From: Cyanobium sp. NS01
GTDB lineage: Bacteria; Cyanobacteriota; Cyanobacteriia; PCC-6307; Cyanobiaceae
NCBI RefSeq assembly: GCF_014280235.1
Contig: NZ_CP047940.1
Coordinates: 1,860,001 to 1,924,000 of the forward strand
DNA: 64,000 nt
Direction of reading: 5' to 3'
The notes beneath the pieces are model-generated. The model was given only the letters and a program-made list of their open reading frames with translations, was not told the DNA's origin and searched no databases. The position numbers and the translations under genes are program-made. Positions 1-64,000 of this stretch are shown here, one piece after another. Each line of letters starts with the position of its first letter. The first letter of the stretch is position 1.

Positions 1-2
1 TT

Positions 3-527
3 CCAAATAAAGAAAAAGATCGGCCTCTAATCCAAGACTTCTGCGATAAGGCTGAGCTAAGATTACATGCGGGCATAGAATATTCTTCTCAAGAGAGAGC
101 CAATAGGAGTTTTGATCCAAATGTTGTGGAAGCGATAAATGCTGCCGTTGGCTTGGGCATTGAAATGATGGGCCCCCACGAAAGCAATGATATTATTAGT
201 CTAATATCTTCATTGAGCAGAGAGGCAGGCGACCAGAATATCTCATGCGATCTTAATGGCATATTATCTGATCTTGCATCCTATACAGATTGGTATTACT
301 GGCCAGCAAACCAGACTTTGTGCAATCGCTACGACCTAGAACAAGAATATTTTAAGCCCAGACAGAGTTTTAGCAAGCAAGATGTGCTTGACAGGCTAAA
401 GCTCGAAAATCACAAGCGAACCACGAATATGTCGGTCAGCATTGAAAGATATCAATTGCTTTCGGCAATGATAATCGAGCTATGCATAACTCTAGCCAGA
501 GTGGACCGAAATGCACAGGCTACATGA
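3..527 (+). CDS. Unknown protein, C-terminal part (gene begins before the window)
   Basis: An open frame runs from the left edge without a stop to 527, giving the last 174 residues of a protein whose start lies outside. The internal GTG at 126 is not needed as a start because the frame is open upstream of it. No motif is recognised; the visible part looks soluble and mostly helical, with acidic and aromatic stretches such as SDLASYTDWYYWPANQTLCN. The DNA is visibly AT-richer than the core genes that begin at 1249, as in the 59.7-64 kb island, so it may belong to acquired DNA, perhaps a surface-glycan locus. Function not assignable. Confidence 0.6.
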   Translation, partial: PNKEKDRPLIQDFCDKAELRLHAGIEYSSQERANRSFDPNVVEAINAAVGLGIEMMGPHESNDIISLISSLSREAGDQNISCDLNGILSDLASYTDWYYWPANQTLCNRYDLEQEYFKPRQSFSKQDVLDRLKLENHKRTTNMSVSIERYQLLSAMIIELCITLARVDRNAQAT

Positions 528-691
528 ATTTCGTGATCACTCATAAATATGGATCGAGCAAGCAATCTGTTACCGCATAACATCAAGATGCAGAAGACGG
601 TAGCATTGGCTGTTTCCAGTCCCAAGACCCGTCCCGCTTCTGATCTTGGCATTCCGACTTGATTACCTTCTTGTTCTGAAGTGGCATTGAA

Positions 692-1234
692 ATGAGCAAA
701 CATTCTGATCAATCAGACGATCTAATGCAGAGCTGGATCGCAAATGCCGATCTATGGATAGACATCATCCGAGGTGGCGGTATCGAAAGCCGCCGACTCG
801 TGACAGATCAAGCTATCGTTGACGCGGTGCTCGCTCAACAACCAAAGCGAGTACTCGACCTGGGCTGTGGTGAAGGTTGGTTGGTTCGGAGGCTTTGTCA
901 ACAAGGAGTTGATGCTGTGGGATTGGACGGCTCACCGACCCTGATTGCAGCGGCTCAGTCTGCGGGAGGTGGCAAGTTTCAGGTTTGCACATACTTTGAA
1001 TTAGCCAACAATCCTAGCCGTGCTGGCAACGGCTTCGATGTGATCTCGGCCAACTTTTCCATTCTCCACCAGGAGGCTGCTGCGCTATTGAAAACCCTTA
1101 GGCGGTTACTCGTACCACGAGGCAGAATCGTGCTGCAGTCGCTACATCCCTGGTCAGTGGCCAATGCGTATTGCGATGGCTGGCGCGAAGAGAGTTTTCA
1201 CGATTTGGAGGGCTCCTGGCTGCCCATGCCTTAG
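692..1234 (+). CDS. Class I SAM-dependent methyltransferase, probably C-terminally truncated
   Basis: A 180-residue protein with a Rossmann-fold methyltransferase core. The SAM-binding motif I is VLDLGCGEGWLVRRL (about residues 54-68), followed by an acidic-loop region DAVGLDGSPTLI and a later FDVISANFSIL segment. Substrate unknown. The frame ends abruptly at GSWLPMP and a TAG stop, 14 bp before the convergent mechanosensitive-channel gene. From memory, relatives continue for several tens of residues after this WxPMP segment, so the gene is probably clipped at an island boundary. It may be non-functional. Base composition is intermediate between the AT-rich left edge and the GC-rich core. Confidence 0.65.
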   Translation: MSKHSDQSDDLMQSWIANADLWIDIIRGGGIESRRLVTDQAIVDAVLAQQPKRVLDLGCGEGWLVRRLCQQGVDAVGLDGSPTLIAAAQSAGGGKFQVCTYFELANNPSRAGNGFDVISANFSILHQEAAALLKTLRRLLVPRGRIVLQSLHPWSVANAYCDGWREESFHDLEGSWLPMP

Positions 1235-1248
1235 CCCACCGTTCAGGT

Positions 1249-2667
1249 TCAATTCTGCGTTGACTGGAAAGAGCCCCCCACTCTCGGCTCCAGCACCCGC
1301 CGCAACCGCCCCCTGAGCCACTGCAAGGGATTGCCCAGATCCCCCTCCCGCAACAAGCCCCGCTCCCGCAGGCAACTCTCGTAGCTGCGCAACACATCGC
1401 CGCGACGGGCCAGGGCCTGCAGCACGATCTCGGCGAAGTCGGGCCGGTTCTCCAGCAGCAGGCGAACGTTGCCGCTTGGGATCTCGAACAGCACGGCGTC
1501 CTCCTGCACCCACATGGCGGTGGGGTAGGGCACCTGCAACAGCAGAGGCAGTTCGCCGAAGAACTCACCGGGGCCGAAGCTGAATAGCCGGTGGCTGATG
1601 CGCTCGGTTTCGTGGATGGCGCTGATCCTCCCCTCCAGCACCAGATGCAGGGCCCGGCCTGGGTCCCCCTTCTCAACCAGCATCTGCCCCGCCGTCAGCC
1701 GGCGGCGGGCGCCACTGCCCACCAGCTCGCGCAGGCGGCGCGCATCCATGTTGGCGAAGCAGGGGATGGCGGCCAGCTGTTCATCCAGATCAAAAGCCAG
1801 GGGCGCCCCAGGGCCTGCCTCGGGCAGCAACTGCAGAACCTGCTTCTCACCCAGCAGGTGGATGCCGCGCCGCTTCAGGGCCCGGTGGATCGCGTAGTTC
1901 ATGGCGCTGCGCAGCAGCAGCTGGTTCTGGATCTCGGCGGTCCACACCCACAGTTCGAATTCCAGGCCCTCGCGGCCGATCTGGTGCAGCACCACCTTGG
2001 GGGCGGGGTCATCCAGCACCCTCGGTTCCTCCAGGGCTACCGCCAGCAGCGCCTCGGTGACCAGCAGCGGGTCAGTGCCGTGCATCACCCGCACCGCCAG
2101 ATCCACCCGCCCCTGGGAGCTCAGGTAGCTGAGGTTGTGCACAAGCGTGTTGGTGATCAGGGCGTTGGGCAGCACGATCTCCGAGCCCTGGAAGGTGCGG
2201 ATCACGGTGGAGCGGAAGGAGATCTCGCGGATGAAGCCCTGGGTGCCCTCGAACTCGATCAGATCGCCCACCTTCAGCTTCCCCTCCATCAGCAGGGTGA
2301 GGCCGCTGCTGAGGTTGCGGGTGAGGTCCTGCAGCCCGAAGCCGAGGCCCACCCCCAGCGCCCCGAACAGCACCGCCAGGGCGCCGAAGTCGAGCCCCAT
2401 GCCCTGGGCCACCGCCACGTAGCCGAAGGCCGCCAGGCCGATCGCCAGCAGCGTGCCGATCGCCTCGCGGCGGCCCTCCGGCAGGCCCAGCCACAGCAGC
2501 AGCCGCTTGGCCAGCAGGAAACGCAGCAGCCGGGCCGCCAGCGTCACCACCAGCAACAGCAGCCCCACCCCCAGCAGCGAGCCCAGGGTGATGGTCTGGC
2601 TGCCCAGGGGCAGCAGCGGCGCGTTGAACAGGCGGATCAGGCCGTTCCAGGCCAGCGCTGGGGTCAT
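1249..2667 (-). CDS. MscS-family channel with C-terminal cyclic-nucleotide-binding-like domain (bCNG type)
   Basis: A 472-residue inner-membrane protein. The first third holds three hydrophobic helices. The pore-lining helix reads GALGVGLGFGLQDLTRNLSS, typical of MscS, and the cytosolic beta domain follows. Residues about 300-445 form a cyclic-nucleotide-binding fold with FGPGEFFGELPLLL. The phosphate-binding Arg expected shortly after the GE pair is absent (the stretch reads VPYPTAM, near residue 380), so the domain may not bind cAMP or cGMP. The ATG at 2667 is chosen because it overlaps the upstream stop as ATGA; a longer frame to 2748 would run into the upstream gene. It is the last gene of the minus-strand run that begins at lysA. 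Likely role: gated osmotic release or ion flux. Confidence 0.88.
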   Translation of the reverse strand: MTPALAWNGLIRLFNAPLLPLGSQTITLGSLLGVGLLLLVVTLAARLLRFLLAKRLLLWLGLPEGRREAIGTLLAIGLAAFGYVAVAQGMGLDFGALAVLFGALGVGLGFGLQDLTRNLSSGLTLLMEGKLKVGDLIEFEGTQGFIREISFRSTVIRTFQGSEIVLPNALITNTLVHNLSYLSSQGRVDLAVRVMHGTDPLLVTEALLAVALEEPRVLDDPAPKVVLHQIGREGLEFELWVWTAEIQNQLLLRSAMNYAIHRALKRRGIHLLGEKQVLQLLPEAGPGAPLAFDLDEQLAAIPCFANMDARRLRELVGSGARRRLTAGQMLVEKGDPGRALHLVLEGRISAIHETERISHRLFSFGPGEFFGELPLLLQVPYPTAMWVQEDAVLFEIPSGNVRLLLENRPDFAEIVLQALARRGDVLRSYESCLRERGLLREGDLGNPLQWLRGRLRRVLEPRVGGSFQSTQN

Positions 2668-3191
2668 CGCCGCCGCTCCAGCCGCCGGGCGCTGCGCCGC
2701 AGCCCCTCGGCGCAGTCGCCCTGCATCAGCAGGCCGGCGCCGCCCCACAGCAGCCGGGCCGGCAGGTCGGCCGCGCCGCCCCCCAGCTCCCGCAGCGGCT
2801 CAAAGCCCAGCTGGCGGAAGTAGCGCACCAGGCGGCGGTGCTGGCGGTCGTCATCGCGAATCGCCAGCAGCCGCGCCCGGCGGCAGGGGGTGGCCTCCAG
2901 GGCCCAGGCGAAGCTGGCCGCCCAGATCAGTGCCCCCACCGCGGCGCTCTCCTCTCCCTGCACCCGCATCGTGTCGAGCCGCAGGCCAGCGGCCGTGGGC
3001 AGGGCCCAGCCCTTCAGCTCCCCCAGCAACACCAGCCGCTCCTCCTGGGCGCCCCCAGCCTGGCGGCGGGCCACCCCCACCCGCAGGCTCCAGCCCACGG
3101 CGGCCTGGCGCCCCACCTGCAGCCGCAGCAGCAGGCCCCGCTGGCGGGCCTGCGCTTCCAGCTGGGCCAGGCTCGGCAGATCGGGCTCCAT
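2664..3191 (-). CDS. GNAT-like conserved hypothetical protein
   Basis: A 175-residue protein. The C-terminal half has the order of an acetyltransferase core: a beta-strand ending LRLDTMRV, a helix ALIWAASFAWALEATPC, then RLLAIRDDD and RLVRYFRQLGFEPLREL, which resembles the last strand-helix-strand of GNAT folds. The canonical acetyl-CoA loop (R/Q-x-x-G-x-G/A) is not evident, so activity is uncertain. The ATG at 3191 shares one base with the upstream TAA, and the stop overlaps the channel gene's start, so translation is probably coupled on both sides. A longer open frame to 3635 is the upstream gene's shadow. Confidence 0.6.
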   Translation of the reverse strand: MEPDLPSLAQLEAQARQRGLLLRLQVGRQAAVGWSLRVGVARRQAGGAQEERLVLLGELKGWALPTAAGLRLDTMRVQGEESAAVGALIWAASFAWALEATPCRRARLLAIRDDDRQHRRLVRYFRQLGFEPLRELGGGAADLPARLLWGGAGLLMQGDCAEGLRRSARRLERRR

Positions 3192-4225
3192 TACGCCGGC
3201 TTGCCGCAGCTGGGGCAGTAGGGGAAGCAGGCGTAATGCAGCGCGCCGCACTGGCTGCAGTCGTGCTGCAGCTGCAGGCCGCAGTGCATGCAGTAGTTGG
3301 GCAGCACGCCCTCCCGCCGCGGCAGGCTGCGCTCGCAGCTGGGGCACTGGCTGCGCGCCAGCGACTGCAGGGCCTTCTCGTAGCGGATCGTGTGCTGGCG
3401 CTGCTCCTGCGGCGCCGCCTGCTCCTGCTGTTTGCGCGCCAGGTAGCCATTCAGCCAGCGGATCAGGGCCCGGCCCACCAGGAAGGTGAGCAGGGCACCC
3501 ACCCCATAGCGGATGTAGGCGCCGAAGCTGGGCAGATAGGGCACCAGCTCCACGAAGAAGGCGAACAGGCCGAACAGCAGGAACCCCCACACGAAGGGCC
3601 ACTGGTCGCTGCGGTGGAAACGGCGGAACTGCCACAGCGACAGCCCCAGCAGCGGCCCCACCAGCAACAGCCGGATGCCGAAGGCCCGCAGTTCCGCCCG
3701 CTGCCGGGCCGCCTGGAAGCGCCCCTGGGCCTCGGACTGCAGCTGCTGCAGCTGCTGCCGGGGCACCGCGATCGAGGCCTGCACCTGCCGCAAGCGGGCC
3801 GCCAGTGCCGCCTGCTCGCCGCTGAGCTGCTGTTGCTGCTGCAGCAGCCCATCGAGCTGGCGGGCCCGGGCGATCACCTCCGGGTTCTGGTCAGACTGGG
3901 CCGTGGCCGAGCGGGTGGAGCGCCAGTTGTCGAAGCTGGCCTTCTCGCGCTCATAGCGGGCCTGGGCCTGCTGCTGGCGCTCGCCCAGACGCTCGGCCTG
4001 CTCCTGCAGCGCCTCGCGGCGGCTCTCAAGGGGTTGCAGCTCGGCCTCCAGCGCCGTTTTGGCCGGCTGGTCGAGGAACTGCTCGAGTCTGGGCGGGCTG
4101 GAGAGCAGGGGCAGGTCGGCGATCAGCGCCCCGCCCACCTGGATCAGGAAATAGGCGAACAGCAGGGCGATCAGCCACTGGCCGGCGCGCACCAGCCGTT
4201 CCGGACCTCGGGAGGGGTTCACCAT
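3191..4225 (-). CDS. Membrane protein with coiled coil and C-terminal double zinc ribbon
   Basis: A 344-residue protein. There is one membrane helix near residues 17-38, then a long Gln/Glu/Arg-rich coiled coil (about 50-185), then three more hydrophobic helices (about 186-262). The C-terminal zinc-ribbon segment has paired cysteines: CPSC, CMHC, CSQC and CPSC. This architecture suggests a membrane-anchored scaffold or regulator with two zinc knuckles; no enzyme motif is seen. It sits in the lysA-to-channel run, overlapping the GST-fusion gene by 7 bases and the GNAT-like gene by one base. Function unknown. Confidence 0.72.
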   Translation of the reverse strand: MVNPSRGPERLVRAGQWLIALLFAYFLIQVGGALIADLPLLSSPPRLEQFLDQPAKTALEAELQPLESRREALQEQAERLGERQQQAQARYEREKASFDNWRSTRSATAQSDQNPEVIARARQLDGLLQQQQQLSGEQAALAARLRQVQASIAVPRQQLQQLQSEAQGRFQAARQRAELRAFGIRLLLVGPLLGLSLWQFRRFHRSDQWPFVWGFLLFGLFAFFVELVPYLPSFGAYIRYGVGALLTFLVGRALIRWLNGYLARKQQEQAAPQEQRQHTIRYEKALQSLARSQCPSCERSLPRREGVLPNYCMHCGLQLQHDCSQCGALHYACFPYCPSCGKPA

Positions 4226-5235
4226 CGTGAGCTCCGGCTTGGCCCATCCTCAGGGCACCAGGGCCAGGCCGCCAGCACCGCAGCCAGCGGCAAGGGCCCG
4301 TGCAGGTGAGGAAACAGCTCGCCGCTGTGCGGCGCCGGCTCCAGCCGCACCACCGCGCCCGTCGCCGCCAGCCGCTCGGGGTCGAGCACCAGCAGCCTCA
4401 GCTCGGCGGGATCGAGGTCGGCGTAGAAGCGGCCATGGCTGGCCGCCAGCTGGTGGGCCTGGCTGAGGTGGATGAAGCCCTCCTGCTCCAGCGAGCGGCC
4501 GCGGGTGGAGCGGCGGTAGCTGCCGGCGGCCTGCGCCGCCTGCCACTCCTGCCGCAGGGCCAGGTGATAGAGCCAGCCGGGCGACCACCACCCCTGGCGG
4601 GCCGCCCAGGGCGGATCCAGCACCGCCGCCAGCTCCGCTCCGGCCAGAAAGCGGCCCAGCCAGGCCTGCAACGGCTGCAGCGCCGCTTCGGCGTCAAAGC
4701 GCTGCGGATCGGCCAGGCGGAACTGGCGCACAAACGGCAGCAGGGCCATGTCGGCCAGGGACGGCCGCTCGCCCAGCAGCCAGCCGCCGGACGCCAGCCG
4801 TTGGTTCCAGCGGCGCAGGATCTCCAGGGCCGCCTGGCGGTGGCTCTCCTCCTCCCCCTCGGCACCAAACCGGCCGGCGTACTTGTAGCGGTCCAGGTGG
4901 TGCTTGAACGGCCCATCGTTCTCAGCAATCAGCGCCTCGATGGCGGTGGCCTCGGCCGCGCTCCAGCCCTGCAGCCAGCCGTGGGGATCGCGGCGCGCCA
5001 GGGCCCAGGCCATCACCGCCAGGCTCTCCTCGATCACCCGCTCCCCCTGCACCAGCACCGGCACCGTGCCCTTCGCCGACGCCGCCAGCAGCTCCGGCGG
5101 CTTGGCCTTGAGGCTCACCTCCCTCAGCTCCAGATCCACGCCGGGCTTCAGCCCCGCCGCCGCCAGGGCCAGCCGCGCCCGGATCGCATAGGGGCAGCGG
5201 CGGAAGCTGTAGAGGATGGGCCGCGCTTCAGCCAC
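4219..5235 (-). CDS. Glutathione S-transferase fused to a DUF952 domain
   Basis: A 338-residue fusion. Residues about 5-85 form a thioredoxin-like GST N-domain with a glutaredoxin-style RRCPYAIRARLAL active-site region and VPVL plus EES glutathione-site residues. Residues about 90-215 form the helical GST C-domain (GERPSLADMALLPFV). From about residue 225 the sequence changes to a DUF952 domain: WLYHLA, GFIHLSQAHQ, FYADLD, LLVLD and FPHLHGPL. DUF952 has no settled biochemical role; the fusion suggests a thiol-dependent or detoxifying job. GTG start at 5235, overlapping trhO by 8 bases and the zinc-ribbon gene by 7. Confidence 0.85.
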   Translation of the reverse strand: MAEARPILYSFRRCPYAIRARLALAAAGLKPGVDLELREVSLKAKPPELLAASAKGTVPVLVQGERVIEESLAVMAWALARRDPHGWLQGWSAAEATAIEALIAENDGPFKHHLDRYKYAGRFGAEGEEESHRQAALEILRRWNQRLASGGWLLGERPSLADMALLPFVRQFRLADPQRFDAEAALQPLQAWLGRFLAGAELAAVLDPPWAARQGWWSPGWLYHLALRQEWQAAQAAGSYRRSTRGRSLEQEGFIHLSQAHQLAASHGRFYADLDPAELRLLVLDPERLAATGAVVRLEPAPHSGELFPHLHGPLPLAAVLAAWPWCPEDGPSRSSRW

Positions 5236-6187
5236 CGCTGCTGGGCGGCACCGGAAAGCGCCGGCCGAGGTGGTCCTCGCCGCGCTGGCGGGCCAGCTCC
5301 ATCTGGCGCTGGCGCTCGGCGTAGCGCAGGCGATCTGCGCTGTTCTGGCGATCGACGCAGTGGCGGCAGCTCACCCCCTCGGCGTAGCTGGGCAGCTGGC
5401 GGTCGGCGGCGGTGAGGGGCATGCGGCAGCCGTGGCAGAGGCTGGCCTCGCCCGGCTCCAGCTGGTGATTCACGGCCACCCGCTGGTCGAACACGAAGCA
5501 CTCCCCCCGCCAGCTGCTGCCCTGCTGCGGCCGCTCCTCCAGGTAGCGCAGGATGCCGCCATGCAGGTGGTGCACCCCCTCGAAACCCTGCTGCAGCAGG
5601 TGGGCCGTGGCCTTCTCACAGCGGATGCCGCCGGTGCAGAACAGGGCGATCGCCTTGGGGCGGCGCTGCTCCACCAGGGGCCGCAGCTGCTGCTCCACCC
5701 AGGCGGGGAACTGCCGGAAGCTGGTGGTGCCCGGGTCGATGGCGCCGTCAAAGCTGCCCAGGGCCACCTCGTAGGCGTTGCGGGTGTCCACCACCAGGGT
5801 GTCTGGATCCTGAATCAGGGCCTCCCACTGATCGGGCGCCACGTGGCGGCCCACCGACGCCGCCAGGTAGGGGCGCAGGGAGGCATCGCCCAGGGTCACG
5901 ATCTCGCGCTTGAGCCGCACCTTGAGCCGGTGAAAGGCCTGCTGGGGCGCCTCGGCCCGCTTCACCTCCAGGGCGGCCAGGCGCGGATCGGCCCGCAGCA
6001 GCTCCAGCAGCGCCTCCACCGCCTCGGCTGGCCCGCTCACCGTGCCGTTCACCCCCTCCGGCGCCAGCAGCACCGTGCCCCGCACGCCGCCGGCCTCGCC
6101 GCAGGCCAGCAGGCGCTGGCGCAGCGGCGGCAGCTCCGCCGGATCGAAGGCCGCGAAGCGGTAGAAGGCAGCCAGGCTCAGGCCCAT
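5228..6187 (-). CDS. trhO: tRNA uridine-34 hydroxylase (rhodanese-like, TrhO/YceA family)
   Basis: A 319-residue protein of the TrhO family, which hydroxylates U34 in tRNA anticodons to 5-hydroxyuridine. It has an N-terminal acylphosphatase-like ferredoxin fold (GTVLLAPEGVNGTVSG), then a rhodanese domain with VVDTRNAYEVALGSFDGA and the catalytic cysteine loop CTGGIRCEK. A cysteine-rich tail follows (CHGC and CRHC). Length and order fit the family. It lies 10 bp downstream of bioB and overlaps the GST-DUF952 gene. Confidence 0.92.
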   Translation of the reverse strand: MGLSLAAFYRFAAFDPAELPPLRQRLLACGEAGGVRGTVLLAPEGVNGTVSGPAEAVEALLELLRADPRLAALEVKRAEAPQQAFHRLKVRLKREIVTLGDASLRPYLAASVGRHVAPDQWEALIQDPDTLVVDTRNAYEVALGSFDGAIDPGTTSFRQFPAWVEQQLRPLVEQRRPKAIALFCTGGIRCEKATAHLLQQGFEGVHHLHGGILRYLEERPQQGSSWRGECFVFDQRVAVNHQLEPGEASLCHGCRMPLTAADRQLPSYAEGVSCRHCVDRQNSADRLRYAERQRQMELARQRGEDHLGRRFPVPPSSGG

Positions 6188-6197
6188 GGGGAGCGGC

Positions 6198-7169
6198 TCA
6201 GGCAGGGCACAGCGCCGCCGCCGCCCCCTCCACCGTCACGCCGGCGGCGGCGAGCAGGGCCTGGTCGGCGGCCACGTCGGGGTTGCCGGTGGTGAGCAGG
6301 GTGTCGCCGTAGAAGATCGAATCGGCGCCGGCCAGCAGGCAGAGGATCTGGGCCTCGCGGCTGAGCTGTTCGCGGCCGGCACTGAGCCGCACGCGGCTGC
6401 TGGGCATCAGGATCCGGGCCGTGGCCACCATCCGCACCAGCTCCAGGGGATCCAGCGGCGGCTGCTCCTGCAGCGGCGTGCCCTCCACCGCCACCAGGGC
6501 GTTGATCGGCACGCTCTCGGGGTGGGGATCGAGGTTGGCCAGCACCTCGAGCAGCCCGGCCCGGTCGCTGAGCGCCTCGCCCATGCCGATGATGCCGCCG
6601 CAGCAGACGGTCACCCCGGCCCGCCGCACCCGCGCCAGGGTTTCGAGCCGCTCCTGGTAGGTGCGGGTGCTGATGATGCGCTCGTAGTGCTCCGGGCTGG
6701 TGTCGAGGTTGTGGTTGTAGGCGGTGAGGCCCGCCTCGGCCAGCCGGGCGGCCTGGGCGTCACTGAGCATGCCGGCGGTCACGCAGGCCTCCAGGCCCAG
6801 CGCGCGCACGCCGCGCACCATCTGCAGCATCGCCTCGAAGGGCGCCCCATCGCGGATCTCCCGCCAGGCCCAGCCCATGCAGAAGCGATGGGCACCCGCC
6901 TGCCTGGCCGCCCGGGCCCGCGCCAGCACCGGCTCCACCTCGAGCTCCGGCCGGCCGCTCACATCGGCGCTGTGGTGCATCGACTGGGGGCAGTAGGCAC
7001 AGTCCTCCTCACAGCCACCGGTCTTGACGCTCAGCAGCGAGGCCAGCTGCACCCGGTAGCCGGGGTTGGCCTGGCGGTGCACCTGCTGGGCCTGCCAGAG
7101 CAGCTCCATCAGCGGCGCCTCCAGCAGGGCCTGGATCTCGGCGCGGGTCCAGTCGTGGCGGTGGGTCAC
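6198..7169 (-). CDS. bioB: Biotin synthase
   Basis: A 323-residue radical-SAM enzyme that inserts sulfur into dethiobiotin. The 4Fe-4S cysteines that bind SAM are in [17 protein letters not shown] (CxxxCxxC). Other family segments are [33 protein letters not shown] and [15 protein letters not shown] start at 7169. It sits between uppS (57 bp upstream) and trhO on the minus strand; no other biotin gene is in the window. Confidence 0.97.
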
Positions 7170-7226
7170 TGAGAGGGGCGGGGAAAGGGCAGGGTGGGAA
7201 GGGTGGACAGCCAGGGCGGAGGCCGC

Positions 7227-8003
7227 TCAGGGGGCCGGGTCCACGCCGCCGAAACGGCGCTGGCGGTTCTGGTAGTCCAGCAGGGCGGCGTGCAGGGCCT
7301 CGCCGTCGAAATCGGGCCATAGCACATCGGTGATGTGCAGCTCGGCATAGGCCAGCTGCCACAGCAGGAAGTTGCTGATCCGGTGTTCGCCGCTGGTGCG
7401 GATCAGCAGATCGGGATCCAGCTGGCCGGCGGTGTGCAGTTCGGCGGCAAAGCACTGTTCGTCGATGCTGGCCGGATCCAGCTCCCCCTCGGCCGCCCGC
7501 TGCGCCAGGCGACGGGCCGCCCGCACCAGCTCCGCCCGGCCGCCGTAGTTGGTGCAGACGTTGAAGCGGATGCCGCTGCCGGCGGCGGTGCGGGCCGTGG
7601 CCTTGGCAATCAGGTTCTGCAGGCCCAGGGGCAGGGGCTCCAGATCCCCCAGGAAGCGGATGCACACCTGTTCGCGCTCGAGGCCCTCGATCTCCCGCTG
7701 CAGCACCCGCTCGAACAGGGCCATCAGGAAGTTCACCTCCTCGCCGGGCCGGTTCCAGTTTTCGGTGGAGAAGGCATAGGCCGTCAGGGCGCCCACGCCC
7801 CAGTCGCTGCAGAGCCGCAGGGTGCGCTTGAGGGCTTCCACGCCGGCCCGGTGGCCCACCACCCGGGGCAGGCCGCGCCGCTGGGCCCAGCGGCCGTTGC
7901 CGTCCATGATCACCGCCACATGGGCCGGCAGCCGGGTGGGATCCAGCCCCGCCGGCAAGGGATGGGTCTGCCTTGTGCTGCTGGTCGCCAGGGCGCGACT
8001 CAT
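7227..8003 (-). CDS. uppS: Undecaprenyl diphosphate synthase (cis-isoprenyl transferase)
   Basis: A 258-residue cis-prenyltransferase that elongates farnesyl diphosphate to the C55 carrier lipid used for peptidoglycan and surface glycans. Signatures: [19 protein letters not shown] with the catalytic Asp, [10 protein letters not shown], and the C-terminal [19 protein letters not shown]. The ATG overlaps the cdaA stop as ATGA, implying translational coupling. The order lysA-cdaA-uppS is one I recall as common in cyanobacteria. Confidence 0.97.
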
Positions 8004-8842
8004 CCGCGGGAATCCGGCGTGTCCTTGGTCACGGTACGCCCGCCGGCCTGGGCCAGCGCCCGGGTGAGCAGATCATGAAGTCGGCTGCTGGTGATCGGCC
8101 GCTCCAGGCGGCCCTGGCAGGCCAGGGCCAGGGTGCCCGTCTCCTCGGACACCACGATCGCCAGACAGCGGTCGAAGCGCTCCGTGAGGCCGATGGCGGC
8201 CAGGTGGCGGGTGCCGTAGCGGTTCATCCCCTGGCGCGAGAGCGGCAGGATCACCCCCGCCGCCAGGATGCGGTTGCCCTTCACCAGCACCGCGCCGTCG
8301 TGGAGGGGGGTGTCGGCGGCGAAGAGGTTGAGCAGCAGATCCACCGAGAGCTGGGCGTCGATGGCCAGGCCGGGGCTGAGGAAGTCCTCGGGGCGCAGGT
8401 CGCTGCCCAGGTCCACCACGATCAGGCCGCCGCGCCGCGCCTGGGAGAGGCGTCCGGCCGCCTCACTCAGCACCCCCACCGAGCTGGACATCAGCTGATC
8501 GCGGCTGCGGTTGCCGAACAGCAGCCCCAGCCGGCCCGTACCCAGCAGTTCCATCAGCCGCCGCAGCTCCCCCTGCCAGAGGATCGCCAGGGCCAGGCTG
8601 CAGGCCAGCACCAGGGCATCCACCAGCTTGGTGGTGAGCGGCAGGTTGGCGAAGCGCTGCACCAGCCAGGCCATCGCCACCAGCAGCAGGTAGCCGCGCA
8701 GCAGCCACAGCGTGCGCGCCTCGGTGACCCGGCCCAGCACCACCATGCCGAGGGCCGTGGCGCAGACCAGATCAATCAACAGACGCCAATCCAGCAGCCG
8801 AAGCCAACCTTCCAGCCACGGCCCGGTCACGCCTGAACCCAA
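8000..8842 (-). CDS. cdaA: Diadenylate cyclase (c-di-AMP synthase, CdaA type)
   Basis: A 280-residue membrane enzyme that makes c-di-AMP from two ATP. Three hydrophobic helices occupy about residues 18-90. The DisA_N domain follows with [20 protein letters not shown] (DGA near residue 181) and [14 protein letters not shown] (near 207). The family's RHR motif is RHL here, with the first Arg and the His kept. Start is uncertain: TTG at 8842 or GTG at 8830. It is 9 bp after lysA and overlaps uppS, linking the second messenger to cell-wall precursor supply. The matching phosphodiesterase, pgpH, is at 49623-51704. Confidence 0.93.
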
Positions 8843-8851
8843 TTCTCGGCG

Positions 8852-10282
8852 TCAGATTACCGGCGTCAGGCGCGCTGGCAGAACGTCGTAGCGCAGTAGG
8901 TCTTCCGGCTGCTCGCGGCGCTGCACCAGCTCCGCCTGACCCTCATGCACCAGCACCGCCGCCGGCCGTGGGATGCGGTTGTAGTTGGAGGCCATCGAGG
9001 CGTTGTAGGCGCCGGTGGCGAACACGGCCAGCAGGTCGCCGCTGGTGGCCGGCGGCAGGGCGATCTCCGGCAGCAGCACATCGCCTGATTCGCAGTGCTT
9101 GCCTGCCACCGTCACGGTCTCACTGGCCTCGGCGGTGGGCCGGTCCACCAGCAGGGCGGTGTACTGCGACTGATAGGTGATCGGGCGGGGGTTGTCGCTC
9201 ATGCCGCCATCCACGGAGATGTAGGTGCGCAGGCCCGGGATGGCCTTGCGGCTGCCCAGTTCGTACACCGTGACTCCGGCGGTGGCCACCAGGGAGCGGC
9301 CCGGCTCACACAACAGGCGGGGCAGGTCGAGCCCCCGCTCGCGGCAGGCCGCCGCCAACGCCCCGGCCACCGTGCTCACCCAGGCCTGGATGGTGGGCGG
9401 GTCGTCGCTGGCGACGTAGCGAATGCCCAGACCACCGCCCACATTGAGGTCGCTCACGGGGTGGCCGAGGCCACGGGCCTGGGCCAGGGCGTCAGCCATC
9501 ACGCCGGCCAGGTCGTGGTGGGGCTGGAGCTCGAAGATCTGGGAGCCGATGTGGGCGTGCAGCCCGGTGAGGCGCGCCCAGCTGCAGCTGGCCAGGTGGC
9601 CCAGCACCTGGGGCAGCTGCTCGGGGTCGAAGCCGAACTTGCTGTCCAGGTGGCCGGTGCGGATGTACTCGTGGGTATGGCACTCGATGCCTGGCGTGAA
9701 GCGCAGCATCAGCCGCACCGGCTGCGCCAGGGAGGGGGCCAGGGCGCTGAGCAGCTCGATGTCGCGCCAGTTGTCCAGCACCACCGTGACGCCCGCCTGG
9801 GCCGCCAGGGCCAGCTCCTCGGGGCTCTTGTTGTTGCCGTGCAGCACGATGCGCTCGGGCGGCATGCCCCCGCCCAGGGCGGTGAGCAGTTCCCCGGCGG
9901 ACACGGCATCGAGCCCCAGCCCTTCCTGCGCCACCAGGGCGGTGATCGCCAGGGAGCTGTTGGCCTTGGAGGCATAAAGGGCCAGGGAGGGGCCGGGGTA
10001 GGAGGCGGCCAGGGCGTCGCGGTAGGCCCGGCAGCTGGAGCGCAGGGTGGCCTCATCCAGCACGTAGAGGGGCGTGCCGTAGGTGCGGGCCAGATCGCTC
10101 AGGCGGCAGCCCCCCACCACCAGGCGCCCCTCGGCGTCGAGGCCGCTGCTGATCGGTGCCAGGTTGCGGTTGGGGCTGGAGGCATCGCAGCCGCTCTCGA
10201 AGGGCTGCTGGGCCAGCGCCGCCTGGGGCGCTGGCTCGGAGGCTGGCTCGGTCCCGGTGACGGGCTCGCTGGACATCACCAT
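8852..10282 (-). CDS. lysA: Diaminopimelate decarboxylase
   Basis: A 476-residue PLP enzyme of the alanine-racemase fold group that converts meso-diaminopimelate to lysine. The PLP lysine is in ALYASKANSSLA. Other conserved parts are LDAVSAGEL, VLHGNNKS, GLHAHIGSQI, DLNVGGGLGI, CEPGRSLVA and the catalytic Cys/Glu loop GKHCESGDVL near the C-terminus. About 45 poorly conserved residues precede the domain, so the start could be the ATG at 10282 or 10276. It is divergent from rimI, with only 38 bp between starts, so promoters must be packed into or overlap that gap. It heads the minus-strand run. Confidence 0.97.
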   Translation of the reverse strand: MVMSSEPVTGTEPASEPAPQAALAQQPFESGCDASSPNRNLAPISSGLDAEGRLVVGGCRLSDLARTYGTPLYVLDEATLRSSCRAYRDALAASYPGPSLALYASKANSSLAITALVAQEGLGLDAVSAGELLTALGGGMPPERIVLHGNNKSPEELALAAQAGVTVVLDNWRDIELLSALAPSLAQPVRLMLRFTPGIECHTHEYIRTGHLDSKFGFDPEQLPQVLGHLASCSWARLTGLHAHIGSQIFELQPHHDLAGVMADALAQARGLGHPVSDLNVGGGLGIRYVASDDPPTIQAWVSTVAGALAAACRERGLDLPRLLCEPGRSLVATAGVTVYELGSRKAIPGLRTYISVDGGMSDNPRPITYQSQYTALLVDRPTAEASETVTVAGKHCESGDVLLPEIALPPATSGDLLAVFATGAYNASMASNYNRIPRPAAVLVHEGQAELVQRREQPEDLLRYDVLPARLTPVI

Positions 10283-10320
10283 GGAAAGACCGCAGGTCGG
10301 GGGCGCGACGACACAGACGA

Positions 10321-10851
10321 ATGTACGGAAACAACCGAGGCAGCAGGGGGCCCGGCGAGCCGGCTGAGGGCGGCCTGCGCCTCAGCCGGCTGGGACCAGG
10401 GCAGCTGGCGGCCTGCCAGGACCTCGACGCCGCCGCCCTGGGCCAGCTCTGGAGCACCGCCCAGTGGCAGGCGGAGCTGGCCGATGCGGCGCGCCTGGCG
10501 ATGGGCCTCTGGCAGGGGGACGCCCTGGTGGCGATGGCCTGCGGCTGGCTGATCGTCGATGAGTTGCACATCACCCTGGTGGCGGTGCAGCCGCAGCAGC
10601 GGCGCCGGGGCCTGGGGCGGCAGGTGCTGCAGGCCCTGCTGGCGGAGGGCCAGGGCCGCGGCGCCAGGGCCGCCACCCTGGAGGTGGCTGAGGGCAACCG
10701 AGCCGCCCTGGACCTGTACGGCGCTCTGGGGTTCAGCAGCCGCGGCAGGCGTCGCGATTACTACCGCAGTGGCGAGGCGGCCCTGATCCAATGGCTTCCC
10801 CTCACGCAGCCGCGCCCAGGCGATCGAGCGGACAACACGATCGACCGGTAG
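10321..10851 (+). CDS. rimI: Ribosomal-protein-alanine N-acetyltransferase-like GNAT enzyme
   Basis: A 176-residue GNAT acetyltransferase. The acetyl-CoA loop is QPQQRRRGLGRQVLQALL (motif A), followed by ATLEVAEGNRAALDLYGALGF and SRGRRRDYYRSGEAALIQWL, the order seen in RimI, which acetylates the N-terminus of ribosomal protein S18. The substrate cannot be proved from sequence, and paralogues exist. Divergent from lysA, upstream of clpC with a 168-bp gap. Confidence 0.82.
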   Translation: MYGNNRGSRGPGEPAEGGLRLSRLGPGQLAACQDLDAAALGQLWSTAQWQAELADAARLAMGLWQGDALVAMACGWLIVDELHITLVAVQPQQRRRGLGRQVLQALLAEGQGRGARAATLEVAEGNRAALDLYGALGFSSRGRRRDYYRSGEAALIQWLPLTQPRPGDRADNTIDR

Positions 10852-10869
10852 GGATAACCGGCTTTTCTT

Positions 10870-10906
10870 ATTGCACAAGAGCTGCAATTTGCTGGCCTGA
10901 ATTGCA
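10870..10906. promoter_or_regulatory. Three ATTGCA/TGCAAT elements upstream of clpC
   Basis: Three copies of the same 6-mer occur in the 168-bp rimI-clpC gap: ATTGCA at 10870-10875, TGCAAT at 10883-10888 and ATTGCA at 10901-10906. The last two extend to a 7-bp inverted repeat (TGCAATT / AATTGCA) with a 10-bp spacer. They lie about 115-150 bp upstream of the clpC ATG, in a locally AT-richer stretch that could hold the promoter. The sequence does not resemble a CtsR operator. Regulatory role is inference. Confidence 0.35.
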
Positions 10907-11019
10907 CTGAAAAGCGGCCAGCCTCTTGCCATCACTGGCTTTAGCGAACTGAGCTCCCCGCAACCACACCACCCTTTCAACCCTGATAGGTTGGGTGAAC
11001 TTGCACCAGGCCCCGCCCC

Positions 11020-13569
<2,550 letters not shown>

Positions 13570-13614
13570 GGCCTGCCGCCCCTGGCTGCCTCCCTGCTGA
13601 GGTGGCCGTCTTCA

Positions 13615-13645
13615 ACCGCCCGGCTCAGCAGCTGGGCGGTTTTAT
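13615..13645 (+). terminator. Rho-independent terminator after clpC
   Basis: Stem ACCGCCC (13615-13621) pairs perfectly with GGGCGGT (13634-13640) around a 12-base loop and runs into TTTTAT. It lies 46 bp after the clpC stop and just before the next plus-strand gene. Confidence 0.75.
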
Positions 13646-13663
13646 GTTCATTACGATGGGCTG

Positions 13664-14857
13664 ATGCGCCAGCGTTCCCGCCGGGGCTCTGTGGAGCCCA
13701 CCAGCCCAGCCCGCGATCGGGCGGTTGCCGCTGGCTCGGCCCCGGCCACACCTCAGGCCCACCGCATCGCCCCCGCCGAGGTGCTGCGCGGTGAGGGGGC
13801 CTGGCAGCAGGCCCTGCCCCGCATCGCCCGCCTCTGCCACCGCCCCCTGTTGCTGGGGCGAGGGCCCGCCACACTGCCCCTGCGGCAGAAGCTGGAGCAG
13901 AGCCTGCGCCAGGAGGGGCTGACGCCCCAGCTCGAGCGGCTGGAGCACGACTGCTGCGAGCTGGACCTGGAGCGCCTGGGGCGCAGCCTGGCTGACGGCG
14001 GCAGCGAGGGCCGACCCGATGCCGTGATCGCCAGCGGCGGCGGCAAGGTGCTGGACGCCGGCAAGCTGCTGGCTCACCGCCACGGCCTGCCCTGCGTCAC
14101 CGTGCCCACCAGCGCCGCCACCTGCGCCGGCTGGACGGCCCTGGCCAACGTCTACAGCCCGGAGGGCGCCTTTCAGCACGATGTGGAGCTGCGGCGCTGC
14201 CCCGAGCTGCTCGTGTTCGACCATGCCCTGGTGCGCACCGCCCCGGCCCGCACCCTGGCCAGTGGCATCGCCGACGCCCTGGCCAAGTGGTACGAGGCCT
14301 CGGTGAGCTCCGCGGCCAGCAGCGACGGACTGATTCAGCAGGCCGTGCAGATGGCCCGGGTGCTGCGCGACCAGCTGCTCTTCGACGCCGAACAGGCCCT
14401 GCTGGACAGCAGCAGCGAGGCCTGGGTGCGGGTGGCGGAGGCCTGTGGCCTCACCGCCGGGCTGATGGGTGGCATCGGCGGTGCCCGCTGCCGCACCGTG
14501 GCCGCCCACGCCGTGCACAACGGCCTCACCCAGCTCAGTGCCAGCCATGGCGCCCTCCATGGCGAGAAGGTGGGCTTCGGCATCCTGGTGCAGCTGCGGC
14601 TGGAGGAAGTGCTGGGGGGCAATCAGCTGGCCGGCCAGGCCCGGCGGCAGCTGCTGCCCCTGTTCCGCCAGCTCGACCTGCCCGCTGATCTGGCCGATCT
14701 GGGCCTGGGCCAGGCCACCCTGGAGCAGCTGCAGCAGGCCTGTGCCTTTGCCTGCGCTCCCGGCTCCGACCTGCACCACCTGCCCTTCAGCGTCAGCGCC
14801 ATCGATCTGATGGCCGCCCTGGTGAGCACCCGCTGCGGCGAGCGGGTCGCCGCGTGA
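13664..14857 (+). CDS. Iron-containing alcohol dehydrogenase, GldA-like
   Basis: A 397-residue NAD(P)- and metal-dependent dehydrogenase of the glycerol dehydrogenase group. Nucleotide-binding ASGGGKVLDAGK, then PTSAATCAGWTAL, and likely metal ligands in SGIADALAKWYE, HAVHNGLTQL and SHGALHGEKVGFGI. The first ~35 residues are not conserved-looking, so the start may be later. The true substrate is unknown. The stop overlaps the next gene (GTGA), so it forms a three-gene unit with the hydrolase and the DUF2993 gene. Confidence 0.85.
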   Translation: MRQRSRRGSVEPTSPARDRAVAAGSAPATPQAHRIAPAEVLRGEGAWQQALPRIARLCHRPLLLGRGPATLPLRQKLEQSLRQEGLTPQLERLEHDCCELDLERLGRSLADGGSEGRPDAVIASGGGKVLDAGKLLAHRHGLPCVTVPTSAATCAGWTALANVYSPEGAFQHDVELRRCPELLVFDHALVRTAPARTLASGIADALAKWYEASVSSAASSDGLIQQAVQMARVLRDQLLFDAEQALLDSSSEAWVRVAEACGLTAGLMGGIGGARCRTVAAHAVHNGLTQLSASHGALHGEKVGFGILVQLRLEEVLGGNQLAGQARRQLLPLFRQLDLPADLADLGLGQATLEQLQQACAFACAPGSDLHHLPFSVSAIDLMAALVSTRCGERVAA

Positions 14858-15765
14858 GCGCCGCTGCTGAGGCCTGCGGCCCACTTGAGCTCAGCTCCCA
14901 GGCCCTGGTGGAGCGGGCGGCACGGGAGCTGCTGGATCCCCAGGGCCGCGCCCTGGCCCAGGCCGTGCAGTGGTGGCCCCTGCAGGGCCTGCCCGACCTC
15001 TGGCCCGTGGCGGTGCTCGGCCAGGGGCCACCGCTGCTGCTGCTGCACGGCTTCGACAGTTCCTTTCTGGAGTTCCGGCGCATCGCCCCGCGGCTGGCCC
15101 AGAGCCATCAGCTGTTCATCCCCGACCTGTTCGGCTTCGGCTTCTGCCCCCGTCCCGCCCAGGCGGCCTATGGCCCCGCCGCCGTGCTGGAGCACCTCAC
15201 CGCCCTGCTGGCGGCCATCGCCAGCCGCAGCCCGGAGGCCGCACCGCTCGGCCTGATCGGCGCCTCGATGGGCGGCTCCGTGGCCGTGGAGCTGGCCCGC
15301 CGCCACCCCGGGCAGATCAGCCGCCTGCTGCTGCTGGCCCCCGCCGGCCTCACCGGCCGGCCCATGCCCCTGCCGCCGCTGCTGGATGGACTCGGGGTGC
15401 GCTTCCTGGCCCGGCCCGGTGTGCGGAAAGGCCTCTGCCGCAGCGCCTTCGCCGATCCCGATCGGGATGTGGGCCCGGCCGAGCTCGAAATCGCCTCGCT
15501 GCACCTCGCCGCGCCGGGATGGGGCCAGGCCCTGGGGCGTTTCGCCCGCTCAGGCGGCTTCGCCGGCTGCGGTGCTCCGCTGCCGCCCCAGCCGATCGCG
15601 GTGCTGTGGGGGGCCAACGACCGCATCCTGCGTCAGCCCCAGAAACGCGCCGCCCTGGCCCTGCTCGGGGAGCGGGTGCGGGAGCTGGAGCCGTGCGGCC
15701 ACCTGCCCCACATCGACCAGCCGGAGTGCGTGGCCGCCACCTGGCTGGCCGGCAACGGCGCATGA
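14854..15765 (+). CDS. Alpha/beta hydrolase
   Basis: A 303-residue alpha/beta-fold hydrolase. Oxyanion region LLLLHGFDSSFLEFRR, nucleophile elbow GASMGGSVAVELARR (Ser in GxSxGG), acid strand AVLWGANDRIL and catalytic His in CGHLPHIDQPE. Substrate unknown. The GTG start overlaps the upstream stop as GTGA, and its own stop overlaps the DUF2993 start as ATGA. Confidence 0.9.
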   Translation: MSAAAEACGPLELSSQALVERAARELLDPQGRALAQAVQWWPLQGLPDLWPVAVLGQGPPLLLLHGFDSSFLEFRRIAPRLAQSHQLFIPDLFGFGFCPRPAQAAYGPAAVLEHLTALLAAIASRSPEAAPLGLIGASMGGSVAVELARRHPGQISRLLLLAPAGLTGRPMPLPPLLDGLGVRFLARPGVRKGLCRSAFADPDRDVGPAELEIASLHLAAPGWGQALGRFARSGGFAGCGAPLPPQPIAVLWGANDRILRQPQKRAALALLGERVRELEPCGHLPHIDQPECVAATWLAGNGA

Positions 15766-16370
15766 GTGGCCCCCTGCTGCAGTTGCTGGCAACGGGCCTG
15801 CAGCTGTGGATTCGCCGCCAGTGTGAGCAGATCGGCGCCCTCTCGCTGGAGCTGGAGGGCCGGGATCTGCAGCTGCTGCGCGGCCGGCTGGCCGGGGCCC
15901 AGCTCCAGGCCCGGCAGGTGCTCTACCGGGGGCTGGAACTCGACGCGGTGACGCTCACGAGCGAGCCGATCAGCCTCCAGGTGGCTGGACTGCGGCGGGG
16001 CCAGGCCATCGAGCTGGGTCAGCCCTTCGGGATCAGGGGGGAGGTGCGGTTCAGCCCCGAGGGGCTGGAGCACTCCCTGGCCCAGGCGAGCTGGCAACCC
16101 CTGGCCGACCAGCTCGCCGGCCAGCTGCTCGGAAGCGCCGCCTGGCGGGGGAGCAGCCTCAGCCTCCGCCGGGAGCACCTGGTATTGAGAAGCCATGGGG
16201 CGCTGGAGCTGGAAACGAGCCTGAGCGCGGAGGCCGGCACGGTGCTGATCCGTGCCGTGGATGGCAGCGCCGAGCTGCGGCTGCCGATGGACCCGGCCGT
16301 GCGGATCGAGCGGGCCGCCGTGGAGAACGGCCGGCTGGTGCTGCAGGGCCGGGCCACGGTGACGCCCTGA
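15762..16370 (+). CDS. DUF2993 / LmeA-like protein
   Basis: A 202-residue protein resembling the DUF2993 (LmeA) group, widespread in cyanobacteria. It is rich in alternating beta-strand segments (LELEGRDLQLLRGRLAGAQ, LYRGLELDAVTLTS) as in lipid-binding beta folds, and ends VENGRLVLQGRATVTP. No clear signal peptide, although the start LLQLLATGLQLWI is hydrophobic. ATG chosen at 15762 because of the ATGA overlap with the hydrolase; a longer frame upstream is a shadow. Convergent with cdsA, 6 bp apart. Confidence 0.75.
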   Translation: MSGPLLQLLATGLQLWIRRQCEQIGALSLELEGRDLQLLRGRLAGAQLQARQVLYRGLELDAVTLTSEPISLQVAGLRRGQAIELGQPFGIRGEVRFSPEGLEHSLAQASWQPLADQLAGQLLGSAAWRGSSLSLRREHLVLRSHGALELETSLSAEAGTVLIRAVDGSAELRLPMDPAVRIERAAVENGRLVLQGRATVTP

Positions 16371-16376
16371 AGCCGC

Positions 16377-17222
16377 TCAGGACTCGAGCAGCGGCAGCAC
16401 CAGGGTGACCAGCGAATAGACCACCGCCGGCACGAACAGGTAGCTGTCGATGCGATCGAGGATGCCGCCATGGCCGGGGATCGCATCGCCGGAATCCTTC
16501 AGGCCCGCATCGCGCTTCATCATCGACTCGGTGAGATCCCCCACCAGGGCGAACAGGGCCACCACCGCCCCCAGCACCGCCCCGATCAGCCAGCCCCAGC
16601 TCCAGCCGATCCAGAAGCCCCCCACCGCCCCGACGGCCATCGCACAGGCCACCCCCCCCAGGGCACCCTCCACCGTCTTGCCCGGCGAGATCGGCGAGAG
16701 CGGCCGCCGGCCCAGCCGCCGGCCGATGGCGTAGGAGCCGATGTCCGTGGCCACGATCAGAAAGCAGGCCAGCAGCGTGAGCTCGAGGCCGGAGTCGGGC
16801 AGATCGCGCAGCTTGATCCAGTGGCTGGGCAGAAAGCCCAGGTAGAAGAGGCCGAACACCGAGGCGGCGATGTCGGCGATGGTGCCGGTGACGGGCTGCA
16901 GCAGCAGCCAGCCGCAGATCACCGCGCCGGAGGCGGGCAGCACCGCCGCGGCCACATCGCCGGCCAGCCAGCTGTCGGTGCCGGCCAGCTGGGTGGTGGC
17001 CAGCAGCAGCTGCACCGCCACCAGGGTGGTCTTGGTGGCGGGCCGAATGCCCTTGAACTGGGCCATGCGGAAGAACTCCAGCAGCCCCAGATGCACGATC
17101 ACACCCACGGCCACGGTGAACCACCAGCCGCCGAGCATCACCACCACGAAGCCGAAGCCCCCGGCGGCCCAGCCGCTCAGCAGGCGCGGCAGTGATGTGC
17201 TGGTGCGGGGCTGCGGAATCAC
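16377..17222 (-). CDS. cdsA: Phosphatidate cytidylyltransferase
   Basis: A 281-residue integral membrane enzyme that makes CDP-diacylglycerol from phosphatidate and CTP. About seven or eight hydrophobic helices, and the C-terminal signature GDLTESMMKRDAGLKDSG and IPGHGGILDRIDS. GTG start at 17222, overlapping the cbiT stop as GTGA. Confidence 0.95.
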   Translation of the reverse strand: MIPQPRTSTSLPRLLSGWAAGGFGFVVVMLGGWWFTVAVGVIVHLGLLEFFRMAQFKGIRPATKTTLVAVQLLLATTQLAGTDSWLAGDVAAAVLPASGAVICGWLLLQPVTGTIADIAASVFGLFYLGFLPSHWIKLRDLPDSGLELTLLACFLIVATDIGSYAIGRRLGRRPLSPISPGKTVEGALGGVACAMAVGAVGGFWIGWSWGWLIGAVLGAVVALFALVGDLTESMMKRDAGLKDSGDAIPGHGGILDRIDSYLFVPAVVYSLVTLVLPLLES

Positions 17223-17872
17223 GGCCGCTCAGCGGCGATCAGGAACAGGGGCTCAGCCGCTGCCAGCTTGGCCTGGCTGCCGCGGCGCTGCATGCGGTGC
17301 ACGGTGGCCTGCACCACCTGCACATCACGGGCGGCGAGCTGCCCCAGGGTGTCGGTGGCATCCACCAGGCCCTCCAGGCTGGCGGTGCTGATCACCAGCC
17401 GCCCCGCCGGCTGCAGCGCCTGCCACACCACCCGCAGCACATCGCCGAGGGGCCGGCCCACCTCCAGCACCACCCGGTCGGGGGCGGGGGGAAGGGCCGC
17501 CAGATCGTCGGGAGCCGCGCCGGGGTGGATGTGGAGGTTGACAATGCCGAGCCGCTGGCGGTTCTGCTCCAGCAGGGCAATGGCTTCCGGGTCGCGCTCG
17601 AGCGTGTGCACCTGGCCCCGGGGCATCAGGCGGGCGATCTCCAGGGCCAGGGCGCCGGTGCCGCCGCCCACGTCCCACACCAGGGAATCGGCCCGCGGCC
17701 GCAGGTGGGCCAGCAGCATCACCCGCAGCTCCATCGGTGTGGGGCTGAAGCCCGGCGCCGCATCAAAGACGCCATCGGGCAGTCCGGGGGTGACGAAATC
17801 CCACTGATAGGGAGGCGTCGGAGACGCTGCAGTGGGGTCGTCGATCACCGGCGAGGCCTGTGGAGCGCGCAA
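17219..17872 (-). CDS. cbiT: Cobalt-precorrin (C15/decarboxylating) methyltransferase, CbiT-like
   Basis: A 217-residue SAM-dependent methyltransferase of the CbiT type, which methylates and decarboxylates a corrin-ring intermediate in B12 synthesis. Diagnostic are the N-terminal GLPDGVFDAAPGFSPTPMELR, the SAM loop WDVGGGTGALALEIA, and LERDPEAIALLEQNRQRLG. It overlaps cdsA. With cobB at 41745 it indicates cobalamin (in cyanobacteria usually pseudocobalamin) synthesis. Confidence 0.88.
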   Translation of the reverse strand: MRAPQASPVIDDPTAASPTPPYQWDFVTPGLPDGVFDAAPGFSPTPMELRVMLLAHLRPRADSLVWDVGGGTGALALEIARLMPRGQVHTLERDPEAIALLEQNRQRLGIVNLHIHPGAAPDDLAALPPAPDRVVLEVGRPLGDVLRVVWQALQPAGRLVISTASLEGLVDATDTLGQLAARDVQVVQATVHRMQRRGSQAKLAAAEPLFLIAAERP

Positions 17873-17907
17873 AACAGGGGGCGTGGCACGCCGCTGGCGA
17901 TCCCGCG

Positions 17908-19392
17908 TCAGCCCACCACAACGCTCACCGTATCAGCGATCAGGCCGGGCCAGAGGTGCCGTTGCCGCTGCAGCCAGTGGGCCCGGGCCGGATCGATGCG
18001 CTCTCCCGGAATCAGCAGTGGAATCCCGGGGGGATAGGGGCAGAGGGGCTCCGCAGCGATCCGGCCCGCCGCCGCCGCCAGGGGCACGGGCTCTGCGGCG
18101 GCCCGCCAGGCCAGGGCCACCGGCATCTCCGGTTGTGCCACCGCCGCCAGAGGCGGGGGACTGAAGGGCGGCAGCGGCGCACCGCCCAGGGCCTGGCGCA
18201 GGGCGGACAGCGCCCGAGGCAACCGCCGCACCACCCCGGCCGGAGGCACCACTCCCAGACAGAAGGTGAGGCTGCCGGGCTCCGCCAGCTCCGCGATCAC
18301 CCCCCGCTCCAGCAGCCAGGCATCGGCCTCCACCCCGTTGATGCCCAGTGCCGCCGTGGGCAGCACCAGACGCAGCGGGTCCTGGCTGGCCAGCAGGGGC
18401 AGATCCAGGCTGCGGCAACGGCGCCGCAGGCGACGCGCCAGCGCCAGGGCGCGGCGGCGCTGGGCCAGGCCGGCGGCGCTGCGGCCATGGCGCAGGCTGG
18501 CCGCAGCCGAAGCGAGGAGCAGCGCGCTGGGGCTGGAGGTCTGCAGCCAGAGCAGGGCCCGCTCGATCGCCTCAACAGCGCAGCGTCTGCCCTGGGCCAG
18601 CAGCACGGCACTCTGGGCCAGACCGCCGCCGCTCTTCTGGCAGGAGAGCACCACCAGATCGGCCCCGGCGGCCACGGCCTCAGCGGCGCCATGAGCCTGG
18701 TCCACCAGCAGCGGCAGGCCGGCGGCGTGGGCCACCGCCACCAGGGCCGGCAGGTCAGCAGCCAGACCCTGATAGGTGGGGGACACCACCGCCACCGCCG
18801 CCAGGGGGCCGCCCGCTCGTGCTGCCGCCAGCGCCTGCTCCAGCAGCTGGGGGGTGGGGGGCAGCCACAGGCCAGTGGCGGGATCGAAGGGCAGGCTGTA
18901 GAGCACCGGCTCCAGCTGGCCGAGCACGCAGGCATGCAGCAGCGAGCGGTGCAGGTTGCGGGGCAGCAGCACCCTGCTGCCGGGGGCTGCCACAGCCAGC
19001 AGCGCCACCTGCAGCAGGCCGCTGGCGCCATTCACCCCGAACCAGCAGTGTTCAGCCCCCAGCAGCGCCGCGCACTGGCGCTGCTCCTCCGCCACCGCAC
19101 CCTCCGGCTCCAGGGGGCCGCCGAAACCAGGCAGCTCGGGCAGATCCCAGCTGCCTGGCCGGCGCCGCAGCAACTGCGCCAGCGGCGGCGCCAGGCCCCG
19201 GCCGCGCCCATGGGCGGGCAGGTGCAGGGCCAGGAGATCGGGATCAGCGGGGGGGAGCAACACCGGCGCGGCCAGGGCCAGGGATGCAGCTGCGCAGACA
19301 GTCCCGGCAGCGCTCTGGCACGGATCAGGAGTCTGGCCGCTCCTGGGCTGGGCACGCCCGCCCGCTAGCCCGATCGGCTCCGGGGCGGTCAT
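17908..19392 (-). CDS. Orn/Lys/Arg decarboxylase family protein
   Basis: A 494-residue PLP-dependent protein of the Orn/Lys/Arg decarboxylase (aspartate aminotransferase fold) family. LALHLPAHGRG and WFGVNGASGLLQ match the N-part, LLVDQAHGAAEAVAAGAD carries the PLP aspartate, and VLSCQKSGGGLAQSAVLL the likely Schiff-base lysine. A C-terminal domain with CPYPPGIPLLIPGE follows, usual for the family. The ATG at 19392 is chosen; a much longer open frame upstream is only the complement of the ABC1 kinase. Substrate (arginine, lysine or another) is undecided. Divergent from the ABC1 gene. Confidence 0.85.
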   Translation of the reverse strand: MTAPEPIGLAGGRAQPRSGQTPDPCQSAAGTVCAAASLALAAPVLLPPADPDLLALHLPAHGRGRGLAPPLAQLLRRRPGSWDLPELPGFGGPLEPEGAVAEEQRQCAALLGAEHCWFGVNGASGLLQVALLAVAAPGSRVLLPRNLHRSLLHACVLGQLEPVLYSLPFDPATGLWLPPTPQLLEQALAAARAGGPLAAVAVVSPTYQGLAADLPALVAVAHAAGLPLLVDQAHGAAEAVAAGADLVVLSCQKSGGGLAQSAVLLAQGRRCAVEAIERALLWLQTSSPSALLLASAAASLRHGRSAAGLAQRRRALALARRLRRRCRSLDLPLLASQDPLRLVLPTAALGINGVEADAWLLERGVIAELAEPGSLTFCLGVVPPAGVVRRLPRALSALRQALGGAPLPPFSPPPLAAVAQPEMPVALAWRAAAEPVPLAAAAGRIAAEPLCPYPPGIPLLIPGERIDPARAHWLQRQRHLWPGLIADTVSVVVG

Positions 19393-19452
19393 CGCCAGCG
19401 CGGTCAGCCCGGCCGGACTTTCTAGAGTCGGCCCACTCACCCCATCGCGCCC

Positions 19453-21123
19453 TTGACCGCCGCAGCGAGCCCCGCCCCGCCGGCCTACGACCCCAGGGCT
19501 GATCGGCGTTGGTTGCTGGGGCGGCCGTGGCTGTTCCTCAGCCGGCTCAGCTCGGTGCTGTGGCAGCTGATCAGCCTGGCCCTGACCCTGGTGGTGCATG
19601 CCGGCAGCGGCGACCGGGCCGTGCAGCAGCGGCTGGGCAAGCGCATCCTCGCCACCCTCACCAGCCTGGGCCCCTGTTTCATCAAGGTGGGGCAGGCCCT
19701 CTCCACCCGCCCCGACCTGGTGCGGCGCGACTGGCTCGAGCAGCTCACCCAGCTCCAGGACAACCTGCCCCCCTTCCCCCAGGAGGTGGCCCTGCGCACG
19801 ATCGAGACGGAGCTGGGGGCACCGGCCCGGGAGCTGTTTGCCCTGTTCCCCGACTACCCGATTGCCGCCGCCAGCCTGGGGCAGGTCTACAAGGCCCAGA
19901 TGCACGACGGCCAGTGGGTGGCCGTGAAGGTGCAGCGGCCCGATCTGCCCCAGATCCTGCGCCGCGACCTGGTGATCATCCGCATGCTGGCGGTGCTCAG
20001 TGCGCCGCTGCTGCCCCTCAATCTGGGCTTCGGGCTCGACGCCATCATCGACGAGTTCGGCCAGACCCTCTTCGACGAGATCGACTACCGCAAGGAGGCC
20101 GACAACGCCGAGCGCTTCGCCGGCCTGTTCAGCGCCCATCCCGAGGTGACCGTGCCCCACGTGGAGCGCCAGCTGAGTGCCCGGCGGGTGCTCACCACCA
20201 GCTGGATCCATGGCACCAAGCTGCAGGAGCGCCAGGTGCTGGAGGCGCGCCACCTCGATCCCACCGCCCTGATCCGCACCGGGGTGATGGCGGGGCTGCA
20301 GCAACTGCTGGAGTTCGGCTATTTCCACGCCGATCCCCACCCCGGCAACCTGTTCGCCCTGCCGGGACGCACCGGCCAGCTGGGCCATGTGGCCTACGTG
20401 GATTTCGGCATGATGGATTCGATCTCCGATGCCGACCGGCTCACCCTCACCGGGGCGGTGGTGCACCTGATCAACCGCGATTTCCGAGCCCTGGCCAGCG
20501 ACTTCGTCGCCCTGGGCTTTCTCAGCCCGGACACCAACCTCGAGCCGATCATTCCGGCCCTGGAGGAGGTGCTGGGCGGCACCCTGGGCGAGAACGTCGG
20601 CAACTTCAATTTCAAGGCGGTCACCGACCGCTTTTCCGAGCTGGTGTTCGACTACCCGTTCCGGGTGCCGGTGCGCTTCGCCCTGATCATCCGGGCGGTG
20701 GTGAGCCAGGAGGGCCTGGCCCTGCGGCTCGACCCCGACTTCAAGATCATCCGCGTGGCCTACCCCTACGTGGCCCGCCGGCTGCTGGCGGGCGACACCG
20801 CCGAGATGCGCGAGAAGCTGCTCGACGTGCTGTTCGACCGGGAGGGCCGCCTGCAGATCGAGCGGCTCGAGAGCCTGCTGGCGGTGCTGGAGAACGATGG
20901 GCCGCGGGCCGACCTGCTGCCGGTGATGGGCTCAGGGCTGAAGCTGCTGCTGGGTCCCGATGGCGCCAGCCTGCGCCAGAGGCTGCTGCTCACCCTGGTG
21001 CGCGATGACCGCCTCAATGCCGAAGACCTGCGCGCCCTCATGGACCTGTTGCGGCGCACGTTCAGCGCCCGCAAGCTGGCGGGCACCCTGCTGGCGCGGC
21101 TCAACCCCCTGGCCGCCGCCTAG
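19453..21123 (+). CDS. ABC1/UbiB-family atypical kinase
   Basis: A 556-residue atypical protein-kinase-like protein of the ABC1/ADCK group, linked in bacteria and plastids to prenylquinone metabolism. Family hallmarks: KxGQ motif FIKVGQALSTRPDLV, alanine-rich loop IAAASLGQVYKAQ, invariant Lys in VAVKVQRP, catalytic HADPHPGNLF and VDFGMMDSI. The C-terminal ~150 residues are membrane-adjacent helices. TTG start at 19453 is the best in-frame option. The downstream small membrane gene is 27 bp away. Confidence 0.93.
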   Translation: MTAAASPAPPAYDPRADRRWLLGRPWLFLSRLSSVLWQLISLALTLVVHAGSGDRAVQQRLGKRILATLTSLGPCFIKVGQALSTRPDLVRRDWLEQLTQLQDNLPPFPQEVALRTIETELGAPARELFALFPDYPIAAASLGQVYKAQMHDGQWVAVKVQRPDLPQILRRDLVIIRMLAVLSAPLLPLNLGFGLDAIIDEFGQTLFDEIDYRKEADNAERFAGLFSAHPEVTVPHVERQLSARRVLTTSWIHGTKLQERQVLEARHLDPTALIRTGVMAGLQQLLEFGYFHADPHPGNLFALPGRTGQLGHVAYVDFGMMDSISDADRLTLTGAVVHLINRDFRALASDFVALGFLSPDTNLEPIIPALEEVLGGTLGENVGNFNFKAVTDRFSELVFDYPFRVPVRFALIIRAVVSQEGLALRLDPDFKIIRVAYPYVARRLLAGDTAEMREKLLDVLFDREGRLQIERLESLLAVLENDGPRADLLPVMGSGLKLLLGPDGASLRQRLLLTLVRDDRLNAEDLRALMDLLRRTFSARKLAGTLLARLNPLAAA

Positions 21124-21150
21124 GGTCAGCCTCCGACCCGACTGTGCGCC

Positions 21151-21576
21151 GTGATCGACACCGCCCCGCTCGACCTCAAGGCCAGCGAGTTGATGATTGA
21201 GTACGGCACCTTCATCCAGCCGCCCTACCTGGTGTCGGGGCTGGGCCTGGCCATCAGCGTGCTCTGCGGCCTCACCTTCGCCAAGATGGTGCAGAACCGG
21301 CTGGAGGGCTGGAAGCAGGACCGACTGCCCCTGCTGCCCCTGGGCAACGGCGGCACCACCCTGCCCTACATCGGCATCGTGGTGGGTGTCACCCTGTTCA
21401 TCGGCGGGGCGCTGCAGGTGTTCGGTTTCGCCTCAGGGGCGGCCATGCTGGTGTCCTTCGTGCTCTCGATCGGCACGGCAGGGGCCCTCTGGGCCCAGCT
21501 GGAGCGGCTGATGCAGCAGGTGGAAGACGGCACCTTCAGCGCCGTCGATTTCGACAACTTCGACCAGTTCTTCTAG
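21151..21576 (+). CDS. Conserved cyanobacterial membrane protein of unknown function
   Basis: A 141-residue protein that I recall as conserved among cyanobacteria without a known function. An early hydrophobic helix (YLVSGLGLAISVLCGLTFA), a short basic loop with NRLEGWKQDRLPLLPLGNGG, two further helices (about residues 70-112), then an acidic C-terminus ending FDNFDQFF. GTG start, 27 bp after the ABC1 gene; convergent with the sigma factor, 5 bp away. Confidence 0.72.
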   Translation: MIDTAPLDLKASELMIEYGTFIQPPYLVSGLGLAISVLCGLTFAKMVQNRLEGWKQDRLPLLPLGNGGTTLPYIGIVVGVTLFIGGALQVFGFASGAAMLVSFVLSIGTAGALWAQLERLMQQVEDGTFSAVDFDNFDQFF

Positions 21577-21581
21577 GCCGC

Positions 21582-22586
21582 TCAGGCCACCAGGTAGCCC
21601 TCGAGGCGCCGCGACTGGGAGCGGATCCCCTCCAGGGCCTTGCGCTCGAGGTTGCGGGTCTTGTCGCGGCTCATGCCGAGGTTCTTGGCGATCGAACTCA
21701 GGCTCATCGGCTCGCCCAGGCCCTGGCCCTCGGTGTCGATGCCGTAGCGCATCTTCAGCACCCGGCCCTGCAGTTCAGGCAGCTGCTCCAGCAGTGCACG
21801 CAGGTCCCCCTTCAGGCACTCTCCGTCCACCCGCTCCTCCGGCAGCTCCCCATCACCGGCCAGCAGGTCGAGCAGTTCCGTGTCCTCGCCGTCACCCACC
21901 TTCGTCTCCAGGCTCACCGGCTGCCGCGCCCGGCACAGCAGGTCCTTCACCTCCTCCTCCGGCAGCTCCACGAACACCGCCAGCTCGCTCACCGTGGGCG
22001 TGCGGCCCAGCTCCTGGCTCAGTTCCCGCTGACCCTTCTTCAGCTTGTTCAGCGTTTCGGTGATGTGGATCGGCAGCCGGATCGTGCGGCTCTTCTCCGC
22101 GATCGCCCGCGTGATCCCCTGCCGGATCCACCAGTACGCATACGTACTGAACTTGTAGCCCCGCGTCGGGTCGAACTTCTCCACACCCCGCACCAGGCCG
22201 ATCGTGCCCTCCTGGATCAGGTCCAGCAGCTCCATGTTCCGCTTGGTGTATTTCTTCGCCACGCTCACCACCAGCCGCAGGTTCGCCGCCACCATCCGCT
22301 CCTTGGCACGGCGGCCCGCCTGCAGACGCTTCTTCAGCACCGGCAGGCTCAGGCCCGCCGCCGCCGCCAGCTCCGGCCGCTCCGGCGCCGTACCCCCGGC
22401 ACGCATCGTCAGCTCCTGTTCGATCTCCTCAAGAGCCATCAGCTCCTGCACCTGGCGGCCCAGGGTGATCTCCTGCTCATGGCTCAGCAACGGCACCCGG
22501 CCGATGTCCCGCAGGTAGCTGCGCACCAGGTCGGCGCCACCAGGCAAAGCAGACCCATCGGCAGCGGCCACGGGCAGGGAAGGCAT
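21582..22586 (-). CDS. RNA polymerase sigma factor, sigma-70 group 2 type
   Basis: A 334-residue sigma-70 factor. Region 1.2 [20 protein letters not shown], region 2 [20 protein letters not shown] and [18 protein letters not shown], region 3 with [20 protein letters not shown], and region 4 with the helix-turn-helix [20 protein letters not shown]. The lack of a long region 1.1 suggests a group 2 (SigB/C/D-like) factor rather than the principal one. The ATG at 22586 is favoured; an in-frame ATG at 22627 is also possible and would place the palindrome at 22599-22616 inside the coding part. Divergent from the pseudouridine synthase. Confidence 0.92.
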
Positions 22587-22598
22587 GACGGAGAATTG

Positions 22599-22616
22599 CG
22601 AAACAGTTCTGTTTCG
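22599..22616. promoter_or_regulatory. 18-bp palindrome at the sigma-factor start
   Basis: CGAAACAGTTCTGTTTCG has perfect 8-bp arms and a 2-bp centre. It lies 13 bp upstream of the favoured sigma-factor ATG, in the 72-bp gap between two divergent genes. The position fits a repressor operator or autoregulatory site. It does not match the cyanobacterial LexA or NtcA consensus. Role is inference. Confidence 0.45.
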
Positions 22617-22658
22617 TAAACCTACCATCCTTTTCCCGGCCTCCTGCAGCATGGGTCC

Positions 22659-23387
22659 ATGGCCCGAGAGCGCTTGCAGAAACTGATCGCGGCGGCTGGA
22701 CTCTGCTCCCGCCGCCGGGCCGAAGACCTGCTGCGCGCCGGCCGGATCCAGGTGAATGGAGCCACCGCCCGGATCGGTGACAGCGCCGATCCCGCCAGCG
22801 ATCGGATCGCGGTGGATGGCGCACCCCTCGCCCCCGCGGCCGAGCCGCTGCTGCTGCTGCTCAACAAACCGGTGGGCGTGCTGTGCAGCTGCAGCGACCC
22901 CCGCGGCCGCCCCACCGTGCTTGAGCTGCTGCCGCCAGAGCTGCGGCGGGGCCGGGGCCTGCACCCGATCGGCCGTCTCGATGCCGACAGCCGGGGTGCC
23001 CTGCTGCTCACCAACCAGGGCGCCCTCACCCTGCGGCTCAGCCATCCGCGCCATGGCCACCGCAAGTTCTATCGGGTGCAGGTGGCGGGCCGACCCAGTG
23101 GGGCCACCCTGGCGCGCTGGGCCGCGGGCGTGCCGCTCGATGGCCAGGCCAGCCAGCCGGTGGGCGTGCGGGTGCTGCAGCACAGCGCCAGGAGCACCGG
23201 CCTGGAACTGGAGATGGGCGAGGGACGCAACCGCCAGATCCGGCGCACCGCCCAGCTGCTGGGGCACCCGGTGCTGGACCTGCAGCGCATCGGCATCGGT
23301 GCGCTGCGGCTGGGCCCGTTGCCGGAGGGAAGCTGGCGAGCCCTTGATCGCCGAGAATGGGACGCCCTGGTCGCCCCCGAGTCCTGA
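22659..23387 (+). CDS. rRNA pseudouridine synthase, RsuA/RluB family
   Basis: A 242-residue protein with an N-terminal S4 RNA-binding domain (RLQKLIAAAGLCSRRRAEDL and RIQVNG) and a catalytic domain with the GRLD motif HPIGRLDADSRGALLLTN, plus KFYRVQV and GRNRQIRR. It isomerises a specific uridine in rRNA; whether it acts on 16S (RsuA) or 23S (RluB) cannot be told. ATG at 22659, divergent from the sigma factor. Its 3' end lies 53 bp before the RodZ-like start. Confidence 0.92.
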   Translation: MARERLQKLIAAAGLCSRRRAEDLLRAGRIQVNGATARIGDSADPASDRIAVDGAPLAPAAEPLLLLLNKPVGVLCSCSDPRGRPTVLELLPPELRRGRGLHPIGRLDADSRGALLLTNQGALTLRLSHPRHGHRKFYRVQVAGRPSGATLARWAAGVPLDGQASQPVGVRVLQHSARSTGLELEMGEGRNRQIRRTAQLLGHPVLDLQRIGIGALRLGPLPEGSWRALDRREWDALVAPES

Positions 23388-23440
23388 GCCCGCCATCAGC
23401 GCCCCGGCCCCCTGCCACCACGCCTCCAGCGGCACGGCCC

Positions 23441-24343
23441 ATGCCCTTCCGGTGGCTGTGGCGCTGGCGGAGTCGGCGTGCGTCCCCCGCCAGTGCTCCG
23501 GCCAGGGAGGATCCGCTGGTGGCGGCAGGGCGTGCCCTGCGGCAGCGGCGCGAGGAACGCCAGCTCAGCCTGCGCCAGCTGGCTCTGGACACCCGCATCA
23601 GCACACCGGTGCTGGAGGCCCTGGAGCGCGGCTGGCGCGATCGCCTGCCCGAGGCCGCCTACCTGCGCACGATGCTGCCCCTGATCGAGCGGCATCTCGA
23701 GCTGCAGCCAGGCAGCCTGGAGGGGGTGCTGCCGACCTCGGCCGACCGGCTGCCGCCGCAGGAGCAGCCACGCGGGCTGCTGCAGCGCTTCACGCCTGGC
23801 TCGATCGATGTCTTCACCACCTGGCAGGGCACCCTGCTCTACGGCGTGCTCACCCTCGGGCTCGTGTATGGCCTCAACCTGCAGCAACGCCAACTCGCCC
23901 AGGAGGGGCTCCTGGCCGTGAGCCCCATTCCGCCGCTGCCGATGCAGGAGCAGGGCGGCAAGCAGGGCAGTGAGCAGGGCAGTGAGCAGGCCCTGCTCGC
24001 CATTGTTCCCAGCCTGCGGCCGCTGCAACAGGCCGGGGCGGGGCAGGCCCTGGCCCTCTGGCGGCGCCAGAGCCCAGCAGCCGCCCCACCGCAACAGGCC
24101 ATCAGCCCACGGGGGGCCCTGGTGGTGACCCTGGCCGCGCCGGCCAGCCTCAACCTCGAGACCGCGGGCGGCGGCAGCACTGAGCTGAAGGCCGCCAGCG
24201 GCCGGCTCGAATTCAGCCTCAGCGCCCCCTGGACCCTGCGGATCACGCCAGCGCCCACCTCGCCTGGAGCTGTGCAGTGGCTCGGTCAATCGCTCCGCGC
24301 CAGCCCGGGCGAGCCGGGCCGGTTCCAGCCTCAGGCGCGCTGA
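23441..24343 (+). CDS. RodZ-like membrane protein with N-terminal helix-turn-helix
   Basis: A 300-residue protein. The cytoplasmic HTH (LRQRREERQLSLRQLALDTR, residues about 30-90) is followed by a single membrane helix (GTLLYGVLTLGLVYGLNL), a Gln/Gly/Pro-rich linker with a short GSEQ repeat, and a C-terminal beta domain (ALVVTLAAPASLNLE to PWTLRITPAP) like the DUF4115 domain of RodZ, which couples MreB to the wall machinery. The ATG at 23441 is picked over an upstream in-frame codon that lies inside the preceding gene. The 3' end overlaps malQ by 13 bases on the other strand. Confidence 0.78.
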   Translation: MPFRWLWRWRSRRASPASAPAREDPLVAAGRALRQRREERQLSLRQLALDTRISTPVLEALERGWRDRLPEAAYLRTMLPLIERHLELQPGSLEGVLPTSADRLPPQEQPRGLLQRFTPGSIDVFTTWQGTLLYGVLTLGLVYGLNLQQRQLAQEGLLAVSPIPPLPMQEQGGKQGSEQGSEQALLAIVPSLRPLQQAGAGQALALWRRQSPAAAPPQQAISPRGALVVTLAAPASLNLETAGGGSTELKAASGRLEFSLSAPWTLRITPAPTSPGAVQWLGQSLRASPGEPGRFQPQAR

Positions 24344-25866
24344 TAGCGGTGGGCCATCTCGCCCAGGCCCTTCAGCGGTCCGGCGAGGCTGGCCACCGGC
24401 TGGTTCAGCCGCCAGGTCCAGTTGCCGGAGGTGGTGCCTGGGGTGTTGAAGCGGGCGTGATCGTCAAGTTCGAGCAGGTCCTGCAGGGGCGCCACGGCCA
24501 GATCGGCCGGGCTGGCCAGGGCGGCTTCCAGCAGTTGCCAGGCCGGGGCGGTCACCGCCGCGCCCAGGGCATGCTCCACGCGCTGACGCGAGTCGTGGTC
24601 GAGGTCCTGCCACCAGCCGGTGGTGGTGGGATTGTCGTGGGTGCCGGTGTACACCACCCAGTCTGGGCCTTGGATGTTGGCGGGCAGGTAGGGATTGTCG
24701 CCATCGCCGTTGAAGGCGAACTGCAGGATCTTCATGCCGGGCAGGGAGAAGCGATCCCTGAGGGCCTCCACCGGCGGGGTGATCACGCCCAGGTCTTCGG
24801 CGATCAGGGGCAGATGACCATCGCGCAACTGGCCCTTGATCCAGCAGCGCAACCACAGCAGCCGCAACAGCAGGCTGCCCGGCGACCAGCGCCAGCACCC
24901 GTTCTCGGCGGTGGGATCGCCGCCGGGCACGCTCCAGAAGGCCTGAAGGGCCCGGAAGTGATCGAGGCGCAGGCGGTCGAAGAGCTCGAACTGACGATCC
25001 AGCCGCGCCATCCACCAGCTGAAACCACTGATCAGATGCCGGGGCCAGCGGTACACCGGCGTGCCCCACAGCTGGCCCGTGGCGGAGAAGTAGTCGGGCG
25101 GCACGCCGCTCTGCTGCTCCAGGCCACCCCCGCTCCCCAGGGAAAACAGCCAGGGGCGACACCAGACGTCGCTGCTGTCGTGGGCCACATAGAAGGGCAG
25201 GTCGCCCACCAGGTCGAGGTCGCAGCTGTGGGCGCGCCGGCGCAGGGCCTGCCACTGGCGTTGCAGCTGCCACTGCAGCAGCGCCTGCTCCAGGAGCGCG
25301 CCGGCACCATCACGATCCAGCTGGCGCAGGGCCTGGGGCTGACGCCGGGCCAGCGGCTCGGGCCACTCCCACCAGGGGCGGCCGCCCTGCTGTTGCCGCA
25401 GCACGATGAAGCGGCAGTGATCCTCCAGCCAGTGGCGCTGGCTGTGGCGCCAGCTCGCGAACGCCTGCTGGGCGGCCTCGTCCTGCTGGGGCCAGCGGCG
25501 CGCCAGGGCGGCGGCCAGGGCGGCGCAGCGCTGGGGCATCACCTCCAGATCGAGGCGCTCGGTGCTGGCGTTGCCGGGCAGCGCCTGGCGATCGGCCTCC
25601 GTGAGCAGGCCCTCCTGCACCAGCTGGTCCCCATCCAGCAGCCAGGGGTTCAGGGCCGAGCCGCTGGGGGAGCTGTAGGGCGAGCCCGTGCCGTCGGTGG
25701 GGGCCAGAGGCAACAGCTGCCACAGACCGATGTGATGTTCGGCCAGGAGTTCGATCCAGTGGTGGGCCTCGGCGCCGAAGCTTCCGCAGGGGCCGGGCCC
25801 GGGCAGGGCCGTGGGGTGGAGCAACACACCACAGCGACGCCGGGCGGCGGAGAGAACCTGACTCAC
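24331..25866 (-). CDS. malQ: 4-alpha-glucanotransferase (amylomaltase)
   Basis: A 511-residue GH77 enzyme that disproportionates alpha-1,4-glucans in glycogen turnover. Conserved: GVLLHPTALPGP near the start, SPYSSPSGSALNPWLLD, the nucleophile region FDRLRLDHFRALQAFW, the acid/base LIAEDLGVITP and YTGTHDNPTTTGWW. GTG start overlaps the bciB stop as GTGA, which couples it to a chlorophyll gene. Confidence 0.96.
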   Translation of the reverse strand: MSQVLSAARRRCGVLLHPTALPGPGPCGSFGAEAHHWIELLAEHHIGLWQLLPLAPTDGTGSPYSSPSGSALNPWLLDGDQLVQEGLLTEADRQALPGNASTERLDLEVMPQRCAALAAALARRWPQQDEAAQQAFASWRHSQRHWLEDHCRFIVLRQQQGGRPWWEWPEPLARRQPQALRQLDRDGAGALLEQALLQWQLQRQWQALRRRAHSCDLDLVGDLPFYVAHDSSDVWCRPWLFSLGSGGGLEQQSGVPPDYFSATGQLWGTPVYRWPRHLISGFSWWMARLDRQFELFDRLRLDHFRALQAFWSVPGGDPTAENGCWRWSPGSLLLRLLWLRCWIKGQLRDGHLPLIAEDLGVITPPVEALRDRFSLPGMKILQFAFNGDGDNPYLPANIQGPDWVVYTGTHDNPTTTGWWQDLDHDSRQRVEHALGAAVTAPAWQLLEAALASPADLAVAPLQDLLELDDHARFNTPGTTSGNWTWRLNQPVASLAGPLKGLGEMAHRYQRA

Positions 25867-27086
25867 GCTGAGGGCAACCGGTAGCGACTCACGATCTTCT
25901 TGGCGAAGGCCGGGATGTGGGCCTCGGCCTTCTCAGGATGATGGCGTCGCACCCAGAGCGCGTTGCGGGTGAAATGGGAATCGATCGAGAAGCGGCCATA
26001 CTCCAGGCCCTTCGGACCGAAGCGCTGCACGAACCCCCCGATCAGATCGGCGAGCCAGCGCGGCAGCTTCACGGCCTTGTCGTAGGCCTCGATGCCCTGC
26101 TGCACGGCGGCGCGGCGATCGCCGCGGCTGGTCACGGGGGCCACCTCGAGCTCCGGCTCCACCAGCTCAAGCAACCTCTGGCCCAGGGGGTTGCGCACGG
26201 TGATCCACTGCCGCCCGAAACTGGCCCCCATGTAGCCCACCACCAGGTCGGCGCCGGCATTGGTGTAGTCGAAGCAGCTCAGGCAGCTGGGGGCGAACAC
26301 ATCCTTGAGCTTCGGCGTGTCGAGACCGAAGAAGGGCACGGTTTCGATGCGGCCGTCGCTGTGGCGGAAGTGGATGCGGAAATCCTGCATGAACTCGTAG
26401 TGCACCACCGTGTCGGGGGAGCTCACGGTGCTCTCCAGGAAGGTCTGAAGGCCCTCGCGGGACACGTTGTCGACGCAGGGCAGACCCAGCACATAGAGCT
26501 CATCGAGGGGAAGGGTGGGCTGCACGGCGCGCAGCGCCTGGATCTGGCAGCCCACGCCGATGGCCAGCAGCCGGCGGATGCCACTGCCGGGCAGCTGCTC
26601 GAGCACCTCCAGGTTGGGCGAGAGGGTGGGCTTGTTCACCCGGGCGCTGAGCACCTCCTCGGGCGTGCGGGCCAGGCGCGGCACAGGGGTGAAGCGATCC
26701 GTCTCGCTCTGGCCCACGCAGAGCACGGCATCCACCAGCCCGGTCTCCAGGGCGCGCACGCCGATGCGGCTGACGATGCCGGTCCACTGGGCCCCCTCCA
26801 GGGGCTGGCGCAGGCGGGCGCTCATCATCCGCTGATGCACACCGAAGTAGAGCTCGTCCTCGTTGTCGAGATCACGGCTGCGCCCGTGGGCGGCGGCCTC
26901 CATGGCCTCGAAGCGCTGGGTGAGGAAGGCGCAGCTCTGCCGCACATAGGCCACCCAGCGGCTGTCGCAGAGCCCGCACTGGCTGCAGAGCTCCTTGGCG
27001 GGATACACACTGCCCTTGGCCAGGGGACGGGCCCGTTCATGGGGAGCCAGGGAGCCGCCAGACGGGGATGGGGAACGGGCCGGCAA
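25863..27086 (-). CDS. bciB: 3,8-divinyl (proto)chlorophyllide 8-vinyl reductase, ferredoxin type
   Basis: A 407-residue protein of the FrhB (F420-hydrogenase beta subunit) family. In cyanobacteria this family supplies the 8-vinyl reductase of chlorophyll synthesis. Iron-sulfur cysteines in AKELCSQCGLCDSRW and PSCLSCFDYTN; FAD/FeS core with ARVNKPTLSP, VGCQIQALR and YVLGLPCVDNVS; ADLVVGYMGASFGRQW. TTG at 27086 is the longest start. It is divergent from the LCP gene and overlaps malQ. Annotation as BciB rests on recalled family resemblance and length. Confidence 0.9.
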   Translation of the reverse strand: MPARSPSPSGGSLAPHERARPLAKGSVYPAKELCSQCGLCDSRWVAYVRQSCAFLTQRFEAMEAAAHGRSRDLDNEDELYFGVHQRMMSARLRQPLEGAQWTGIVSRIGVRALETGLVDAVLCVGQSETDRFTPVPRLARTPEEVLSARVNKPTLSPNLEVLEQLPGSGIRRLLAIGVGCQIQALRAVQPTLPLDELYVLGLPCVDNVSREGLQTFLESTVSSPDTVVHYEFMQDFRIHFRHSDGRIETVPFFGLDTPKLKDVFAPSCLSCFDYTNAGADLVVGYMGASFGRQWITVRNPLGQRLLELVEPELEVAPVTSRGDRRAAVQQGIEAYDKAVKLPRWLADLIGGFVQRFGPKGLEYGRFSIDSHFTRNALWVRRHHPEKAEAHIPAFAKKIVSRYRLPSA

Positions 27087-27160
27087 GGCAGGGCCTCTCG
27101 CTGGTGCTCAACCTATCGGGTGGGGCCCTGCAGAGGGTGAGTCAGAGTGGACGACCAGTG

Positions 27161-28237
27161 ATGAGCGGGCGCCCAGCGATCCCGATGCCCCCCAGCCCCA
27201 GGTCCCAACCGGCCGCATCCCCCGCCCAGCGGCGCAGCTCCCCCCTGGGAGGCATCAAGCTTTTCGCCTGGCTGCGACCGGTCGTGCTGCTGCGCTTCGC
27301 CCTTGTGGGTGTGGGCGCCGCGGTTGGCCTCGCCCTGCTGGGGGTGTTCTGGCCCGAGTCAGACCCGAGCGGCGGCTCCGAGGCGCCTGACGCGCTCGCC
27401 GATCTGGCCAAGCCGCCCAGCCGCGCCGTCACGGTGCTGGTGATCGGGGTGGACGCCGATCAACTGCAGGACCCCAACAACAAGGCCGCCCCCGCCGGAG
27501 CCGCCAATGCCGACGCCCTGCTGCTGCTGCGCGTCAACCCCGGCGGCCCCCTGCAGGTGCTCAACCTGCCCACCGCCCTGGCGGTGCAGCTGCCCGGCAG
27601 CAGCGGGGTCAAGTCGCTCGGCAGCCTCTACCGCCAGGGCGGTGTCGCGCTCACGGCCGACGCCGCCCGCAACCTGGTGGGGCTCGCCAGCACCGAACCG
27701 GATCGCTATCTGGTGCTGAGCCGCGGCGCCCTGCGCAGCCTCGTGGATGGCCTCGGCGCCCTGGAGGTGAATCCCGGCAGCACCATGGTCTATGAGGACA
27801 AGCGCCAGGGACTCAAGATCGACCTGCAGAGCGGCGTCCAGCGGCTCAAGGGCGCCCAGGTGGAGCAGCTGGTGCGCTACCGCGACCCCAGCCGGCCGAT
27901 CGAGAGCCGCAGCGCCAACCAGGAAGCGGTGATGCGCAGCCTGCTCAGGGAGCTCAACACCCCCGGCCGCAGCCAGGACATTCCGGCCCTGGTCCAGAGC
28001 CTCAGGGCTCAGGTGGAGAGCAACCTCACCCCCGCCGAGGTGCTCAGCCTGATGGCCGCCACCCTGAAGCCGGGCCAGAGCGTGAGCTTTGCCACCGTGC
28101 CCCTGGCCCCTCCCCCCAAGGATGCGGCCAAGGACGGCAACAAGGCAGCGGCCGGCGGATCAGAACTGCGGCAGGTCGCCAAGTCGGCGCCCAGTGACCT
28201 CTGGCCCCCACCGGCGGCGACCGCCGCCGGCTCCTGA
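27161..28237 (+). CDS. Divergent LytR-CpsA-Psr (LCP) family membrane protein
   Basis: A 358-residue protein: a Pro/Ser-rich N-terminus, one membrane helix (VVLLRFALVGVGAAVGLALLGVF), then an extracytoplasmic LCP-like domain with VTVLVIGVDAD, ADALLLLRVNPGGPLQVLNLP, YLVLSRGALRSLVDGLGALEV and RSANQEAVMRSLL. LCP enzymes attach glycans to peptidoglycan. Here the usual PRDT stretch is PTAL, so a phosphate-handling Arg/Asp is missing and activity is doubtful. ATG at 27161 is preferred; a 93-base longer frame would overlap bciB's 5' end. Confidence 0.72.
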   Translation: MSGRPAIPMPPSPRSQPAASPAQRRSSPLGGIKLFAWLRPVVLLRFALVGVGAAVGLALLGVFWPESDPSGGSEAPDALADLAKPPSRAVTVLVIGVDADQLQDPNNKAAPAGAANADALLLLRVNPGGPLQVLNLPTALAVQLPGSSGVKSLGSLYRQGGVALTADAARNLVGLASTEPDRYLVLSRGALRSLVDGLGALEVNPGSTMVYEDKRQGLKIDLQSGVQRLKGAQVEQLVRYRDPSRPIESRSANQEAVMRSLLRELNTPGRSQDIPALVQSLRAQVESNLTPAEVLSLMAATLKPGQSVSFATVPLAPPPKDAAKDGNKAAAGGSELRQVAKSAPSDLWPPPAATAAGS

Positions 28238-28241
28238 ACGC

Positions 28242-28934
28242 CTAGCCCAGCTTGGTGCAGGCCAGGCGAAGGGCCAGGGCCAGATGGCGCCCCAGGTCAT
28301 GGGAATCGGCAGCGGCGGCGGCAGCGGTGCTGTCCAGGGCCCCGAGCCAGGGCAAGGCCTCCCGGCGACGGCGCTCCGGCTCCCAGGGCAGGCCCCACTG
28401 CACCAGGCCGGCCAGGGGCACCGCTGCCTGGCGCAGCAGGGCGGTCATGGCCGCCGGCAGCCCACTGCGAAGCTGCTCGGCGCCCAGCACCGCCACGGTG
28501 GGCTGGCGCCAGGCTCCCAGGGCCTCGGCCCAGCAACTGCCGTTCTCCAGGCTGAACCCCGGATCGAGCAGCAGCGGCACCAGCACGGGCCCTGGCGCCG
28601 ACCGATCAGATGCCGACTGGTTCATTGGCGACGGATCCATTAGCGACTGATCGAACGGGGGCTCGCCGGCCAGCAGGGCGGCCAGTTCCCCGGCGGGCTC
28701 CCCACAGCCGGGCCCCTCAACCAGGCCCGGTGCGGGGCTCGTGCCCAGACTCGCCCCCAAACCCGTGCCCAGACCAGCCCCCAGCACCCTCGCCAGGGCT
28801 GGAGCCGCCTGCTGCAGCAGGGCGCCCACCGACTCGGGCGGGCCGGCCGCCACCAGCACCAGTCGGGGCGGCAGGGGCGGCAAGCCCAGAGCTGAACCCC
28901 GCTCCCCGGAGTGGAGCGGCTCGGAAAGCGTCAT
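28242..28934 (-). CDS. Conserved hypothetical protein
   Basis: A 230-residue protein with ATG at 28934. The N-terminal part has LVLVAAGPPESVGALLQQAAP, like the first strand and helix of a Rossmann or P-loop domain but without a Walker A motif. A low-complexity Gly/Leu/Thr stretch (GAGLGTGLGASLG) and a Ser/Asp/Met-rich stretch follow, then VLVPLLLDPGFSLENGSCWAEAL and LAGLVQWGLPWEPER. No function recognised. Convergent with the LCP gene (4 bp) and divergent from prs. Confidence 0.6.
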   Translation of the reverse strand: MTLSEPLHSGERGSALGLPPLPPRLVLVAAGPPESVGALLQQAAPALARVLGAGLGTGLGASLGTSPAPGLVEGPGCGEPAGELAALLAGEPPFDQSLMDPSPMNQSASDRSAPGPVLVPLLLDPGFSLENGSCWAEALGAWRQPTVAVLGAEQLRSGLPAAMTALLRQAAVPLAGLVQWGLPWEPERRRREALPWLGALDSTAAAAAADSHDLGRHLALALRLACTKLG

Positions 28935-29003
28935 GGTTGTTTGCAGTTGTGCGGACCGGCTCGCTTCTACCATCAGACTTGAGCCGACGCGTCTGCGCCC
29001 GCC

Positions 29004-30011
29004 GTGACCAGTTTTCTCACCGCTGATCGGCTGGCACAGGAGCGCACCGCCACCGAAGCCGCCCACGACACCAGGCGGCTGCGCCTGTTCAGTGGCACCT
29101 CCAACCACGACCTGGCCCGGGAGATCGGCGCCTATCTCGGCGTGCCGGACGGTCCGCGGGTGATCAAGCGCTTCGCCGACGGCGAGACCTACATCCAGAT
29201 CCAGGAGTCGATCCGCGGCTGCGACGTGTTCCTGGTGCAGCCCACCTGCGCCCCGGTGAACGACCACCTGATGGAGCTGCTGATCATGGTGGATGCCTGC
29301 AAACGGGCCTCGGCCCGGCAGGTCACCGCCGTGATCCCCTACTACGGCTACGCCCGCGCCGACCGCAAGACCGCCGGCCGCGAATCGATCACCGCCAAGC
29401 TGGTGGCCAACCTGCTCACCAAGAGCGGCGTGGACCGGGTGCTGGCCATGGATCTGCACTCCTCCCAGATCCAGGGCTACTTCGACATCCCCTGCGACCA
29501 CATCTACGGCTCGCCGGTGCTGGTGGACTACCTGCGCACCCGCCATCTCGACGAGATGGTGGTGGTGTCGCCGGACGTGGGCGGCGTGGCTCGGGCCCGG
29601 GCCTTCGCCAAGCAGATGGACGACGCCCCCCTGGCGATCATCGACAAGCGCCGCGCCGCCCACAACGTGGCGGAGAGTCTCACCGTGATCGGCGATGTGG
29701 CCGGCAAGACCGCCGTGCTGATCGACGACATGATCGACACCGGCGGCACGATCGCCCAGGGCGCCCGGCTGCTGCGCCGCAACGGGGCTGCCCGGGTGTT
29801 CTGCTGCGCCACTCACGCCGTCTTCTCCCCCCCCGCCGTGGAGCGGCTCTCCGAGCCTGGCCTGTTTGAGGAGGTGGTGGTGACCAACAGCATCCCCCTG
29901 GCCGAGGAGCGCCACTTCCCCCAGCTCCGGGTGCTATCGGTAGCCAACATGCTGGGCGAGGCGATTTGGCGCATCCACGAAGAAAGCTCCGTGAGCTCGA
30001 TGTTCCGCTGA
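29004..30011 (+). CDS. prs: Ribose-phosphate pyrophosphokinase
   Basis: A 335-residue class I PRPP synthetase, which makes PRPP from ribose-5-phosphate and ATP for nucleotide, His and Trp synthesis. Conserved: RLFSGTSNHDLAREIGAYLG, FADGETYIQI, PYYGYARADRK, AMDLHSSQIQGYFDIP, the flexible loop DKRRAAHNVAES and the PRPP loop IDDMIDTGGTI. GTG start at 29004. Confidence 0.97.
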   Translation: MTSFLTADRLAQERTATEAAHDTRRLRLFSGTSNHDLAREIGAYLGVPDGPRVIKRFADGETYIQIQESIRGCDVFLVQPTCAPVNDHLMELLIMVDACKRASARQVTAVIPYYGYARADRKTAGRESITAKLVANLLTKSGVDRVLAMDLHSSQIQGYFDIPCDHIYGSPVLVDYLRTRHLDEMVVVSPDVGGVARARAFAKQMDDAPLAIIDKRRAAHNVAESLTVIGDVAGKTAVLIDDMIDTGGTIAQGARLLRRNGAARVFCCATHAVFSPPAVERLSEPGLFEEVVVTNSIPLAEERHFPQLRVLSVANMLGEAIWRIHEESSVSSMFR

Positions 30012-30022
30012 CCACTCCTGCC

Positions 30023-31240
30023 GTGGCCCCGCCGCCCCTGAAGCGAGGCAGCCGGCTCAAGGCCCTGCTGCCGGTGAGCCTCAACGTGCTGCTCGCCGCG
30101 GTGGTGGGCCTGCCGATCGGAGCGGCGGCCCGCAGCGCCACGCCCCAGCCTCGCCGTATCGGCGTGTGGCTCACCAACAGCCCCAGCACCCTCTACTACG
30201 ACGGCGCACGCATCGATCGGGCCGTGGACGATCTGGCCAGGAGTGGCTTCACCACCCTCTACCCGAACGTCTGGAGCAGGGGCACCACGTTCCACCGCTC
30301 GCGCCACGCGCCGATGGAACCGGCCCTGGCCAAGGCCAACCCCAACCTCGATCCGATCTGCCGGCTCACCCGCAGCGCCCGGCGGCGCGGCATGGAGGTG
30401 ATCCCCTGGTTCGAGTACGGCCTGATGGAGCCGGCCAGCGCGGCCATCGTGCGGGAGCGGCCGGAATGGGTGCTGCAGCGCCGCGACGGCAGCACGGGCG
30501 TGGAGATGCACGGCACCACCATGGTGTGGCTGAACCCGGCCCACCCGGGAGTGCGCCAGCGCTTTCTCGGCCTGATCACCGAGATCGTGCAGCGCTGTGA
30601 CGTGGATGGCATCCAGCTCGACGACCACTTCGCCTGGCCGGTGGAGCTCGGCTACGACCCCTACACCCGCCAGCTCTACCGGGCCGAGAAGGGGGTGGAG
30701 CCGCCCGCCAACCACACCGACCGCTTCTGGATGAAGTGGCGCCGCCAGCAGCTCACCAGCCTGCTGCGGGAGCTGCGGCAGCAACTGAATGAGCTGGATG
30801 CCAGCTCGGGCCGCGGCCGGCTGGGTCAACCGCCTGAGCGGGTGATCAGCCTCTCGCCCGGTCCGTTCCGCTTCGCCTACAACCGCTGGCTGCAGGACTG
30901 GGAGCTTTGGTCGGTGGGCGAGCTGGTGGACGACCTGATCGTGCAGAACTACGCCTACTCGGTGCGGGGCTTCGCCAAGGATCTCGACCAACCGGCCCTG
31001 GTGAAGGCCAAGGAGTGGGGCATGCCTGTGGAGATCGGCATCCTGGCGGGCTTCGGCGGCCGCACCCCCAACATGACCACCCTGCGGGAGAAGGTGAAAC
31101 TGGCCACCGCCAGGGGCCACGGGGTGATCTACTTCTATTGGGAGGGGCTGTGGGGCGTCCACGCCGGCCCGGAGGGCGGCGCCTCCCGCAAGGCGGCTTT
31201 CCGCAAGCTGCACGAGGAGGTGAACCGCAGCGGCCGCTGA
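30023..31240 (+). CDS. Secreted glycoside-hydrolase-like protein (GHL10 / DUF187 family)
   Basis: A 405-residue protein with an N-terminal signal or anchor helix (LKALLPVSLNVLLAAVVGLP) and a TIM-barrel GHL10 domain: RRIGVWLTNSPSTLYYD, GFTTLYPNVWSRG, VIPWFEYGLM, the probable catalytic acid region DGIQLDDHFAWP, and VIYFYWEGLWG near the end. Probably acts on cell-wall or surface polysaccharide outside the cytoplasm. GTG at 30023, 11 bp after prs, is preferred to a TTG inside prs. Confidence 0.82.
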   Translation: MAPPPLKRGSRLKALLPVSLNVLLAAVVGLPIGAAARSATPQPRRIGVWLTNSPSTLYYDGARIDRAVDDLARSGFTTLYPNVWSRGTTFHRSRHAPMEPALAKANPNLDPICRLTRSARRRGMEVIPWFEYGLMEPASAAIVRERPEWVLQRRDGSTGVEMHGTTMVWLNPAHPGVRQRFLGLITEIVQRCDVDGIQLDDHFAWPVELGYDPYTRQLYRAEKGVEPPANHTDRFWMKWRRQQLTSLLRELRQQLNELDASSGRGRLGQPPERVISLSPGPFRFAYNRWLQDWELWSVGELVDDLIVQNYAYSVRGFAKDLDQPALVKAKEWGMPVEIGILAGFGGRTPNMTTLREKVKLATARGHGVIYFYWEGLWGVHAGPEGGASRKAAFRKLHEEVNRSGR

Positions 31241-31275
31241 TCAGTGCGGCAGGAGCCAGAAGCGGCTCAGCCAGC

Positions 31276-33972
31276 TCAGGCCGCTCCCAGGCACTGCTCC
31301 ACCACCTCGCGGCTGTTGGTGGACAGCTCTGACGCCGCCAGGCTCTCGAGGGCCTGGCGCATCTGGCCGCCACGGCCGGGGCCATAGCTCTGCCAGCGGC
31401 TGAACACCTTGGCCAGGCGCGAGGCGGTGATCGGGTTGCGGCGGTCGAGGGCCGCGATCTGGCTGGCCATGAAGCGGTAGCCGCTGCCATCGGCAGCATG
31501 GAACACGGGCGGGTTGCCGGCCAGGCCACCGAGCACCGCCCGCACGGAGTTGGGGGCCGCCGGATCGAAGCGAGGGTGCTGCAGCAGCCGTTGCACCCGC
31601 TCCAGACCATCGGCGAAGGGGGCCGAGGCCTCCAGGGCAAACCAGGCATCCAGGATCACGGGCCTGGACTGCCAGCGCTGGTAGAAGGCATCGACCGCCT
31701 CCTGCCGCTCGGGAATCTCCCGGGCCTGCAGGGCCCGCAGGCCGGCCCGCGCCAGGGTCATCGAGGGGCCATCCACGGCCGCCCGGGCCGCGGCGATCAC
31801 CGCCGCATCCCCGGCCGCAGCACGCCAGCTCCAGATAGTGCCGGTGAGCATCCGGGCACCGCTGCCGTCCGGCCAGTCCAGACTCCACTGCGGTGTGCAA
31901 CGCTCCAGGGCTGCCTGCAGGGGCGCCGCCAGGGCCGCCCCGAACAGGGCCCTCAGGGCCTCCAGGGCCGCAAACAGGGCCGGGGAGTCCGGCTCGCCGG
32001 GGCCATCCTCGAGCTCCGCCAGCCCCGGCAGGGCCAGCAGCATGGCGCGGCTGGCCTCCGAAAGCCGCGGGTCGTGCAGGATGCGGGCAAAGGCCGTGAT
32101 CAGGGCATCCTCCAGACCCCCATCCGGCTGGCCAGCGGCCCGGGCGAGCACGGCCTGGCGCAGCAGCCCCTGGCCGGCATCCCAGCGGGCGAAGGCCTCA
32201 CTGTCGTGGGCCAGCAGGTGCACGAGCTCGCTGCTGGGGCGGCCGATCTCCAGCTTCAGCGGCGCCGAGAACTGACGCAGCAGCGACAGGGCAGGGGGGT
32301 GGGCCTGGCGGGGCAGGCCCACCAGACGCAGCCGCTGCTCCTCGGCCTCCACCACCAGCAGGCGGGTGCCCTGCCCCCAGCTGAGGGGCCGCTGGGCCGC
32401 AGCCGCCGTGGCCTCGTCTTCCCCTTGCAGCCGCACGGTCAGGGGCTCCCCGGCCTGATCGATCAGGCCCAGGGCCAGGGGAATCACCAGGGGCTGCTTG
32501 TCGGGCTGGCCAGGGGTGGGGGGAGTGTGCTGCCGGATCACCAGTTCCAGCTCGCCCCGCTCGCCGTCCCAGTGGCGGTGGATCTGCAGCACCGGCGTGC
32601 CGGCCTGGTGATACCAACGCCTGAACTGATCCACATCGAAACGGGCCGCCTCCGGGGTACCCGCGGCCCAGGCGGCTTCGGCGGCATCCTGCATGGCCTG
32701 CACGAAGTCGTCACAGGTGGCGGCGGAGCCGTCGTGGCGGCTCACGTAGAGCGCCATTCCCTGCAGGAACGTCTCCTCACCCAGCAGGGTGTGGAGCGCC
32801 CGGATCACCTCCGCGCCCTTCTCATAGATGGTGGTGGTGTAGAAGTTATCGATGGCCTGGTAGGCATCGGGCTGCACCGGATGGGCCGTGGGGCCGGCAT
32901 CTTCTCGAAACTGGGTGTTGCGCAGCATCGACACGTTTTCGATGCGATTGAGGGCCGCGCCGTGCAGATCAGCGCTGAAGCTCTGGTCCCGGAACACCGT
33001 GAGGCCCTCCTTCAAGGAGAGCTGGAACCAGTCGCGGCAGGTGATGCGATTGCCCGTCCAGTTATGGAAATATTCATGGGCCACCACACTTTCGATTCGC
33101 TCAAGCTCGCCATCCGTGGCCGTTTCCTGATCCGCCAGCACCAACTTGGAGTTGAAGATGTTGAGGCTCTTGTTCTCCATGGCGCCCATGTTGAAGTGAC
33201 GCACCGCCACGATGTTGAACTCATCGAGGTCGTACTCGAGCCCATAGCGCTGCTCATCCCAGGCCATCGCCCGCTTCAGGGAGGCCATGGCATGGGCCGT
33301 GAAGGGGCTGTCGCCCGCCTCCACATGCAGCCGCAGTTGCACCGTGCGGCCACTGGCGGTGGTGAAGCACTCGCGCACCTCCTCCAGCTGGCCCGCCACC
33401 AGGGCAAACAGGTAGGAGGGCTTGGGGAAGGGGTCGTCCCAGATGGCGTAATGGCGCCCGGGCTCGCCCGCCAGCGCGCCGCTCTCCACGCAGTTGCCAT
33501 TGGAGAGCAGCACCGGGCAGGCCAGCCGATCGGCCTCGATCCGCACCTGGAAGCGGCTGAGCAGATCGGGGCGGTCGGGGTGATAAGTGATGCGGCGGAA
33601 CCCCTCGGCCTCGCACTGCGTTGTGAACAGGCCACTGCTCACATAGAGCCCCTCCAGGGTGGTGTTGTGCTCGGGATGGATCCGCACCAGGCTGCGCAGC
33701 ACGAAGGGGCGCTGGGGCGGTTGCCGCAGCACCAGGCCGTCGTCCAGAAGCCCATAGGCCGACGCCTCCAGCGGTTCGGCGTCGAGCTGGAGCTCCAGCA
33801 GCTCCAGGTCCAGGCCGCGCAGCTCCAGCGGCCCCGGCTCTGCGGCGGGGTTGGGCCGCAGCGCCAGGCGGGCCTCCACCTCGGTGTGGTCGTCGAACAG
33901 CCGCACCGTCAGGTCGGTGCGGTCCAGCTGGCAGGGGGCGGGGCGGTAGTCGCAACGGTGCACCGTGGCCAT
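31276..33972 (-). CDS. pepN: Aminopeptidase N (M1 zinc metallopeptidase)
   Basis: An 898-residue M1 aminopeptidase. The exopeptidase motif GAMEN is in HFNMGAMENKSLNIFN (near residue 262) and the zinc motif HExxH in VVAHEYFHNWTGNR (near 295), with the third ligand Glu in SLKEGLTVFRDQ. The long alpha-helical C-terminal domain matches the E. coli type. ATG at 33972; longer open sequence upstream overlaps the next gene. Downstream end of a three-gene minus-strand run with the secreted protein and the CpcS-like lyase. Confidence 0.96.
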   Translation of the reverse strand: MATVHRCDYRPAPCQLDRTDLTVRLFDDHTEVEARLALRPNPAAEPGPLELRGLDLELLELQLDAEPLEASAYGLLDDGLVLRQPPQRPFVLRSLVRIHPEHNTTLEGLYVSSGLFTTQCEAEGFRRITYHPDRPDLLSRFQVRIEADRLACPVLLSNGNCVESGALAGEPGRHYAIWDDPFPKPSYLFALVAGQLEEVRECFTTASGRTVQLRLHVEAGDSPFTAHAMASLKRAMAWDEQRYGLEYDLDEFNIVAVRHFNMGAMENKSLNIFNSKLVLADQETATDGELERIESVVAHEYFHNWTGNRITCRDWFQLSLKEGLTVFRDQSFSADLHGAALNRIENVSMLRNTQFREDAGPTAHPVQPDAYQAIDNFYTTTIYEKGAEVIRALHTLLGEETFLQGMALYVSRHDGSAATCDDFVQAMQDAAEAAWAAGTPEAARFDVDQFRRWYHQAGTPVLQIHRHWDGERGELELVIRQHTPPTPGQPDKQPLVIPLALGLIDQAGEPLTVRLQGEDEATAAAAQRPLSWGQGTRLLVVEAEEQRLRLVGLPRQAHPPALSLLRQFSAPLKLEIGRPSSELVHLLAHDSEAFARWDAGQGLLRQAVLARAAGQPDGGLEDALITAFARILHDPRLSEASRAMLLALPGLAELEDGPGEPDSPALFAALEALRALFGAALAAPLQAALERCTPQWSLDWPDGSGARMLTGTIWSWRAAAGDAAVIAAARAAVDGPSMTLARAGLRALQAREIPERQEAVDAFYQRWQSRPVILDAWFALEASAPFADGLERVQRLLQHPRFDPAAPNSVRAVLGGLAGNPPVFHAADGSGYRFMASQIAALDRRNPITASRLAKVFSRWQSYGPGRGGQMRQALESLAASELSTNSREVVEQCLGAA

Positions 33973-34009
33973 GAAACCGGGAGACGGGGGGACAGGGAGG
34001 AGCTGGGGA

Positions 34010-34468
34010 TCAGTTGGCGGCGTCGCCGGGAGGGAGGGTCGCCGGCTGGGGCGGCGGCGGAATCGCCTCCGATCCGGTGACCCGCTGCACGGCCGCCTCC
34101 ACATCACGGCGCACCGACTCGGGCAACTGGTCGGGACAGACCTCAGCAGCCCCCAGCACAGCCGAGTTGATCGAGCCCCGGCGCAGCTCATCAAGGCTGA
34201 GGGGCTGACCGCCCAGCTGCTCAATGGCACTGTCGTGCTCACCCCGGATCACCCGGGCGATCGTCTCGCCGGCAATCACCACGGCCTTGTCGAAGGGCAC
34301 CTCTGCCACCAGTGCCACGCAGACGTTGAGCGCCGCGATGCGGGTGTAGAGCAGCATATCGGCCTCGGTGGCCGCAGCGGCCTGAAGCGGACGGGGCGAG
34401 GCCAGCAGCGCCAGCAGCGGCAGGGCCAGCAGCCCGGCGCGGCCCGATCGGCAACCCACAAGCAGCAC
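34010..34468 (-). CDS. Small exported protein of unknown function
   Basis: A 152-residue protein with a clear signal peptide (GLLALPLLALLASPRPLQA then AAA), followed by a helical domain TEADMLLYTRIAALNVCVAL, an RVIRG segment and two cysteines (NVCVAL and AAEVCPDQL) that could form a disulfide. It ends in a Pro-rich tail. Probably periplasmic. GTG start at 34468 is one of several options. It sits 37 bp upstream of pepN. No family function known to me. Confidence 0.65.
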   Translation of the reverse strand: MLLVGCRSGRAGLLALPLLALLASPRPLQAAAATEADMLLYTRIAALNVCVALVAEVPFDKAVVIAGETIARVIRGEHDSAIEQLGGQPLSLDELRRGSINSAVLGAAEVCPDQLPESVRRDVEAAVQRVTGSEAIPPPPQPATLPPGDAAN

Positions 34469-34533
34469 GCACTGAGAATCAACCCATGCTGCATCACCGC
34501 TGCGGCCAGGGTCCTCAGATCTTCGGCGGCGTC

Positions 34534-35076
34534 TCAGCTCTGCAGCAGCTCCCCGGCCGGCTCCAGGTGCAGCTCATGGTGGTTTTCAGCGATCTCCAGG
34601 GCCCCATGACGCCAGGAGTAGATGGAGCGTGAGCGGTAGCGGTCCTGGTCCACGAGGCGAATGTGCTCGAGGATGGTCCAATCGCCATAGTGCGACGTGA
34701 AGATCAGCTCGTGCTCATCCACCTGGCGGATCTGGCTGGCGGCTGAACTCTGCTCCGCCGCACTCTCCTGCAGGTAGCCACTGCTGCGCTGCAGCTGGTG
34801 GCCACAGAGCACGGCCTCCATGCTGCCGGTGCGGGGGTACTGGGGCTTGCGCTCAAAGAAATCGAACTCCTTCTCCGGCCACCAGGTGAAGCGGTAGGCC
34901 GCATCCCCATCCAGAGGCGAATCAAAGGCCTGCACCCGCAGCATCATCTCCACCAGCAGGGTTTCGCCATCCGCGAAGAAATACACCCGGCGCGACTTCC
35001 AGAGTCCGAGATTGCGGGCAAACCAACGCTTCAGGTTGCTGTCCAGCTGGATGCGGGGCGGCGGGGTGCTCGGCAT
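34534..35076 (-). CDS. CpcS/CpeS-like phycobiliprotein lyase family protein
   Basis: A 180-residue protein with the lipocalin-like order of CpcS-type lyases, which attach bilins to phycobiliprotein cysteines: an early helix LKRWFARNLGLWKSRRVYFF, beta-strands EMMLRVQAFDSP and YRFTWWPEKEFDFFE, then SQIRQVDEHELIFTSHYGDW, ILEHIRLVDQDRYRSRSIYS and AENHHELHLEP. Which bilin or subunit it serves is undecidable, and some relatives have no shown lyase activity. ATG at 35076; a longer frame upstream runs opposite sasA. Confidence 0.6.
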   Translation of the reverse strand: MPSTPPPRIQLDSNLKRWFARNLGLWKSRRVYFFADGETLLVEMMLRVQAFDSPLDGDAAYRFTWWPEKEFDFFERKPQYPRTGSMEAVLCGHQLQRSSGYLQESAAEQSSAASQIRQVDEHELIFTSHYGDWTILEHIRLVDQDRYRSRSIYSWRHGALEIAENHHELHLEPAGELLQS

Positions 35077-35233
35077 GGGTTCGGTGGCTCCGGAGGAGGC
35101 TCTCCAGCAAGGGGAATGGCTGTGGCGTCCTGGGCACGGACCTTGAACCCAGGAGGTGCCAACACGCGGCGGGCCCTGTCCTTGTCCTAGCCACGCTGAG
35201 CCGCCCCCGCCCAGACGCCATAACGTGGGAGCT

Positions 35234-36421
35234 GTGAACGAGGACTCCACGAGCACGGCCACGGGCGCGGGCACGACCACAGGCGCGAGCGCGGCCCAGG
35301 TCGGCCCCCAGGTGCTGAACCTGCTGCTTGTGGCCACCGGCCAGCAGCTGGCCAGTGCCGATCTGCGGGCCCTGCTGCAGGTGCTCAAACGCGACGATCT
35401 GGGCTTCGAGGTGAAGCTGGAGATCGCTGATCCGCGCCGGCAGCCGCAACTGCTGGAGCTGCACCGGCTGCTCGCCACCCCGGCCCTGGTGAAGCTCTCC
35501 CCCGCGCCCCGCCAGGTGTTTGCCGGCAGTCCGATCAGCCCGCGGCTGCAGAGCTGGCTGCCGCGCTGGCAGCAGCTGGCCGTGGTCAACGACCTCGGCA
35601 TCAACCGCGGCAGCCTCGATCTCGAGGCCAGCCGCTCGCGGCGGGAGCTGCAACTGGAGGACCAGCTGCTGGTGATGCGCCAGGAGAACGAAACCCTGAT
35701 CGAGCGCCTGGGCATCCAGGAACGGCTGCTGCGGATGGTCGCCCATGAACTCCGCACCCCCCTCACCGCCGCCAAGCTGGCCCTGCAGAGCCACCAGCTC
35801 GGCCAGATCGATGAGCGCCGCTACCAGGAGGTGGTGCGCCGCCGTCTCGATGACATCGAGGCCCTCTCCAAGGATCTGCTGGAGGTGGGCACCACCCGCT
35901 GGGAGGCCCTGTTCAACCCCAAGCGCCTGAGCCTCGGCAAGCTGGCCGCCGAGGCCATCCTCGAACTCGAGAAGCTCTGGGTGGGCAAGGCGCTGCGGCT
36001 GATCACCGACATCCCGGCCGACCTGCCGGACGTCTACGGCGACGAGCGGCGGCTGCACCAGGTTCTGCTCAACCTGCTGGAAAACGCCTTCAAGTTCACC
36101 CCCTCGGGCGGGGAGGTGAGGCTCACCCTGCTGCACCGCACCGAGCAGTGGCTGGAGGTGAGCGTGGGAGACAGCGGCCCGGGGATACCCGCCGCCCAGC
36201 AGAAGCAGATCTTTCTCGACCGGGTGCGGTTGCCGCAGACCGCCGACACCACCTCCGGCTATGGCGTCGGCCTGTCGGTGTGCCGCCGCATCGCCGAGGT
36301 CCACGGCGGCCGCATCTGGGTGGTGTCGGAGCCGGGGGAGGGGGCCTGCTTCCACGTGACCGTGCCGGTCTGGAGCGGGCAGGACCAACCTGCCTTGACG
36401 AAGGGTCACCCTGGCCCGTAG
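35234..36421 (+). CDS. sasA: Circadian output histidine kinase SasA
   Basis: A 395-residue kinase. The N-terminal ~100 residues form a KaiB-like thioredoxin sensor ([20 protein letters not shown]), which docks on KaiC. HisKA carries the phospho-His in [18 protein letters not shown], and the HATPase domain has [22 protein letters not shown] and [18 protein letters not shown]. It phosphorylates RpaA to drive clock-controlled transcription. GTG at 35234 chosen; earlier in-frame codons lack family resemblance. Divergent from the CpcS-like gene. Confidence 0.95.
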
Positions 36422-36424
36422 CTT
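36395..36424 (+). promoter_or_regulatory. Possible promoter for tRNA-Glu
   Basis: TTGACG (36395-36400), 18 bp, then TAGCTT (36419-36424) lies over the sasA stop, about 58 bp upstream of the tRNA. The -35 is good and the -10 only partial. Confidence 0.35.
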
Positions 36425-36482
36425 CCTTCCATCAGCACTGCGGTTCAGAAATCAGTTCTGCCGTTGTTTCTGCTGTGGCCTC

Positions 36483-36555
36483 GCCCCCATCGTCTAGAGG
36501 CCTAGGACACCTCCCTTTCACGGAGGCGACAGGGGTTCGAATCCCCTTGGGGGTA
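36483..36555 (+). tRNA. trnE: tRNA-Glu (anticodon UUC)
   Basis: A 73-nt cloverleaf. Acceptor stem GCCCCCA (36483-36489) pairs with TGGGGGT (36548-36554), with a G-U first pair and discriminator A at 36555. The anticodon stem CCTCC/GGAGG encloses CTTTCAC, anticodon TTC at 36517-36519. The T arm has GGTTCGAATCC. The 3' CCA is not encoded. In cyanobacteria this tRNA also feeds the C5 route to haem, chlorophyll and bilins. Confidence 0.97.
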
Positions 36556-36804
36556 TTCATTCATGCTGCCGGGCAGCGTGGAAGGTTGTGGGCTTGGGGA
36601 TCGGAGTTTGAGCCAGGATGGTTCAACCCATCCCATAGAACTACAGCCCTTGGTTTGGCTTTGGGCTGCTTCAAGTCTGTCCAGCTCAGGTATGGCTGCA
36701 TCGATTCCAACCCGATCGGGAGACACCGGATGGATCTCGGGGCCGGTTGATCACCCCAGGGGTGACTCCCGCTGATGCGTTACTCCCGGCTCTGATCAGA
36801 ACAC
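36556..36804. other. Gap after tRNA-Glu with two hairpin-forming repeats
   Basis: No convincing gene in these 249 bp. Two stem-loops are visible: GGATGG and CCATCC flanking a short loop near 36617-36635, and the 15-bp palindrome TCACCCCAGGGGTGA at 36751-36765. Neither is followed by a T-run, so they are not obvious terminators. A short open frame at 36563-36775 has no protein-like features. Confidence 0.45.
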
Positions 36805-38715
<1,911 letters not shown>

Positions 38716-38722
38716 CCCAGCT

Positions 38723-38746
38723 GCCCGCCAGCAGGCGGGCTTTTTT
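38723..38746 (+). terminator. Rho-independent terminator after petH
   Basis: A perfect 7-bp stem GCCCGCC / GGCGGGC with an AGCA loop is followed by six T. It starts 8 bp after the petH stop. Confidence 0.92.
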
Positions 38747-38836
38747 CTTGTTCGCTCACAGAGCGGATCACAAAGGCTCCGCTGGGCTGGGCTTTGCCGC
38801 TGGCGCCGTTAAACCAGAGGGATCACTGGGTGCTCC

Positions 38837-40360
38837 ATGGCCGCCGTTCTCACCAATCCGCTGCGGGTCGGCCTGCGCCAGGAGCGGGTCATCGCGCCCC
38901 AGATCATTGTGATCTTCGGGGCCAGCGGTGACCTCACCCACCGCAAGCTGATCCCGGCCCTGTTCGAGCTGCACCGCCAGCGGCGCCTGCCCAGTGAGTT
39001 CGCCGTGCTCGGCTGCGCCCGCCGCCCCTGGAGCGACGAGGAGTTTCGCTCGCGCATGGCCAGCTCCCTCAGCGACGTGATCGCCGAGGACCCCGTCGCC
39101 TGGGAGAACTTCGCCGCCGGCCTGTTCTATGAGTCGGCCGACCTCTCCAACCCCGCCACGATCGTGACCATGGGGGAGCGGCTCGAAGCGATCGACCGGA
39201 TGCGGGCCACCCGGGGCAACCGCACCTTCTATCTCTCCGTATCGCCCGCCTTCTACGGCAGCGGCACCCGCGCCCTGGCCGCCGCCGGCCTGCTCAGCGA
39301 CAGCGAGCGCAGCCGCGTGGTGATCGAGAAGCCCTTCGGCACCGACTACCCCAGCGCCCAGGAGCTGAACCGGGTGGTGTTGAGCTGCGCCAAGGAGAAA
39401 CAGATCTTCCGGATCGACCACTACCTGGGCAAGGAGACCGTTCAGAACATCCTGGTGCTGCGCTTTGCCAACACCATCTTCGAGCCGATCTGGAACCGCA
39501 ACTACATCGCCAACGTGCAGATCACGGCCGCTGAAACCGTGGGGGTGGAAGAGCGGGCCGGCTACTACGAGACCTCAGGCGCCCTGCGGGACATGGTGCA
39601 GAACCACCTCACCCAGATGCTGGCGCTCACCACCATGGAGCCACCCGGCCGCTTCGACGCCGAGGCGATCCGCAACGAGAAGGCCAAGGTGCTGCAGGCC
39701 GCCCACCTGGCCCATGAGGATGAGCCATGGAAGTGCTGCGTGCGCGGCCAGTACAGCGCCGGTGGCAGCCGCAGCAGTCCGATTCAGGGCTACCGCGAGG
39801 AGCAGGGTGTGGATCCGAACAGCACCACCGAGACCTACGTGGCCATGAAGCTGTTCATCAACAACTGGCGCTGGCAGGGGGTGCCCTTCTACCTGCGCAC
39901 GGGCAAGCGCCTGCCCAAACGGCTCTCCGAAGTGGTGCTCACCTTCCGCAAGGCTCCGGTGCACCTGTTCGATGCCGCCGGCGGCGCCCCCACCCCCAAC
40001 CAGCTGATCCTGAGGATCCAGCCCGACGAGGGCGCCGAGATCAAGTTCGAGGTGAAGTCTCCGGGCTCCGGCATGCGCAGCCGCCCGGTGGACATGGCCT
40101 TCAGCTACGACGAGTCCTTCGGCGAGCCGAGTGATGAGGGCTACGTGCGCCTGCTCGCCGACGCCATGCTGGGGGAGCCCACCCTGTTCACCCGCAGCGA
40201 CGAAGTGGAAGCCGCCTGGAGGCTCTACACCCCGCTGATCAAATTGATCGAGGATGCGCCCTGGCAACTGCCGGTGCAGCCCTACGAGGCCCGCACCTGG
40301 GGTCCGGCCGCCGCCGACAACCTGCTGGCCGAGGACGACCTGGTGTGGCGCCGCCCCTGA
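38837..40360 (+). CDS. zwf: Glucose-6-phosphate 1-dehydrogenase
   Basis: A 507-residue enzyme that starts the oxidative pentose phosphate pathway, the main NADPH source of cyanobacteria in the dark. NADP-binding [20 protein letters not shown], active-site [13 protein letters not shown], substrate contacts [14 protein letters not shown] and [14 protein letters not shown] at 38837. Followed by its partner opcA after 69 bp, the usual cyanobacterial order. Confidence 0.98.
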
Positions 40361-40429
40361 GCCCCACCCCCCGCTCAGCTGCGCCTCGCCTGTGACAGCT
40401 CCCGTTTCAGCCTCCACCGCCACCTGCTG

Positions 40430-41743
40430 ATGTCCCCCCAGCTCACGCTTCAGGTCCCCACCGCCCTGCCGCCCGCCGATGTGGCCAGCTACCTGGAGCA
40501 CCTCTGGGGAGAGGGGCTGCAGCATGCCAGCGGAGCGCCCACCTTCAGCCTGGTGGTGTACGAGCCCTCCTGGCTGCAGCAGCACCTGATCCGCACCGGC
40601 CGCATCCCTGGACCGCTCACCGGCCTGCTGGACCCCAACCTGATCGAGGCGGCCAAGGCCGCCGTGCCCGATCTGGACCTGCCCTTCAGCACCGCCGTGA
40701 TGGACCAGCGCCTGGCCTGGCGCCTGGGCCAGCAGGCCGGCAGCGCCAGCGCCGAAGACCAGCGCGGCCAGTTCGTGGACGGGGCGATCAGCGCCCACAT
40801 GCCGCGGCGCCTGATCACCCTGGCTCCCACCCTGGAGGAGTCGAGGCCGCTGGAAACCCTCGTGGCCGCCTACTGCCCCCTGCCGGAGGAGGGCGGCGGC
40901 GGCTCGGCCTGCGGCGATGTGGTGGTGCTGCGCGGCGGCCGCGAGGTGCTCAAGCAGCAGCTGGATCTGGTGCTGCCCCTGATCGCCGACGACCTGCCCT
41001 GCTGGGTGTGGTGGAACAGCAGTCTCGACGAGGCCCCCGAACTGCTGGAGGCCCTGGCACCGCCCACCAGGCGCCTGGTGGTGGACAGCTCCCTGGGCCG
41101 GCCCCGGCGCTGCATCGACCTGCTGGTGCAGCGGATCGCCGCCGGCCAGGCGGTGAACGACCTCAACTGGCTGCGGCTGCGCACCTGGCGTGAATCCCTG
41201 GCGATGGTGTTCGATCCGCCCTCACGCCGCAATGCCCTCGACCACGTGGTGCAGCTGGACATCGATGTGGAGGGCGACCACCCGCTGAAGGGGTTGCTGC
41301 TGGCGGCCTGGCTGGCCGACCGGCTCGGCTGGGAGCTGGTGGAGTCCTACGCCGTGCCCGTGGACGGCTGCGGCAGCGGCGCCCATGAAGAGGGGATCGG
41401 CGCCGAGTTCCGCCGCAGGGATGGCTCGCCGGTGCAGTTCCGGCTGATGCCTGTGCCGGTGGGCAGCCCCAAGATCCATCCCGGCGCCCTGGTGGGCCTG
41501 CGCCTGATCTGTGCACCGGAGGGGCGGCCGCCCCTGTGCGTGATCCTCTGCTCCGAATCCGGGGGCTGCATGCGCCTGGAGGCCGGAGGCATGGCCTCGA
41601 TGGAACTCGAGGAAGACGTGGTGCCGCTCCCCAACGAGAGCGAGGAAGAAGAGCTGGCCCGGCTGCTCTCGGGCGGCCACGACACCACCAACCCGCTGCT
41701 GGCGGCAGCGGCGCCGATCGCCGCCCGGCTGCTGCCCGCCTGA
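40430..41743 (+). CDS. opcA: Glucose-6-phosphate dehydrogenase assembly/activator protein OpcA
   Basis: A 437-residue OpcA protein, which promotes G6PDH oligomerisation and activity. It contains the recognisable RLITLAPTLEESRPLETLVAAYCP, PCWVWWNSSLDEAPELLEAL, VNDLNWLRLRTWRESLAMVFD and ADRLGWEL segments. ATG at 40430. Ends with an acidic, low-complexity stretch before ARLLPA. The cobB GTG begins one base after its stop. Confidence 0.95.
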   Translation: MSPQLTLQVPTALPPADVASYLEHLWGEGLQHASGAPTFSLVVYEPSWLQQHLIRTGRIPGPLTGLLDPNLIEAAKAAVPDLDLPFSTAVMDQRLAWRLGQQAGSASAEDQRGQFVDGAISAHMPRRLITLAPTLEESRPLETLVAAYCPLPEEGGGGSACGDVVVLRGGREVLKQQLDLVLPLIADDLPCWVWWNSSLDEAPELLEALAPPTRRLVVDSSLGRPRRCIDLLVQRIAAGQAVNDLNWLRLRTWRESLAMVFDPPSRRNALDHVVQLDIDVEGDHPLKGLLLAAWLADRLGWELVESYAVPVDGCGSGAHEEGIGAEFRRRDGSPVQFRLMPVPVGSPKIHPGALVGLRLICAPEGRPPLCVILCSESGGCMRLEAGGMASMELEEDVVPLPNESEEEELARLLSGGHDTTNPLLAAAAPIAARLLPA

Positions 41744-41744
41744 G

Positions 41745-43214
41745 GTGCCCTGTCTGATCGCCGCACCCAGCAGCGGCAGCGGCAAGACCCTGCTGAGTGT
41801 GAGCCTGGCCGCCCTGGCCCGCAGCCGGGGCCTGCGGCTGCAGCCCTTCAAGGTGGGGCCCGATTACCTCGATCCGCAGCTGCTCAGCCGGGTGAGCGGC
41901 CTGCCCTGCCGCAACCTCGACCCGCTGCTCTGCGGTGAGCGCTGGCTGCAGGACAGCTTCCAGTGGCATGGCAGCCGGGCCGACCTGGCCCTGGTGGAGG
42001 GGGTGATGGGCCTGTTCGATGGTCGGGGGTCGAGCAGCGAGGGCAGCTCCGCGGCGGTGGCGGCCCTGCTGGATCTGCCCGTGGTGCTGGTGGTGGAGGC
42101 CTCCCGCCAGGCCGGCTCCCTGGCGGCCCTGGTGCGGGGCTTCCGCGACCACGGCCCGCCCCCGGTGCGGCTCGCCGGCGTGGTGCTCAACCGCGTGGGC
42201 AGTGCGCGGCACCGTCAGCTGCTGGCCGAGGCCCTGGAGGCGATCGAGGTGCCGCTGCTGGGGGTGCTGCCCAGCGAGGAGGCCCTGGAGTGGCCCTCGC
42301 GCCATCTGGGGCTGCTGACGCCCGATGAAATTCCGGACCTGCCGGAACGCGAGCGGGCCTGGTCCGCCCTGGCGGAACGCCATCTCGATCTCGACCAGCT
42401 CTGGCCCCTGCTGGCTCCGGTGCAGCCCCTGGCCAGGGCGGTGGATCCGATCGCCACCCTCGTGGCCTCCGAGCCCGCCCGCTCTCGGCTGCAACAGCCA
42501 GGCGCCACCTCGCCAGAGCCGCTGCCGATCGCCGTGGCCAGGGATGCCGCCTTTCACTTCGGCTACCCGGAGGCCGAGGAGCTGCTGCGCGCCTGGGGCC
42601 TCGAACCCCTGCCCTGGAGTCCCCTGGCCGATCAGTCGCTGCCGCCAGGCTGCCGGGCGGTGCTGCTGCCGGGGGGCTACCCGGAACTGCACGCGGAGGC
42701 CCTGGCCGCCAGCCGGCGCAGCCTCACCTCGCTGCGCCAGGCCGCCGCGGCCGGGATCCCGATCGCCGCCGAGTGCGGTGGGCTGCTGCTGCTGGGCCGG
42801 AGCCTGCTGGATCCCCAGGGCCGCTCCCATGCGATGGCGGGAGTGCTGCCCTTTTCGGCCGCTCGCGGCAGCCTCAGCCTCGGCTACCGCGAGGCCACGG
42901 CCCACACCGATGGACTGCTGGTGCGCCGCGGCGAACGGCTGCGCGGCCACGAGTTCCATCGCTGGCAGCTCCAGGATGTGGCCGACTCCGGCCCTTTATG
43001 GCAGCTTGAAGGCTGGGGTTGTCCGAGCCGGAGCGAAGGATGGTCAACAGCAACGCTGCACGCCAGCTGGCTGCATCTCCACTGGGCTGGCTGCCCGGCG
43101 ATTCCCGCCCGGATCGCCGCCGCAGCCTCGAACGCCGTGCCGGTGCCGACCAGCGCCGCTTCATTCACCCTGGCGAACAGCCCCAGGGAATCGCCCTTGA
43201 GCGCTGGCGGCTGA
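41745..43214 (+). CDS. cobB: Cobyrinate a,c-diamide synthase
   Basis: A 489-residue glutamine-dependent amidotransferase (CobB/CbiA) of B12 synthesis. P-loop APSSGSGKTLLSVSLAALAR, RGLRLQPFKVGPDYLDPQ, LVEGVMGLFDGR, and a C-terminal glutaminase-like domain with LLPGGYPELHAEAL and the nucleophile Cys in IAAECGGLLLLGR, then REATAHTD and RGHEFHRWQ. The last ~28 residues look like an extension overlapped by the acylphosphatase frame. GTG start. Pairs functionally with cbiT at 17219. Confidence 0.94.
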   Translation: MPCLIAAPSSGSGKTLLSVSLAALARSRGLRLQPFKVGPDYLDPQLLSRVSGLPCRNLDPLLCGERWLQDSFQWHGSRADLALVEGVMGLFDGRGSSSEGSSAAVAALLDLPVVLVVEASRQAGSLAALVRGFRDHGPPPVRLAGVVLNRVGSARHRQLLAEALEAIEVPLLGVLPSEEALEWPSRHLGLLTPDEIPDLPERERAWSALAERHLDLDQLWPLLAPVQPLARAVDPIATLVASEPARSRLQQPGATSPEPLPIAVARDAAFHFGYPEAEELLRAWGLEPLPWSPLADQSLPPGCRAVLLPGGYPELHAEALAASRRSLTSLRQAAAAGIPIAAECGGLLLLGRSLLDPQGRSHAMAGVLPFSAARGSLSLGYREATAHTDGLLVRRGERLRGHEFHRWQLQDVADSGPLWQLEGWGCPSRSEGWSTATLHASWLHLHWAGCPAIPARIAAAASNAVPVPTSAASFTLANSPRESPLSAGG

Positions 43215-43465
43215 CCGTGGAAGGGAAGGTGCAGGGTGTGGGCTACCGGGCGGCCTGCTGCCGCCAGGCCCAGAGCCTCGGCCTGGCGGGCTGGGTGCGC
43301 AACCGCTCCGACGGCCGGGTGGAGCTGGAGGCCGAGGGCAGTGCTGAGCAGCTGCAGGCCCTGAGGCTCTGGTGTGAACGGGGCCCGTCCCTGGCCAGGG
43401 TGGGGCGGGTGACGACCCTGCCGATCGGCCTCACCGGCACCGACTGGTTTGAGGTGCTGTCCTGA
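43040..43465 (+). CDS. Acylphosphatase, with a long overlap into cobB
   Basis: The last ~90 residues are a complete acylphosphatase: RLTVEGKVQGVGYRAACCRQ with the phosphate-binding Arg, and LAGWVRNRSDGRVELEAEGS with the catalytic Asn. The enzyme hydrolyses acyl phosphates. The domain proper begins near 43199, but no ATG, GTG or TTG lies just before it in frame. The nearest in-frame ATG is 43040, which gives a 141-residue protein overlapping cobB by 175 bases in another frame. Either a basic N-terminal extension is translated or a rare start codon is used. Confidence 0.72.
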   Translation: MVNSNAARQLAASPLGWLPGDSRPDRRRSLERRAGADQRRFIHPGEQPQGIALERWRLTVEGKVQGVGYRAACCRQAQSLGLAGWVRNRSDGRVELEAEGSAEQLQALRLWCERGPSLARVGRVTTLPIGLTGTDWFEVLS

Positions 43466-43485
43466 CCAACCTCACCACGGGGCAC

Positions 43486-44160
43486 TTGCTGGGGGAACTC
43501 TCGGCCTTCGGGCTGGCCCTGGCCATCTCACCCCTGCACATCGGCTTGCTGCTGCTGCTGCTGCTCGGCGAACGCCCCCGGCTGCGGGGCGTGGGCTTCG
43601 TGCTGGCCTGGTGGGCCACCAGCGCCCTGGTGGTGGCCGCCCTGCTCACGGTGGGCCATGGGCTGCTGCTCACCATGGAGAAGGGCACGGCCCACCGCAC
43701 CGGCCTCGACCTGCTGGCCGCCGGGGCCCTGCTGGCCCTGGGCCTGAAGGAGCTGCTCAACCGCGGCGAAGAGAACGCTCCGCCTGGCTGGGCCGACAAG
43801 CTGGAGCGCTTCTGCGCCCTGCCCCTGCCCCTGCTGCTGGCCCTGAGCATCGGGTTGCAGATCATCAGCCCGGACGATCTGTTCCTGTTTGCCAAGACCG
43901 CCGGCAGCCTGCTGGAGGCGGGCCTGGCGCCGGGCCAGGAGGTGGTGGGCACGCTGCTGTTCAGCCTCACCAGCAGCCTGCTGCTGCTGCTGCCGCTGCT
44001 GGCCCTGCTGCTGCTGGGCAGCGAGCGGGTGCTGCCGCTGCTGCGGGGAGGCAAGGCCTGGCTGCTGGCCCGGGGCGATGCTCTGGTGGGACTGGTGAGC
44101 CTGGGCCTGGCGCTCTACCTGGGCTGGCAGGGGATCGAGGGGCTGCAGCTCAGCCTTTAG
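43486..44160 (+). CDS. GAP/LysE-like multi-pass membrane protein
   Basis: A 224-residue, very hydrophobic protein with about six membrane helices: SAFGLALAISPLHIGLLLLL, GVGFVLAWWATSALVVAALL, LLAAGALLALGLKELL, LPLLLALSIGLQIISPDDLF and two at the C-terminus. The S-P-x-H/x-I first helix and central ISPDDLF recall the GAP (Sap) and LysE exporter superfamily. Cargo unknown. Start uncertain (TTG at 43486). Convergent with the helicase gene, overlapping 4 bases. Confidence 0.62.
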   Translation: MLGELSAFGLALAISPLHIGLLLLLLLGERPRLRGVGFVLAWWATSALVVAALLTVGHGLLLTMEKGTAHRTGLDLLAAGALLALGLKELLNRGEENAPPGWADKLERFCALPLPLLLALSIGLQIISPDDLFLFAKTAGSLLEAGLAPGQEVVGTLLFSLTSSLLLLLPLLALLLLGSERVLPLLRGGKAWLLARGDALVGLVSLGLALYLGWQGIEGLQLSL

Positions 44161-45677
44161 GAGCTGGAGAGCCACTGCTGCCAGAGCCGGGCATCCCCGC
44201 CACCTCTACCGCCACCACCACCACCGCCACCGCCGGCCACCAGGGCCACCCGCTGGCTGGCGCGGCTCACCGCCACGTAGAGCAGCTGGCGCCGCAGCAG
44301 CGGATCCCCAGGCCAGAACACGTCGCCATCCACGAACACCTCGGAGAAGGTGCTGCCCTGGCTGCGGTGCACGGTGAGCACGGCGGCCGGACCGAGTGCG
44401 GCGAAGGCATCCCGCAGCAGAAAGAAGCGGCGCCACAGGGCGCGGCCCGCCTGCTTGTCGGCGCTGCGGGCCTGCTGCCGCAACGTGGCCAGCACCTGCT
44501 CGATGGCGGCGCGGCCGGCCGTGCCGAGCGGGGGCAGCAGGCGCAGGTTGAACTGGCTGTCGCCGCTGTCCACCGCCGCCATCAGGGTGTCCACCACGGG
44601 CACCGCCAGACCCCCGCCCAGATCGGCCGAGCTGAGGCCGAACTCACCCAGATCACAGCGCTCCGGCGTCACGTCGCGCACCAGCAGCTCCCGGTTGGAG
44701 CCGAGCACCATGTCGGGCTCCTCGGCGGCCTCATCGCCCTCGCGGCAGGCCGGCGCCATCACGGCGCTGCGGGTGATCAGCACCTCGCCGGGCAGCACCG
44801 GCAGCTGGTCGGCCATGGCGCCATGCAGGGCGCGGCGGGCGATCGGCACCAGCTGCTCCAGGGAGCGATTCGTGTAACAGAGGATGCGGGCCAGATCGGG
44901 GTTGTCGGTGGCGGCGCTGCGGCGCAGGGCGTCCTGGGCCGCCTCCAGCCACTGCTGGCGGGGCAGCAGCGCCACCTCCCCCACCGCCGTGCGCACGGGC
45001 GGCAGGGCGGGGGGCTGGCGCGCGGGCAGCCGCTGCTCCCGGATGCCCTGCGCCAGCTGCAGCACCGGCCCCTGATGGCGCACCACCTCGGTGAGCTCCG
45101 CCGAAGCGGCCCGCCCCAGGCTGAACACGGGGCTGCAGGGCTCCCCCACCGGCGGCAACTGGGCCGGATCGCCCACGAACACCAGGCGGGTGCCGAAGGG
45201 ATGGGCGCAGCGCAGGCTGATCTCCAGCAGGGTGCTGTCCACCATCGAGGCCTCATCCACCAGCACCAGGCCCAGGTGCTCGAGGGCCGCGGCGGTCTGC
45301 TCGGTTTCCTCGCAGCGCTCCCGGTCGCCCTGCCGCTTCAGGCGCAGGCGCAGCAGGCGGTGGATGGTGGAGGGGTACCAGGTGGGCTGGAGGGCGGCCC
45401 GGCCCAGGTGGTGGCGCAGCACGCCCACCGCCTTGTGGGTGGGGGCCACCACGGTCCAGCAGAGCTGCTGGGCCTCCACCAGTTGCAGGAACGCCATCGA
45501 GAGGAAGGTCTTGCCAGTGCCGGCGTAGCCGCTGAGCACAAAGGGCCGGCCCTCTGCCGGCTCGGCCAGCCAGGCGGCGAAGGCCGTGCAGGCCGCCTGT
45601 TGCCCCGCCGTGAACACGGTGCCAGGGACCGGCGGCTCAGCCGGGGCGGGAGGCTGGCTCAACCGAGCCCAAGCCAC
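44157..45677 (-). CDS. Dda/RecD-like superfamily 1B DNA helicase
   Basis: A 506-residue helicase. Motif I GYAGTGKTFLSMAFLQ, Ia TVVAPTHKAVGVL, II VLVDEASMVDSTLLE, III VFVGDPAQLPPVG, IV region CYTNRSLEQLV, V LTVHRSQGSTFSEVFVD and VI QLLYVAVSRASQRVALV. The family unwinds 5'-3' in repair or replication restart. No RecB/RecC partner is seen, so it is a stand-alone protein. Near the C-terminus a run of glycines (GGGGGGGGGRGGG) follows motif VI. It overlaps the PAP2-like gene by 19 bases. Confidence 0.9.
   Translation of the reverse strand: MAWARLSQPPAPAEPPVPGTVFTAGQQAACTAFAAWLAEPAEGRPFVLSGYAGTGKTFLSMAFLQLVEAQQLCWTVVAPTHKAVGVLRHHLGRAALQPTWYPSTIHRLLRLRLKRQGDRERCEETEQTAAALEHLGLVLVDEASMVDSTLLEISLRCAHPFGTRLVFVGDPAQLPPVGEPCSPVFSLGRAASAELTEVVRHQGPVLQLAQGIREQRLPARQPPALPPVRTAVGEVALLPRQQWLEAAQDALRRSAATDNPDLARILCYTNRSLEQLVPIARRALHGAMADQLPVLPGEVLITRSAVMAPACREGDEAAEEPDMVLGSNRELLVRDVTPERCDLGEFGLSSADLGGGLAVPVVDTLMAAVDSGDSQFNLRLLPPLGTAGRAAIEQVLATLRQQARSADKQAGRALWRRFFLLRDAFAALGPAAVLTVHRSQGSTFSEVFVDGDVFWPGDPLLRRQLLYVAVSRASQRVALVAGGGGGGGGGRGGGDARLWQQWLSSS
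44196..44238. repeat. Trinucleotide (CCA/CCG)n tract in the helicase gene
   Basis: An imperfect run of CCA, CCG and CCT triplets, read on the minus strand as GGN codons for the glycine run near the helicase C-terminus. Such tracts can change length by slippage in steps of one codon. Confidence 0.7.
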
Positions 45678-46234
45678 ACACCCCAGGCGTGGGCCAACTC
45701 CAGGGGCGAGCCCAGCAGCACCAGCCCGGGCAGAGCGATCGCCGGGCCCAGCAGGCTGCCCACCAGCACCTCCAGGCGGGTGTGGCCGAGGTTTTCCTTA
45801 AGCGGTCTGCGGCTCGGGGTTGGGCTCAGTGTTGAGGAATCGGCATCGGCGCTGCCGGGCTCAGGCGGCCAGAGCGCCTCGGGCAGCTGGTTGACCCGCC
45901 CGGCGGTGAGCCCGGCGGCCCGCCGTACCCCGGAGGCGTCGTAGAGCACCACGAAGCAGAGCGCGGCCGCCAGGGCGAACAGCGGATCGGCAAAGCCCTG
46001 CTGCCAGCCCAGCGCCGCCGTGGTGCCCGTGAGCAGGGCGGAATGGCTGGAGGGCATGCCGCCCGTTTCGAGCAGCACGGCCGGGCGCCAGCGCCGGTGC
46101 AGCACCAGCTCGATCACCAGCTTGGACGCCTGGGCCAGCCCGCAGGCCACCAGCCCCCACCAGAGGGTGCTGTTGGCGAGCAGGGCCGCCAGGGGCTGGG
46201 CATCGTGGAGCGCCGCCAGAGGCATCTCCATCAT
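45659..46234 (-). CDS. Divergent PAP2-family membrane protein (YuiD/DUF212 type)
   Basis: A 191-residue membrane protein. Conserved [41 protein letters not shown] and [18 protein letters not shown], then [21 protein letters not shown]. The PSSH and GHT-LEV blocks are remnants of the PAP2 phosphatase signature, so a lipid-phosphate role is possible but unproved. It overlaps crtE's stop (ATGA), suggesting an isoprenoid link. Confidence 0.85.
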
Positions 46235-47187
46235 CGGTCGCGGCTGGTGATGTAGTCGGCGAGGGCGAGCAGGGGGGCTGCCTGGCCCTCGGCAGCGAAG
46301 GGCTCCAGGGCGGCCTTGGCAGCGGCCACCAGGGCTTCCGCCCGCTGGCGCGACTCCTCGAGCCCCAGCAGCTTGGGATAGGTGGTCTTGTCGGCGGTGA
46401 GATCCTTGCCGGCGGTCTTGCCGAGCACGTCGCTGCTGGCGGTGACATCGAGGATGTCGTCGATGATCTGGAAGGCGAGGCCGATGCCGCGGGCGTAGGT
46501 GCGGAGGGCCCCGAGCAGGGCTGCGGGAGCGCCGGCGATCAGGGCGCCGCTGAGCACGCAGGCCCGCAGCAGGGCGCCGGTCTTGTGCAGGTGGATGTAC
46601 TCCAGGGTGTCAAGGTCCACGTCCTTGCCCTCACACTCCAGATCCACCACCTGGCCCCCCACCAGGCCCGGGGCACCGGAAGCCAGGCTCAGCTCGCCCA
46701 CCACCCGCAGCAGCTGCTCGGCCGGCACCTGGGGACTGCGCAGGGCGACCATCTCGAAGGCCCGGGTGAGCAGGGCGTCGCCGGCCAGGATCGCCTTGGC
46801 CTCGCCGTACACCTTGTGGTTGGTGGGCCGCCCCCGGCGCAGGTCGTCGTCGTCCATGGCCGGCAGATCGTCATGGATCAGCGACATGGTGTGGATCATC
46901 TCCAGGGCGAGGGCCGTGGGCATGGCCAGGGCGCTGTCGCCACCGGCCAGCTCACAGGCCGCCAGGCAGAGGATCGGCCGCAGCCGCTTGCCGCCCGCCA
47001 GCAGCGAGTAGCGCATCGCCTCCCGCAGCGATTCGGGTCGCTCCGGCCCCAGGGACGCCTCGAGGGCGGTCTCCACCCGCAGGCGCGTCGCCTCCAGATA
47101 GGCAGGGAAATCAAAGCTGCCCGCCTCGGGGCCTGCACCGGTGCCGTCGGCGGGGCTGCCAGGGGTCGTGCTCACCGCCGCGGTCAT
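46231..47187 (-). CDS. crtE: Geranylgeranyl diphosphate synthase
   Basis: A 318-residue trans-prenyltransferase that makes C20 GGPP for carotenoids, phytol and quinones. First Asp-rich motif [19 protein letters not shown], second [19 protein letters not shown], plus [14 protein letters not shown] at 47187 is chosen; a longer frame to 47262 has no conserved sequence. Overlaps the PAP2-like gene by 4 bases. Divergent from the ParB-like gene. Confidence 0.95.
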
Positions 47188-47333
47188 GGGGAGATGGGGA
47201 CTGGGGGCGATTCTCTCAGGTGAAGCCCCATTCCCCAGGCCTGGCGGGTCCAGGCCACACACATGGCAAGACCGGTGGGACCTGCCATGCCGCTGCGGGA
47301 GACTGGAGGACGCTGTCCGATGGCTCTGCCTGC

Positions 47334-48665
47334 ATGGATCTGCCCCGCCTCCTCGAGGTCAGCACGCGCCGGCAACGGATCGCCAGTGCCGCCGCCCAGG
47401 CCGTGCGCGACCACTGGGTGACCCTGCATGACGGGGCCGTCACGATCCCGGCCGCGCCGCTGGCCCAGGAGCTGCTGGTGTACCGGGTGGACAACGGCCG
47501 GCTGCTGGCTGATCTGGAGGAGCAGCTGGGCGGCGAGCCGGGGGCCCTGGCGCGGCTGCACGCCAGCGAGGACAGCATGGAGACCCAGACCCTGCTGCAC
47601 GGGCTGCTGGTGACCAAGGCCGGCGACAGCCGCGGGCCGATCCTGCAGGAACTGCAGCGGCTCGCCGTACAGACCGAGCCACTGCTGGTGGACAACGATG
47701 GGGTGGTGATCAATGGCAACCGGCGGCTGGCGGCGATGCGCCGTCTGCTGGCCGAGGATCCGCAGCGCTACCAGCGCTTCCACACGCCGCTGGTGGCGAT
47801 CCTGCCCCCGGGCGTCAGCCGGGCCGACCTGGAGTTTCTGGAGGCGAGCCTGCAGATGGCGCCGGACACCAAGCTGGCCTACGGCTGGCTGGAGCGGCGC
47901 CTCAAGCTGCGGGAACAGCATGCTCGCCTCGGCCTGGCCGACGAATGGATCCAGGAGGCCTACCGGCTGGCCGATCCCGCCCAGCTGGAGCAGGAGCTGG
48001 CCGAGCTGGCCCTGGCCGAGACCTTTCTGGAGCAGTTCCAGAGGCAGCCGCGCCGCTATTCCAGCCTGGAGGATGCGGAGCCGTTGATCGTGGGGCTGAG
48101 CGCCCAGCTGCCCCTGCTGCCAAAGCGGCTGCGCCCCTGCTGGCAGGCGCTGGGGTTCCTGCTGATCGACCGCCGCGCTGAGCTCGATGGGGGCATGGCC
48201 AAGCACTTCCCTTTCACGGCTCCACCGGTACCGCTATTCCCCGCCGAAACGCTCTCACGGCTCGCCCAGGAGTGGGGGATGGAGCGAGAGTCCAGCGGGG
48301 ACGAGCAGAACAGCAGTCCGCTGCTGGCGGTGGCTCTGCCGCGGGCCCAGCTGCGGGCGCTGGCGGCGGTGGCGGCGGACGGACAAGGCCGCAGCACCAG
48401 GGCCAAGGAGCTGCAGGACGTGCTCGACACCCTGCGGATGCAGTGCCGGCAGGGGCAGCCCCCCCAGAGGCTGCTGATCAACCTGCGCAACAGCCGCAAG
48501 CTGCTGGCGCGGGTGACCCCCGACCAGCTGAGCGCCGAAGAGCGCAGCCGGCTGCAGGGGGAGCTGGCTGCCATCGCCGCCCAGGGCGCCCAGCTGCTGG
48601 GCGGCAAGCGCAAGAGCTCCCTGTGGAAGCGCCTGATGGGGCGGGTGCGGGGTGGGCGGCGCTGA
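47334..48665 (+). CDS. Orphan ParB/sulfiredoxin-like domain protein
   Basis: A 443-residue protein. Residues about 85-160 match the ParB N-terminal (sulfiredoxin-like) fold: a hydrophobic strand, [20 protein letters not shown] with the NGNRR box, and [21 protein letters not shown] helical region follows ([37 protein letters not shown]), then a long helical C-terminus with a basic tail ending [13 protein letters not shown]. It is not beside a parA gene or origin, so it may not be a segregation protein. ParB folds can be CTPases, nucleases or kinases. ATG at 47334. Convergent with folD. Confidence 0.72.
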
Positions 48666-48670
48666 CCGGC

Positions 48671-49552
48671 TCAGGGCACCAGATCATCCAGCCCATGCTC
48701 GTGCCCATGGCGGCGGCACCAGGCCACCACGGTGTTCACCAGCAGCATGGTCACCGTCATCGGGCCCACTCCCCCCGGCACCGGCGTGATCGCGGCGGCC
48801 AGGGGCTCCACCTGCTCAACGATCACATCGCCGCAGAGGCCGCCCTCGGGCCGGCGGTGGATGCCCACATCCACCACCACCGCACCGGGCCGCACGTGCT
48901 CGGCCCCGAGCATGCGGGGGCGGCCCGCCGCCACCACCAGCACCTCGGCCTCGCGGGTCAGGCTGGGCAGGTCACGGGTGCGGGAGTGGGCCACGGTGAC
49001 CGTGGCATCGGCGGCCTGCAGCATCAGGGCCATGGGCTGGCCCACCAGGATGCTGCGCCCCACCACCACCGCCCGCCGCCCGGCCAGCTCCACGCCGGCC
49101 TGGGCCAGCAGGGCCATCACCCCGGCCGGGGTGCAGCTGCGCGGGCCGGGCTCCCCTTTGAGCAGGCGGCCGAGGTTGAGGGTGTGCAGACCATCGGCAT
49201 CCTTGGCGGGGTCGAGGGCCATCAGCAGGGGCGCCGCGTCGAGGCCGCCGGGCAGGGGCAGCTGCAACAGGATGCCGTCAACGGCCGGATCGGCGTTGAG
49301 GGCCTCGATCCTGGCCAGGATCTGCTCCGCTTCGGTGGCCGCCGGCAGGTGCGCCCCGAGGCTGCGGATGCCCACCCGGCCGCAGGCCTTCTCCTTGTTG
49401 GCCACGTAGACGCCGCTGGCGGGGTCATCGCCCACCCTGAGCACCGCCAGGCCGGGGGGACGTCCGAGACGGGGCTGGTGGGCGGCGATGGTGGCGGCGA
49501 GCCTCGTTTCGATCGCGGCGGCGAGCTCACGCCCATCGAGACGGGTGGCCAT
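48671..49552 (-). CDS. folD: Bifunctional methylene-THF dehydrogenase / methenyl-THF cyclohydrolase
   Basis: A 293-residue FolD enzyme of one-carbon metabolism. [14 protein letters not shown] carries the catalytic Lys, [20 protein letters not shown] the substrate site, PAGVMALL and [16 protein letters not shown] the NADP fold, and [15 protein letters not shown] the C-terminus. ATG at 49552, divergent from pgpH (70 bp). Confidence 0.97.
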
Positions 49553-49622
49553 GGATCGAGGGGGCTGCGCAATCCCCAGCTTGCAATGCTGGCGCCCGAG
49601 CGGCCCTCGCTAGCGTCGAAGC

Positions 49623-51704
49623 ATGCGTGGCCGGCTGTTGACGATCCAGATCCCCGGCCGGGTGCGCAGCCTGTGGCGCCAGTGGCTGCGCACCGAACGA
49701 CCCCGCCAGCCACCCGCCTGCTGGCGGGGTCAGGACAGTCTCGCGGTGCTGATGGTGTGTGCCCTGGTGGCGGTGCTGAGCAGTTGGTCGTGGCTGGCGG
49801 AGCCGAGCCTGCGCCCAGGCATGCTCGCCCCGTTCACGGTGCAGGCGCCCGAATCGGCCGAGGTGGTGGACAGCACCGCCCTGGAGGAGCGGCGCCAGCA
49901 GATGCTGCCCCGCACCACCGTCCAGGTGGTGGATGAGGAGGCCAGCCTGCGTCTGCGCGCCCAGCTGGGCGAACAGCTCAAGCTGATGCAAGACCAACTG
50001 GCTCGCGCCCGGGACCGGGTGGAGGCCCTGCCGCTCAGCGACCAGGAACGCCTCTGGCTGCGGGGGCTCAGCCCGGCCCAGCTCACCGCCTGGCAGGCAG
50101 AGGTGAGCCGGGCCCAGCTGCGCATGCTCAGCCAGGGGCTGGCGCCGGGAGTTTCCGAAGGCCAGCTGCTGGAGGCCGCCTCCTTGCAGCTGGATCAGCT
50201 CACCGGGCTGGGGCGCAACCTCGGCGCCCGGCTGGTGGTGCAGAGCCTGCAGGGCCAGACCAACCTGCGCAGCGACCCAGCCCTCAGCCAACGCCGCATC
50301 GAGGCGTTGATCAGCCAGCAGGGCATCCCCACGATCAGCGTCAGCAAGGGCGACCTGGTGGTGCGGCAGGGGGAGGTGATCAACGCCCAGGTGTTCGACG
50401 TGCTCGACCATTTCGGCCTGGTCAACCGCCGGCCCAGGCCGCTGGTGTGGCTGAGCCACTTCCTCGAGAGCCTGGCCGTCACCGGCGCCATGGTGCTGCT
50501 GCTGCGCCGCTGGCGCTCCAGCCTCGAGCCGCGCCAGGCGATGCTCGCCCTGGGCACCCTGCTGGCGGTGCAGGGGGTGCATCTCTGGCTCGGCCCGGGC
50601 GCCAGCCCGATGGTGCTGCTGGTGCCGCCCACCCTGCTGCTCGCCCAGGGCCTGGGCACCGCCAGCGGCCTGGCCTGGCTGGCGGCGGCCACCCTGCTCT
50701 GGCCGGTGCCGATGAGCGGTCTGCTGGGCCTGCGGCTGCTGCTGGCAGCGGCCACGGCGGCGGTGGCGGCGGTGACCGCCGGCCGCCAGCGCAGCCGGGC
50801 CGAGCTGCTGCAGCTGGCCGTGCTGCTGCCGGGCGGGGCGGTGCTGCTGCAGTGGCTGCTGCTGCAGGGCCGGGGCCAGCCGGGGCAGTTCGACCTGCTC
50901 AGTGAAGCTCTGCTGCTGGCGGGGCTGCTGATGGCGGGCCTGCTGCTGGCCCCCCTGGTGGAGACCTTCTTCGGACTGATGACCCGCACCCGGCTGCTGG
51001 AACTGGCCGACCTGGAGCGGCCCCTGCTGCGCCGGCTCTCCTGCGAGGCGCCCGGCACCTTCGAGCACACCCTGATGATCGCCGGCCTGGCCGAGGAGGG
51101 GGCCCGCAGCATCGGTGCCGACGTGGATCTGGTGCGCACCGGGGCGCTGTATCACGACGTGGGCAAGCTGCACGGACCCCAGTGGTTCATCGAAAACCAG
51201 GAGGAGGGGGCCAACCCCCATGACACCCTCGATGACCCCTACGCCAGCGCCGCCATCCTGCAGGCCCATGTGGATGAAGGCCTGAAGCTGGCCCGGCGCT
51301 ACCGGCTGCCGCGGCCCCTGGCGGACTTCATCCCCGAGCATCAGGGCACGCTGAAGATGGGCTACTTCCTGCACCATGCCCGCGAACGCGACGGCTCAGT
51401 TCGGGAGGCCGATTTCCGCTACCGCGGCCCCACCCCCCGCAGCCGCGAAACGGCGATCCTGATGCTCGCCGACGGCTGTGAAGCCGCCCTGCGCTCCCTG
51501 CCGCCCGGCACTAATGAACACGAAGCGCGCACGATGGTGCGCCGCATCCTGGAAGCGCGGCAGCGGGACGGCCAGTTGGCGGGCAGCGGCATCAGCCGCG
51601 CCGAGCTGGAGCTGCTGATCCGGGCCTTCGTACGGGTGTGGAAGCGCATGCGCCACCGCCGCATCCCCTATCCGATTCCCGCCCGCAAGGCCTTCAGTGC
51701 CTGA
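49623..51704 (+). CDS. pgpH: 7TM-HD phosphohydrolase, PgpH-type c-di-AMP phosphodiesterase
   Basis: A 693-residue protein. An early membrane helix (SLAVLMVCALVAVLSSWSWL) precedes an extracellular 7TMR-HDED domain (about 65-280). Seven-helix bundle about 290-460, then a cytoplasmic HD domain with H in GTFEHTLMIAGLAEEGA, HD in TGALYHDVGKLHG (near 507), H in PEHQGT and D in MLADGCEAAL. PgpH enzymes cleave c-di-AMP, which fits the cdaA cyclase at 8000-8842. ATG at 49623. The ATP-grasp gene starts 12 bp after its stop. Confidence 0.9.
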   Translation: MRGRLLTIQIPGRVRSLWRQWLRTERPRQPPACWRGQDSLAVLMVCALVAVLSSWSWLAEPSLRPGMLAPFTVQAPESAEVVDSTALEERRQQMLPRTTVQVVDEEASLRLRAQLGEQLKLMQDQLARARDRVEALPLSDQERLWLRGLSPAQLTAWQAEVSRAQLRMLSQGLAPGVSEGQLLEAASLQLDQLTGLGRNLGARLVVQSLQGQTNLRSDPALSQRRIEALISQQGIPTISVSKGDLVVRQGEVINAQVFDVLDHFGLVNRRPRPLVWLSHFLESLAVTGAMVLLLRRWRSSLEPRQAMLALGTLLAVQGVHLWLGPGASPMVLLVPPTLLLAQGLGTASGLAWLAAATLLWPVPMSGLLGLRLLLAAATAAVAAVTAGRQRSRAELLQLAVLLPGGAVLLQWLLLQGRGQPGQFDLLSEALLLAGLLMAGLLLAPLVETFFGLMTRTRLLELADLERPLLRRLSCEAPGTFEHTLMIAGLAEEGARSIGADVDLVRTGALYHDVGKLHGPQWFIENQEEGANPHDTLDDPYASAAILQAHVDEGLKLARRYRLPRPLADFIPEHQGTLKMGYFLHHARERDGSVREADFRYRGPTPRSRETAILMLADGCEAALRSLPPGTNEHEARTMVRRILEARQRDGQLAGSGISRAELELLIRAFVRVWKRMRHRRIPYPIPARKAFSA

Positions 51705-51716
51705 GGGGGAAGAAGG

Positions 51717-53246
51717 ATGACGGCACTCAGCTTCGTGGAGCTGCAGCGGCAGCTGCAGCCCTCCTGGGGCCACACCGCCGGCGGCATGGGCCCGGAGGTG
51801 GACGTGCTGCTGGTGCCCTCGCTCTCGATGGACCAGAGCCAGATGGCCCTGGTCACGGGGTCGCACCACTACGAGGAGCGCCAGCTGTTCGCCCTGATCG
51901 GGCTGCGCCACCCGGGGGTGCGCATGGTGTATGCCAGCAGCAAGCCCCTGGCCGAGCTGGTGGTGGATGCGGTGCTGGAGCTGCTGCCGGGGGTGCCCAC
52001 CTCCCACGCCCGCCGCCGCCTGCACCTGTTCGACACCGACGACGCCTCGGGCCGCCCCCTCACCGCCAAGCTGCTGGAGCGGCCCGCCCTGCTGGCCCGC
52101 ATCGGCGAACTGCTGCGGCCGGGCCGCAGTTTCATCAGCTGTTTCGTGGTGAGCGAGCTGGAACGGGAGCTGTCGGAGCGCCTGCAGGTGCCGCTGCTGG
52201 GCACCTCCCCCCACCTGCTGCAGTGGGGCAGCAAGGCCGGCAGCCGTGCCCTGTTTCGGCGTTGCGGTGTGCCCCACCCGCCCGGCAGCGAGCGGGTGTT
52301 CGACCTGGCCAGCCTGGCGGAGGCCACAGCCGACCTCTGGGAGCAGCATCCCGGGCTGGAGCGCTGCGTGGTGAAGCTCAACGAGGGCTTCAGCGGCGAG
52401 GGCAACGCCCTGCTGGAGCTGGCCCCACTGCAGCTTCAGGAGCACTCAGCGCCACAGCGGCGGCAGCTGCTGCGCCAGGCGCTGGAGCAGCTGCCGATGC
52501 CGGCGCCCGCCTGGCGGGAGCTGATGGCCCGCCAGGGCGCCCTGGTGGAGGCCTGGCTGCAGGGGGGTGAGGCCCTGCGCTCCCCCAGCGTTCAGGGGAT
52601 CATCCATCCGGGGGCGGACGGACGCCCCGGCGCCGTGGAGGTGCTCTCCACCCATGAGCAGGTGCTGGGGGGGCCGAGCGGCCAGACCTACCTGGGCTGC
52701 AGCTTCCCCGCCAGCGAGGACTACCGCCGCGAGCTGATGGCCCATGGGCTGGCCATCGGCCGGGCCCTGGCGGCCGAGGGAGCCCTGGAACGCTATGCCG
52801 TGGACTTCATCGCCCGGCGTTTCGGCGCACGATGGGAGCTGCAGGCGATCGAGATCAACCTGCGCCAGGGGGGCACCACACACCCCTACATGGCCCTGCA
52901 CGCCATCACCAGCGGCCGGCTCGACCCCGCCGACGGGCTCTACCGCTCCCCCACCGGCGCCGCGCTGCACTACCGGGCCACCGATAACTTCTGCGCAGCC
53001 CAGCTGCGCGGCCTGCTGCCGATCGACCTGATCGACATCGTGGCGGAAGCGGGCCTGCACTACGACCCGGCCCAGCTGCGCGGCAGTGTGTTCCACCTGC
53101 TGGGCTGCCTCTCGGAGTACGGCAAGCTCGGCATGACCTGCATCGGCCGCAGTGCGGCGGAGGCGGAAGCGGTGTACCGGGCCACCGAGCAGCGGCTGGT
53201 GGAGGCCGCCGCTGAGCGCCATGGAGTTGCTGTTGATGCGCACTAA
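51717..53246 (+). CDS. ATP-grasp ligase with PGM1-like C-terminal domain
   Basis: A 509-residue ATP-grasp protein resembling the peptide ligase PGM1 of pheganomycin synthesis. An N-domain (VDVLLVPSLSMDQSQMALVT, YEERQLFALIGL) is followed by the ATP-grasp region: KAGSRALFRRCGVPHPPGS, VVKLNEGFSGEGNALLEL, LVEAWLQGGEA, AVDFIARRF and EINLRQGGTTHPYMAL with metal and phosphate residues. A C-domain ends FHLLGCLSEYGKLGMTCIG. It joins a carboxylate to an amine, but the substrates are unknown. Coupled to pgpH by position; its last codons overlap the vapBC operator. ATG at 51717 with a good GGGGGAAGAAGG ribosome site. Confidence 0.82.
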   Translation: MTALSFVELQRQLQPSWGHTAGGMGPEVDVLLVPSLSMDQSQMALVTGSHHYEERQLFALIGLRHPGVRMVYASSKPLAELVVDAVLELLPGVPTSHARRRLHLFDTDDASGRPLTAKLLERPALLARIGELLRPGRSFISCFVVSELERELSERLQVPLLGTSPHLLQWGSKAGSRALFRRCGVPHPPGSERVFDLASLAEATADLWEQHPGLERCVVKLNEGFSGEGNALLELAPLQLQEHSAPQRRQLLRQALEQLPMPAPAWRELMARQGALVEAWLQGGEALRSPSVQGIIHPGADGRPGAVEVLSTHEQVLGGPSGQTYLGCSFPASEDYRRELMAHGLAIGRALAAEGALERYAVDFIARRFGARWELQAIEINLRQGGTTHPYMALHAITSGRLDPADGLYRSPTGAALHYRATDNFCAAQLRGLLPIDLIDIVAEAGLHYDPAQLRGSVFHLLGCLSEYGKLGMTCIGRSAAEAEAVYRATEQRLVEAAAERHGVAVDAH

Positions 53247-53279
53247 GATGCGCACATATCACCGGGGTGGTATGCGCAC
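53236..53279. promoter_or_regulatory. vapBC operator: three ATGCGCAC repeats
   Basis: ATGCGCAC occurs at 53236, 53248 and 53272, 12 and 24 bp apart, so all lie on a 12-bp register. Each contains the palindrome TGCGCA. The first two lie over the end of the ATP-grasp gene and the third contains the vapB ATG. A weak promoter (TTGATG at 53233, CATATC at 53255) fits between them. VapB ribbon-helix-helix dimers bind such repeats in known systems; here it is inference. Confidence 0.6.
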
Positions 53280-53511
53280 GACGCTGGATCTTCCGGATCC
53301 GCTCTTCGAAAGGCTGAAGGCGCGGGCGGCCAGCCAGCGCATGACGCTCAAACAACTGCTGCGCAGCTACGTGGAGCAGGGGCTCAGCACCGTTCAAGAC
53401 GTTGACCCGCGTGGCCGTTCCGCCGCCGAGCTGCCGCGACTGGACGGCCCCCTGAGGCTGGGGCGTGAGCACTGCAGCAATGCAGGGCTGTTTGAGCTGC
53501 TCGACCCGTGA
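53272..53511 (+). CDS. vapB: VapB-like ribbon-helix-helix antitoxin
   Basis: A 79-residue protein. MRTTLDLPDPLFERLKARAA then SQRMTLKQLLRSYVEQGL is an N-terminal ribbon-helix-helix DNA-binding fold; the C-terminal half (LDGPLRLGREHCSNAGLFEL) would bind and block the toxin. ATG at 53272 follows GGGGTGG; earlier in-frame ATGs at 53221-53248 would overlap the upstream gene. Its stop overlaps vapC's GTG (GTGA). Confidence 0.85.
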   Translation: MRTTLDLPDPLFERLKARAASQRMTLKQLLRSYVEQGLSTVQDVDPRGRSAAELPRLDGPLRLGREHCSNAGLFELLDP

Positions 53512-53942
53512 GCACCAGCACCGACCTGCCGGATCTCAATGTGTGGCTGGCGCTGGCCGCCGCTGACCATCTGCACCACCGCCAGGCCCTGCACTACTGG
53601 GAACAGCAGGCGGCTGAACAAGTGCTGTTCTGTACGGTGACGGCCCTTGGGCTGGTGCGGCTTCTGAGCCAGCCCAGGCTGATGGGTGCTGCCGTCAAGA
53701 GCGCCGCCGAGGCCTCGGCGCTGCTCGAGGCGTTCTGCCATCAACCCGGCGTGGCGCTGGCCGTACCAGCCGATCACGGCTGGGAGGTGTTCCACCGGCT
53801 GTTGCGCCAGGGAGACCTGCCCCCACGGCTCTGCACCGATGCCTACCTGGCCGCGCTGGCCATGGCCAACGGCTGGCGCCTGGTGAGTTTCGATCGGGAT
53901 TTCGAGCGTTTTCGGGGCCTGCAACGGCTGGCGCTGAGCTGA
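53508..53942 (+). CDS. vapC: VapC-like PIN-domain toxin (ribonuclease)
   Basis: A 144-residue PIN domain nuclease. Acidic metal ligands in LPDLNVWLALAAADHLHH (Asp near residue 9), the central helix with FCTVTALGLVRLL (a substituted T-x-x-G-L-V-R-L variant typical of one VapC group), CTDAYLAALAMANGWRL (Asp) and VSFDRDFERF (Asp). It would cleave RNA when released from VapB. GTG start in a GTGA overlap. Convergent with galE, 5 bp apart. Confidence 0.87.
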   Translation: MSTSTDLPDLNVWLALAAADHLHHRQALHYWEQQAAEQVLFCTVTALGLVRLLSQPRLMGAAVKSAAEASALLEAFCHQPGVALAVPADHGWEVFHRLLRQGDLPPRLCTDAYLAALAMANGWRLVSFDRDFERFRGLQRLALS

Positions 53943-53947
53943 ATCCC

Positions 53948-54973
53948 TCAGCTGCGGCGGCGCTGGTGCCAGGCCCAGGCGTCGGCCAGGATCGTGGCCA
54001 GATCGGAGCGCTGGGGTTTCCAGCCCAGCTCCGCCATCGCCAGGGAGGCATCGGCCACCAGCTCGGCGGGATCCCCCGGGCGGCGGGGCGCGTCGACGAC
54101 CTTCAGGCTGCAGCCGGTGTGTTGGCAGGCCGCGTTGATCACCTGCTGCACGGAATAGCCGCTGCCGGTGCCGAGGTTGTAGGTGTGCTGGCCACCCTGG
54201 GCGATGAGCCGCTCCAGGCCGAGCACGTGGGCGGCGGCCAGGTCGCCCACGTGGATGTAGTCGCGGATGCAGGTGCCATCGGGGGTGGGGTAGTCGCGGC
54301 CGAACACCTGAATACCCTCACGGCGGCCGGCCAGGGCCTCGAGCACCAGGGGGATGAGGTGGGTTTCGGGGTCGTGGTCTTCGCCGAGGTCGGCGGCGGG
54401 ATCGGCACCGGCGGCGTTGAAGTAGCGGAAGATCACGCTGGGCTGGCCGTAGGCGGCGCCGAAGTCAGCCAGCAGCTGCTCCACCATCCACTTGCTGCGG
54501 CCGTAGGGGTTGATCGGCGCCTGGGGGCAGCGCTCGTTGATCGGAATCTGATCGGCAGCGGGGATGCCGTAGGTGGCGCAGGTGGAGCTGAACACCAGCG
54601 GGATCGGCTGGCCGTGGCGCTGGGCCTCGCCATGCAGCGCCTCCAGCAACACCAGGGTGTCGCCCAGGTTGTTGCGGTAGTAGCGGGCGGGATCCACCAC
54701 GCTCTCGCCCACGTAGGCGTAGGCGGCGAAGTGGAGCACGGCCCGCACCGGCCCGGCCGGCAGCTGCGGATGGGAGCCCTGCAGCAGGGCATCGAGCAGG
54801 GACCGATCACCCAGCTGCCCCACCACCAGGGGCACCTGCAGCACCTGCTCGGCGATGGCCCGGTGGCCGTACACCAGGTTGTCGAGCACCAGCACGGGCT
54901 GGCCGGCGCGCTGCAGGGCCCGCACGGTGTGGCTGCCGATGTAGCCCGCCCCGCCGGTCACGAGGATGGTCAT
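53948..54973 (-). CDS. galE: UDP-glucose 4-epimerase
   Basis: A 341-residue short-chain dehydrogenase. NAD loop TILVTGGAGYIGSHTVRAL, catalytic Ser/Tyr-Lys in FSSTCATYG and NPYGRSKWMVEQLL, RYFNAAGADP and IRDYIHVGDLA. Interconverts UDP-glucose and UDP-galactose for surface glycans. The ATG at 54973 is fixed by family N-termini and by the ATGA overlap with the nucleotidyltransferase stop. A toxin-antitoxin-like pair lies directly upstream in the same transcription direction. Confidence 0.96.
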   Translation of the reverse strand: MTILVTGGAGYIGSHTVRALQRAGQPVLVLDNLVYGHRAIAEQVLQVPLVVGQLGDRSLLDALLQGSHPQLPAGPVRAVLHFAAYAYVGESVVDPARYYRNNLGDTLVLLEALHGEAQRHGQPIPLVFSSTCATYGIPAADQIPINERCPQAPINPYGRSKWMVEQLLADFGAAYGQPSVIFRYFNAAGADPAADLGEDHDPETHLIPLVLEALAGRREGIQVFGRDYPTPDGTCIRDYIHVGDLAAAHVLGLERLIAQGGQHTYNLGTGSGYSVQQVINAACQHTGCSLKVVDAPRRPGDPAELVADASLAMAELGWKPQRSDLATILADAWAWHQRRRS

Positions 54974-55353
54974 GGCTGTGGATCGGACAGCTGGCGGCAC
55001 CACACCCAGCGGGCATCGCGGTGGAGCTCGGTGGCGAAGCGTGATCCAGCCCCCAGCAGCGCCTCGTGTTCGGCCGGGGTGAGCACCAGCGCATCGCAGC
55101 TAAGGGGCAGCAATTCCAGCTGCCAGCAGAGCAATCTCGCCTGCTGGGGCCCGCTGGCAGCGGCATCGACCAACAGCAGATCCAGGTCGCTGCCCACCCC
55201 AGCGCTGCCCCGGCCGTAGCTGCCGAACAGCGCCACCTTCTGCAGGGAGGGCACGCGGGCTGCCTGGTCCACCGCCCAGGCCTGAACCTGAGCAATCACC
55301 TGCCCAGGTTCAGGCCAGCGCAGCACGGATTGCGTCAACGACCGCACGGGCAT
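54970..55353 (-). CDS. MNT-type minimal nucleotidyltransferase (antitoxin-like)
   Basis: A 127-residue polymerase-beta-superfamily nucleotidyltransferase: LFGSYGRGSAGVGSDLDLLLVD is the GSxxxG-x(n)-SDxD signature, and CDALVLTPAEHEALLG carries the third acidic region. In HEPN-MNT pairs it can AMPylate the HEPN partner. ATG at 55353, 44 bases inside the HEPN gene. Its stop overlaps galE's ATG, so HEPN, MNT and galE would be translated in series. Confidence 0.85.
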   Translation of the reverse strand: MPVRSLTQSVLRWPEPGQVIAQVQAWAVDQAARVPSLQKVALFGSYGRGSAGVGSDLDLLLVDAAASGPQQARLLCWQLELLPLSCDALVLTPAEHEALLGAGSRFATELHRDARWVWCRQLSDPQP

Positions 55354-55591
55354 GGCGAAGGGCGTCGTCGCTTTGCAGACGACCGAAATGGTCGGTAGGG
55401 GCTCCATCAGGCAGGCTATCGGGATAGCGGGTGGGGATGTAGAGAGCATCGAGAATGCGAAGGCGATCCTCCAGATCGCTCACCGCTTCCGCCAGCTGGG
55501 CTGAGGCGGCAGGGGGCAGATCGCGGAAGGAGCGGCCCAGGCCATGGCCCCACACCTGCTGCGCGAGGCCGAGGTGAGCGGAGCGGTTCAT
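55310..55591 (-). CDS. HEPN-domain protein (toxin-like partner of the MNT gene)
   Basis: A 93-residue helical protein with the order of minimal HEPN domains: LGLAQQVWGHGLGRSFRDL, a helix AEAVSDLEDRLRILDALYI, then TRYPDSLPDGAPTDHFGRL and DALRHARAVVDAIRAAL. The RNase motif R-x(4-6)-H of toxic HEPN proteins is not present; the nearest Arg-His spacing is too long. It may therefore act as a substrate-binding or regulatory partner. ATG at 55591, the first gene of the galE transcription unit. Confidence 0.72.
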   Translation of the reverse strand: MNRSAHLGLAQQVWGHGLGRSFRDLPPAASAQLAEAVSDLEDRLRILDALYIPTRYPDSLPDGAPTDHFGRLQSDDALRHARAVVDAIRAALA

Positions 55592-55676
55592 GGCGGCATT
55601 GTGGCCCCAATCCCCAGGGCCAAGGATCGGCTCCGATGAACCCCTACAGGGGTTAACTGGATTTGAAGTCCCATAG

Positions 55677-55720
55677 GGGACAAGTACGATCTATTCCTTG
55701 CAGGGGATGAGTCTTGTCCC
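55677..55720. repeat. Inverted repeat GGGACAAG / CTTGTCCC
   Basis: Perfect 8-bp arms at 55677-55684 and 55713-55720 are separated by 28 bp, followed by ATGGGG. A smaller hairpin CCCC-TACA-GGGG precedes it at 55641-55652. Possible operator or recombination remnant; nothing further can be said. Confidence 0.4.
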
Positions 55721-56051
55721 ATGGGGCCCGCCTTCCGTCACAGCTTGGCGACTTGCAGCAGCAAACAGTGTCGTCGCTGGAGAACGACCCACAGCGCTGC
55801 ACGATTGCCAGCTTCTAGAGCCTGATGACCGCTTTGGGGGCTCTACTTCAAGGAGTTTCGCTACACCAGCACGGTGGCCACGCTGGAGCGCACAGGCGGC
55901 TGCGGCTGGGCATCGGCGGCAAGGCCTTCGAGGTGAAAGGCAATGGCGTCGTGGATGATTGGACTGTCTGCTCCAAGGCCTTGATCACAGCGCGGATCTT
56001 CACCCCAATGCACAATACGCTGGTCACAAGCACTGTCAGCTGAGTTGGCCC

Positions 56052-56104
56052 TAAAAATCCTACTCACCGGCGCTGCCGGATAGCTTCAGGCCCTGCGCCA
56101 GATG
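56052..56104 (+). pseudogene. Remnant of an rfbD 5' end
   Basis: AAAATCCTACTCACCGGCGC and the following GCCGG, then TCAGGCCCTGCGCCAG, match the first ~50 bases of intact rfbD at 57073 with only a few substitutions and a short deletion. The ATG is lost (reads CTA), and the deletion shifts the frame, so it cannot encode the enzyme. Similarity stops after about 50 bases. Confidence 0.8.
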
Positions 56105-56115
56105 AAAGGGAGGGC

Positions 56116-56205
56116 TCAGGGGCGTGGAATGCCCAGGTCAGTGCAGATCTTTCGCACTAAAAGCTCTTTGATTTCGTTGTGCCAGGGTATGGCACCCCCC
56201 ACTGT
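56116..56205 (-). pseudogene. C-terminal fragment, possibly of a HicA-like toxin
   Basis: The minus strand reads VGGAIPWHNEIKELLVRKIC then TDLGIPRP and a TGA stop at 56116-56118. The H-N-E-I-K ... R-x-I ... D-L-G-I pattern resembles the end of HicA/YcfA-type toxins. No start or N-terminal half is found upstream in frame. Identification is by eye and weak. Confidence 0.35.
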
Positions 56206-56504
56206 CAGCAAAGAAGTCCGCTCGGTCTGACCCGTCCACCAGGGGGCCCAACCGACGACCATGCAAACGCCTTATGACGCCGCTCTGTGGGATGCCGTCC
56301 GGATCCGGATGAGCCCGCTGGCCGCTGGATCGCCTCGCGGGCGTGGCGCCGCTGCTGGCCGATAAGGACTCCGCCGCTACCACCTTCGCCGAGGCGCTGG
56401 CGGCCGGAGAGGTGCTCGAGTGAACCGGCCAACCCGATTCGATTCAGGCTAAGGCGTCACCCGTTGCGCATCGCGCTACGCTGTGATCGCTGCTGATCGG
56501 CTGG

Positions 56505-56783
56505 GTGATTCATGGCTTCCGCCACAAGGGGCTGCGATTGTTCTTCGAGACAGGCAGCACGGCAGGGATTCAGCCAGCCCTTGCCCGCAAGCTGAGGTTG
56601 CAGCTGGCGGCCTTGCAATCCGCTGCCCTGATCGAGGATCTCGATTTGCCGGGCTATCGCCTGCATCCGCTCAAGGGGGCAGACAAGGGGCGATGGTCGA
56701 TCTGGGTGAACGGCAACTGGCGGCTCACGTTTGCGTTCCGCGATGGCCACGTGTTCGATCTCGACTTTGAGGACTACCACTGA
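56505..56783 (+). CDS. higB: HigB-like toxin (RelE/ParE fold)
   Basis: A 92-residue killer-type toxin: MIHGFRHKGLRLFFETGSTA is the characteristic HigB N-terminus, LIEDLDLPGYRLHPLKGADK and WSIWVNGNWRLTFAFRDGHV the RelE-fold core, ending DLDFEDYH. Such toxins cut mRNA on the ribosome. GTG start at 56505 fixed by family N-termini. The antitoxin ATG shares one base with its stop. Confidence 0.92.
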   Translation: MIHGFRHKGLRLFFETGSTAGIQPALARKLRLQLAALQSAALIEDLDLPGYRLHPLKGADKGRWSIWVNGNWRLTFAFRDGHVFDLDFEDYH

Positions 56784-57076
56784 TGCAGATGCACAATCCG
56801 CCCCACCCCGGGGAATTCATCGAAGGGGTGTATCTGGAGCCCTGTGAGCTCTCCATCAGACAGGTGGCCGAGCACTTGGGGGTTTCGGCATCCACCTTTC
56901 AGAGGCTGGTGGCAGGCAAAAGCCGTGTGTCCCCGGATATGGCGCTGCGCCTGTCGCGGGTGCTAGGGCGCAGTGCTGAAAGCTGGCTAGCCATGCAGGA
57001 CAGCCACGATCTCTGGCAGGCCCGGCAGCGACTCGATCTTTCTGGACTGACCCCGATGGAGCTCACGCCGGCATGA
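56783..57076 (+). CDS. higA: HigA-like antitoxin (XRE-family HTH)
   Basis: A 97-residue antitoxin: HPGEFIEGVYLEPCELSIRQ begins the HigA signature, VAEHLGVSASTFQRLVAGKS the helix-turn-helix, ALRLSRVLGRSAESWLAMQD the dimer helices. Normally binds HigB and represses the operon. ATG at 56783 (or 56789). Its TGA overlaps the rfbD ATG (ATGA), so rfbD is read from the toxin-antitoxin transcript. Confidence 0.92.
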   Translation: MQMHNPPHPGEFIEGVYLEPCELSIRQVAEHLGVSASTFQRLVAGKSRVSPDMALRLSRVLGRSAESWLAMQDSHDLWQARQRLDLSGLTPMELTPA

Positions 57077-57978
57077 AAATCCTGCTCACCGGCGCCGCCG
57101 GCCAGCTGGGTCAGGCCCTGCGCCAGCAGCTGCCTGAGGGCATCGAGCTGATCGCCACCAGCCGCAGCGGTGATCCCGCCACTGGCCTGTTGCCCCTGGA
57201 TCTGGCCGATGCCGCCGCCTGTCGCGCGGCGGTGCTGGAGCACCGGCCCGACTGGGTGCTCAACGGCGGTGCCTACACGGCTGTTGACAGGGCCGAGAGC
57301 GAACCGGAGCTGGCCCTGGCGGTGAATGGCGGGGCGCCGCGGGCCTTTGCCGAGGCCGTGGCAGACACCGGCGGTCGCCTGTTGCAGGTGAGCACCGACT
57401 TTGTGTTCAACGGCCAGCAGGGCAGCCCCTACCGGCCTGAGCAGGCCCGCGATCCCCTCGGCGCCTATGGCCGCACCAAGGCCGCCGGCGAGGAAGCCGT
57501 GGAGCAGATGCTGGGCGGCAGTGGCCGGGGCGTGATCCTGCGCACCAGCTGGGTGATGGGCCCGGTGGGCAAGAACTTCGCCCTCACCATGCTGCGGTTG
57601 CACCGCGAGCGCGGCGCCAGCGGCCAGGCCCTGGGGGTGGTGGAAGACCAGGTGGGCTGCCCCACCAGCACCGCCACCCTGGCGGCGGCCTGCTGGCGCG
57701 TGATCACGGCCCAAGTGCAGGAGCCGGTGCTGCACTGGTGCGATGCCGGCGCCGCCAGTTGGTTTGATGTGGCCGTGGCTGTGGGCGAGCTGGCCCAGGA
57801 GCTGGGACTTGTGCAGCAGCCGGCTCCCGTGAACCCGCTCACCACGGCGGAGTACCCGCTGCCGGCCCAGCGGCCCAGCTACTCCCTGCTCGACTGCTCC
57901 AGCAGCCGCCAGGCCCTCGGCCTGGCACCCACCCCCTGGCGCCAGGCCCTGCGCCAGCTCCTGGAAGCCGTGGCATGA
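57073..57978 (+). CDS. rfbD: dTDP-4-dehydrorhamnose reductase
   Basis: A 301-residue SDR enzyme, the last step to dTDP-L-rhamnose. NADPH loop ILLTGAAGQLGQALRQQ, NGGAYTAVDRAESEPELA, VSTDFVFNGQQGSPYRPEQ, YGRTKAAGEEAVE with Tyr-Lys, and RTSWVMGPVGKNF. ATG at 57073 inside the higA stop overlap. The partner genes rfbA and rfbC are not in the window. Confidence 0.96.
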   Translation: MKILLTGAAGQLGQALRQQLPEGIELIATSRSGDPATGLLPLDLADAAACRAAVLEHRPDWVLNGGAYTAVDRAESEPELALAVNGGAPRAFAEAVADTGGRLLQVSTDFVFNGQQGSPYRPEQARDPLGAYGRTKAAGEEAVEQMLGGSGRGVILRTSWVMGPVGKNFALTMLRLHRERGASGQALGVVEDQVGCPTSTATLAAACWRVITAQVQEPVLHWCDAGAASWFDVAVAVGELAQELGLVQQPAPVNPLTTAEYPLPAQRPSYSLLDCSSSRQALGLAPTPWRQALRQLLEAVA

Positions 57979-58024
57979 CTTCAACCCCGGTACAACGCAG
58001 CCAGTTCAGGGCTGTTGAGCAGGG

Positions 58025-58306
58025 TCAACAGTCGTTGGAGTTTGCGGCGGTTATTGGCGGAGGGGTCGAGCTGGAAGGCAAGTCGGCCTCGATCAAGTCG
58101 AGCTCGGAGTGCATCCAATCGAGCAACGCGAGCTCTCTCTCGAGCTGTTTCGAACGCTTCTCGAGCTCTTTCAACCGCATCTCCCTGGCGGGATCGCGTC
58201 GCCAGTTGAGCATCTGCAAAAACGAGCGGAAGGGAGACAGCGATGAGCCAGACGCCCCATTGCTGCTGGAGAGGGAGCTGGCGGTGGGGGAGGGAGACGT
58301 GGTCAT
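58025..58306 (-). CDS. Small coiled-coil protein of unknown function
   Basis: A 93-residue protein. A Ser/Thr-rich start is followed by LSPFRSFLQMLNWRRDPARE and a heptad-like coiled coil (LKELEKRSKQLERELALLDW, MHSELDLIEADL). It is preferred to the opposite-strand frame 57975-58352, whose translation is a Ser-rich complement of this coil. No family recognised. It lies 18 bp after the small membrane protein, both antiparallel to rfbD and rfbB. Confidence 0.45.
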   Translation of the reverse strand: MTTSPSPTASSLSSSNGASGSSLSPFRSFLQMLNWRRDPAREMRLKELEKRSKQLERELALLDWMHSELDLIEADLPSSSTPPPITAANSNDC

Positions 58307-58324
58307 AGGACGAAAAAAGCGCGA

Positions 58325-58489
58325 TCAGGCCAACGACAGTGCCAACAGATAGGCGAAAAACCCGGCTTCCAGCAGGGCTTTGCCGTCAAACCCCAGGCGC
58401 CACCAGGGGAGCGGCGCATCCAGATCCTGAAGAATCTCATCCACCCTAAGCAGCCCAGCCCAATCCCGACATCCACCAATTTGGTACAT
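58325..58489 (-). CDS. Very small membrane-segment protein
   Basis: A 54-residue frame: VDEILQDLDAPLPWWRLGFD then GKALLEAGFFAYLLALSLA, a single hydrophobic helix at the C-terminus. ATG at 58489, or GTG at the VDEIL segment. Reads away from rfbB and towards the coiled-coil gene, with which it may form a pair. Too short to be certain. Confidence 0.35.
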   Translation of the reverse strand: MYQIGGCRDWAGLLRVDEILQDLDAPLPWWRLGFDGKALLEAGFFAYLLALSLA

Positions 58490-58499
58490 ACGTACGCCC

Positions 58500-59702
58500 G
58501 TGCCTGAAGCCGCTCCGCCAAACGTGCAAGCCCTGCTCGCCGGCCGCCGCCGCATCCTGGTGACCGGCGGCGGCGGCTTCATCGGCGGGGCCGTGGTACG
58601 CCGCCTGCTGGCCGAGAGCAACGCGCTGGTGTTCAACCTCGACAAGTGCGGCTACGCCAGCGATCTCACCAGCATCGAGCAGGTGCTGGCGGAGCTGGGC
58701 GATCGCGCCTCCACCCCAGAGGGCAATAGCCGCCACCAGCTGCTCCAGGTGGATCTCACCGACGCAGACGCCACGGCGGAGGCGGTGCGCCAGGCCGATC
58801 CGGATCTGGTGCTGCACCTGGCGGCCGAGAGCCACGTGGACCGCTCGATCGAGGGCCCCGGTGCCTTCATCGCCAGCAACGTGACTGGCACCTTCCAGCT
58901 GCTGCAGGCGGTGCGGGCCCACTGGCAGCAGCTGCCGGCCGAGCGCCAGGCGGCCTTCCGCTTCCACCACATCTCCACCGATGAGGTGTTCGGCTCCCTC
59001 GGCGCAACCGGCCGCTTTTCCGAAACCACCCCCTACGACCCCCGCAGCCCCTATTCGGCCAGCAAGGCGGCCAGCGACCACCTGGTGAACGCCTGGCACC
59101 ACACCTACGGCCTGCCGGTGGTGCTCACCAACTGCTCCAACAACTACGGTCCCTGGCAGTTCCCCGAGAAGCTGATCCCGGTGGTGATCCTCAAGGCGGC
59201 CGCCGGCGAGCCGATCCCGCTCTATGGCGATGGCCAGAACGTGCGCGACTGGCTGTATGTGGAAGACCACGTGGATGCCCTGTTGCTGGCGGCAACCCAT
59301 GGGCAGCTGGGGCGCAGCTACTGCGTGGGCGGCCATGGCGAGCGCACCAACAAGCAGGTGGTGGAGGCGATCTGCCAGGCGCTCGACCAGCTGCTGCCCG
59401 CAGGTGCTCCCCACAGCCGGCTGATCACGCCGGTGAGCGACCGCCCGGGCCACGACCGGCGCTACGCGATCGATCCCACCCGGATCAGCACGGAGCTGGG
59501 CTGGCAGCCGCGCCACAGCTTTGAGGAGGGCCTGGCGGCCACGGTGTGCTGGACTCTGGAGCAGCAAGGCTGGTGCCAGCGGGTGCGGGAGCAGGGCGGC
59601 TACAGCGGCGGTCGGATGGGGGTGCTGACGGGAAACACGAAACGAGATCCAGCCCCAAGGAATGCCGCAGGGAATACCCGACAGAACAGGAACTCCGTGT
59701 AA
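58500..59702 (+). CDS. rfbB: dTDP-glucose 4,6-dehydratase
   Basis: A 400-residue SDR enzyme of the dTDP-sugar pathway. NAD loop ILVTGGGGFIGGAVVRRLL, HLAAESHVDRSIEGP, HISTDEVFGSLG with the catalytic Asp-Glu, PYSASKAASDHLVNAWHHTY (Tyr-Lys), NCSNNYGPWQFPEKLIPV and VSDRPGHDRRYAIDP. GTG at 58500. The last ~25 residues after MGVLTG (KRDPAPRNAAGN and on) are not family-like and coincide with the drop in GC content, so the 3' end marks the island junction. Confidence 0.93.
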   Translation: MPEAAPPNVQALLAGRRRILVTGGGGFIGGAVVRRLLAESNALVFNLDKCGYASDLTSIEQVLAELGDRASTPEGNSRHQLLQVDLTDADATAEAVRQADPDLVLHLAAESHVDRSIEGPGAFIASNVTGTFQLLQAVRAHWQQLPAERQAAFRFHHISTDEVFGSLGATGRFSETTPYDPRSPYSASKAASDHLVNAWHHTYGLPVVLTNCSNNYGPWQFPEKLIPVVILKAAAGEPIPLYGDGQNVRDWLYVEDHVDALLLAATHGQLGRSYCVGGHGERTNKQVVEAICQALDQLLPAGAPHSRLITPVSDRPGHDRRYAIDPTRISTELGWQPRHSFEEGLAATVCWTLEQQGWCQRVREQGGYSGGRMGVLTGNTKRDPAPRNAAGNTRQNRNSV

Positions 59703-59728
59703 GCTCTTCCAATAGCAGCCAGTCGGGA

Positions 59729-60382
59729 ATGAAGCGCTCGTCAATACTTGCCCATCGAGGAATGTTTTCAAGTGAATCCGAAAAGAATTCACCGGAAGCA
59801 TTAAGAAGAGCACTTGACGAAGGATTTGGAATCGAGACCGACCTCCGAGATCTTGATGGCAGGGTAGTTATTTCACACGACCCCCCCCGAGGGAATCCTT
59901 TGCCTAGTACTTTTGAGTGGCTTCTTGAGCAGGTCGCCTCGTCACCATCAGCCGGTCGCATTGGTCTAAATATTAAGTCGGACGGCCTGTCAGTAATGAT
60001 TGAATCAGAATTAAAAGCCATAGGACTTGATATCGACCGATTTTTTGGCTTCGATATGTCAGTGCCAGACGGCCTTTCATATTTAAAAGGATCTCTTCCC
60101 GTGTACTCCCGAATTAGCGATTACGAACCCATGCCGGCCTTTCTAGACAGGGCCAAGGGAGTATGGGTTGACAACTTCAGCGGATCTTTTCAGCAAGTAA
60201 AGCGCGCGAAGGATTTGATAGACCAAGGGGTTAGAGTCGCAGTAGTCTCACCAGAACTACATCGTCGCAACCATGAGAGTTTGTGGAATGAAATCGTGGA
60301 AGAAGAGCTGCATCTGAGCCCACTCTTCGAACTGTGCACTGATTTTCCGGTGGAAGCAGCCAACCGATTCTGCAAGGCCTGA
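59729..60382 (+). CDS. GDPD/PI-PLC-like phosphodiesterase
   Basis: A 217-residue TIM-barrel protein of the glycerophosphodiester phosphodiesterase group: SSILAHRGMFSSESEKNSPE with the catalytic HR, GFGIETDLRDLDGRVVISHD with E-x-D and HD. It would cleave a glycerophospho- or related phosphodiester; a role in trimming or recycling glycan phosphodiesters is possible. ATG at 59729; the earlier frame belongs to the rfbB overlap. First gene of the AT-richer operon, 6 bp before the HAD gene. Confidence 0.78.
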   Translation: MKRSSILAHRGMFSSESEKNSPEALRRALDEGFGIETDLRDLDGRVVISHDPPRGNPLPSTFEWLLEQVASSPSAGRIGLNIKSDGLSVMIESELKAIGLDIDRFFGFDMSVPDGLSYLKGSLPVYSRISDYEPMPAFLDRAKGVWVDNFSGSFQQVKRAKDLIDQGVRVAVVSPELHRRNHESLWNEIVEEELHLSPLFELCTDFPVEAANRFCKA

Positions 60383-60388
60383 CCCGCA

Positions 60389-61012
60389 ATGATTAAAGCG
60401 ATCCTTTTCGACATGGACGGAGTTCTTATTGATGCCAAGGACTGGCATTATGAGGCTCTTAATCGTGCGCTTGAGCACTTTGGATACACGATCAGCCGAG
60501 AGAGCCATCTTTCCACCTTTGACGGCCTGCCAACACGGGACAAACTCCGCATGCTCTCCAGCTCAAGAGGCTTACCAGAGGGCCTTCACGACTTTCTCAA
60601 TGCGCTGAAGCAGGCATACACGCTGGAAATTAGCTACCAACGCTGCAAGCCGGTGTTCAATCACCAATACGCCCTTACTCGCCTCAGAAGAGATGGCTAT
60701 AAGCTAGCAGTGTGCTCGAACTCTGTCCGGCAGTCAATCGAAGCGATGATGAGGCTTTCCGCACTATCCGCCAATCTTGACTTGATTGTATCCAACCAAG
60801 ACGTTGAGAAGGGAAAGCCCGATCCAGAAATGTACCTTAAAGCGATGAAGAGCTTAAATGTTGAACCGCATGAATGCTTGATTCTTGAGGATAATGAACA
60901 CGGCATCCAAGCTGCAGTTACATCGGGCGGTCACCTGCTCAGAATAGGCGAACCTGATGACGTGACATATCAAGCGATTACAACCCGTATCAGTGAAGTC
61001 GAGCCCGCTTAA
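60389..61012 (+). CDS. HAD-family phosphatase
   Basis: A 207-residue haloacid-dehalogenase-type phosphatase: motif I KAILFDMDGVLIDAKDWHYE (nucleophile Asp), cap helices, motif II AVCSNSV, Lys of motif III in EKGKPDPEMYLKA, motif IV CLILEDNEHGIQAA. Resembles the beta-phosphoglucomutase/sugar-phosphatase branch. Likely removes phosphate from a sugar or polyol intermediate for the adjacent nucleotidyltransferases. ATG at 60389; the next gene starts 4 bp after its stop. Confidence 0.88.
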   Translation: MIKAILFDMDGVLIDAKDWHYEALNRALEHFGYTISRESHLSTFDGLPTRDKLRMLSSSRGLPEGLHDFLNALKQAYTLEISYQRCKPVFNHQYALTRLRRDGYKLAVCSNSVRQSIEAMMRLSALSANLDLIVSNQDVEKGKPDPEMYLKAMKSLNVEPHECLILEDNEHGIQAAVTSGGHLLRIGEPDDVTYQAITTRISEVEPA

Positions 61013-61016
61013 ACCC

Positions 61017-62531
61017 ATGCAGATCCTCATCCCGATTTCAGGATACTCAGCTTTCTTTTCAAAAGAAGATTATTATTTTCCAAAGCCACTAATTGAGGTG
61101 GCTGGCATAGCAATGATTGAAGTTGTCGTCAGACAACTACAGCGTCAGTTTAAGGATGCACGTTTTATTTTTGTCATCGACCCAGAGGATGCTCGCTCGT
61201 TCTCTCTAGACCGAACTCTGCAGCTTCTCGCCGGAGATAATACAAAGATCATAGAAAAGCCTGGCCCAACATCTGGGGCACTCTGCTCCTGCTTGTTAGC
61301 AATAGATACTCTAGATATCAATGAGCCGTTGATCATCGCCAATAGCGATCAGATTATCGAAGATGACCTGGCGCAAGCAGTTGAGACTCTCAGCGCTAAC
61401 GACTGCTCAGCCGGGGTAATCACCTTTGAATCAATCCATCCCAGATGGTCTTATGTCGTAGACGATGAGCAGGGCGAAGTGATTCAGACCTTTGAGAAGA
61501 AGGTTGCTTCTCGCAATGCCATTGCAGGTTTCTATTACTTCAGGACGGCCTCTGCTTTTGTTGAAGCAGCAAAGCAAGTCATCTTGAACGATGCACAAGT
61601 AGATGGTGTTTACTTCATTTCGTCGTCACTCAACGAAATTATTCTCGAGGGAGGAAGAGTTCTTCAGCTGCCGATTGCAAGCCATGCATATCATTCTTTT
61701 TATGCGCCAGGAAAGATTGCAGACTTTGAGCGATCCGCCTATGCGAAGGAGCTTAGGGAAGGCACGCTTGCTCAAAAAGCAGTCAATGTGATCATTCCAG
61801 CTGCCGGTGAAGGAAGCCGGTTTGCAAAAGCAGGATGGAAGAAACCAAAGCCATTCATTGATGTTGACGGGCAACTGATGCTGGAGCATGTCATTAACAA
61901 TGTCACGCCCACAGAAGCTGCCGTTACAATCCTTCTTCGCCAAGAGCATCTTGATGCTCATCCTAAAATTGCTTATAGATTGCAAGAAAACGGCCATCGC
62001 ATTACTTCGGTATCTCGGTTAACGGAGGGAACCGCATCAACCGTTCTGTTGGCAAGGCGAACGTTTGACAATGAACAGCCGATGATGGTGGCCAATTCAG
62101 ACCAGCTCGTTGATTTTGACGTCAACGACTTTATTGAGGACTGCATACAGCGCAAGCTGGATGGCTCAATACTGGTCTTTCGAGATCCGTCAATGGACCC
62201 CAAGTGGTCTTTTGCGAGAGTTGATGAGGCCGGGCTTGTGCTTGAAGTAGCAGAGAAAAAGCCAATATCCGACTTGGCCACAGTTGGCATCTATCTATTC
62301 GCAAAGGGCAAGGATTTTGTTGGAGCAGCATTGGATATGATGGTTGCCAACGATCGCGTGAATGACGAGTTTTACACGTGTCCCGTCTACAATTACATGA
62401 TCCAAAATGGTGCCCGAATTGGGATTTATGAAGTCCCGATGGATGCGATGTCAGGTCTAGGGACACCAGACGATCTCAACCAGTTCCTGCAGGAACGTGG
62501 TGCCTCACCATCCATTGACTCCCCGGATTGA
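61017..62531 (+). CDS. Protein with two fused nucleotidyltransferase domains
   Basis: A 504-residue protein made of two related GT-A nucleotidyltransferase domains. Domain 2 (from residue 256) has the canonical signature VIIPAAGEGSRFAKAGWKKP then KPFIDV, with ANSDQLVDFD as the metal site. Domain 1 starts QILIPISGYSAFFSKEDYYF then PKPLIEV, keeping PKP but lacking the Gly-rich R-F loop; its metal site is ANSDQIIEDD. Both continue with a W-S-(Y/F)-(V/A) strand and EKK-x(n)-A-x-(A/V)-G-(F/I)-Y. It probably activates a sugar or polyol phosphate with an NTP, with one domain possibly regulatory. ATG at 61017. Confidence 0.85.
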   Translation: MQILIPISGYSAFFSKEDYYFPKPLIEVAGIAMIEVVVRQLQRQFKDARFIFVIDPEDARSFSLDRTLQLLAGDNTKIIEKPGPTSGALCSCLLAIDTLDINEPLIIANSDQIIEDDLAQAVETLSANDCSAGVITFESIHPRWSYVVDDEQGEVIQTFEKKVASRNAIAGFYYFRTASAFVEAAKQVILNDAQVDGVYFISSSLNEIILEGGRVLQLPIASHAYHSFYAPGKIADFERSAYAKELREGTLAQKAVNVIIPAAGEGSRFAKAGWKKPKPFIDVDGQLMLEHVINNVTPTEAAVTILLRQEHLDAHPKIAYRLQENGHRITSVSRLTEGTASTVLLARRTFDNEQPMMVANSDQLVDFDVNDFIEDCIQRKLDGSILVFRDPSMDPKWSFARVDEAGLVLEVAEKKPISDLATVGIYLFAKGKDFVGAALDMMVANDRVNDEFYTCPVYNYMIQNGARIGIYEVPMDAMSGLGTPDDLNQFLQERGASPSIDSPD

Positions 62532-62536
62532 CACCG

Positions 62537-63238
62537 ATGCACGTAATTGTTCCTCTAGCCGGCCCCGACTTCGTGCGGGCAGACGGAAGTATTAAAGCCC
62601 TAGATTCCTTTCAAGGCCAGCCTCTCCTTAGATATGCACTCGATTCCAGGCCGTGGGCTTCAAAGGCTATCAGCCATTCATTTGTTCTTTATGATTGCGA
62701 GGAAACAAGACGGTTCGCCCATGACTGCCTAAAGCAATGGTACGAGGGATGCTCTATTGTTTACCTAGATTCATTTAGCCGTGGAGCCGCAATTAGTACC
62801 CTTGCGGGTCTTTCGACACTAAATGAGTTTTGCCATCCTTTGATAATTGACTTGGCCGATATTATTTACAAAAGTAATGCAAGTATTGAACAAGTGCTTC
62901 AAGCAGGCCCAGACATAGGCGGCATTGCCTTGGTATTTCAGTCGCAAAATCCTCAATACAGCTATTTGGCAAGTGACGCTAATGGTCGAGTCGTCGGAGC
63001 AGCAGAGAAGAAAGTGATTTCAGATCAGGCATCAGCGGGCACTTACATCTTTCGTGACTGCTCAACCGTTCTAAAAGCCTTAGCCCATGCAATTGACAAT
63101 GAGCCTAGCCACACACACAACGATCTATTTTATGTGTGCCCCCTCTTCAATGGTGTCATTGCCCAGGGAAAACAGGTGACACTCGAGCGCGCCTATGATA
63201 TTATAGACTGTAAGTTTCATAGACCCTTATATGGCTGA
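62537..63238 (+). CDS. Third nucleotidyltransferase-like protein
   Basis: A 233-residue single-domain relative of the preceding protein's domains. MHVIVPLAGPDFVRADGSIK at the start, SRGAAISTLAGL, a metal site IIDLADIIYKSN in place of NSDQ, then PQYSYLASDANGRVVGAAEK and KVISDQASAGTYIF. The Gly-rich loop is degenerate (AGPDFVRADG). Activity is uncertain; it could be a partner or a diverged enzyme. ATG at 62537. The next gene overlaps by 8 bases. Confidence 0.72.
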   Translation: MHVIVPLAGPDFVRADGSIKALDSFQGQPLLRYALDSRPWASKAISHSFVLYDCEETRRFAHDCLKQWYEGCSIVYLDSFSRGAAISTLAGLSTLNEFCHPLIIDLADIIYKSNASIEQVLQAGPDIGGIALVFQSQNPQYSYLASDANGRVVGAAEKKVISDQASAGTYIFRDCSTVLKALAHAIDNEPSHTHNDLFYVCPLFNGVIAQGKQVTLERAYDIIDCKFHRPLYG

Positions 63239-63569
63239 GCTTCGAGAGCTTACCCAGCAATATGTGGCAGCCTTCAATGCGAAAGACATAGATGGTGTAT
63301 CCGCCCTCTTGACGGAAGATTTCAGCATTACTGATCCTTCAGTTACGCAACTGGAACCCAGGGACAAGGCAATTGAATATATTCGTGGTTTATTTATGTC
63401 TAATTCAGTTTTGAGTTTTCAAGCGCTGGATATTATTGTAGGTGATGATATCACTGCCCTCCACTTTGCCCTATCTCTTGGTGAAGAGAGGTACCATGGA
63501 ATTGACTTAATTAACTGGAAGCAAGACAAGATCTCTTCTATTCTCGCTTACCTTACAAAGCAGTTCTAG
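63231..63569 (+). CDS. SnoaL/NTF2-like protein
   Basis: A 112-residue cone-shaped NTF2 fold: LRELTQQYVAAFNAKDIDGV then SALLTEDFSITDPS, KAIEYIRGLF, and beta-strands to the end (YHGIDLINWKQDKISSILAY). Such proteins are small isomerases, hydrolases or binding modules; found here at the end of a nucleotidyltransferase operon, it may act on a sugar or bind one. ATG at 63231. Confidence 0.8.
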   Translation: MAELRELTQQYVAAFNAKDIDGVSALLTEDFSITDPSVTQLEPRDKAIEYIRGLFMSNSVLSFQALDIIVGDDITALHFALSLGEERYHGIDLINWKQDKISSILAYLTKQF

Positions 63570-63811
63570 CCTATTTGGAGGGAAATCCAACCTTAGATTG
63601 CTTCTGAAGCAAACATATGCTAGTAGTATTTATTTATGCTTGCTACGTGCATTTTTCTTGATTAGGTCTTGCCTCTCATGCTTGACTCATCCCATCGTGC
63701 CTATTTGGAAAACTACAGCAAGAGCTTTTTGCCTTTTACAAGCTAATATGGCTCAGCATAGCATAACTGACTCTTCCAAAGCATGTCAATTACTTGTACA
63801 CCAATTCAGAA
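63570..63811. other. AT-rich gap before the last gene
   Basis: No convincing gene in 242 bp. A frame at 63598-63834 gives a cysteine-rich, Leu-rich translation with no family look and runs into the next gene, so it was not called. The stretch could hold a promoter for the gene at 63812, but no clear -35/-10 pair is seen. Confidence 0.4.
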
Positions 63812-64000
63812 ATGACCAGCCAGTTACCCGATAGTCCATGGTCTTTCTTGCTAGACGTCAAGAACTGCGATGACCCTAAAGAGCAAGTTGCTCGGATCCT
63901 CAAGCGCTATCCAGGTAGAGTTATCGATCTTGAGCAGATCGCGGATCTATACTGCTCTTTAATTGCACAACAAGAAGAGCTGCTAGGTGCAATTCCTCTT
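63812..64000 (+). CDS. Unknown protein, N-terminal part (runs off the window)
   Basis: ATG at 63812 opens a frame to the window end, 63 residues: MTSQLPDSPWSFLLDVKNCD, an apparent helix PKEQVARILKRYPG, then VIDLEQIADLYCSLIAQQEE. Hydrophilic and helical; no motif recognised. Base composition matches the island. Function not assignable from this part. Confidence 0.6.
   Translation, partial: MTSQLPDSPWSFLLDVKNCDDPKEQVARILKRYPGRVIDLEQIADLYCSLIAQQEELLGAIPL

Follow-up and report, generated by a model that had tools for sequence, protein, structure and literature searches.

A syntenic cassette of GDPD-fold, HAD and nucleotidyltransferase-fold genes as a probable pathway to a nucleotide-activated surface-glycan building block

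The five tightly packed genes described here form a functional unit that recurs as a module, with its members almost always side by side, in distant taxa. On balance, we think it probable that the proteins of this module work in the cytosol as a self-contained pathway and supply a surface glycan with a nucleotide-activated building block, for which an NDP-sugar is the likeliest candidate. This reading is based on the synteny of the genes, Rosetta-stone fusions, the signature and structural neighbours of one nucleotidyltransferase (NTase) domain, NT2, the glycan genes nearby, purifying selection and the HAD tree.

The cassette occupies positions 59729-63569, all on the + strand, of the window, the 64,000-nucleotide stretch that was analysed (bases 1860001-1924000 of a cyanobacterial genome that is assembled as one contig of 2.75 Mb). 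Its genes are separated by 4-6 nt or overlap slightly, in the order GDPD-like, HAD, fused double NTase, single NTase-like and SnoaL-like. An earlier note on this DNA had placed five tightly spaced genes here in an AT-rich island, and we find all five ORFs, with a GC content of 0.45-0.50 against about 0.70 around them. GC drops from about 0.70 near 59,500 and climbs again at IS elements approximately 2 kb beyond the window end. The features are as follows.

59729..60382, + strand, GDPD-fold protein, 217 aa, likely start ATG 59729
60389..61012, + strand, HAD hydrolase of the beta-phosphoglucomutase-like subfamily, 207 aa, likely start ATG 60389
61017..61740, + strand, NT1, N-terminal domain of the double protein, with a nucleotidyltransferase fold but lacking the GxGxR NTP loop
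61782..62531, + strand, NT2, C-terminal nucleotidyltransferase domain with a complete signature, predicted catalytic unit
62537..63238, + strand, NT3, separate degenerate nucleotidyltransferase-like protein, likely start ATG 62537
63231..63569, + strand, SnoaL-like (NTF2-fold) protein, accessory, likely start ATG 63231
63794..64000, + strand, 5' part of a 537-aa gene that runs past the window edge, putatively glycosyltransferase-like

The HAD gene begins 6 nt past the GDPD stop. Although a longer ORF for NT1-NT2 opens at GTG 60993, we set its likely start at ATG 61017, 4 nt past the HAD stop, because homologues begin at the later Met. The NT3 ORF opens at TTG 62528, overlapping the NT1-NT2 stop, and the SnoaL start overlaps NT3 by 8 nt. 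Pfam recognises the HAD protein (125 bits), an NTP_transferase domain in NT2 and SnoaL_2 (PF12680, 48.1 bits against a curated cut-off of 27), and neither the GDPD-like protein nor NT3 has a Pfam match. Purifying selection is seen in the four genes that the window has in common with the nearest cyanobacterial copy (dN/dS 0.10-0.23).

When GTDB representatives were scanned with the GDPD alignment as the sole seed, 412 relatives were obtained, of which the best 80 were fetched. By profile searches, the HAD subfamily is present in 79 of these 80 loci and an NT1/NT2 homologue in 77; where NT2 is missing, the contig is short or cut in most cases. The hosts of these best 80 belong, by record title, to about ten phyla. 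In addition, tblastn on plasmids revealed intact GDPD-HAD-NT1·NT2-NT3 sets in Rhizobium, Sinorhizobium and Azospirillum, and a Tropicibacter plasmid carries a full five-gene copy including the SnoaL-like gene. An outcome that the earlier note had named as refuting its reading, namely scattered genes that never co-occur, clearly does not hold, as the same set is syntenic in distant taxa. Within the order of the window genome, only 3 other genomes of 250 encode a double NTase of nearly full length with at least 46% identity, and none of 7 congeners has a match. In the HAD tree the window groups with Microcystis elabens FACHB-917, and next with Alphaproteobacteria, namely Roseobacteraceae/Paracoccaceae and Rhizobium (100/99 and 97/89). 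Together, this distribution and the tree placement fit a gain by horizontal transfer.

The module occurs in two layouts, namely layout A, with GDPD, HAD, a fused NT1·NT2 (a fusion present in 27 loci) and NT3, and layout B/C, with GDPD/HAD, separate NT1 and NT2, and a cupin of about 110 aa. NT3 is found in 26 loci and the cupin in 45, and both together in 0 of 80 (Fisher p 9e-14, a value that is too good since the loci are related). Two loci (L089 and L128) have a fused NT1·NT2 and a cupin instead of NT3, and both lie inside the A clade (98/85), which suggests a real replacement of one by the other; such a swap would be odd if either were an ordinary enzyme. The SnoaL-like protein is an accessory, present in a minority of copies: it occurs in 8 of the 80 loci as well as in the window, in Tropicibacter and in two cyanobacteria, and is sometimes fused to NT1 (L098, L114, L051).

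Among the three NTase domains, the signature is complete in NT2, which has AGEGSRF...PKP, NSDQ, KWS and EKK and keeps the GxGxR...PK signature and the metal-binding Asp. NT1 (in 75 rows) and NT3 (in 27 rows) no longer have the loop of this signature; both retain other family motifs, and the kinship of NT3 to NTases is evident from its alignment and a PDB match. The three domains are homologous, as had been proposed from the sequence, but they do not amount to three activating enzymes; NT2 is the only domain that looks catalytically complete and hence the predicted catalytic unit. NT1 and NT3 look like degenerate partners, with NT1 probably in a regulatory or structural role. A model of the double-domain protein has a pLDDT of 91 and a pTM of 0.54, the relative placement of its domains being uncertain, and its best structural neighbours are the sugar-1-phosphate NTases 4evw (Z 28), GlmU and GalU. 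The best match of both NT2 and NT1 in sequence and in fold is 4evw, a nucleoside-diphosphate-sugar pyrophosphorylase of Vibrio cholerae RC9 from structural genomics (E 1.9e-23 by sequence; Z 28.0, rmsd 2.0 over 230 residues by structure). Unlike the double-domain cassette protein, 4evw is a single domain, and its title gives a general name and no substrate. An in-frame duplication of approximately 31 residues is present at the domain junction of NT1-NT2 in Azospirillum lipoferum (L059:7013-8626).

The HAD protein is the most conserved of the gene set; 16 diverse copies agree in full at 54 alignment columns. The HAD catalytic residues, namely the DxD nucleophile/acid pair (D8, D10), the Ser of motif II (S110), the Lys of motif III (K143) and the E/D of motif IV (E167, D168), are found in 100% of 80 rows. 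It shares these residues and H20 with beta-phosphoglucomutase-like HADs (1lvh, 3kbb), at 27% identity to beta-PGM. In beta-PGM, the cap residues K45 and R49 hold the second phosphate, whereas the cassette HAD has D45 and T49, invariant across copies. A mutase role of the beta-PGM type is hence disfavoured, and the replacement favours a putative phosphatase with its own substrate. HAD and NT2 are fused in cyanophages and cyanobacteria, which supports the idea that the two act consecutively. Single HAD·NT2 proteins from cyanophages and picocyanobacteria are found at L041:5347-6732, L042:5347-6720, L048:7415-8788 and L049:7838-9202, and in the phages they lie amid glycosyltransferase genes. PHROG matches likewise include phage homologues, and a scan of viral contigs gave one good relative only.

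The GDPD-fold protein forms a TIM barrel over its whole length (model pLDDT 94.7), and shares this fold with solved members of the GDPD family (2pz0, 3no3 and GlpQ 5t9c; Z 18-20). The HRG...ExD...HD pattern is retained, with H9, R10, E36, D38 and H50 in 100% and D51 in 97% of 81 sequences. The Glu of the EIK motif is the third metal ligand in canonical GDPDs. Aligned to this Glu in 1o1z, the cassette protein has N81 (NIKxDG) in all 81 sequences, and it differs from the family further in its unique FDMSxPD and SPELH motifs and in the lack of a Pfam match. Thus the catalytic histidines are kept, and one metal ligand is altered (Glu to Asn) in every copy. The phosphodiester building block that the earlier note had suggested stays conjectural, its only pointer being this protein with its altered metal site.

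The genes around the cassette point to surface glycans. Upstream lie rmlD and rmlB-type genes, and downstream the 537-aa gene, transposases and a sulfotransferase-like gene (assigned by sequence motif only), followed by a GDP-heptose-type set (GHMP kinase, SIS isomerase, NTase and HAD) and glycosyltransferase genes. The reported absence of a glycosyltransferase was an effect of the window edge, as the glycosyltransferase-like 537-aa gene starts at 63794, and the proposed look beyond 64000 did find glycosyltransferase genes further on. Members of the family of the 537-aa gene (SGQxRG ... RIRPD) are found next to the module in L037, L071, L114 and L149 as well; no kinship of the 537-aa protein to WavE could be detected (hhalign probability 0.6%). 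Elsewhere, recurrent neighbours are an ABC exporter ATPase with its permease, WavE (21 loci), GDP-mannose dehydratase, GT4 and GT2, so that the suggested link of the module to surface glycans is borne out. In the window genome, the rml and heptose genes are separate and flank the module, and the dehydratases, kinases or reductases of Rml, GDP-heptose and CDP-6-glucitol operons are absent from inside the conserved module. In Pseudomonas copies, the stretch from the cupin to WavE repeatedly holds two families that Pfam does not recognise (L127:11303-13078, L094:13012-13680), of which the 591-aa one has glycosyltransferase-like motifs. Beside the rml genes of the window there are two toxin-antitoxin-like pairs (56505-57076 and 53152-53942; HigBA-like and VapBC-like in appearance), and an ATP-grasp protein with a PGM1_C domain, peptide-ligase-like, lies at 51717-53246.

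In the pathway that we infer, NT2 would couple an NTP with a sugar phosphate; NT1, which is part of the same protein here, and probably also NT3 would serve as its non-catalytic partners, and the HAD protein would remove or move a phosphate just before or after this step. The GDPD-fold enzyme might act on a phosphodiester intermediate or by-product, SnoaL, or the cupin in the other layout, might assist an isomerisation or epimerisation, and a neighbouring glycosyltransferase would then use the donor. We also entertain, as a tentative idea, that the GDPD-fold enzyme was recruited for an undescribed biosynthetic step in a new nucleotide-activated donor, for example the opening or forming of a cyclic or glycero-phosphodiester intermediate, and that the pseudo-NTase and the cupin are interchangeable partners of the catalytic NTase. 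Counting against the main reading are the phosphodiesterase-fold member, the two NTase-like proteins without an NTP signature, and the HAD with T49 in place of the R49 of beta-PGM, which leaves a mutase unsupported.

Several other explanations have to be weighed. The enzymes might offer another way to a known NDP-sugar, in which GDPD and SnoaL or the cupin would be housekeeping or proofreading partners; the familiar folds and the resemblance of NT2 to RmlA/GlmU-type enzymes would agree with this. However, over about ten phyla the conservation of GDPD, HAD and NT1 is no less strict than that of NT2, which fits an obligate multi-step pathway better than optional housekeeping, and rml genes are already present in the host a short way upstream, so that we hold this explanation to be possible but doubtful. 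Slightly less likely still is a nucleotide-activated polyol phosphate, similar to CDP-glycerol, for phosphodiester-linked glycan decorations, in which GDPD would trim or supply a glycerophospho unit. The GDPD-fold protein beside an NTase speaks for such a product, as does the existence of sugar-phosphate cytidylyltransferases for 6-linked alditols in Campylobacter capsules (PMC10918830), but the nearest solved relatives of NT2 are sugar-1-phosphate NTases. Moreover, the commonest neighbours are glycosyltransferases, dehydratases and exporters, and the 25 families that occur most often in 78 close neighbours include none of the phosphopolyol transferases (LicD, TagF-like, Stealth), which speaks weakly against a product of the teichoic type.

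A role in salvage, with the cassette breaking down fragments of glycans or lipids instead of building a product, as the phosphodiesterase-fold and phosphatase-family proteins could indicate, seems improbable to us, given that the cassette includes a full NTase and adjoins glycosyltransferases and exporters, and that no glycoside hydrolase was seen among the commonest neighbour families. The AT-rich patch with IS elements downstream might also have brought unrelated genes together by chance, but the same gene order in distant taxa refutes this and leaves it hardly any credence.

The surmise that the pathway is undescribed is supported, as we found no characterised equivalent and no description of the gene set in the open-access literature, to which the search was confined, so that the novelty is provisional. 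Open-access papers on WavE with an NTase, on bcbE and on fructose or polyol donors held nothing on the module, and papers on the P. syringae O-antigen do not mention the cassette genes. A BcbE-type gene occurs in the Pasteurella group; fructofuranose, which is carried by capsules of this group, was considered as a product and dropped, as the papers give no enzyme link. A second, apparently also uncharacterised cluster is present on an E. coli plasmid (L064) and in Hirschia (L066) and A. brasilense (L067), and comprises a double NTase, GtrA, GT2, a GDPD homologue, a phosphoribulokinase/uridine kinase-like protein, a HAD and a class II aldolase. Its GDPD is homologous to that of the cassette (hhalign 99.7%), its NTase is likewise a tandem, and it adds the kinase, aldolase and GtrA flippase, whereas the HAD subfamily and the cupin/NT3 of the cassette were not found in these three clusters. 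The CDP-6-D-glucitol pathway of Campylobacter jejuni HS:5, like the cassette, has an NTase and a partner enzyme dedicated to a capsule building block, but the partner is an oxidoreductase, and no phosphatase or phosphodiesterase is mentioned (PMC10918830).

Present in hundreds of genomes across about ten phyla, this strictly co-conserved set is probably a whole, so far unassigned route to a surface-glycan building block, the genes of which are currently annotated as "hypothetical protein", "HAD family phosphatase" or "glycosyltransferase family 2 protein", the last being a misnomer for the NTase. If this route were solved, a residue of many O-antigens and capsules could be named and a misannotation on a large scale put right; in addition, the mutual replacement of a pseudo-enzyme and a cupin would become open to testing.
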